From a virus, in the IMG/VR virus record IMGVR_UViG_3300025789_000135, positions 1 to 26,234 of that record: a stretch of 26,234 nucleotides of DNA; one strand, 5' to 3'. Made by a program: the position numbers and the translations under genes. Shown piece by piece: positions 1 to 26,234 of the stretch. The notes under the pieces are model-generated. The model saw only the letters and a program-made list of their open reading frames with translations. It had not been told where the DNA came from and did no database searches. Every line of letters begins with the position of its first letter. Position 1 is the stretch's first letter.

Positions 1-432
1 ATTCATTATCCTGAATATCACATCTATAACATCGATACTTTTCCTACCTACGAAATCGACATTGACTTCAACTTTCCTGAAATCGCTCAGAACAAAATGA
101 TCGAAATCACGGAAGCTGTTGAAGCTGCTTACTGGCGCAAGTCTAACCACATTCACAAGTGGTTCGTGGATAATGTCCAGGAAGGTAAAGATGATTGCGG
201 AAACTATTATGTCAGCCGCGACGATCTTACCAATCTCAAGGAAACTTGCCTGAAAATTCTGGAAGATCATTCTCTTGCTGCTCAGCTGCTTCCTACTCAG
301 AGTGGGTTCTTCTTCGGTGGCACTGCTTATGATGACTGGTATTTTGCTGATGTTAAGTCCACTGTCGATATGATCGATCGTGCTCTTTCTTTCGATAATA
401 AGTGGTCTTTTGAATACCGCTCAAGCTGGTAA
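1..432 (+). CDS. Conserved phage protein, 5' end outside window
   Basis: The reading frame is open from base 1, so the start lies upstream; 143 residues are visible. An internal ATG at 97 is in frame but has no good ribosome binding site, and the 32 codons before it look coding, so a partial gene is the better call. The segment YWRKSNHIHKWFV, followed by a Cys/Gly/Tyr-rich stretch and GFFFGG, resembles a widespread phage protein of unknown function; this is a memory-based resemblance. No catalytic motif, signal peptide or membrane segment is visible. The TAA stop is followed at once by a promoter for the next gene. Confidence 0.85.
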   Translation: MHYPEYHIYNIDTFPTYEIDIDFNFPEIAQNKMIEITEAVEAAYWRKSNHIHKWFVDNVQEGKDDCGNYYVSRDDLTNLKETCLKILEDHSLAAQLLPTQSGFFFGGTAYDDWYFADVKSTVDMIDRALSFDNKWSFEYRSSW

Positions 433-439
433 TTGCCGC

Positions 440-468
440 TTGACTTATCACTGCACATATAGTATAGT
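440..468 (+). promoter_or_regulatory. sigma70-type phage promoter P1
   Basis: -35 TTGACT (440-445), 17-base spacer, -10 TATAGT (463-468). It lies between two genes and reads into the GP88-like gene at 500. Confidence 0.75.
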
Positions 469-499
469 TTGACTGTATTGTGAAAGGAAAGTTGTTTTT

Positions 500-1189
500 A
501 TGAAGCTGTTGTCAGAAAGTAACACAAAGACTGTGAAAGGCGAGAAGAAGGGGTACAAGACCTACGTTCTTCATCTGTCTCCTGCCAATCTTTCTGGCTA
601 TGAAGTATGCCCCAAGCGTACTGCTGGCTGTACTGCTGCTTGTTTGAATGTATCGGGTCATGGATACTCTAATCGTGTCCAAGAAGCCCGCAAGCGCAAG
701 ACTCGTTTCTTCTTTGAAGATCGTGCCGCCTTCATGCAACAGCTTCATAAAGAAATTGCTAATGCTATTAAGTTGTCTGAGAAGAAGGGACTTGTTCCTG
801 TCTTTCGACTTAATGGCACCAGCGATCTCCAGTGGTCTGCTTATCCTGTGGCTGGCTTCAAGAATATCTTCGAGGCTTTTCCTGATGTGCAGTTCTATGA
901 CTATACTGCAGTCACCAAGCGTCTGATTCAGCATATTCCAAACTATCACTTGACATTCTCTCGCAAAGAGTCTAACGACAATGATGTTGCTGTGGCTATT
1001 AGCTATGGTGCCAATGTCGCTGTTGTTTTTGAGAACGACTTGCCTGAGACATATATGGGTGTTGCTGTTATCAATGGTGATGAGACCGATCTTACCTTTA
1101 CCTATCCCAGCGGTGTTATCGTTGGCCTGAAGGCAAAGGCTCTCGGTCGTAAGGATACGACTGGCTTTGTTATCAGAGAGGCTGCGTGA
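500..1189 (+). CDS. GP88-like conserved phage protein with Cys motif
   Basis: 229 residues. The N-terminal half holds a cysteine cluster, CPKRTAGCTAACLN (residues 37-50; C37, C44, C48), then RLNGTSD (103-109), QFYDYT (131-136) and, near the end, GVIVGLKAKA. This order matches my recollection of the phage 'gene product 88' family, whose biochemical role is unknown. Three close cysteines could bind a metal or Fe-S centre, which is inference. No signal peptide or membrane segment. The start ATG follows an AAGGAAAG-type ribosome site and promoter P1. The stop overlaps the next gene start (ATG at 1186), suggesting coupling. Confidence 0.88.
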   Translation: MKLLSESNTKTVKGEKKGYKTYVLHLSPANLSGYEVCPKRTAGCTAACLNVSGHGYSNRVQEARKRKTRFFFEDRAAFMQQLHKEIANAIKLSEKKGLVPVFRLNGTSDLQWSAYPVAGFKNIFEAFPDVQFYDYTAVTKRLIQHIPNYHLTFSRKESNDNDVAVAISYGANVAVVFENDLPETYMGVAVINGDETDLTFTYPSGVIVGLKAKALGRKDTTGFVIREAA

Positions 1190-1458
1190 TGCATAGGATT
1201 TACAAATATCCGGTAATGATTACCGATGAGCAATTGATTAAAAATGTTCCTTCGAACTATAAGATTATGAAGGCAGCATTTCAAGGCGATCAATTGTGTC
1301 TTTGGATTATGATAAACACTGATGACTATCTCACTACGGATATTTGTCTCCATATCTATGGAACTGGACACGATATTCCTGATGATATTTCTAACTTGAC
1401 ATACATCGATAGTGTTCAGTCTCTCTCGTTTGTTTGGCACGTTTTCGAGAAGAATTGA
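1186..1458 (+). CDS. Hypothetical phage protein, 90 aa
   Basis: 90 residues starting MMHRIYKYPVMITDEQ, rich in Ile, Asp and aromatic residues. No recognised domain, signal or membrane segment. It overlaps the end of the GP88-like gene by four bases and is followed three bases after its stop by the next ATG, so it belongs to the P1 transcript. The coupled position supports it as a real gene; function unknown. Confidence 0.75.
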   Translation: MMHRIYKYPVMITDEQLIKNVPSNYKIMKAAFQGDQLCLWIMINTDDYLTTDICLHIYGTGHDIPDDISNLTYIDSVQSLSFVWHVFEKN

Positions 1459-1461
1459 ACA

Positions 1462-1698
1462 ATGGCATATATCAATGTAGAAGTAGATATAGATGATTTT
1501 TCGGACTACGAAATTTTAGAAGCAGCTATTGATGTTGTGGAAAGACTGCTTTTTATGACACGTATTCCTGAGCGGGATACACGACTTCTTGATAGACTCC
1601 GAGAAGTACTAAAGATATCAAACTACGAGTATTCTCCATCTTCTGCATACTATATCAAATCTGAAAAAGAATTAAGAAAGATTAAGGAACAGTCATGA
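1462..1698 (+). CDS. Small acidic hypothetical protein, 78 aa
   Basis: 78 residues starting MAYINVEVDIDDFSDYEILEA. The opening beta-like stretch plus acidic DIDDFSDYE resembles short acidic phage proteins often seen in T4-like genomes, but no family can be named. The second half is helical and Lys/Arg/Glu rich. Start three bases after the previous stop; stop overlaps the next start (ATGA at 1695), so expression is probably coupled. Confidence 0.75.
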   Translation: MAYINVEVDIDDFSDYEILEAAIDVVERLLFMTRIPERDTRLLDRLREVLKISNYEYSPSSAYYIKSEKELRKIKEQS

Positions 1699-1784
1699 TT
1701 GAAATAGATGTAATGTTCTTGCTTTCTTTGATTATTGGATTCATTTTGTTGATTGTCCTAATCTTTTGCGACAAAAGAAAATAA
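1695..1784 (+). CDS. 29-residue single-pass membrane peptide
   Basis: 29 codons starting at an ATGA overlap with the upstream stop. The peptide is short acidic N-terminus, about 20 hydrophobic residues (FLLSLIIGFILLIVLIF) and a basic CDKRK tail, the layout of a single transmembrane helix with the C-terminus in the cytoplasm. Too short to assign a family. Coupled overlap and a plausible membrane topology support it; promoter P2 starts directly after it. Confidence 0.6.
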   Translation: MIEIDVMFLLSLIIGFILLIVLIFCDKRK

Positions 1785-1788
1785 ACAC

Positions 1789-1817
1789 TTGACTTTGCCT
1801 CGGGTAAGGCGTATAAG
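1789..1817 (+). promoter_or_regulatory. sigma70-type phage promoter P2
   Basis: -35 TTGACT (1789-1794), 17-base spacer, -10 TATAAG (1812-1817), reading into the zinc-binding protein gene at 1844. Confidence 0.8.
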
Positions 1818-1843
1818 TGATTTGTAATTAGGGAGCAAGTCAA

Positions 1844-2155
1844 ATGATTGAAGGTCTTTGCGTTTGTCCTGTGTGTAATGGTTCTCTTCGTATCCCATGC
1901 ACTAGTGATTCTATTCGTGATTATGGAATCAAGTATGGCTGGTACGGTTACGATAAAGAAACCGATACTGTTCCTTGCGATAACTGTGGCGGACAAACTC
2001 AATTCCCTGGCTATCCCACAGGACAGGTACTTCCTCGTAAAGACAACGGCGAGCCATGTGTACATGAGTACGAAGGTCGTCAGCTGGGTAACTGCTACAG
2101 AGGGTATACGTGTAAGCACTGTGGCCATCATTACACAATTGATTCAGGAGATTGA
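1844..2155 (+). CDS. Small zinc-ribbon-like protein
   Basis: 103 residues with three CxxC pairs: C8/C11 (CPVC), C45/C48 (CDNC, followed by GG) and C90/C93 (CKHC), with further His at 95 and 96. The CPVCNG and CDNCGG pieces look like the CxxCxG repeats of DnaJ-type zinc domains; such proteins bind one or two zinc ions and often contact nucleic acid or protein. The specific role is unknown. First gene behind P2, with a GGAG-type ribosome site, and followed within three bases by a membrane peptide gene. Confidence 0.82.
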   Translation: MIEGLCVCPVCNGSLRIPCTSDSIRDYGIKYGWYGYDKETDTVPCDNCGGQTQFPGYPTGQVLPRKDNGEPCVHEYEGRQLGNCYRGYTCKHCGHHYTIDSGD

Positions 2156-2157
2156 TT

Positions 2158-2262
2158 ATGAATACCTATTTTAAAATGGTTTTGTTCACTATTCTTGCGA
2201 ATATTGCATTGTGGGGTCTCATTATCGGTGTTATCTGGCACTTTGTTGCCAAGTTTTGGTGA
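2158..2262 (+). CDS. 34-residue membrane peptide
   Basis: 34 codons (MNTYFKMVLFTILANIALWG then a second hydrophobic run to FVAKFW). Almost the whole peptide is hydrophobic, giving one long membrane helix of about 24 residues. It starts two bases after the upstream stop with CAGGAG as ribosome site. No family recognised. Confidence 0.6.
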   Translation: MNTYFKMVLFTILANIALWGLIIGVIWHFVAKFW

Positions 2263-2270
2263 GGACTATC

Positions 2271-2537
2271 ATGAAGATTGAAGCAGACAACAGCAGCATC
2301 GGTAGCCATCGTACCGGAACTCTCAACAATATTACTGTTGATGAGATCAATCAGATCTTGGGATTCACTCCCAATGTCGATGATGATCCATACAAGGTAG
2401 TCAACAGTTGGCAGTTCCGCGCTGGTGACCATATCTGCGCGATCTGGGACTACAAAGGCAGTCATGAGTACGGCAGCTTCAGCGCGTTCGGTGATGCCTC
2501 TACTCTCAGGAACATTTTTGGTGATCGATACAGCTAA
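2271..2537 (+). CDS. Conserved phage protein, 88 aa
   Basis: 88 residues from ATG 2271, preceded by a GGTGAGGA ribosome site. A longer in-frame start at 2211 would run through the previous membrane peptide gene and is not preferred. The sequence has ITVDEINQILGF then CAIWDYKGS and an aromatic/Gly region near FSAFGDAS, a pattern seen in small phage proteins of unknown function. No membrane or signal segment. Last gene of the P2 cassette. Confidence 0.8.
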   Translation: MKIEADNSSIGSHRTGTLNNITVDEINQILGFTPNVDDDPYKVVNSWQFRAGDHICAIWDYKGSHEYGSFSAFGDASTLRNIFGDRYS

Positions 2538-2543
2538 AAGAAT

Positions 2544-2572
2544 TTGACTTCTCATTGCCTTTATATTATACT
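2544..2572 (+). promoter_or_regulatory. sigma70-type phage promoter P3
   Basis: -35 TTGACT (2544-2549), 17-base spacer, -10 TATACT (2567-2572), reading into the gene at 2605, which has an AAGGAAAAG ribosome site. Confidence 0.75.
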
Positions 2573-2604
2573 GGGTTTCTGGTTTGCTGTGAAAGGAAAA
2601 GATT

Positions 2605-2850
2605 ATGTCTCTTACTATGAATGATCTGCGTCGTAAGTTTCCTCGTGAGGGTAATAACATTGCTGAGACTGGTAATATTCCGATGGACTACTTTGATCGT
2701 AATGAATCTGCCATCCGTGCTGCTATGAAGTCGGAACTGGGATTCAGTCGCGTTCAGTATCGTGGTGCTCGCATCAATAACGAAGGGTTCAAGCGCACGA
2801 ATACTATGCGTCGTGATGCTCTGAGCGTGAAGCTGTACAAGATCGGTTAA
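2605..2850 (+). CDS. Basic hypothetical protein, 81 aa
   Basis: 81 residues, basic (MNDLRRKFPREGNN at the start; MRRDALSVKLYKIG at the end). It could bind nucleic acid on charge alone, but no known fold is visible. It is alone behind P3 and followed directly by P4, so it is a one-gene cassette. Confidence 0.78.
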   Translation: MSLTMNDLRRKFPREGNNIAETGNIPMDYFDRNESAIRAAMKSELGFSRVQYRGARINNEGFKRTNTMRRDALSVKLYKIG

Positions 2851-2858
2851 AATAAGGC

Positions 2859-2887
2859 TTGACTCTGCCCTGCTCTTATAGTATAAG
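2859..2887 (+). promoter_or_regulatory. sigma70-type phage promoter P4
   Basis: -35 TTGACT (2859-2864), 17-base spacer, -10 TATAAG (2882-2887) inside the extended form TATAGTATAAG. Reads into the genes from 2915. Confidence 0.8.
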
Positions 2888-2914
2888 AGTGGGGTAGTTG
2901 CTTAGGAGCCTGCT

Positions 2915-3007
2915 ATGACTGAAGAGCAAGAACTTTGGGATGGTTATGAGGCTTGGCTTGATGAACAAGCCGACCGTCACTTCTATGACCGCGAAATGGA
3001 GAATTGA
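2915..3007 (+). CDS. 30-residue acidic peptide
   Basis: 30 codons, MTEEQELWDGYEAWLDEQAD and onwards, acidic and aromatic, probably helical. A TTAGGAG ribosome site lies upstream and the stop is one base before the next ATG. First gene behind P4. No family recognised. Confidence 0.6.
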   Translation: MTEEQELWDGYEAWLDEQADRHFYDREMEN

Positions 3008-3008
3008 G

Positions 3009-3362
3009 ATGACTACTTTTTCGACTTTTACTCGCGACAATCTGAAGTCGCTTCGTAATGAGTTGGCTGCTGTTCTGAATAAGTACGGCATCGATTCCAA
3101 TCTTGACATCGAGGTTGGCAACATGCGCTTCTCGGCCAACGAAGTCGAGATCAAGATCAATGCAAAGATCAAGGGTGCTGTAACCATCCAGGATACTGTT
3201 CTTGAAGCTAAGATCAAGGCTCTTGGTCTGGTCAAGGAAAAGAACGGATACAAGCTGGTCCGTTATGATTCGAAGAAGTACAAGATGCCGTTCATCTATG
3301 AACTTAATGGCAAGATGTACAAGACTTCTGAGCAGCATGCTCGCTTTCTGTTCGCTGCTTGA
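3009..3362 (+). CDS. Hypothetical phage protein, 117 aa
   Basis: 117 residues from ATG 3009, which has a GGAGA ribosome site; the longer in-frame start at 2940 would overlap the acidic peptide gene and is rejected. The N-terminus reads TRDNLKSLRNELAAVLNKYG, then a beta-rich section with NMRFSANEVEIKI, then a C-terminal half rich in Lys and Tyr that ends near the Tyr/Lys pattern GYKLVRYDSKKYKMPFI. Similar proteins occur in phages without assigned function. Part of the P4 operon. Confidence 0.8.
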   Translation: MTTFSTFTRDNLKSLRNELAAVLNKYGIDSNLDIEVGNMRFSANEVEIKINAKIKGAVTIQDTVLEAKIKALGLVKEKNGYKLVRYDSKKYKMPFIYELNGKMYKTSEQHARFLFAA

Positions 3363-3372
3363 GGATATAGTC

Positions 3373-3585
3373 ATGGGTAACATGAGCTACTGTCGATTCG
3401 AAAATACCTACATCGACTTCCGTGACTGCACCAATGTTCTTGGTGAGGCTCTCGATAACGATGAGCCTCTGACTCTCTCTAGCCATGAAATGCGTGCTCT
3501 CCGCAATATGCGAACGATGTGTGAAGACTTCATTCAATACTGCGATGAACTCGAAGATAACAATCTCTTGTTGACGGAGGCGTAA
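3373..3585 (+). CDS. Conserved phage protein (MSYCRFENT family), 70 aa
   Basis: 70 residues beginning MGNMSYCRFENTYIDFRDC. This N-terminus is a recognisable signature of a small protein family common in phages and prophages, function unknown. The remainder is helical (LSSHEMRALRNMRTMCEDF) and acidic at the end. Start ATG 3373 follows a GAGGA ribosome site; a longer frame from 3202 would overlap the preceding gene. Third gene of the P4 operon. Confidence 0.85.
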   Translation: MGNMSYCRFENTYIDFRDCTNVLGEALDNDEPLTLSSHEMRALRNMRTMCEDFIQYCDELEDNNLLLTEA

Positions 3586-3587
3586 TT

Positions 3588-3905
3588 ATGGGGTATTATA
3601 CTCGCTACGAATTGGAAGTAATTGGAATTGACAGTTCTTCGGCAGCCAAAACCACTAAGGCTGTTGCTGAACAGATCATTCATCTTTGTGAAGGATACAC
3701 TCCATTCGTTGAAGAATGCAAGTGGTATGAACACGATGAACACATGATCGAAGTATCTAAGAACTTCCCTGAGCATATTTTGATGCTTTATGGCGAAGGT
3801 GAAGAGGCTGGTGATATCTGGAAAACATATTACTATAATGGTAAGAAGCAGCAATGCCCCGCCAAGATTACTTATGATGATTTTGATCCCAAGAAGCTGA
3901 AGTGA
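3588..3905 (+). CDS. Conserved phage protein (MGYYTRYEL family), 105 aa
   Basis: 105 residues starting MGYYTRYELEVIGID, with DIWKTYYYNGKKQ and ITYDDFDPKKL near the end. This combination recurs in phage hypothetical proteins I have seen, with no known activity. It starts two bases after the previous stop with a GGAGG ribosome site at the end of the upstream gene. P4 operon. Confidence 0.85.
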   Translation: MGYYTRYELEVIGIDSSSAAKTTKAVAEQIIHLCEGYTPFVEECKWYEHDEHMIEVSKNFPEHILMLYGEGEEAGDIWKTYYYNGKKQQCPAKITYDDFDPKKLK

Positions 3906-3912
3906 GATAATT

Positions 3913-4113
3913 ATGACTAAGACTGTACATCGCGTTCATGTGTTCGAATCTGAGCGTGGTTGGGGTAGCGATCGTTGGCATCGCGACTTCGACACCGAAG
4001 CAGAAGCCCAGAAGTTCTGGGATGACCTGATGAAAGAATATGGCGGTCGCTCTGTGGCTCCTGACTTCTATATGATTCCGCAAAAGATGGAAGTGGTTGA
4101 AATTACTGCTTGA
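3913..4113 (+). CDS. Hypothetical phage protein, 66 aa
   Basis: 66 residues, MTKTVHRVHVFESERGWGSD followed by FDTEAEAQKFWDDLMKEY, a beta strand then helix layout typical of very small phage alpha/beta proteins. No family named. The last codons GCT-TGA form part of the -35 box of the next promoter, a recurrent arrangement in this genome. Confidence 0.78.
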   Translation: MTKTVHRVHVFESERGWGSDRWHRDFDTEAEAQKFWDDLMKEYGGRSVAPDFYMIPQKMEVVEITA

Positions 4114-4138
4114 CTTCTGCAGCCTCCTAGGGTATAAG
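4110..4138 (+). promoter_or_regulatory. sigma70-type phage promoter P5 overlapping a stop codon
   Basis: -35 TTGACT (4110-4115) contains the TGA stop of the upstream gene; 17-base spacer; -10 TATAAG (4133-4138). Confidence 0.8.
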
Positions 4139-4163
4139 TATGTATATTGTTTAGGAGGCTAAG

Positions 4164-4286
4164 ATGAAGAAGAGGAATCCGATGGCTGGCGTTGTAAGGA
4201 CTAGGACCTTCCGCCAGCGCATCGTTGTTGATAAGAAAAAACAGGCTCGCCGCCTTGCTTGCCGGAAAGGTATTCAGCATGCTTAA
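4164..4286 (+). CDS. 40-residue very basic peptide
   Basis: 40 codons, MKKRNPMAGVVRTRTFRQRI and onwards, with about one residue in three Arg or Lys and no acidic patch. Charge suggests nucleic acid or ribosome binding, which is inference. TTAGGAGG ribosome site upstream; its end overlaps the start of the following gene by eight bases. Confidence 0.65.
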   Translation: MKKRNPMAGVVRTRTFRQRIVVDKKKQARRLACRKGIQHA

Positions 4287-4710
4287 GATTGTTAGTAATC
4301 TGTTCGTTCTCAAATTCGAAAATGGATACACAGCATCGGTCAGAATCAACTCCGAAGGATTGGCATCTGTTAATGCTTGGGACGAAGAAGACATCTTTCT
4401 TCCTCTTACTGATGAAAAGAATATTGTTAACAATCTGAATCCTAATCAACTTCTTGAGCTGTTGGCCAGCATAGCTGCTATGCCTCGTCCCGTCAAGTTC
4501 TACAATTTGTATGTGGTTGAGGCACATTCTGGCAATCGCACATTCGTTGTTCGTAGCCATGATATTGATGCTGCCAAAGCTGTGTTCGAAGGATTTCAAG
4601 AACTGGATCTCTTCCCCGATACTGAATTCTTGGCTGTTGCTGATAACGGCGAAAGCTACACGTATCTGGAAGGATCAAGGGGACAATCATGGTTCGAAAA
4701 GATTAAGTAA
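4279..4710 (+). CDS. Hypothetical phage protein, 143 aa
   Basis: 143 residues from ATG 4279, inside the 3' end of the basic peptide gene, implying translational coupling; the longer start at 4225 would overlap more deeply without a better ribosome site. The C-terminal two-fifths (FYNLYVVEAHSGNRTFVVRS, then DIDAAKAVFEGFQE) has a beta-beta-alpha look. No family recognised; no signal or membrane segment. Confidence 0.78.
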   Translation: MLKIVSNLFVLKFENGYTASVRINSEGLASVNAWDEEDIFLPLTDEKNIVNNLNPNQLLELLASIAAMPRPVKFYNLYVVEAHSGNRTFVVRSHDIDAAKAVFEGFQELDLFPDTEFLAVADNGESYTYLEGSRGQSWFEKIK

Positions 4711-4718
4711 AATAAACC

Positions 4719-4747
4719 TTGACTTTGCTATCATCTTGAGGTATATA
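4719..4747 (+). promoter_or_regulatory. sigma70-type phage promoter P6
   Basis: -35 TTGACT (4719-4724), 17-base spacer, -10 TATATA (4742-4747), reading into the four coupled genes from 4775. Confidence 0.72.
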
Positions 4748-4774
4748 CCAGTTGTAACTTGAGAGGAAACTGTC

Positions 4775-5122
4775 ATGATCGTTGAAGTTCTTTATCCCAA
4801 GGAAGATTCGAGCAACGACTTCTATCCTGTGGCCAGAGTTACTGTTCCTGCTTACCAGCTTGGATTTAATTCTGGTAATACAGATGCTCTTGAGTATGCT
4901 TATGCGCGTACTCAGAATATCTTCGGCTCTTGGTCCAAGGGTCCTCAGTTTGAGGAGGGTGATCGTAATGAAGACTATTCCGAGAATGTCGAAGTGCTTG
5001 CTCCTCTGATGGATATCGGTGGCCGCAAGATTGGTCATCGTTCTTCAATGATCGGTGATCGAATGGTCATCAATGGGAAGACATATTGTGTGGCCACCTT
5101 CGGATTCGATGAAGTTGGTTAA
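4775..5122 (+). CDS. Conserved phage protein, 115 aa
   Basis: 115 residues. The segments DALEYAYARTQNIFGSWS and GHRSSMIGDRMVINGKTYCV, ending in ATFGFDEVG, match a pattern I associate with a conserved small phage protein of unknown function. First gene behind P6, with a GAGAGGAAA ribosome site. Its TAA overlaps the ATG of the next gene (TAATG). Confidence 0.83.
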   Translation: MIVEVLYPKEDSSNDFYPVARVTVPAYQLGFNSGNTDALEYAYARTQNIFGSWSKGPQFEEGDRNEDYSENVEVLAPLMDIGGRKIGHRSSMIGDRMVINGKTYCVATFGFDEVG

Positions 5123-5295
5123 TGCTGGCTTCGAAGTATATCCACATCAACACAGGAATGCCTGTTGGAGCATATCGGCTCATGGCAGATGAGCATGGGT
5201 ATATACTTGATCCATTTAATACTTCTATGAAATGTGGATGGGGAGCAACTATTCAAGAAATGGTTGATTCTTTCAAGAGAAGGAATAAAAAATGA
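5122..5295 (+). CDS. Hypothetical phage protein, 57 aa
   Basis: 57 codons, MLASKYIHINTGMPVGAYRL to FKRRNKK. It fills the gap between two genes exactly: TAATG overlap at the start and ATGA overlap at the end, which is strong positional support. Mixed composition with a basic tail; function unknown. Confidence 0.72.
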   Translation: MLASKYIHINTGMPVGAYRLMADEHGYILDPFNTSMKCGWGATIQEMVDSFKRRNKK

Positions 5296-5579
5296 GCACT
5301 AAAAACGTGTATCTGGGCACTTTCGATAAGTGGGATCTCGAAGGATCTGTTACTGAGGCTATTGCTAGTATTCAGCGAGCCCATGCAGAAGTTCCTGATG
5401 AGTACAAAGACAAAACATACATCACGATTGATGATGATTGTGATGGCAGAACGAACATCAGGATGTATTATGCTCGTCCTCTTACAGAAGCAGAGTTGGA
5501 AGAGGAGCGTCGTCGAGAAGAGTCGTACAAGGAACGACGTCGTCTTCAATATGAGCAATTGAAGAAAGAATTTGAGTGA
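5292..5579 (+). CDS. Coiled-coil-tailed phage protein, 95 aa
   Basis: 95 residues: a mixed N-terminal part with VPDEYKDKTYITIDDDCDG (residues about 35-53), then a highly charged Glu/Arg helix (LTEAELEEERRREESYKERR) likely to form a coiled coil. Comparable proteins with a VPxEY motif and an acidic-basic helix occur in other phages. ATGA overlap upstream, GTGA overlap downstream, so this is a four-gene coupled run. Confidence 0.8.
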   Translation: MSTKNVYLGTFDKWDLEGSVTEAIASIQRAHAEVPDEYKDKTYITIDDDCDGRTNIRMYYARPLTEAELEEERRREESYKERRRLQYEQLKKEFE

Positions 5580-5914
5580 GTCTTGAGCAATTCTTCGAAG
5601 AAGAAGATGATCCGATGGTAAATGCAGTACAGACTCTGTCGGAGAAAATTCGACAACGAAGAATGCAAATGCTTATCCATTCATACATCTATTATGTATT
5701 AGATGATTCTATTGTGGACGATCACAAGTGGCAAGAATGGGCAGATGAATTGGTCTTGCTACAGACACAAAAGAAAAAGATTGGATTCTACGATAAAGCA
5801 TTTGCTGATTGGGATGCATCAACAGGATATCATCTTCCGAAAGAAGGATGGATGCATTACAGAGCAAAAAGACTTTTGGAGTATAATTACCAGTTGACTA
5901 ATGAAAGTCAATAG
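5576..5914 (+). CDS. DNA-ligase domain Ia-like small protein
   Basis: 112 residues, starting at a GTG that overlaps the previous stop (GTGA). Residues 24-65 (IRQRRMQMLIHSYIYYVLDD, then DHKWQEWADEL) resemble domain Ia of NAD-dependent DNA ligase, the helical piece that binds NMN and is normally followed by an adenylation domain. That catalytic domain is absent, so ligase activity is not expected. Free-standing Ia-like proteins are seen in other phages, role unknown. It is one of only two genes here ending in TAG, and that TAG lies inside promoter P7. Confidence 0.75.
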   Translation: MSLEQFFEEEDDPMVNAVQTLSEKIRQRRMQMLIHSYIYYVLDDSIVDDHKWQEWADELVLLQTQKKKIGFYDKAFADWDASTGYHLPKEGWMHYRAKRLLEYNYQLTNESQ

Positions 5915-5922
5915 GGTACAAG
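5894..5922 (+). promoter_or_regulatory. sigma70-type phage promoter P7 inside gene end
   Basis: -35 TTGACT (5894-5899), 17-base spacer, -10 TACAAG (5917-5922). The -35 box and most of the spacer are coding sequence, and the spacer includes the TAG stop at 5912-5914. Confidence 0.72.
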
Positions 5923-5956
5923 TGTTGTATTGATTGTGTTGTGAGGAAGAATCGCT

Positions 5957-6337
5957 ATGTTTGATCGTCAGGATGCATTTAATCGCGCTGTTGCTGCCAT
6001 GGTTAAGCAGGGTCTGCCTGCTATTAATAATGATGATCACGATACTTGTATGTATCGAACTCCCAATGGTCTGAAGTGTGCAATTGGTCATCTGATTTCT
6101 GATGACGATTACAATGAAGATATGGAATTCAAGACAGTAGCCAACTCCACCGTCTACAAGGCTCTTGGTCTTGATGCCTCTGATCAAGAAGATATCGGCT
6201 TCCTTTGTGCTCTTCAGACTTGTCATGATTCTTCGAGCGAGCTCCATGAAGAAGGCTTCTTCATCAAAGAGTTCTTGAAACTGGCCAAGATTGTGGCAAC
6301 GAACTATCACCTTGAGATGCCGAATATTACCGCTTGA
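5957..6337 (+). CDS. Conserved phage protein (KCAIG motif), 126 aa
   Basis: 126 residues. The N-terminal part reads FDRQDAFNRAVAAMVKQGLP, then CMYRTPNGLKCAIGHLISDD (residues about 32-51), a signature recurring in a phage and bacterial family of unknown function. The second half is helical. One-gene cassette behind P7 with a GTGAGGA ribosome site. Its TGA stop lies in the -35 of P8. Confidence 0.85.
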   Translation: MFDRQDAFNRAVAAMVKQGLPAINNDDHDTCMYRTPNGLKCAIGHLISDDDYNEDMEFKTVANSTVYKALGLDASDQEDIGFLCALQTCHDSSSELHEEGFFIKEFLKLAKIVATNYHLEMPNITA

Positions 6338-6362
6338 CTTTGCCTGGGCAATAGGGTACAAG
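6334..6362 (+). promoter_or_regulatory. sigma70-type phage promoter P8 overlapping a stop codon
   Basis: -35 TTGACT (6334-6339) includes the upstream TGA; 17-base spacer; -10 TACAAG (6357-6362). The leader after it (6366-6390) is identical to the leader behind P12. Confidence 0.8.
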
Positions 6363-6391
6363 TGGTGTATTGAAAGCGAGGAGTGAACGAC

Positions 6392-6601
6392 ATGACTATG
6401 ATTGCTTTTTACCCCAGCAAGAAGGTTCTCAAGGAAAAGATCGGCCAGCGTCTCAGGTATCAGGAAACTTCGATGTTCGGTAACGAGTATCGCGAGAACG
6501 GTACGTTCGTTGTTGCCAATCGTCCGCATATCACTGGTATGGGCCGTGAGTTCTTTGCCGAAGTGACCATGAAGGATGGTCTGATTGCGGGAGTGAAGTG
6601 A
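6392..6601 (+). CDS. Hypothetical phage protein, 69 aa
   Basis: 69 residues from ATG 6392, chosen because a perfect GAGGAG lies at 6378-6383; a GTG at 6383 would overlap that ribosome site. Small, basic, with FVVANRPHITGMGREFFAEV in the C-terminal half, probably a small beta barrel. No family recognised. Followed one base later by the next ATG. Confidence 0.75.
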   Translation: MTMIAFYPSKKVLKEKIGQRLRYQETSMFGNEYRENGTFVVANRPHITGMGREFFAEVTMKDGLIAGVK

Positions 6602-6602
6602 C

Positions 6603-6917
6603 ATGGCATATCCTACTACTGATGAAGCAGTGATTGAAGACTTTCGTCTGTGGCTGGTCGATCAGGATCCGCTCGGTGAGTATAGTTACACTAGCGTCTT
6701 TGATTGCTGCTTCGCGCAGTATCTGAAGGCTCGTGAGTATGCTATTCGGCCTCTGGTCAGGCCGTGCAGCTGGCAGGAGTTTTGCGAGGATGATCATGGG
6801 GAGATCATTGCTTCTCCTTCGAGCAAGATTCCCGCATTTATCGATGTTGCTGTGGCTGTTCGTCCGCGCACGTTCGGCGGTGCTCTGAACAAACTTAACG
6901 AACTGTTAACCGCATAA
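6603..6917 (+). CDS. Paralog A of a three-gene family, 104 aa
   Basis: 104 residues. It shares with the genes at 7191 and 7537 the layout YPxTDxAxIxDFxxWLxxQDP, then YxYxxxxDCCFAQYL, a variable middle, and a C-terminal FGGxLxxL. The double cysteine could bind metal or form a disulphide. Similar small proteins occur in other phages without function. Second gene behind P8, one base after the previous stop. Confidence 0.82.
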   Translation: MAYPTTDEAVIEDFRLWLVDQDPLGEYSYTSVFDCCFAQYLKAREYAIRPLVRPCSWQEFCEDDHGEIIASPSSKIPAFIDVAVAVRPRTFGGALNKLNELLTA

Positions 6918-6923
6918 AAGAAC

Positions 6924-6952
6924 TTGACTCCCCCATACGCATATAGTATAAG
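6924..6952 (+). promoter_or_regulatory. sigma70-type phage promoter P9
   Basis: -35 TTGACT (6924-6929), 17-base spacer, -10 TATAAG (6947-6952) within TATAGTATAAG; leader GTATTGAAAGCGGAAAGG. Confidence 0.82.
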
Positions 6953-6981
6953 TGTTGTATTGAAAGCGGAAAGGTGTTTTT

Positions 6982-7179
6982 ATGTTTGCTGTTGGAACTA
7001 AGGTTTGGTATAGCGATCGCATTCATGGTCGTCGTCCTGCTATTGTCCTCGATGCGGATGAGAATATCAAGAATGGCCTGCCTGGATACGAAATCCAGTG
7101 CACCGATGCTCTGGCCGAGAGCGATGAGTTCGAGCAATACAAGTGGGGCTACGCCAGCCAATTCTCGCTGCGCAACTGA
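6982..7179 (+). CDS. Small SH3-like hypothetical protein, 65 aa
   Basis: 65 residues starting MFAVGTKVWYSDRIHGRRPA. A short beta-strand-rich sequence with early VGTKVWY and a closing WGYASQFSLRN suggests an SH3/KOW-like barrel, which is inference from pattern only. First gene behind P9 with GGAAAGG as ribosome site; followed by paralog B. Confidence 0.75.
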   Translation: MFAVGTKVWYSDRIHGRRPAIVLDADENIKNGLPGYEIQCTDALAESDEFEQYKWGYASQFSLRN

Positions 7180-7190
7180 GGAAATAGATC

Positions 7191-7481
7191 ATGTATCCTT
7201 CGACTGATGATGCACTTATCGCTGACTTTATGGACTGGCTGGAGAATCAGAATCCTGATCAGACGTACAACTACGCGAACAATCTCGACTGCTGCTTCTG
7301 TCGATATCTGAGGTCTCGTGGCTATTGCTCGAATCCGAGTGTGAATCCTGATGCTTGGCGAGATCGTGATGATCGTGATGATGGCTACACCAATTATCCA
7401 TCCGTCATCGATGAAGCAGTCCATGCTCACTCGCGGTATGGTGATGTTCTTTTCACTCTTAAGCGATTGATTAACGCTTGA
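7191..7481 (+). CDS. Paralog B of a three-gene family, 96 aa
   Basis: 96 residues, aligned by eye with the genes at 6603 and 7537: YPSTDDALIADFMDWLENQN, then LDCCFCRYL, then an Asp/Arg-rich middle and a C-terminal VLFTLKRL. It lacks the FGG seen in the other two. Ends GCT-TGA within the -35 box of P10. Confidence 0.82.
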   Translation: MYPSTDDALIADFMDWLENQNPDQTYNYANNLDCCFCRYLRSRGYCSNPSVNPDAWRDRDDRDDGYTNYPSVIDEAVHAHSRYGDVLFTLKRLINA

Positions 7482-7506
7482 CGTAGGCATAATGATATAG
7501 TATAAC
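7478..7506 (+). promoter_or_regulatory. sigma70-type phage promoter P10 overlapping a stop codon
   Basis: -35 TTGACG (7478-7483) includes the upstream TGA; 17-base spacer; -10 TATAAC (7501-7506) within TATAGTATAAC. Confidence 0.78.
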
Positions 7507-7536
7507 TACTATATTGAACGCTGCTGGAGAACTTCG

Positions 7537-7824
7537 ATGAATACGTATCCGGAAACCGATGCTGCTCTTATCGCTGATTTCAAGGGCTGGCTCGAGACTC
7601 AAGATCCCAATGGTAGCTATGACTACTATGATGATGAGGACTGCTGCTTTGCTCAGTATCTCAAGGATCGTGGATACTCTGAGAATCCATCGGTGGGTGG
7701 CTGGGACTGGTATGATGAATACGGTCGTCATTCTCTTCCTGATGCGATCGATGACTCTCTTGTTGGAGATAATTCTCGGACGTTCGGCGGTGTTCTGTTT
7801 CTCTTGAAGCAAAAAGCCGCTTGA
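7537..7824 (+). CDS. Paralog C of a three-gene family, 95 aa
   Basis: 95 residues: TYPETDAALIADFKGWLETQ, DEDCCFAQYLKDRGYS, an aromatic-rich middle and RTFGGVLFLLKQ at the end. Closest by eye to paralog B at the N-terminus and paralog A at the C-terminus. Sole gene of its cassette (P10 to P11), ending GCT-TGA in the next -35 box. Confidence 0.82.
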   Translation: MNTYPETDAALIADFKGWLETQDPNGSYDYYDDEDCCFAQYLKDRGYSENPSVGGWDWYDEYGRHSLPDAIDDSLVGDNSRTFGGVLFLLKQKAA

Positions 7825-7849
7825 CTTCCCCATGTGCATATAGTATAAC
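7821..7849 (+). promoter_or_regulatory. sigma70-type phage promoter P11 overlapping a stop codon
   Basis: -35 TTGACT (7821-7826) includes the upstream TGA; 17-base spacer; -10 TATAAC (7844-7849). Nearly identical to P10 downstream of the -35 box, suggesting duplication of a promoter-gene unit. Confidence 0.82.
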
Positions 7850-7873
7850 TACTGTATTGAAGCGGAGGATACT

Positions 7874-8050
7874 ATGAAGCGTGGCGATATCGTTCGTGTT
7901 GTTGGTTCGAACAAAGTCGGAATCATCAGCGAAGTCGATGACTACTATGGTCCGTTCGGCGAGGGCGATGATACCGTCTGGGTAGAGATGGCTCCTGGCG
8001 AATTCTTTGAGTTTCATATCCATGATCTCGAACTGGTGGAGGCCGCATGA
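7874..8050 (+). CDS. KOW/SH3-like small protein, 58 aa
   Basis: 58 codons, MKRGDIVRVVGSNKVGIISE and onwards, with FFEFHIHDLELVEAA at the end. The opening GDxVRVVxSxxVGxI pattern is that of KOW or SH3-like barrels, which often bind RNA or protein. GCGGAGGA ribosome site; ends in an ATGA overlap with the next gene. Confidence 0.75.
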   Translation: MKRGDIVRVVGSNKVGIISEVDDYYGPFGEGDDTVWVEMAPGEFFEFHIHDLELVEAA

Positions 8051-8235
8051 GGTATTATGCCATCGATATGTTCGATGAGGATGGTAATCTGATTCACAAT
8101 GCCATTCTGACCAAACAAGAATGGTTCGCTATGTCCAATAACTATCACACATGTCGTGTGACTGATGTCCTCCGCGAAGACGATATCAGAGGTATGACTC
8201 TGTCCGATCGTGGTCTTGCTCATCTGGAGAATTGA
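8047..8235 (+). CDS. Hypothetical phage protein, 62 aa
   Basis: 62 residues, MRYYAIDMFDEDGNLIHNAI then LTKQEWFAMSNNYHTCRVTD. Beta hairpin followed by helix; no family recognised. Coupled on both sides (ATGA overlap upstream, next ATG two bases downstream). Confidence 0.75.
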   Translation: MRYYAIDMFDEDGNLIHNAILTKQEWFAMSNNYHTCRVTDVLREDDIRGMTLSDRGLAHLEN

Positions 8236-8236
8236 T

Positions 8237-8431
8237 ATGTTCAAACTGCTGGATAAAGAAACCATGCAAGAACTGAAGATCGGCGACATCGTCACCGACT
8301 TCCGTGGTGAAGAACATACTCTGACTGGTCTGTTCCCGAACGATGGAAAGACAGGCAAAGTCCGCTTCGGCGACATCTACTCTCCTCTCTATTACCCATC
8401 CGTCATCAACTGCATGTTCCAAGAATTCTAA
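8237..8431 (+). CDS. Hypothetical phage protein, 64 aa
   Basis: 64 residues from ATG 8237; an upstream in-frame start at 8210 would overlap the previous gene. Contains LKIGDIVTDFRGEEHTLTGL, another small beta-barrel-like pattern, and ends YYPSVINCMFQEF. Third gene behind P11. Confidence 0.75.
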   Translation: MFKLLDKETMQELKIGDIVTDFRGEEHTLTGLFPNDGKTGKVRFGDIYSPLYYPSVINCMFQEF

Positions 8432-8461
8432 AGATTATTCTAAATCTTAAGGACAGAGTAG

Positions 8462-8638
8462 ATGGATATCTATATTCGCTATGTATCAATCAGTATCTCT
8501 ACTACAGAGAAATTGAGGAATGTAACCTACTATCCTGATACAGATATGGTACATACAGAATTTGTCTTTACTACTAGCGAATGGTCTAGCATATTGGAGC
8601 ATGTGGAAAAGATAAAAAAGAACTTGACATCGGTATAA
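8462..8638 (+). CDS. Hypothetical phage protein, 58 aa
   Basis: 58 codons, MDIYIRYVSISISTTEKLRN to IKKNLTSV, with an AAGGA ribosome site about 10 bases before the ATG. Beta-rich then a short helix. The last codons AAC-TTG-ACA lie over the -35 box of P12, so the gene end and promoter share bases. No family recognised. Confidence 0.65.
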   Translation: MDIYIRYVSISISTTEKLRNVTYYPDTDMVHTEFVFTTSEWSSILEHVEKIKKNLTSV

Positions 8639-8652
8639 GCCTATAGTATATT
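8624..8652 (+). promoter_or_regulatory. sigma70-type phage promoter P12 inside gene end
   Basis: -35 TTGACA (8624-8629), 17-base spacer, -10 TATATT (8647-8652). The leader 8656-8680 repeats the P8 leader exactly over 25 bases. Confidence 0.78.
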
Positions 8653-8681
8653 GGCTGTATTGAAAGCGAGGAGTGAACGAT

Positions 8682-8831
8682 ATGGCTTATGTGAATCATC
8701 CGATGCCGACAGAAAAGCCCAAGGATGGATATCGCTGGGTACAGAACCTCATGAGCGGTAAGTGGATCCAGGAAAAGATCGATACTCCGTGGTCCTGCTC
8801 TGTGCAGTCGGAAAGCTACTGGTGCAATTGA
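8682..8831 (+). CDS. 49-residue hypothetical protein
   Basis: 49 codons, MAYVNHPMPTEKPKDGYRWV to SYWCN, rich in Trp, Tyr and Pro, with two late cysteines. The ribosome site is the same GAGGAG leader as at 6392. The YRWVQNLMSGKWIQE segment looks like a small beta hairpin. No family named. Confidence 0.68.
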   Translation: MAYVNHPMPTEKPKDGYRWVQNLMSGKWIQEKIDTPWSCSVQSESYWCN

Positions 8832-8842
8832 GCCTATAGACA

Positions 8843-9109
8843 ATGGAGAGAAATGTGGACTTCGGTGTTGTGGAATCCATTTTGGCGAATACTGCTGCTA
8901 CGTTTCGGATGTTCAATGCTGTGGACTGGCATTTGTGGGCTGGTGCTACTGGATCGCCACTGATCGCTGATGTTGAGGATGGCAGTGGCTTTCATTACAC
9001 GATCATCCGCGACGATTCTGGCTGGGGATTCTACCAGTACGGCATCGATGGATCGATGGTATATGAAGCACTGTTCGACAACAACAGAGAAACGATATAT
9101 ACCGCTTGA
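8843..9109 (+). CDS. Hypothetical phage protein, 88 aa
   Basis: 88 residues from ATG 8843; a GTG at 8855 with GGAGA before it is an alternative start. DWHLWAGATGSPLIADVEDG and later IRDDSGWGFYQYGIDGSMVY suggest a beta-rich fold. Second gene behind P12, and its TGA stop is in the -35 of P13. Confidence 0.72.
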   Translation: MERNVDFGVVESILANTAATFRMFNAVDWHLWAGATGSPLIADVEDGSGFHYTIIRDDSGWGFYQYGIDGSMVYEALFDNNRETIYTA

Positions 9110-9134
9110 CTTCCACTTAATACTGTAGTACAAT
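9106..9134 (+). promoter_or_regulatory. sigma70-type phage promoter P13 overlapping a stop codon
   Basis: -35 TTGACT (9106-9111) includes the upstream TGA; 17-base spacer; -10 TACAAT (9129-9134); then GTATTGAAAGCGAAAGG. Confidence 0.8.
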
Positions 9135-9163
9135 GGCTGTATTGAAAGCGAAAGGACACGACG

Positions 9164-9400
9164 ATGAACTATTCTACTTGGAGCGATAGCCGGGCTACCG
9201 ATGAGATTCTGGGTGAGAAGTGGCGCGAAATGAGCATGCCCACCCAAGACTTCGTGGATGCCATCATCAGGGCTGGTCACCACAAGATCACCACCATCAA
9301 GTTTCTGCGCAACGAACTGGGTCTCCGGCTGGACGAGGCGAAGCGACTGTACGAAGGTCTCCAAGAGTTTCTGACGCGGACCAACTCCTTCGGCTTCTAA
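9164..9400 (+). CDS. Ribosomal L7/L12 C-terminal-domain-like protein
   Basis: 78 residues. Residues 41-64 (KITTIKFLRNELGLRLDEAK plus RLYE) match the core of the L7/L12 C-terminal domain, K-IxVIKxVRxxTGLGLKEAKxLVE, the part that contacts elongation factors on the ribosome. The ribosome-anchoring N-terminal dimerisation domain and hinge are replaced by 25 unrelated residues, so it would be a free domain. It could bind translation factors, or be an unrelated use of the fold. Single gene behind P13, followed by a strong terminator. Confidence 0.78.
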   Translation: MNYSTWSDSRATDEILGEKWREMSMPTQDFVDAIIRAGHHKITTIKFLRNELGLRLDEAKRLYEGLQEFLTRTNSFGF

Positions 9401-9426
9401 TCTTTACCTCTCCTTGTGAGCCTTGT

Positions 9427-9462
9427 GGCGGGATCAATTAATTTTGGTTCCGCCATTTTTTT
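9427..9462 (+). terminator. Rho-independent terminator
   Basis: Ten-base-pair stem GGCGGGATCA / TGGTTCCGCC (9427-9436, 9445-9454; includes G-U pairs), eight-base loop, then A and seven T. It ends the L7/L12-like gene transcript. Confidence 0.85.
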
Positions 9463-9464
9463 GC

Positions 9465-9493
9465 TTGACTTGACCCACGTTCTATAGTACAAT
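9465..9493 (+). promoter_or_regulatory. sigma70-type phage promoter P14
   Basis: -35 TTGACT (9465-9470), 17-base spacer, -10 TACAAT (9488-9493), three bases after the terminator T-run. Confidence 0.8.
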
Positions 9494-9524
9494 CACTAGT
9501 GTAAGGATGATGGAGTAACTGCCA

Positions 9525-9692
9525 ATGACCGCTGACCCTCGTGGACCGATTCGTACTGCTGTTAAGGTAGAAGTGAGCAGCAGTGAAGTTCGAGTCACAT
9601 TCGAATGTGGATGTGTTGACTACAAGAACCCATCAAGACCATCTGCCTGGAAGATCGGTGATGAGGGTCGAGCATTCGGGTGTAAACACTGA
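9525..9692 (+). CDS. 55-residue hypothetical protein with CxC
   Basis: 55 codons, MTADPRGPIRTAVKVEVSSS to FGCKH. It has CGC in the middle (ECGCVDYKNP) and C-K-H at the end, possibly one zinc site. Ribosome site TGGAG upstream. Its stop overlaps the ATG of the next gene (TGATG). Confidence 0.68.
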   Translation: MTADPRGPIRTAVKVEVSSSEVRVTFECGCVDYKNPSRPSAWKIGDEGRAFGCKH

Positions 9693-9841
9693 TGGCTTAT
9701 CTACTGTTCGTCTTTGGAGTACTGGTCGCTGGTGGAGCAGCTGATGATGCCATCTACCAGCCGATCATTGGAGTAATGATGATTGCTGCTGCAGTATACA
9801 TGTCACTGGAAGAAGAGGACATCCTTCATAATAACTATTGA
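9692..9841 (+). CDS. 49-residue membrane peptide
   Basis: 49 codons with two hydrophobic stretches (LLFVFGVLVAGGAA and IIGVMMIAAAVYM) separated by a short polar turn, then an acidic tail SLEEEDILHNNY: a probable two-helix hairpin with cytoplasmic ends. Starts in the stop of the previous gene; its own TGA lies in the -35 of P15. Confidence 0.65.
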   Translation: MAYLLFVFGVLVAGGAADDAIYQPIIGVMMIAAAVYMSLEEEDILHNNY

Positions 9842-9866
9842 CTTCCGTAGCTGACTACGGTATACT
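9838..9866 (+). promoter_or_regulatory. sigma70-type phage promoter P15 overlapping a stop codon
   Basis: -35 TTGACT (9838-9843) includes the upstream TGA; 17-base spacer; -10 TATACT (9861-9866). Confidence 0.78.
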
Positions 9867-9891
9867 ACTATTGTTGATTGAGGAGACTACC

Positions 9892-10038
9892 ATGAACGTC
9901 TATTCGCTGAATGATCTGTACACCATGTTTCGTGAAGCTGCTGCTGAAGATCGTGTGCCGCTTCTTCGCTACTGGTCCACTCTGAATCTTGACTATGACA
10001 TCAAGTGGGACAATCTTATTCGTGCATGGGGAGGATAA
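9892..10038 (+). CDS. 48-residue helical protein
   Basis: 48 codons from ATG 9892, with a GAGGAG ribosome site; the longer frame from 9838 runs through the promoter and is rejected. MNVYSLNDLYTMFREAAAED then LLRYWSTLNLDYDIKWDNLI, probably two or three helices. No family recognised. A structured non-coding stretch follows. Confidence 0.7.
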   Translation: MNVYSLNDLYTMFREAAAEDRVPLLRYWSTLNLDYDIKWDNLIRAWGG

Positions 10039-10237
10039 TCGCCGAGAAATTCGCATAGAATTTCCCACGAATACTGAGATGAAATAAAAGACGATTATAT
10101 TTCGTCGATCTCGTCTCCGGATCGTTGATGTAACGCCGAAGTAGAGATCAAGTATAGTTCGCCAGCCCTATCCCGTCAAGCCCGCCATAAGCGATCGTTG
10201 TACCGCCCTATTAGGTTTGCTTATGGTCATTTTTTTG
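10039..10237 (+). ncRNA. Candidate structured RNA between gene and terminator
   Basis: About 200 bases without a convincing gene. There is a perfect 7-base hairpin GAAATTC/GAATTTC (10046-10064), a nested hairpin GAGAT/ATCTC enclosing GACGA/TCGTC (10076-10112), and a terminator stem at the 3' end (10185-10236). This could be a small regulatory RNA or a processed 3' leader of the P15 transcript. No known RNA family recognised. Confidence 0.4.
10185..10236 (+). terminator. Rho-independent terminator with long loop
   Basis: Stem CCATAAGC (10185-10192) / GCTTATGG (10219-10226), loop of 26 bases, then TCA and seven T at 10230-10236. Confidence 0.7.
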
Positions 10238-10238
10238 G

Positions 10239-10267
10239 TTGACCGCTTGGCCGTTTGGGGGTACAAA
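10239..10267 (+). promoter_or_regulatory. sigma70-type phage promoter P16
   Basis: -35 TTGACC (10239-10244), 17-base spacer, -10 TACAAA (10262-10267). It lies right after a terminator and reads into the GC-rich gene at 10319. Confidence 0.65.
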
Positions 10268-10318
10268 GAAGCTGTAACGGGGAAACGGTCTCCGCTACTT
10301 TTTGAAAGGACCTATATC

Positions 10319-10774
10319 ATGACCAAGCCCAAGACCAAGACCGAAATCGCCATTGAAATCATGGAAGCCCACGCCGACCGGCCGATCACCGAAGTCAGCG
10401 CACTGATTCAGGATGCGCTCGGCTACGATAATATTCAGCGCGCCAAGTCGGTGTACCGCTGGATCGTTGATCACGGTCGTGTTTCGTTCAGCGAAATTGT
10501 CCGCGATGAAAAGCCTGTAAAGGCCAAGAAGACCAAGCCGGAAGTCGAAGTCACCGCGCCCACCAATACTTCCAACAACTCTGCGTCCGCCGCTGAGAAG
10601 GCGCTCGCTCGTGCTAAGGCCCGCGCCGCCAAAGTCGCCGCCGAAGTCGCTGAAGCAGAAGTTCAGGTTGAAGCCGCAGAAATTCAGGCCGCCGAAGTCT
10701 CGGGTTTCATGGCCGCTGAAGATGCCTATGAAGCGGAAGTTGCCGCTGCCGCAGAACTCGTCCCCGCCGAATGA
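10319..10774 (+). CDS. GC-rich Ala/Glu-rich putative DNA-binding protein
   Basis: 151 residues from ATG 10319 (TGAAAGGA ribosome site); a longer in-frame start at 10217 would span the promoter. Residues 1-60 form a compact helical domain (KTEIAIEIMEAHADRP, then AKSVYRWIVDHGRVSF) similar to small helical domains of T4-like phage proteins. The rest is a low-complexity Ala/Glu/Lys helix. Codon use (GCC, CGC, AAG) is clearly more GC-rich than the neighbours, which suggests a different origin or very high expression. A nucleoid-like role is inference. Confidence 0.8.
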   Translation: MTKPKTKTEIAIEIMEAHADRPITEVSALIQDALGYDNIQRAKSVYRWIVDHGRVSFSEIVRDEKPVKAKKTKPEVEVTAPTNTSNNSASAAEKALARAKARAAKVAAEVAEAEVQVEAAEIQAAEVSGFMAAEDAYEAEVAAAAELVPAE

Positions 10775-10786
10775 TTACTGTGAGTG

Positions 10787-10824
10787 GGCGGGTGCTGTTC
10801 TAGTGCCCGCCTGCTTCTATTTGT
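10787..10824 (+). terminator. Probable terminator hairpin
   Basis: Stem GGCGGGTGCT (10787-10796) / AGTGCCCGCC (10802-10811) with a five-base loop, two G-U pairs. The following tract TGCTTCTATTTG is only moderately T-rich, so termination may be partial. Confidence 0.55.
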
Positions 10825-11078
10825 GAATACTTGGTAGATACTTTCGAAAAAACAGTCAATACTATAGTATCTAAGTATATCGCCGGTCGCCTTGCTCGAC
10901 ACCCCTCGGCCACACACAGCCACCCAGCAGCAGCGAAAGGGGGAGAGGGGGGGATCCGGTACCGAAGATACTATAGCCCTTTACCCGAAAAGGGGACTCC
11001 GGGGGCGGGGGACCCGAAGATACTATAGGGACTCCTAACGAGGGACCCGAACATTAAGCTCCGCTACATACTATTCCC
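10825..11078. repeat. G-rich non-coding region with direct repeats
   Basis: No convincing gene. It holds a 12-base palindrome ATACTATAGTAT (10859-10870), two copies of CCGAAGATACTATAG (10962-10976, 11014-11028), two of GGGACTCC (10993-11000, 11028-11035), two of GGGACCCGAA (11009-11018, 11042-11051) and several runs of four to seven G on the + strand. The repeat spacing of about 50 and 33 bases and the G runs are unlike the rest of the window. It could be a replication, packaging or transcription control site; none is proven. Confidence 0.6.
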
Positions 11079-11110
11079 TTGACTTGAGCATAACACAAAT
11101 TGGAGTAATT

Positions 11111-11323
11111 ATGGCATACACAATTTCAATAGATTTTGAACAGGCCAATCGTATTGTAATGGCCGAATTGAAAGACACAAGACAGTCATTCATCACCGAT
11201 CTCGCTTCAGAAGATTCCAATATTTTCTTTTGGCAGGAGCCAGAAAAGGACAAGGCTGAGATTCAGCGGCACATTGATGCTCTTGATCTTCTTATTGAAT
11301 GGTATCATATTCCTGGAGAATAA
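11111..11323 (+). CDS. Conserved phage protein, 70 aa
   Basis: 70 residues from ATG 11111, with a TTGGAG ribosome site; the in-frame start at 11084 has no such site. The sequence (ANRIVMAELKDTRQSFITDL, then FFWQEP and IQRHIDALDLLIEWY) is a two-helix pattern common in small phage proteins of unknown function. A TTGACT occurs at 11079-11084 but no good -10 follows, so its promoter is unclear. Confidence 0.8.
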   Translation: MAYTISIDFEQANRIVMAELKDTRQSFITDLASEDSNIFFWQEPEKDKAEIQRHIDALDLLIEWYHIPGE

Positions 11324-11325
11324 TT

Positions 11326-11637
11326 ATGGCATATTCGCTGCGTAGAACTCGTGATGGCGCTGGTGATAGTGGACAGATGAGCGTCGCACTCATTCCCATA
11401 TTTGATGAAGAAACTGGCAAAATCATTAGAGTAGAAACCATTCATGATGCACGACCACAAGTTGGTGCTGCTATGAGAGTAGGAAGCCATTATGGTAGAT
11501 CTTATTCTGAGTTTGATTATTGGACAACTACTCCAGTGACTGAGATTCTTGAAGAACGGATTGACCCGGATGATATGTATTATCTGTATGTTCGCTTCAA
11601 GACTGGTAACAGCGAGTATGAATGGATTCAGTCATGA
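11326..11637 (+). CDS. Hypothetical phage protein, 103 aa
   Basis: 103 residues from ATG 11326, two bases after the upstream stop, with TGGAGAA as ribosome site. MAYSLRRTRDGAGDSGQMSV is followed by a basic and Gly/Ser-rich middle (VGAAMRVGSHYGRSYSEFDY) and a C-terminal strand pattern TTPVTEILEE, MYYLYVRFKTGNSEYEW. Beta-rich; no family named. Stop overlaps the next start (ATGA). Confidence 0.78.
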   Translation: MAYSLRRTRDGAGDSGQMSVALIPIFDEETGKIIRVETIHDARPQVGAAMRVGSHYGRSYSEFDYWTTTPVTEILEERIDPDDMYYLYVRFKTGNSEYEWIQS

Positions 11638-11780
11638 TAGATGTATATAATGAACTCGTTATTGATTTGGTCAATAACTGTGGATTGAATGCATTTGAGG
11701 CTCGCAAGGTCGTAGCCTCCTTAGACGAAAATGGCCATATTGATTATGATGCATTGAAGGAGCACTACCTAGATGATTGA
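11634..11780 (+). CDS. 48-residue acidic protein
   Basis: 48 codons, MIDVYNELVIDLVNNCGLNA then ALKEHYLDD, acidic and helical, with a DENGHIDYDAL segment that faintly recalls an EF-hand loop but lacks the full pattern. ATGA overlap upstream, eight-base overlap with the next gene. Confidence 0.65.
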   Translation: MIDVYNELVIDLVNNCGLNAFEARKVVASLDENGHIDYDALKEHYLDD

Positions 11781-12120
11781 TATTAAAGACATTCGCGTTA
11801 TGAACTACTACACCACTACCCTTAGACAAGATGCTAATGGTGATATTGTGATTGTGAAGGGGTTTGTTAAGATTGTGAAGGAGTTTGTTAAGTATGATTT
11901 ACAGATTCTTCGTAATCATACGTTTGCTGAGTGGGAGCCAGTTAAAGTCATAGAAGTTAATCTAGATGACCAGCCTGCTGATCCTCCTGTAGAACCTCCT
12001 GTTGATAAAGATTGGGTAGAGCTAAAGACTATTCTTCAAATCTTCGGATATGGGTATCCATCAAATTCTTCTACATGGGATGAAACTCTGGCTGCATATA
12101 GGAAGTTTAAAAATGGCTAA
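11773..12120 (+). CDS. Hypothetical protein with internal duplication, 115 aa
   Basis: 115 residues. Residues 27-40 are a doubled heptad, IVKGFVK-IVKEFVK, encoded by a 21-base tandem repeat. A Pro-rich linker (PADPPVEPPV) leads to a C-terminal segment LKTILQIFGYGYPSNSSTWD then ETLAAYRKF, similar in layout to the end of the next protein. Start overlaps the previous gene; no known function. Confidence 0.75.
   Translation: MIDIKDIRVMNYYTTTLRQDANGDIVIVKGFVKIVKEFVKYDLQILRNHTFAEWEPVKVIEVNLDDQPADPPVEPPVDKDWVELKTILQIFGYGYPSNSSTWDETLAAYRKFKNG
11851..11892 (+). repeat. Two 21-base tandem units inside a gene
   Basis: Units 11851-11871 and 11872-11892 differ at one base (a G to A change giving Gly versus Glu). 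In frame, adding seven residues. Confidence 0.85.
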
Positions 12121-12137
12121 GATTGGAGTATTGTATA

Positions 12138-12431
12138 ATGTCTAAAGAAATTCCTCAGTGGTATATTGATCGTGCTAATCAGCTGATTAGAGAAGCCAGA
12201 GAATCTCACTTTGATGTTTGGGCTTTGGAGATAGACGGTAAGCCTACTGTTCCTGTTCGTGCGTTTGCTAAGTACCTTATGCAACACGAACAAGAACCGG
12301 TAGATCCTTACGAAGAAGCAGTTAATCGTATTCTACGAGTATGGTATAATTCGCCGAAGGGTAATTGGAAAGGATCAACAATCTTTAATGATACTGTTGC
12401 TCAGTATAAAAAGGAAATTGGTCTTGACTGA
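12138..12431 (+). CDS. Hypothetical phage protein, 97 aa
   Basis: 97 residues from ATG 12138 with a TTGGAG ribosome site; a TTG at 12123 is an unlikely longer start. The N-terminal half reads IPQWYIDRANQLIREARESH, then PVRAFAKYLMQHEQEP; the C-terminal segment DPYEEAVNRILRVWYNSPKG...TVAQYKKEIG parallels the end of the protein encoded at 11773. Overlaps the next gene. Confidence 0.77.
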   Translation: MSKEIPQWYIDRANQLIREARESHFDVWALEIDGKPTVPVRAFAKYLMQHEQEPVDPYEEAVNRILRVWYNSPKGNWKGSTIFNDTVAQYKKEIGLD

Positions 12432-12714
12432 TAATCACGGAACGTGTCCGCATTGCGGAGAAGATATGAATGGTGGAAGCATTTGGCAGACTTTTTATGA
12501 TAGAGGTCGTCAGGATGGTTACTATCATCATAATGGCGGAGTTCCCATGAACCATGAAGAAGCCGAGGCACTTGCTGATGAAGTAGCTTCACAGTATGGT
12601 GCTACTCGCACTAAAGGCAACTGGGGTCGCCAAATTGGTCTATATGATATGGATAAAGATCGCACAGTAGCATGGAAGTGTCCTGACTGTGGTGAAACAT
12701 GGGAGAGGTTATGA
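12424..12714 (+). CDS. Zinc-ribbon phage protein, 96 aa
   Basis: 96 residues if translation starts at TTG 12424, which has AAGGAAA at good spacing and overlaps the previous gene end; an ATG at 12388 is an alternative but overlaps by 44 bases. Two CxxC pairs, C8/C11 (CPHCGEDMNGGSI) and C86/C89 (CPDCGETW), form a zinc-ribbon frame around a helical insert (NHEEAEALADEVASQYGA). T4-like phages carry similar CPHCG...GGSI proteins, function unknown. ATGA overlap downstream. Confidence 0.77.
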   Translation: MTDNHGTCPHCGEDMNGGSIWQTFYDRGRQDGYYHHNGGVPMNHEEAEALADEVASQYGATRTKGNWGRQIGLYDMDKDRTVAWKCPDCGETWERL

Positions 12715-12908
12715 TTCAAAACATTAAGAAAAAGATTAAGAAACTAGATGATCGATTCGAAGTTTCTATGCTTGATAATGGTTACGTTATGGAGGTGACT
12801 GGTAATGATGAATTCGACAACTGGCATCGAGTCAAACTGGTAGTTGCTGACACTACTGATCTGGTTGAGCTGATTGAAGAAGTTGTTGCTATGGAGCGCA
12901 ATGTATAA
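12711..12908 (+). CDS. Hypothetical phage protein, 65 aa
   Basis: 65 residues from ATG 12711 (ATGA overlap, GAGAGG ribosome site). MIQNIKKKIKKLDDRFEVSM, then beta strands and an acidic C-terminal helix (LVELIEEVVAMER). No family recognised. Confidence 0.75.
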   Translation: MIQNIKKKIKKLDDRFEVSMLDNGYVMEVTGNDEFDNWHRVKLVVADTTDLVELIEEVVAMERNV

Positions 12909-12934
12909 TAAATAGAGTAAAAAAGGATTACTCT

Positions 12935-13474
12935 ATGAAAAAGAAAACGCTCAAGGATATGAAGAAAGATCCCTGCTGGAAAGGGTATCATCAGTATGGC
13001 ACTAAAGAAAAAGGTGGCAAAACTGTTCCTAATTGTGTTCCTGTAAAGGAATCAAATAACACTCCTTACGTAAGACCTCATATTGAAAAGGGGTCAACTG
13101 AGCAGTCTGGCTGGAAAGCATCCAATAAACACGGTCATGTGAAGTATTTTGGTAAGGAATTTAAAGCATCTGCACTTCGCCATGCCGGTCTTACAGAGGA
13201 TACATTACTTGAGCGTGGTGCTGACTCTAAAGGATATTTCAGGTCCACCGAAGCGGGCGCTGGCCTAACTGCTAAAGGGGCTGCACATTTCCGTCGCCAA
13301 AATCCAGGATCACATCTATCTACTGCTGTTACAGAAAAGAATCCTGGCGGCAAAAGGGCAGCACGTCGCAGATCTTTCTGCGCTCGAATGAGTGGTATGA
13401 AGGGTCCTATGAAAGATGAGAAGGGTCGCCCTACTCGTAAAGCCATGTCGCTCAGAAGGTGGCGCTGTCATTAA
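12935..13474 (+). CDS. DUF6321-like phage protein
   Basis: 179 residues in two recognisable parts. The N-terminal KDPCWKGYHQYGTKEKGGKT (residues 11-30) plus VPNCVPVKE is a short Cys motif frequently attached to phage proteins. The C-terminal part, about residues 108-179 (GAGLTAKGAAHFRRQNPGSH ... RAARRRSFCARMSGMKGP), matches my memory of the DUF6321 family, function unknown, very basic and probably nucleic-acid facing. No signal or membrane segment. Confidence 0.83.
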   Translation: MKKKTLKDMKKDPCWKGYHQYGTKEKGGKTVPNCVPVKESNNTPYVRPHIEKGSTEQSGWKASNKHGHVKYFGKEFKASALRHAGLTEDTLLERGADSKGYFRSTEAGAGLTAKGAAHFRRQNPGSHLSTAVTEKNPGGKRAARRRSFCARMSGMKGPMKDEKGRPTRKAMSLRRWRCH

Positions 13475-13491
13475 TTGAAAGGCTATATATT

Positions 13492-13683
13492 ATGGATAAT
13501 ATGACTACTGCTCGTTTAGTATCTGCTGCTGTTCTTGCTTCAGTTATCGCTGTGTTTCTGCTGTTTTATTATTTCTTTTGGTATATGTTTGCTATATTTT
13601 CTTTGCTGCTGTTGTATAGGTTATACGAATTCATCGCTCGGCTGATATATGATGATATTATGAATGAAGGCCGAAAAAAATAA
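13492..13683 (+). CDS. 63-residue membrane protein
   Basis: 63 residues from ATG 13492, preceded by GAAAGG; an in-frame start at 13459 would overlap the DUF6321-like gene. One long or two short membrane helices (LVSAAVLASVIAVFLLFYYF then MFAIFSLLLLYRLYEFIARL) and a charged end. No family recognised; followed by an A-rich spacer. Confidence 0.72.
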   Translation: MDNMTTARLVSAAVLASVIAVFLLFYYFFWYMFAIFSLLLLYRLYEFIARLIYDDIMNEGRKK

Positions 13684-13728
13684 TAAAAAAATAATAAAAA
13701 ATGAATTTATATATAGAGAGGTATGGAA

Positions 13729-13884
13729 ATGGCATATTGGTATGAATCTGTTGTATCTGGTACTAAAGAATGGTATGGTATCTATGATAAGAAGGGGCTT
13801 GTAGCTGAGTGTGCTTCTCTTAAACTTGCCGAACTTATTTTGCTGTGTTTACGAAATGGACAAACTAATGAAACTTCAGATTAA
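13729..13884 (+). CDS. 51-residue hypothetical protein
   Basis: 51 codons from ATG 13729, preceded by GAGAGG; an in-frame ATG at 13723 is too close to that site. MAYWYESVVSGTKEWYGIYD then a helix LKLAELILLCLRNG. Overlaps the next gene start by 17 bases. No family named. Confidence 0.65.
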   Translation: MAYWYESVVSGTKEWYGIYDKKGLVAECASLKLAELILLCLRNGQTNETSD

Positions 13885-14287
13885 TATTCATCCTAATGAT
13901 ATCCCGGCTCTTGCGGCTGGTGAGATTATGATGCAATATCTAAATCCTAATGGTCGTTGGGGATATAATACCGAAGAGGCTTATGTGCCTCTGATTGCTG
14001 TTGAGAACGATCAAATTAAAGACCTTACCTATAACACTATCTGCTGCGGTAGTTATGCCAAGACTGGCGAATATTCTCGTGTAGCAAAGTATCATATCAA
14101 ACAAGCTGATCTAGATGTCTATCTTTACTGGGATGGGGATGGCACAATTGTGTTTCATCATCTATCGGAAGGATGGTCGCTATATAACACCGATATGAAA
14201 TCAGAAGATGGTTGGCAGTGGTTATCTGATGATGATTGGACTAAGAATCTAGAAGAAGATTATTACTACGAGGAAATCACTGATTAA
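13868..14287 (+). CDS. Hypothetical acidic protein, about 139 aa
   Basis: 139 residues from ATG 13868, with TGGA as a weak ribosome site; ATG 13856 is also possible. An N-terminal Gly/Ala helix (NDIPALAAGEIMMQYLNP), then beta-rich sequence (DLDVYLYWDGDGTIVFHHLS) and a very acidic C-terminus with DDDW and EEDYYYEE. No family recognised. Confidence 0.73.
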   Translation: MKLQINIHPNDIPALAAGEIMMQYLNPNGRWGYNTEEAYVPLIAVENDQIKDLTYNTICCGSYAKTGEYSRVAKYHIKQADLDVYLYWDGDGTIVFHHLSEGWSLYNTDMKSEDGWQWLSDDDWTKNLEEDYYYEEITD

Positions 14288-14301
14288 TTTTGGAGGATGT
14301 T

Positions 14302-14568
14302 ATGGCTGTTTATCTTAGTTATTTCTTGCTTAGTGTTGTGTTTGTTTGTTATGCAAAAATATTGCAGCTTATGTTCTTCTCTCGGTATATGAAATTTCAT
14401 ATTGATAGAGTGTATGAAGAACGCCTAAACAATCTTCACAATAAAGAATGGAAATCCGCGGTAAACATTCCATATCCTAATGTTGATATTTCTTATCGTA
14501 ATTTTGTGCGGACTGTTCCACTAGATTATCGTTTTAGCAAAATGATTGACTATACTGAGGAATTATAA
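14302..14568 (+). CDS. Membrane-anchored hypothetical protein, 88 aa
   Basis: 88 residues from ATG 14302 with GGAGG seven bases upstream; a TTG at 14290 lies over the ribosome site. One N-terminal membrane helix (VYLSYFLLSVVFVCYAKILQ) and a polar, basic C-terminal domain, likely cytoplasmic or periplasmic depending on orientation. Stop shares bases with the next ATG (TAATG). Confidence 0.73.
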   Translation: MAVYLSYFLLSVVFVCYAKILQLMFFSRYMKFHIDRVYEERLNNLHNKEWKSAVNIPYPNVDISYRNFVRTVPLDYRFSKMIDYTEEL

Positions 14569-14963
14569 TGGGCGAACTTAAATCTATAAATGAAACACTC
14601 AATGAATTAGTTGAGTTAGGTGAATTCCAACAAAAGGCAGAAAACCAGTACGCAAAAGAATGCGACGATTACTGGACAGCTCTTCCTTATCATGAAAAAT
14701 TGATGGCATTTTATTCCGTATGTAAGCGCATACATAAAGGTGATATGATAGACGAAGGATCATATCGCCATGTGCTATATCAGATCTTTGGGTTTGATAT
14801 GGATGCCTATTCTATAGGTATGGAGTGTAGATATATGGACATACATAATGGTATATGCAACCAGCGCACAACTGATGCTGCTATTGCAGAAGTTCTTCGA
14901 CTACAAGATATAGAAGAAAAATACAATAAACTCACACACCAATTAGAGGATGATTTAAAATGA
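14568..14963 (+). CDS. Hypothetical helical protein, 131 aa
   Basis: 131 residues, nearly all helical, with heptad-like ends (LNELVELGEFQQKAENQYAK and LRLQDIEEKYNKLTHQ). The central part has YHEKLMAFYSVCKRIHKGDM. No catalytic motif. Overlaps both neighbours by one to four bases. Confidence 0.77.
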   Translation: MGELKSINETLNELVELGEFQQKAENQYAKECDDYWTALPYHEKLMAFYSVCKRIHKGDMIDEGSYRHVLYQIFGFDMDAYSIGMECRYMDIHNGICNQRTTDAAIAEVLRLQDIEEKYNKLTHQLEDDLK

Positions 14964-15247
14964 TTATCGAAACAAACTATAAACTTATGGATATTGTCAG
15001 CCTGAAGATGGTTTCGGGTGAAGAAGTTATCGGAAGACTAGCTGACGAGAATGCTGAATCGGTTACTCTTTCTAAGCCGATGGTATTCCTTATGGGTCCT
15101 CAGGGGCTTGGTCTGGTACCTTACTTCTTTTCGGGACCGAAAGATGGCAACGTTAAAATTAAGAACCAATTCATTAATGCTATGATTAAGACTGATGCTG
15201 ATGTTGGTAAGCAGTACCAGTCGCAGACTTCTAGTTTGGTGATCTAA
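14960..15247 (+). CDS. Sm-like-fold phage protein, 95 aa
   Basis: 95 residues. LMDIVSLKMVSGEEVIGRLA, then AESVTLSKPMVFLM, is the strand pattern of Sm/Hfq-like proteins found in cyanophage and other T4-like genomes (xxLxSGEEVIGxV...LxxP). Such folds bind RNA or pack as rings, but for the phage versions the role is unknown. ATGA overlap upstream and TAATG overlap downstream. Confidence 0.78.
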   Translation: MIIETNYKLMDIVSLKMVSGEEVIGRLADENAESVTLSKPMVFLMGPQGLGLVPYFFSGPKDGNVKIKNQFINAMIKTDADVGKQYQSQTSSLVI

Positions 15248-15930
15248 TGAAAGTCAATATCGGACCTTATCCTTACGATTTGATTCCTGTTCGTAAATGG
15301 GAAACTAGATACGAAATGTTTCGGTCGAAAACTCATGCATTTCTTGATGAAGATGAATATACTTGGTATGATAAAATTGTATTTGGCTTTTTTGACAAAC
15401 TAACTGATCTTGTTTGGCCCATCAATAGTTGGGCGCGCAATCGTAAACGTAAAGTTAAGGTCCATATTGATGGATATGATGTTTGGAGCGCCGATCACAC
15501 AATAGCTTTGGTCATCTATCCTCTTCTACTCAAACTAAAAGAAATCAAGCATGGCTCTTGTCCTGTTGATTTCGAAGATGTGCCTGAACAGTTTCATCCA
15601 ACGGAAGAAGCAGGTCCTGATAATGGATATACTGATAATACTATTCATGATAGATGGGAATGGGTTCTTAATGAAATAATTTGGGCATTCGAGCAATGCA
15701 CTCATCCTGACAACAACGATGCACAATTCTATCATAATAGCGATCAATTAGGAATGGTTTTTAATAAAACTGATGATGATGCAGGCTATAGTACTATAGG
15801 ATTTGATTATCAGAAAGATCCATCTAAACCAAAATATTGGGTAGACGAAAAGGGTCGCAAAGATCACTATAAGCGCATTAACAATGGCCTGCGTCTATTT
15901 GCAAAATACTACTTTGGTCTTTGGGATTGA
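15247..15930 (+). CDS. Conserved T4-like phage hypothetical protein, 227 aa
   Basis: 227 residues. The middle part (VHIDGYDVWSADHTIALVIY, then LKLKEIKHGSCPVDFEDVPE) and a C-terminal RWEWVLNEIIWAFEQC recur in a protein widely encoded by T4-like phages, always annotated as hypothetical. A FDYQKDPSKPKYWVDE stretch lies near the end. No membrane or signal segment. It is convergent with the structural gene, with only 11 bases between the stops and no obvious terminator. Confidence 0.85.
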   Translation: MKVNIGPYPYDLIPVRKWETRYEMFRSKTHAFLDEDEYTWYDKIVFGFFDKLTDLVWPINSWARNRKRKVKVHIDGYDVWSADHTIALVIYPLLLKLKEIKHGSCPVDFEDVPEQFHPTEEAGPDNGYTDNTIHDRWEWVLNEIIWAFEQCTHPDNNDAQFYHNSDQLGMVFNKTDDDAGYSTIGFDYQKDPSKPKYWVDEKGRKDHYKRINNGLRLFAKYYFGLWD

Positions 15931-15941
15931 TTATAGTTGGA

Positions 15942-17384
15942 TTAAACAATAGCAGTGACAAATGTGTTGTTTGCGGTTCCGTCCAAACAAAAATACTTGA
16001 CATACATTAAATTGTGTGAACTTAAGTAAAATGACTGCCCACCAGTTGCTTGTGTTCCTGATCTTAGACTATGATTGAACTGTTGAGTACCACCAATATT
16101 ATTAAAAATGAATAATTCAATTGATCTACCAGCACCTGAACTTAGATTCTGAATGTTAGCAGTCAATGTTCCCGCATTAGTATGCACATGAATAATATTA
16201 TCAGAAGCAAAGTCAATTAACACACTATTCGATATAGCGGCATCAATTCGTACATTTGGTGCTTTGTATGCAGTACTTTGTGTGGTGTTATCAGAGAAAG
16301 TAATGCCTGCATTTGCTTCAAGCGTAATATTGTTTGCTAACGTGTTTCCGTATATAGTTAATGTATTGGAAATAGTTGTTGGTGTAGAAATAAGCGTAGA
16401 TGTGGTATTAGTAGAAAACTCATATAAATTAGCTGAGGTATTGCCTACATATAATGATCTATTGATCAGAATACACCCACCATCACCAGGAGAACCGATA
16501 GTAAAGTCGTGTTGGGCATTAGCTAGTCCGATGGTATAGTTCTGTAGAATAACACCACCAGCATTGAAGCCAGCGTTTGCGTTAAATGTGGAGTTAGATC
16601 CTGAACCTTGTGTGATATAGAATACTTGATTCGCGAGAGATAGAACTTGGTCAGGTCCACCAAGAGTATCAGAGAAAGTGATAGAGTTAGAACCAATCCA
16701 CAAAGATTCCCAACGATTGGTGTTGTTTCCTAGAGAATGGGCTAGTGAAACATCGGGAATTATACTTGAAGGTATGTGTAACCAATCAACCGCAGTTGTA
16801 ACATTAGCGAACAAAAAGTTATTGCTAGTTGAACTGTAACTTAGAAAATAGTTATTGACAAAAGTTGACTTATTGATGTCATCTAGATAGCGAAGATTGA
16901 CTTCACCGCCACCACCCATACCCGATGCGTTTCTTGCAAATCTATGTAAGTCGGTAATAGTCTTTTTCATCAGATCTATCTCTTTACGTATAGATTCTGG
17001 AGTTTCATTTACTTTATCATTATATTCGTTTCTTGATAATTTTGATAAAGACTTAACTGCTTTTGTCACGAAATCTTTTTCAGGAAGCTGTGGCAAAGGC
17101 TGTGCACCAAGAGGAATAGCAGCTGGCTTTTCTTCAAGTATTATTGGTTCTATGAACTCATCGCAAGACTCAATAAGAGCATTATGTAGAGCTTCTGATT
17201 CTTTTTCTTCTATAATCTTTTTTGGTTTTGGGTTTAGAAGGGCTTCTTCAAAACTAGCTAGGAATTGTTTTTCTTTTTTGCGTTTAGCTGTTTCTTCATC
17301 AATGCGCTTGAATTCAGCTTCTGCAGCTTCTGGTCCTAGAAGTTTGGATAGTTTTTCGAATAATTTCTTTTCGGTTTCATTCAT
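15942..17384 (-). CDS. Virion structural / tail-fibre-like protein
   Basis: 480 residues on the - strand. N-terminal third: charged coiled-coil sequence (NETEKKLFEKLSKLLGPEAA) and SIRKEIDLMKKTITDLHRFA (131-150). Then GMGGGGEVNLRYLDD (155-169), a junction I recognise from structural proteins of cyanophages and related T4-like phages. The rest is Asn/Ser/Thr/Gly-rich beta repeats typical of fibre shafts, with phrases such as WESLWIGSNSITFSDTLGG and NALANNITLEANAGITF-type repeats. Likely displayed on the virion; receptor binding is inference. Only large - strand gene in the window. Confidence 0.82.
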   Translation of the reverse strand: MNETEKKLFEKLSKLLGPEAAEAEFKRIDEETAKRKKEKQFLASFEEALLNPKPKKIIEEKESEALHNALIESCDEFIEPIILEEKPAAIPLGAQPLPQLPEKDFVTKAVKSLSKLSRNEYNDKVNETPESIRKEIDLMKKTITDLHRFARNASGMGGGGEVNLRYLDDINKSTFVNNYFLSYSSTSNNFLFANVTTAVDWLHIPSSIIPDVSLAHSLGNNTNRWESLWIGSNSITFSDTLGGPDQVLSLANQVFYITQGSGSNSTFNANAGFNAGGVILQNYTIGLANAQHDFTIGSPGDGGCILINRSLYVGNTSANLYEFSTNTTSTLISTPTTISNTLTIYGNTLANNITLEANAGITFSDNTTQSTAYKAPNVRIDAAISNSVLIDFASDNIIHVHTNAGTLTANIQNLSSGAGRSIELFIFNNIGGTQQFNHSLRSGTQATGGQSFYLSSHNLMYVKYFCLDGTANNTFVTAIV

Positions 17385-17425
17385 TTCATAAACGTTCTTA
17401 GTGAAGTTACACTATTTATGCTAAT

Positions 17426-17450
17426 AAAAAAGAGAACGAAGTCTCTCTTT
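17426..17450 (-). terminator. Terminator on - strand
   Basis: Read on the - strand: stem AAAGAGA / TCTCTTT (17450-17444, 17435-17429) with eight-base loop, followed by further T at 17428-17426. It ends the 31-residue peptide transcript and lies before the structural gene start. Confidence 0.7.
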
Positions 17451-17451
17451 G

Positions 17452-17547
17452 TTACGTAGCTAGAAGAGATCCTAGAAATTCGTATAGTAGAGCCAAAGTG
17501 ACTGCTAACGTTACTACGTGTGTTGCTTTATAGATCTTTGATGTCAT
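17452..17547 (-). CDS. 31-residue membrane peptide on - strand
   Basis: 31 codons, MTSKIYKATHVVTLAVTLAL to LGSLLAT, with AGGGAAAG as ribosome site about seven bases before the ATG and a terminator directly after the stop. A short basic N-terminus plus one hydrophobic helix. Ribosome site, stop and terminator in correct order make it more than chance; function unknown. Confidence 0.55.
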   Translation of the reverse strand: MTSKIYKATHVVTLAVTLALLYEFLGSLLAT

Positions 17548-17634
17548 TTTTCTTTCCCTGTTCTGATTTTGCGCTATATATATGTTCGCGCGCCAAAAGA
17601 AACAAACGATCATCAAATTTTTTCAAAATAAGTG
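17548..17634. promoter_or_regulatory. Divergent intergenic region
   Basis: Lies between the - strand peptide and the + strand promoter at 17635. Read on the - strand it has an A/T-rich TATATATAG (around 17580) that could be a -10 element, but no clear -35. It also holds a GCGCGC palindrome at 17587-17592. Confidence 0.3.
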
Positions 17635-17663
17635 TTGACTTGTTGCCTGTAATATAGCATAAT
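17635..17663 (+). promoter_or_regulatory. sigma70-type phage promoter P17
   Basis: -35 TTGACT (17635-17640), 17-base spacer, -10 CATAAT (17658-17663) with ATAG upstream, as in the other promoters. Confidence 0.72.
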
Positions 17664-17695
17664 TACCTTGTGATTCTTAATCAGAAAGGTGCATT

Positions 17696-17863
17696 ATGCG
17701 AGTCGCTAGTATTGAAGATAATGCTGATGGTAGTGCTACTGTTATCTTTGAGGATATCAGTCCTCTAGAGTACGATTTTTTTCTTAGACTTGGTATACAA
17801 ACAGCTTTAATGGATTGTGTCAACGCTACATTAAAAGAACTTGACTCTGATTCGGAAAAGTAG
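17696..17863 (+). CDS. 55-residue acidic hypothetical protein
   Basis: 55 codons, MRVASIEDNADGSATVIFED to ELDSDSEK, acidic, with an AGAAAGG ribosome site. Second gene here with a TAG stop; like the other, that TAG sits inside a promoter (P18), and a TAA follows three codons later (TAG-TAT-AAA-TAA). No family recognised. Confidence 0.7.
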   Translation: MRVASIEDNADGSATVIFEDISPLEYDFFLRLGIQTALMDCVNATLKELDSDSEK

Positions 17864-17869
17864 TATAAA
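17841..17869 (+). promoter_or_regulatory. tRNA-cluster promoter P18
   Basis: -35 TTGACT (17841-17846), 17-base spacer, -10 TATAAA (17864-17869), 11 bases before the first tRNA. The -35 and spacer are coding sequence of the upstream gene. Confidence 0.8.
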
Positions 17870-17880
17870 TAAGTGACTAT

Positions 17881-17955
17881 GCGGGTGTGGCGTACTGGGG
17901 TGCGTGTCTGGCTTCCAACCAGAAGGTGAGAGTTCGATCCTCTCCATCCGCACCA
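17881..17955 (+). tRNA. tRNA-Gly (TCC)
   Basis: Acceptor stem GCGGGTG/CATCCGC, anticodon stem TCTGG/CCAGA with loop CTTCCAA (anticodon TCC at 17914-17916), T-arm with GTTCGATCC and encoded CCA. Reads GGA codons. Confidence 0.93.
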
Positions 17956-17957
17956 AC

Positions 17958-18047
17958 GGACAGGTGGCCGAGTGGTTTATGGCTCTGGTCTTGAAAACCA
18001 GCGAACCTTAACGGGTTCCGTGAGTTCGAATCTCACCCTGTCCGCCA
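17958..18047 (+). tRNA. tRNA-Ser (TGA)
   Basis: Acceptor GGACAGG/CCTGTCC, anticodon stem CTGGT/ACCAG with loop CTTGAAA (anticodon TGA), long class II variable arm, T-arm GTTCGAATC, discriminator G and encoded CCA. Reads UCA. Confidence 0.94.
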
Positions 18048-18055
18048 ATTTTTAA

Positions 18056-18129
18056 TGCCCTTTCGTCTAATGGTAGGACCACGCCCTTTGAAGGCGTTAA
18101 TCTTGGTTCGAATCCAAGCGGGGCATCCA
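18056..18129 (+). tRNA. tRNA-Gln (TTG)
   Basis: Acceptor TGCCCTT with CGGGGCA (weak seventh pair), U1-A72 as in glutamine tRNAs, anticodon stem ACGCC/GGCGT with loop CTTTGAA (anticodon TTG), T-arm GTTCGAATC, encoded CCA. Reads CAA. Confidence 0.9.
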
Positions 18130-18131
18130 GT

Positions 18132-18207
18132 CGGGAAGTGGCGCAAGTGGTAGCGCACCTGCTTTGGGAGCAGGGGGTTGCAGGTTCGAGTCCTGTCTTC
18201 CCGACCA
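18132..18207 (+). tRNA. tRNA-Pro (TGG)
   Basis: Acceptor CGGGAAG/CTTCCCG, anticodon stem CCTGC/GCAGG with loop TTTGGGA (anticodon TGG), T-arm GTTCGAGTC, encoded CCA. Reads CCA. Confidence 0.94.
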
Positions 18208-18230
18208 ATATTTGACATATATAAGTATAT

Positions 18231-18304
18231 GACGCTAGAGCATGATGGTAATGCAGGCAATTCTAACCTGCTTGATATGGGTTCGATTCCCATTAGCGTC
18301 ACCA
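18231..18304 (+). tRNA. Atypical tRNA: CTA (amber) or TCT (Arg)
   Basis: Acceptor GACGCTA/TAGCGTC and T-arm ATGGG-TTCGATT-CCCAT are perfect, and CCA is encoded. With canonical arm lengths (D-stem GCAT/ATGC, 18240-18254) the anticodon stem is GGCAA/CTGCT (G-U at 27-43, A.C at 31-39) and the loop TTCTAAC, giving anticodon CTA, complementary to the stop codon UAG. A rival fold uses GCAGG/CCTGC with a nine-base loop ending TTCTAA, which would present TCT (arginine) but destroys the D-stem. Position 8 is G, not U. Real tRNA, uncertain identity. Confidence 0.7.
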
Positions 18305-18321
18305 TTCTAAGGAGATGTAAT

Positions 18322-18339
18322 ATGAGTAATAACGTATAG
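18322..18339 (+). other. Mini-ORF with in-frame TAG after the odd tRNA
   Basis: AAGGAG at ideal spacing precedes ATG-AGT-AAT-AAC-GTA-TAG. If TAG were read as sense the frame would continue 14 codons to a TAA at 18382-18384. It may be a leader peptide or chance. Confidence 0.3.
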
Positions 18340-18412
18340 AACTCTAAATCAAGAGATCCACCTTTTGTTGTAGTTTACCAATAACCCAACTATTAAACAA
18401 AAGGAATTACAT

Positions 18413-18784
18413 ATGTCTATTGCACTTAAGATTAAATCAAAACACCTCAGCCTAGAAGCAAAAGTTATTAAGTTCGAAGAAGCTAAACTGTTAAAGCAGC
18501 AACGCTGGTTATTGAAACATCAGCAATCGTCTGCTCATGTTACTGAACAGTATAACTCTATCGTTAATCACAGAAAGTTTGAAGTGAGAAACGAAAATCG
18601 AGCTACTTTCCTTGCTAGAGCATATATAGAGGGAATCCCATATAAATCTGTTGAACAAAAAAGAAAACCAGAGAACGAAGGCAAATTTATTTGTTACATA
18701 GTTCCTAGAATTCTTTCAATGGTCCAGAAATATGGAAAATATTCAACCAAAAAAGAAGATATTTTAGCTTGGTTGAATGCATAA
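18413..18784 (+). CDS. Conserved phage protein, 123 aa
   Basis: 123 residues. The middle (NHRKFEVRNENRATFLARAY, then IEGIPYKSVEQK) is a signature of a small protein common in T4-like and cyanophage genomes; function unknown. An N-terminal basic helix (EAKLLKQQRWLLKHQQSS) and a C-terminal helical domain (VPRILSMVQKYGKYST). AAAGGAA ribosome site. First gene after the tRNAs; no separate promoter seen, so possibly on the tRNA transcript. Confidence 0.85.
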   Translation: MSIALKIKSKHLSLEAKVIKFEEAKLLKQQRWLLKHQQSSAHVTEQYNSIVNHRKFEVRNENRATFLARAYIEGIPYKSVEQKRKPENEGKFICYIVPRILSMVQKYGKYSTKKEDILAWLNA

Positions 18785-18916
18785 AGAAGTTAGAGCGTTG
18801 TAGGTATAGCTGTAAAGATTCGCAGAGCGAAGATTGATTGGGAACCTAAAGACCTTAACGGACAGCCAGTGAAAGTCTGAGCACTTTTTGTTAACAATAA
18901 AGAAAGTGAAAATACT
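18785..18916 (+). other. Intergenic stretch with coding-like remnant
   Basis: In the frame of the preceding gene, after its TAA and a TAG three codons later, a run of about 26 open codons ends at TGA 18880-18882 and translates to protein-like sequence (KIRRAKIDWEPKDLNGQPVK). There is no start codon or ribosome site, so it could be a decayed gene end. The remainder (18883-18916) is the AT-rich leader of the next gene. Confidence 0.35.
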
Positions 18917-19390
18917 ATGAAGACTGTTTTCTATGCACTTACCGCAGCTGCTCTTGCTGCTGCTACTCCCGCCATGGCCGATACTTTTACTGGTCCTCGC
19001 GCGACTGCCTCGGTTGGTTATCAGGACATTACTGCTATTCCTTCCAACCGTTCTTTCACCTACGGTATTGAGGCTGGTTACGACGTAAAGGTTCTCGGTC
19101 CTGTGACTGCTGGAATTGAGGCTGGTCTTGACAATGTGTTTGACCGTACTAATATCAATGTCGGCGCTCGTGTTGGTGCAAAGCTGAATGATCATGCTCT
19201 GGCTTATGTTGGTGCTGGTTATGATAATCTTCGCGCTCTTGGAGCGCATAACCTTGAAGGTCTGCGTCTTACCACTGGTCTTGACGTAAACGTTTTTGGT
19301 CCTTTCTCGGTTGGCGCTCAGTTTAACCACACTGATTTTGGCGCTACTAAGAAGAACGGCGTAGCTGGTACTGTTACTGTCCGCTTCTGA
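18917..19390 (+). CDS. Secreted outer-membrane beta-barrel protein
   Basis: 157 residues: a signal peptide (basic start, hydrophobic core ALTAAALAAATPAM, cleavage predicted after A21 in AMA-DT) then alternating beta strands with Gly/aromatic turns (TYGIEAGYDVKV, VTAGIEAGLDNVF, LAYVGAGYDNLRA, FSVGAQFNHTDF) and a terminal Phe (TVTVRF), the signal for the BAM machinery. This is the eight-strand opacity/OmpA-type porin-like layout, and requires a Gram-negative host. A phage copy could alter the host surface, for example to block superinfection; that is inference. Confidence 0.85.
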   Translation: MKTVFYALTAAALAAATPAMADTFTGPRATASVGYQDITAIPSNRSFTYGIEAGYDVKVLGPVTAGIEAGLDNVFDRTNINVGARVGAKLNDHALAYVGAGYDNLRALGAHNLEGLRLTTGLDVNVFGPFSVGAQFNHTDFGATKKNGVAGTVTVRF

Positions 19391-19416
19391 TAGGTTATAC
19401 TATCGGAACTACGTAA

Positions 19417-19450
19417 ATGCCCTCGGAGTTTCGGCTTCGGGGGCATTATT
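19417..19450 (+). terminator. Terminator after the barrel protein
   Basis: Stem ATGCCCTCG (19417-19425) / CGGGGGCAT (19438-19446) with one G-U pair, 12-base loop, then TATTTTC. It separates the barrel gene from the glycan operon. Confidence 0.72.
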
Positions 19451-19464
19451 TTCTGGAGAATTAA

Positions 19465-20268
19465 ATGAAAAAGAATCTTATCATTGGTGGATTTTCAGGA
19501 TATGAATATCCTCAAGTGCAACGGTGGGTAGAATCAGTTTGTGCGGTTGCTGATTCTAATACTGACAAAGTAATGGCAATAGGGAAAACTTCTCAGGAAA
19601 CTCAGGATAAGCTGATCTCTATGGGATTTATTCTGATTGATATGCCAATTGCTGATAATATTCCTGTTCACGTTCTTCGGTTTATCTGCATTTATGAGTT
19701 TCTCAAAACTCGATATACAAACTACAAGTACGTAGTTACCACTGATGTTAGAGATGTAATTTTCCAGCGCAATCCCTTTGAGTGGATTGTCAATTATATG
19801 GATCCTAGAAAGTCTTTAATTGCTGCTTCTGAATCTATGAAATATAAAGATGAACCATGGGGTAATCAAAATTTGATGGAAACTTATGGTCCATACATCT
19901 ACGAAAATTTCAAGTTTAATGAAATCTATAACGTTGGTGTTCTTGCTGGTGAATCTGAATATATCAAGGATTTGGTATTTAACATTTTTGTTAATGGCGT
20001 AAACAGACCAATTCCTATTGTTGATCAAGCCGTATATAATGTGATGATCCAAACTCAGCCATTTAAAGATGCTATTGACTTTGTTAGTCATGATTCCGGA
20101 TGGGCTTGTCAGCTAGGAACTACTGGTGATCCTAGAAAGATTGATTACTTTAGAGAGAATTTGCTCGGACCTGAGCCAGTATACAAAGACGGAGCCGTAT
20201 ATACTAGCTCTGGAGAAAAATACTATATAGTTCATCAGTATGATAGAGTGCCGGATTGGAAATTATAA
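19465..20268 (+). CDS. Glycosyltransferase-like protein (GT-A type)
   Basis: 267 residues. Residues 89-100 (YVVTTDVRDVIF) carry a DxxD motif (D94, D97) like the metal/nucleotide-sugar binding motif of GT-A enzymes, and NVGVLAG (156-162) followed by DQAVYN (187-192) fits the acceptor-site region of related enzymes. No signal peptide, so cytoplasmic. First gene of a coupled run to 24341 and probably the transfer enzyme for a phage or host glycan. Substrate unknown. Confidence 0.8.
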   Translation: MKKNLIIGGFSGYEYPQVQRWVESVCAVADSNTDKVMAIGKTSQETQDKLISMGFILIDMPIADNIPVHVLRFICIYEFLKTRYTNYKYVVTTDVRDVIFQRNPFEWIVNYMDPRKSLIAASESMKYKDEPWGNQNLMETYGPYIYENFKFNEIYNVGVLAGESEYIKDLVFNIFVNGVNRPIPIVDQAVYNVMIQTQPFKDAIDFVSHDSGWACQLGTTGDPRKIDYFRENLLGPEPVYKDGAVYTSSGEKYYIVHQYDRVPDWKL

Positions 20269-21230
20269 TGAAAAGAATTCTATATGTTGTACACCGTTAT
20301 GCACCGTTTCCCGGTGGTTCAGAAAATTATGTTCGAGATATGGCTGAAGAAACCCTTCGTCGAGGCCACATTGCTGCTGTTTTTGCTGGAGAGCATCAAG
20401 GCGAATTAAATGGCGTTCGAGTAACCAGCGATGCAAATGTATTATTGGAAAAATGGGACCTTATTGTAGTTCATGGTGCTACAGTAGGTGTTCAAGACTT
20501 TGTTCTTAGTAACTGCGCTAAAATCCCCTCACCAATATTGTTCCTAATTATTCTCCCTAAAGAAGCCCCAATACATGATTTTGCTTTAGAGAATATTCCT
20601 TATATTGGTTGTTCTACCCATGAAGATTGGGATTTCTTATACGCAAAGAATTCTGCATATAAAGGCGTTCAGGTTTCTCACGGAATTGATATTCGCAACT
20701 CTATGGGTTCTCCAGGGTTTAGAGAAAAGTATAATATCACAACAAAATATATGTTCTTGTCTTGCGGCGGGTTCTGGCCTAATAAAGCTATGCCAGAGCT
20801 TATAGAAGTATTCAATCGTCTTAATCGTGATGATGTGACTCTGGTACTTACAGGATATGATAACAGAAATGGTATGCAGCCACCAAACAGCTATAGAGTA
20901 AAATCTATTATGCTAGATTCTAGAGAAGATGTTCTTTCTGCTATTTCTGAGGCTGATCTTTATATTATGAATTCGCATTCAGAAGGGTTTGGTCTGGTTA
21001 TATTAGAATCTATGGCGAATAGAACTCCTTGGGCTGCTCGTAATATTGCTGGCGCTAAACTGTTGTCTGATTATGGTTTTGTTTATGATAATGATCAACA
21101 GCTATTAGATTATATGATAAATTTCCAAGGTGTTCACGATACAGAAATGAATATTAATCGTGATTATCTTGTACAAAATCATTCTATCTCAAATACTGTA
21201 GATGATATTTTAGAGGTATGTAATGCATAA
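20268..21230 (+). CDS. Glycosyltransferase family 4-like protein
   Basis: 320 residues, starting at the ATG that overlaps the previous stop (TAATG); a start at 20256 would be inside the upstream gene. N-terminal FPGGSENYV (14-22) is the donor-side glycine motif of GT-B enzymes, and EGFGLVILE (239-247) is the Ex7E catalytic/nucleotide motif of family 4. Both halves of the GT-B fold are present. Likely transfers an activated sugar; acceptor unknown. Confidence 0.88.
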   Translation: MKRILYVVHRYAPFPGGSENYVRDMAEETLRRGHIAAVFAGEHQGELNGVRVTSDANVLLEKWDLIVVHGATVGVQDFVLSNCAKIPSPILFLIILPKEAPIHDFALENIPYIGCSTHEDWDFLYAKNSAYKGVQVSHGIDIRNSMGSPGFREKYNITTKYMFLSCGGFWPNKAMPELIEVFNRLNRDDVTLVLTGYDNRNGMQPPNSYRVKSIMLDSREDVLSAISEADLYIMNSHSEGFGLVILESMANRTPWAARNIAGAKLLSDYGFVYDNDQQLLDYMINFQGVHDTEMNINRDYLVQNHSISNTVDDILEVCNA

Positions 21231-22605
21231 ACTGATTATCTTTGATCTTGACGGTGTATTAATTGAATCAAGAGATCTACATTATCATGCACTCAATGAG
21301 GCGTTGTCGTCAGTTGATCCAAAGTACGTAATTTCACGAGAAGAACATCTTAGTACATACGATGGATTGTCTACAACTCGTAAGTTGAAAATGCTTACTG
21401 AGCGTAAAGGATTGCCTGTAGACAAATATGATTATGTTTGGGAACACAAACAGACGGCAACATTTGAGCTTATTAAGCAATTTGGTGAAGAACATTTTCT
21501 TAGAAATATGTTCCTCTGGATTAAGCATCAAGGATATAAGATTGCTGTAGCTTCTAATTCTATTAGAGAAACTGTGAAGCTCGCTCTTATGGCTATTGGT
21601 GTTTTAGAGTATGTTGATTATTATGTTTCTAATGAGGATGTAACTAGATCAAAGCCGTATCCTGAAATGTATTGGAAATGTATGATTGCGCTTAATGCTC
21701 TTCCAAAAGATACAATCATTATCGAAGATAGTCATATTGGCAGACAAGGCGCTCTTGATTCAGGCGCGCATCTTCTGGCTGTAGAAAATGCCAAAGAAGT
21801 TAATTCTGAATTTATGCAACAAAGGATTAAAGATCTTATGAATACAATTGAAGGTAAAGGAAACAAATCTCTTCCTTGGAGAGATAATAAGCTGAATGTT
21901 CTTATTCCTATGGCTGGTGCTGGTAGTCGGTTTGCTCAGGCTGGTTATACTTTCCCAAAGCCTTTAATTGAAGTTCGCGGAAAGCCTATGATTCAGGTTG
22001 TTGTTGAGAATCTGAATATTGAAGCCAATTATATCTTTATCTGTCAGCAAGAGCATTACGAAAAATACAATCTGAAATATCTTCTAAACCTGATTGCACC
22101 TAACTGCAAGATTGTTCTAGTTGATGGTGTAACCGAAGGCGCTGCTTGCACTACTCTTCTTGCCAAAGAGTTTATTGACAACGATCAGCCTCTGGTTATG
22201 GCAAACTCTGATCAATTTATTGAATGGAACTCAAATGAAGTCATGTATGCATTCAATGCTGATTCTATAGACGGTGGTATTCTTACATTTAATGCTACTC
22301 ATCCTAAATGGTCTTACGCCAAACTAAACGAGGAAGGTTTCGTTTCTGAAGTTGCTGAAAAGAAAGTAATCTCTGATCTTGCTACTGTTGGTGTTTATTA
22401 TTGGTCTAAAGGATCAGATTACGTTAAGTATGCTGAACAGATGATCGAAAAAAATATTCGTGTTAATAACGAATTTTATGTCTGTCCTGTGTTTAACCAG
22501 GCTATTGAAGACGGCAAAAAGATTCGTGTGAAAACTATTGATAAGATGTGGGGTATCGGCACCCCTGAAGATCTTAATTATTTTCTATCGGAGAATCATG
22601 AATGA
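21223..22605 (+). CDS. HAD phosphatase fused to nucleotidyltransferase
   Basis: 460 residues in two domains. Residues 1-215: HAD hydrolase with motif I DLDGV (8-12), motif II SNS (111-113), motif III K144 in SKP, motif IV IEDS (167-170), a beta-phosphoglucomutase or phosphoglycolate-phosphatase type. Residues 224-460: nucleotidyltransferase (MAGAGSRF at 230-237, KPLIEVRGKPMI at 246-257, and GTPEDLNYF near the C-terminus). The fusion suggests a dephosphorylation and an NTP-activation step in nucleotide-sugar or related donor synthesis. Overlaps upstream gene by eight bases. Confidence 0.87.
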   Translation: MHKLIIFDLDGVLIESRDLHYHALNEALSSVDPKYVISREEHLSTYDGLSTTRKLKMLTERKGLPVDKYDYVWEHKQTATFELIKQFGEEHFLRNMFLWIKHQGYKIAVASNSIRETVKLALMAIGVLEYVDYYVSNEDVTRSKPYPEMYWKCMIALNALPKDTIIIEDSHIGRQGALDSGAHLLAVENAKEVNSEFMQQRIKDLMNTIEGKGNKSLPWRDNKLNVLIPMAGAGSRFAQAGYTFPKPLIEVRGKPMIQVVVENLNIEANYIFICQQEHYEKYNLKYLLNLIAPNCKIVLVDGVTEGAACTTLLAKEFIDNDQPLVMANSDQFIEWNSNEVMYAFNADSIDGGILTFNATHPKWSYAKLNEEGFVSEVAEKKVISDLATVGVYYWSKGSDYVKYAEQMIEKNIRVNNEFYVCPVFNQAIEDGKKIRVKTIDKMWGIGTPEDLNYFLSENHE

Positions 22606-23288
22606 AAATAGCTATATTACTGTCTGGAAATGTAAGAACATGGGACCAAACTAAAGATAGTTTTATTAATGTTTTTGGTAATACTGCTGATATCTTTCTA
22701 GCTACGTATAACCGTCGTTATAACTATCATCCTTATATTCAAGGCAAGTTCGGATATCAAGATGATGAGATTCTAGACAATCAGCGTATTTTTGAATTGT
22801 TTAGCGGTCTTAATCTTAAAAAGGTGCTTATTGACGATAACTCTGAAAACTATAAGGTTCCTGACGCTGTTGATCCTAGACACAAAGATCATGAAAGTAC
22901 CTACTATCAGTATTTAAAGTTCAGACAAGCTGTTGAAATGATGATTCAGCAAGAAAAAGAACAGGGCTGGCAGTATGATATTGTTGTCAAATCTAGATGC
23001 GATCTAGTTTATGTGGACTATCCAGTTAATTTTGATCCAAATGTTGTTACTATTGATTCTGCTAATACATTTCCTAATGACTGGATATTCTTATCTAAGA
23101 GAGATAATATCGTCAATATGTCTGAATTTATTATGCAAGAATTTTATAATCCGAAATTCGAAGATAGTCACGAAACTCCTCCGCATAGACTGCTTCTAAA
23201 TTCTATGAAAAACTTTAATTTGCCTATCAACCAAGAAAAGATAGTCCAATACGTATTACGTAGAGGCGATAAAAAAGATTATTATTAA
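22602..23288 (+). CDS. Putative glycosyltransferase, 228 aa
   Basis: 228 residues. MKIAILLSGNVRTWDQTKDS is the opening strand of a GT-like fold with a glycine loop, and VVKSRCDLVYVD (128-139) resembles a nucleotide-sugar binding DxD-type region (R-C-D). Catalytic residues are not certain. It sits in the glycan operon (ATGA overlap upstream), which supports the call. Confidence 0.68.
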   Translation: MKIAILLSGNVRTWDQTKDSFINVFGNTADIFLATYNRRYNYHPYIQGKFGYQDDEILDNQRIFELFSGLNLKKVLIDDNSENYKVPDAVDPRHKDHESTYYQYLKFRQAVEMMIQQEKEQGWQYDIVVKSRCDLVYVDYPVNFDPNVVTIDSANTFPNDWIFLSKRDNIVNMSEFIMQEFYNPKFEDSHETPPHRLLLNSMKNFNLPINQEKIVQYVLRRGDKKDYY

Positions 23289-23298
23289 GGAATTGTAT

Positions 23299-23898
23299 AT
23301 GAGAACTGTTATTGAAGTTGGTATGAATCAAGGAACGGATACTCCTAATTATCTTACTCAAAATGATATGGTTCTATACGGCTTTGAGCCCACTGTAGAA
23401 TTGGTCAAGTTGCTCAATGAAAAGTATGGAAATGACAGCAGAGTAAAGATTATCCCTCTTGCTGTTGATATTGAGAACAGATTTACTACGTTTAATGTTG
23501 CTGGTTGGCAAGATTGGGGTTGCAGTTCTCTTAATGATTTTACTGACAATGTTTCCGAAAGGTGGAGTGGATTTGACTTTCACTATACGGGCAAACAGTC
23601 TGTTATGACTATTCGTCTTGATGACTTCTGCCGTATGCACAATATCACTCAGATTGACTACCTCCATGTTGATGCGCAGGGCAGCGATTTCAATGTTCTT
23701 AAGAGTCTTGGTGATTATATTGATATTGTACATGCTGGTGTAGTAGAAGTTTCTTATAATGTTCCGCTGTATAAAGGTGTGGATAATTCTTACGATAGCG
23801 TTTCTGCTTGGCTAACTGATAAAGGCTTTGTGTTTGATGTAACTTATGATCATCCTGAATTTAAGACAGAAGCCAATATCTATTTCCGGAGACCATAA
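23299..23898 (+). CDS. FkbM-family methyltransferase
   Basis: 199 residues from ATG 23299 with AAGGAA upstream. SAM-binding EVGMNQG (6-12), YGFEP (27-31), TIRLDDF (104-110) and HVDAQGSD (123-130), in the order of FkbM methyltransferases, which usually O-methylate sugars or natural products. It would methylate the glycan made by the neighbouring enzymes. TAATG overlap with the next gene. Confidence 0.88.
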   Translation: MRTVIEVGMNQGTDTPNYLTQNDMVLYGFEPTVELVKLLNEKYGNDSRVKIIPLAVDIENRFTTFNVAGWQDWGCSSLNDFTDNVSERWSGFDFHYTGKQSVMTIRLDDFCRMHNITQIDYLHVDAQGSDFNVLKSLGDYIDIVHAGVVEVSYNVPLYKGVDNSYDSVSAWLTDKGFVFDVTYDHPEFKTEANIYFRRP

Positions 23899-24341
23899 TG
23901 AAGCTAATTGCGCATAGAGGTCTATTTCTTGGTCCCGATGAAGCAGTAGAAAATTCTCCAGAACAAATTGACAAAGCATTAAGTAACGAATTTGATGCTG
24001 AAATTGATCTTTGGTATACAAATGGTGAATTGTGGTTGGGTCACGACAATCCTACTTACCCAATCTCAAAAAACTGGCTTGATGATCGTGTGTTTAAGTT
24101 GTGGATTCATGCAAAAAATCTTGGCGCTCTTCGTTGGTTAAGTGACACGAGCTACAACTTTTTTTGGCATCAAAAAGATGATTTCGTTATTACTAGCCAC
24201 GGATATATCTGGACTTATCCAGGAAAGTCTCTTACAACAATTAGTATTAATGTGATGCCTGAGTGGCTTGATCCTGATCTTAAAGACGTGAATCGCTCGT
24301 GTTATGGTATTTGTAGCGATTTTATTGAAAAAATAGCTTGA
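23898..24341 (+). CDS. Glycerophosphodiester phosphodiesterase-like protein
   Basis: 147 residues with the first half of a GDPD TIM barrel: IAHRG (4-8), EN (18-19), E35 and D37 in AEIDLW, LGHD (47-50). These are the catalytic His, metal-binding Glu/Asp and second His of the family. Full enzymes are about 240 residues or more, so this is a short version; it may be a single-domain phosphodiesterase or partly degenerate. Last gene of the glycan operon; its TGA lies in the -35 of P19. Confidence 0.78.
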   Translation: MKLIAHRGLFLGPDEAVENSPEQIDKALSNEFDAEIDLWYTNGELWLGHDNPTYPISKNWLDDRVFKLWIHAKNLGALRWLSDTSYNFFWHQKDDFVITSHGYIWTYPGKSLTTISINVMPEWLDPDLKDVNRSCYGICSDFIEKIA

Positions 24342-24366
24342 CCTATATCATTGATAGAGGTATAAG
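24338..24366 (+). promoter_or_regulatory. sigma70-type phage promoter P19 overlapping a stop codon
   Basis: -35 TTGACC (24338-24343) includes the upstream TGA; 17-base spacer; -10 TATAAG (24361-24366). Drives the DUF932 gene and possibly the tmRNA precursor. Confidence 0.78.
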
Positions 24367-24410
24367 GGTTGTGCTAAGTGAGTTGGCAATAATCTAAAGG
24401 ATGTTATATC

Positions 24411-25361
24411 ATGGCACATGAACTTGAGTTTGTTAATGGTGAAGCTCAGATGGCTTATGTTGGGGATACCCCTTGGCATGGTCTTGGTAAGGCTGTTCAC
24501 GGCGATCTTACTCCCGAGCAAATGATGAAGGAAGCTGGTCTTAACTGGGAAGTTCGTAAGGTTCCTCTTCATGTTGAGCTGAATGGTCGGAACGTATATA
24601 CTGGGCGTGAAGCTCTAGTTCGTTCGAGCGATGATCGTATTCTTGACGTTGTTACTCAGAATTGGGTTCCTTGTCAGAATAGCGAAGCCTTCGAATTCTT
24701 CAATGACTTTATCGGTAATGGTGACATGCAGATGCATACTGCTGGTTCTCTGCGTAACGGTCAGTATGTTTGGGCTTTGGCTAAGGTAAATGAAGGGTTT
24801 GATCTTTTCGGTGGAGATAAGGTTGAATCTTATCTATTGTTCAGTAATCCTCATCAGTTTGGTAAGTCGATTACTGTTCAGTTTACTCCCATCCGTGTTG
24901 TTTGTATGAACACTCTTTCGCTGTCGCTTTCGACTAAGGCTGATAAGATGCTTCGTGTTGATCATCGTCGTGCTTTTGATGGCGATACTGTGAAGGAAAC
25001 TCTGGGTATTGCTAAGGATAAGCTGAACACCTATAAGGAAATGGCTGCATTTCTTGGGTCAAAGCGTTATACTGGCGAAACAATGACTGAGTATTTTAAT
25101 CAGGTATTTCCTTCGTCTAATAAAGAATCTAATGATCTGTCTCGTGCTGCTGAATTGGCTTTGGCTATTGTTCATGAACAGCCTGGCGCTCGTTATGCTG
25201 AAGGTAGTTGGTGGCAGGCATTTAATGCTGTTACGTATCTGACTGATCACGAACTTGGTCGTACTGCTGATACTCGTCTGTATAACAGCTGGTTTGGCGC
25301 TAACAAGGAACGTAAGGTTAAGGCTCTTAATCTTGCTGTGGAATACGCTGAAGCAGCATAA
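24411..25361 (+). CDS. DUF932 phage/plasmid protein
   Basis: 316 residues. WHGLG (22-26) after an acidic N-terminus, then VTQNWVPCQNSEAFEFFNDF, SPHQFGKSI-type sequence (SNPHQFGKSITVQFTPIRVV) and CMNTLSLSLS are the hallmarks of the DUF932 family (also called phage/plasmid-like protein TIGR03299) of phages and plasmids. The molecular role is not established. AAGGA ribosome site. The gene ends 22 bases before the tmRNA acceptor segment, so P19 may transcribe both. Confidence 0.9.
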   Translation: MAHELEFVNGEAQMAYVGDTPWHGLGKAVHGDLTPEQMMKEAGLNWEVRKVPLHVELNGRNVYTGREALVRSSDDRILDVVTQNWVPCQNSEAFEFFNDFIGNGDMQMHTAGSLRNGQYVWALAKVNEGFDLFGGDKVESYLLFSNPHQFGKSITVQFTPIRVVCMNTLSLSLSTKADKMLRVDHRRAFDGDTVKETLGIAKDKLNTYKEMAAFLGSKRYTGETMTEYFNQVFPSSNKESNDLSRAAELALAIVHEQPGARYAEGSWWQAFNAVTYLTDHELGRTADTRLYNSWFGANKERKVKALNLAVEYAEAA

Positions 25362-25383
25362 ATAATTTTATCAGTTGTTGACA

Positions 25384-25435
25384 ATCAACAATAAAGGTCT
25401 AGAGGACACGGGGGCAGTACCCGTCACCTCCACCA
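25384..25435 (+). ncRNA. ssrA: tmRNA acceptor piece (permuted two-piece tmRNA)
   Basis: T-arm ACGGG-GGCAGTA-CCCGT (25408-25424) with the non-consensus loop known from alphaproteobacterial tmRNA, then CACCTCC (25426-25432, includes the start of the acceptor end) and encoded CCA at 25433-25435. CACCTCC pairs with GGGGGTG at 25500-25506 of the coding piece, including the G3-U70 pair that marks alanine acceptors. The 5' end is set approximately; no clear own promoter was found. Confidence 0.85.
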
Positions 25436-25499
25436 TCTACTACGATACTCGTGTCGAGTACTTCGCGCAAAGTCAGGGATTGTTACCGTAGTAGTTGAT
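25436..25499 (+). ncRNA. tmRNA processing hairpin (spacer removed from mature RNA)
   Basis: Stem CTACTACG (25437-25444) / CGTAGTAG (25487-25494) holds the two pieces together; inside it lies a hairpin TACTCG/CGAGTA (25446-25460). This is the expected intervening segment of a permuted precursor, cleaved out after transcription. Confidence 0.8.
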
Positions 25500-25667
25500 G
25501 GGGGTGAACTAGGATCGACTTGGGCGGAATAGGAAGATTCGAGACTGATTCGCTGGCCGAGTGGCTAAATAAACGTAGATGCAAACGATAACAGCGCATA
25601 TGGAAATCTTGCTCTAGCAGCATGATCTTTCGGGGTTTGGTGGGAACCTAGCAACAGAATCCCACCA
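25500..25667 (+). ncRNA. ssrA: tmRNA coding piece, tag ANDNSAYGNLALAA
   Basis: Starts GGGGGTG and then AACTAGGATCGAC, the tRNA-like D-arm consensus. The resume codon is GCA at 25581, preceded by GTAGAT. The frame encodes ANDNSAYGNLALAA and stops at TGA 25623-25625; the ALAA end is a ClpXP-type degradation signal. A hairpin GGTGGGA/TCCCACC (25639-25666) closes the piece. It rescues stalled ribosomes by trans-translation, with SmpB from host or phage. Alphaproteobacterial type, here in a phage. Confidence 0.9.
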
Positions 25668-26234
25668 CTTAGATGAACCTACTTTGCCGACGGGTTCTAC
25701 CACCGGAATAAGTCTTGACGAAGACGTTGGTGGCTGCCGTGGAGAGGGCGCTCCATATCGTAGGTTCTTCTAAGTTTAGCTCCACGGTTTATCGAGGGGC
25801 AGGAAAAGCCTGGTGAATGCATAGTAAGACAGTTAACTTGACTGATACTGCTTTGTTGAAATCAGGTACTAGCAAAGGGCTTAAACAACATTAAGCCTGG
25901 TCGTAATAAGAGAGAAAACCGAGAATGTGGGACAGAGGAAGAAGTTCCCGAGTCAAAGATTCAGAGCAAGTATCCCGCCCTAGTGGTAAGTTTTCCTGTC
26001 ACGCGGTAAACCGTGGTATAAATAAGTTTTGTTGGGTCCGAGCAAAAGAACGCAAGATCCTAACTATCGAGGAAGATCATCACCCTAGCTGATAACCGCC
26101 ACTATGTGGGATGTTCGGCGCAACCGATGAAAGATTTATTCTAGGGGGGCTACGTATAGCGATTGCCCTTAAACGGAGCGATAGTACCCAGCAAACTTTG
26201 ATGAACACTGACAACGAATAACGCCACGCGGATA
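25668..26234 (+). ncRNA. Large structured non-coding RNA candidate, continues past window
   Basis: No gene in 567 bases. Helices seen: CTTAGA-T-GAACCTAC (25668-25682) with GTAGGTTC-T-TCTAAG (25760-25774); nested CCACC/GGTGG (25700-25733) with GTCTT-GACG-AAGAC; an eight-base pseudoknot CCGTGGAG (25737-25744) with CTCCACGG (25780-25787); hairpin GGCTTA/TAAGCC (25878-25897); pseudoknot CTGAT/ATCAG with CTTTG/CAAAG (25842-25877); long-range ATCCC...TAGTGG (25972-25986) with CCACTA...GGGAT (26099-26112); TCGG/CCGA (26115-26127). Size, phage setting and tRNA/tmRNA vicinity recall GOLLD or ROOL RNAs, but no sequence signature was recognised. Confidence 0.6.

Follow-up and report, generated by a model that had tools for sequence, protein, structure and literature searches.

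We analyzed a window of 26,234 bases, which is an entire IMG/VR fragment from a phage that looks T4-like. A small tRNA array in this window ends with a tRNA with anticodon CTA (18231–18304), which Aragorn called as tRNA-Pyl and which may be a phage amber-suppressor tRNA. A run of sugar-related genes (19465–24341), including a glycosyltransferase-like gene and a HAD plus nucleotidyltransferase fusion (21223–22605), lies upstream of a tmRNA gene. The tmRNA is a clear member of the permuted (two-piece) family RF04321, whose model matched at 105 bits over 25373–25625, with the acceptor piece preceding the coding piece. Beyond the tmRNA, Rfam at E ≤ 5 matched no family from there to the window end, and one sub-threshold match, to a CRISPR repeat, lay just before and at the tmRNA start. 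The order that follows is tmRNA, module C, module A, a late-promoter-like 12-mer, module D and the start of module B; in relatives, a module E comes after module B. The features of the tmRNA region, with the evidence for each in brackets, are:

25357..25364, + strand: late-promoter-like site CATAAATA before the tmRNA (pattern scan)
25373..25670, + strand: permuted tmRNA of the alphaproteobacterial type, tag ANDNSAYGNLALAA (Rfam RF04321, 105 bits; RF01849, 118 bits; Aragorn)
25633..25669, + strand: 3' pseudoknot element of the tmRNA (alignment of the window with contig L126, and the L126 sequence)
25669..25774, + strand: module C, a closed domain of ~105 nt (closing helix 25669–25682 / 25760–25773; fold z = –3.0)
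25780..26016, + strand: module A, a new RNA family (10 distinct homologs; covariance model (CM), 244 bits; pair counts; no Rfam family)
25782–25790 / 26008–26016, + strand: P1 helix of module A (homolog pair counts)
25792–25807 / 25991–26006, + strand: core helix of module A (homolog pair counts)
26016..26027, + strand: copy of a T4-type late promoter, GTATAAATAAGT (pattern scan; gp33-type late regulator in the L126 phage)
26025..26199, + strand: module D, start of a probable second RNA (helix scan, thermodynamics and position; near-identical in three phage groups)
26199..26234, + strand: 5' part of module B (match to covariance model R2, truncated at its 3' side by the contig end, 21.4 bits; pair counts on complete homologs)

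The original prediction placed a gene-free stretch directly after the phage tmRNA, and both points hold. The permuted tmRNA ends at about 25670, and there is no convincing coding frame in 25672–26234, where each of the six frames carries 5–16 stops and 60 codons is the longest stretch without one. Modules C, A and D are outside the tmRNA and belong to no tmRNA model. A 14-base helix with one mismatch, also predicted, was found (25669–25682 with 25760–25773); it is conserved and closes module C. An eight-base pseudoknot said to cross this helix did not survive comparison with relatives: the only identifiable candidate, CCGTGGAG (25737–25744) with CTCCACGG (25780–25787), is broken in the related contig L126 (CCATGGAG), and its 3' arm is the 5' strand of the covarying helix of module A and is missing altogether in a third phage group. 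Nor was it confirmed that helix content alone goes beyond chance. Helices of 14 bases with no more than one mismatch gave seven matches (three helices) in the window versus 0–16 in 25 dinucleotide shuffles, and the fold of the whole stretch had z = –2.4 (–0.31 for the minus strand). Since such helices are no more frequent than in shuffles and the energy signal is modest, relatives have to carry the case.

Two patterns, the first of 20 bases, led to contigs that are related over the region as a whole. Five near-identical contigs of another phage (L126–L130) share 97.5% identity with the window over 604 nt from 25633, whereas the proteins shared by the two phages are 44–62% identical. The RNA region of L126 extends from about 1551 to 2334 (784 nt) and ends just before an ORF, in agreement with the predicted continuation past the window end. 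A third phage group (L135, L137, L139, L140, and L143) matches L126 almost throughout; precisely positions 110–347, that is, module A, are missing. The join keeps one TA, and L126 has TA on both sides of the module. The RNA region is otherwise nearly unchanged across the three phage groups. From these sequences we infer a recent phage–phage exchange rather than extreme constraint, because module A falls to 77–48% identity elsewhere. Relatives that were reached through the neighboring DUF932 gene share the permuted tmRNA; ~300 nt downstream, however, they usually carry an ordinary gene instead of this RNA. A small homing-endonuclease-like ORF (phrog_314, E = 3e-4) lies directly behind the DUF932 gene in L127 (5262–5783, minus strand).

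These boundaries bear on the idea that module A (and B) are mobile RNA cassettes, selfish or shuffled, which insert into transcribed phage loci via phage recombination or an endonuclease. Phages with and without module A differ by a segment that ends within a few bases of the RNA domain and has TA on both sides, the contrast between RNA and protein identities argues for recent transfer even though module A is far more diverged elsewhere, and a 256-aa ORF (L126 668–1438, minus strand) separates the tmRNA from the RNA region. A two-base TA flank, however, may reflect an ordinary microhomology deletion, and the ORF, which on inspection had looked to us like a homing endonuclease, has no Pfam or PHROGs match. 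We consider this explanation improbable.

Modules C, D, and E are known only from the three nearly identical phage groups, which offer no covariation for their folds; the fold of module D is based on thermodynamics and position. Module C is 98–100% conserved in the three groups, and the closing helix of module D lies at about 26026–26036 / 26187–26197. In L126 the 3' pseudoknot element of the tmRNA occurs once more (1507–1550), directly before module C, and the stem changes of this element between the window and L126 match each other (GTGGG/CCCAC versus GTGGTT/AACCAC). The full-length relative folded better than shuffles (z = –3.5); its C–A part, a two-domain stretch, did far better than shuffles (z = –5.1), and D–B–E was by energy alone no better than shuffles (z = –0.54).

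Module A is a new structured RNA family, the helix of which has been kept through two-sided changes. Ten distinct sequences were recovered (cmsearch E below 1e-40), and their carriers include metagenomic phages, among them a record of 360 kb, and two named phages, Lacusarx of Sphingobium (L131) and XM05 of Erythrobacter (L297). All copies outside the RNA described here are found within tRNA arrays or at their beginning, co-directional with the tRNAs; in L157, L158, and L166 the module sits directly between tRNA-Cys and tRNA-Ile, with gaps of a few bases on each side. The long-range helix named in the original prediction corresponds to the two closing segments of this module, and here the covariation of homologs supports it well; the first helix, that of module C, is conserved. 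Across the ten sequences, 99.5% of the cells of the long closing helix are paired, with seven two-sided pairs. For the whole structure 98% of cells are paired, two-sided changes occur in 12 of 30 pairs, and the score was reached in 0 of 500 shuffles. Sliding the structure by 1–3 columns left only 32–49% of cells paired, and the same pairs covary in a MAFFT alignment that was made without fitting to the model. The shuffle controls keep the relatedness among the sequences; the argument is therefore carried by the slid-structure control and by the independent pair types of distant phages (L131, L297, L164, and L170). In XM05, for example, the core helix GGCUGG/CCAGUC replaces the otherwise invariant GGCAGG/CCUGUC.

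Several searches define the reach of this family. Module A matched no Rfam 15 family, and Rfam at permissive cut-offs, including GOLLD and ROOL, returned nothing for module A or B. When the whole stretch was compared with the phage collection at the nucleotide level, no match was significant, but a 33-base match of chance level in Lacusarx proved to be module A. Searching the same collection with module B, module C, or another copy of module A added no further homologs; scanning the genome collection with the 5' motif of module A yielded only chance matches among the matches listed; and module models found no copy in four single genomes. Exact-pattern matches such as those in L136, L147, L152, L155, and L160 were set aside as chance, and a weak match in L092/L093 as lying inside an ORF. 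More divergent members will have been missed, as a pattern scan picks up nothing but exact matches.

In Lacusarx, XM05, L165, and L170, all of them phages of sphingomonads and relatives, the gene order is tyrosine recombinase, hypothetical gene, module A, tRNA array. This order would fit a function at the DNA level, in which module A is a recombination site for the nearby-encoded recombinase and folds as single-stranded DNA. Many G-U pairs, conserved and exchanged, are nevertheless found on the tRNA-sense strand of module A, which favors RNA over DNA, and the module is strictly co-directional with the tRNAs. No recombinase is seen beside module A in the window, and module A is absent from five other phages with the same tyrosine recombinase. 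We regard a DNA-level function as very unlikely.

The window breaks off inside module B, whose 5' part takes up the final 36 bases; L126 has the module complete, at 2080–2175. Module B is likewise a new family with a fold supported by covariation: six distinct sequences have 99.5% of their cells paired, and the covariation score was reached in 0 of 500 shuffles. The fold consists of a closing stem, two hairpins, and a pseudoknot that pairs CRCC with the loop GGUG. Two-sided changes fall in the closing stem, in two short helices, and at one internal pair, whereas in the loop pseudoknot only one of the two strands varies. In L081, L144, and L148, module B lies inside the intervening loop of permuted tmRNAs of the RF04321 type, and its closing stem prolongs the acceptor helix. 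It precedes a tmRNA in L150. Most related permuted tmRNAs do not have module B. In L151, positions 1–400 hold module B and part of module D, followed by sequence unlike module E of L126, and we take this layout as another sign of module exchange.

Module B has the same CUAG–hairpin–CGAAAAGC–hairpin core within a closing stem as int-alpA RNA (RF02996), and in both the loop of the second hairpin is used in a pseudoknot. The pseudoknot partner is downstream in the int-alpA-type leaders and upstream in module B, and the contexts differ. A pattern from the module B core also finds the 5'-leader RNAs that Rfam calls int-alpA, although, as the pattern was derived from module B, this is not an independent test of the likeness. 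The complete module B of L144 had no match to the RF02996 model at E ≤ 10. A kinship between module B and int-alpA RNA is therefore no more than suggested. RNAs of the int-alpA type were seen in L300 (313–380), L304 (522–590), L307 (3190–3254), and L298 (953–1016), the last below the gathering score. They stand at the extreme 5' end of the leaders of phage genes, immediately behind a –10-like box, and their loop can pair downstream, just before the ribosome-binding site.

Such leader positions are one reason to consider that modules A and B act in cis, as leaders, spacers, or processing signals that direct RNase cleavage or shield the neighboring tRNA or tmRNA, with no trans function of their own. 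The constant, co-directional placement beside tRNAs or within the tmRNA precursor loop would agree with this, as would the module B helix that prolongs the acceptor stem in L081, L144, and L148. On the other hand, the scarcity of module B among related permuted tmRNAs and the lack of module A at the other tRNAs of the arrays speak against a processing signal; module A, at up to 240 nt with an invariant core, is large for one; and the C–A and D–B–E arrangements place both modules away from a mature tRNA end. On balance, a purely cis-acting role appears rather unlikely.

We then considered how the stretch may be transcribed. The sequence TATAAATA is the consensus of T4 late promoters. The motif [TC]ATAAATA (TATAAATA or CATAAATA) occurs at only three sites on the + strand of the window: 17864, which precedes the tRNA array; 25357, which precedes the tmRNA; and 26017, between modules A and D. 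The 12-mer GTATAAATAAGT is common to the sites at 17864 and 26017 and is also found before the tmRNA of L126. The L126 phage has a match to phage late-promoter regulators of the gp33 type (phrog_254), and a gp32-like single-strand DNA-binding protein adjoins this match, as in T4-like phages. A second RNA is probably initiated from this late promoter at about 26030, with the closing helix of module D at its 5' end. As a promoter copy thus lies between module A and the rest, there are probably two transcripts; a single longer transcript is possible if the late promoter is unused.

The original prediction had proposed one large RNA, possibly of a new family. Its description as structured, non-coding, and new was borne out, but the stretch is made of separable modules, two of which recur elsewhere, and is probably divided between two transcripts. 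A single ornate RNA of ~780 nt in the style of GOLLD and ROOL, folding as a unit, perhaps as a homo-oligomer, and with an incidental TATAAATA match, would account for the ~784 gene-free nucleotides beside the tmRNA and for the folding energy of the full-length relative, and those large phage RNAs often occur near tRNA islands (PMC12286853). Yet loss of module A leaves the rest undisturbed, modules A and B occur by themselves in other places, the 12-base promoter sequence of the tRNA array is repeated without change midway through the region, D–B–E has no energy signal on its own, and the GOLLD and ROOL models found no match. We therefore judge a single large RNA to be an unlikely reading. The stretch behind the tmRNA is a non-coding chain of separable RNA modules, for which one giant RNA is not the best reading. 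It represents an RNA discovery rather than ordinary spacer: two structured RNAs, previously uncatalogued, have building blocks beside this phage tmRNA.

The explanation that we prefer, and to which we give about an even chance of being correct, is that a T4-like phage encodes two stable non-coding RNAs, parts of which lie in this stretch, and that these RNAs are released late in infection and act in trans. RNA 1 would follow the 3' end of the tmRNA and comprise modules C and A; RNA 2 would start from the late promoter at 26016–26027 and comprise modules D, B, and, in relatives, E. tRNA-processing nucleases would free module A from tRNA arrays, and tmRNA maturation would free module B from the intervening loop of permuted tmRNA precursors. 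We infer release by tRNA and tmRNA maturation because the modules lie between tRNAs and inside the tmRNA loop. The compact closed folds would make the freed modules stable and nuclease-resistant. In line with what has been suggested for other RNAs of phage tRNA islands, the most likely role of modules A and B would be to act in trans, late in infection, on a target in the host translation or RNA-decay machinery. A further, less probable variant is that modules A and B are functional cassettes that have moved among tRNA arrays, tmRNA precursor loops, and larger RNAs, are released by maturation, and serve host takeover through an intrinsic activity, as a ribozyme or by binding a ligand or capturing a protein.

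Among known phage RNAs, T4 rnaC and rnaD (the stable RNAs species 1 and 2) lie, by annotation, within a phage tRNA array and in the tRNA orientation, like module A. Homology to them was considered and rejected, as the R1 (module A) and R2 (module B) models, run on the complete T4 genome, place no match on either. GOLLD and ROOL are large structured RNAs of phages and prophages that are often located near tRNA islands; GOLLD rises at phage lysis, and other RNAs of phage tRNA islands are also of unknown function (PMC12286853). The original prediction found no signature to assign the stretch to either, and consistent with this, their covariance models have no match in the window (Rfam, E ≤ 5) or in the complete relative L126 (E ≤ 1). 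The RNAs described here resemble GOLLD in being phage-borne near tRNA genes, behind a tmRNA and, for module A, in tRNA arrays. Unlike GOLLD and ROOL, they consist of separable modules of ~90–240 nt, two of which are reused elsewhere, beside a permuted tmRNA. They add two compact families with covariation-supported folds to the large RNAs of phage tRNA islands, one (module A) present in cultured phages of Sphingobium and Erythrobacter and the other (module B) in the loops of permuted tmRNAs. With module A between tRNAs and module B inside a tmRNA precursor, their role is testable in an isolated phage–host pair, and a module of 90 nt or 240 nt is easier to study than an RNA of 800 nt.
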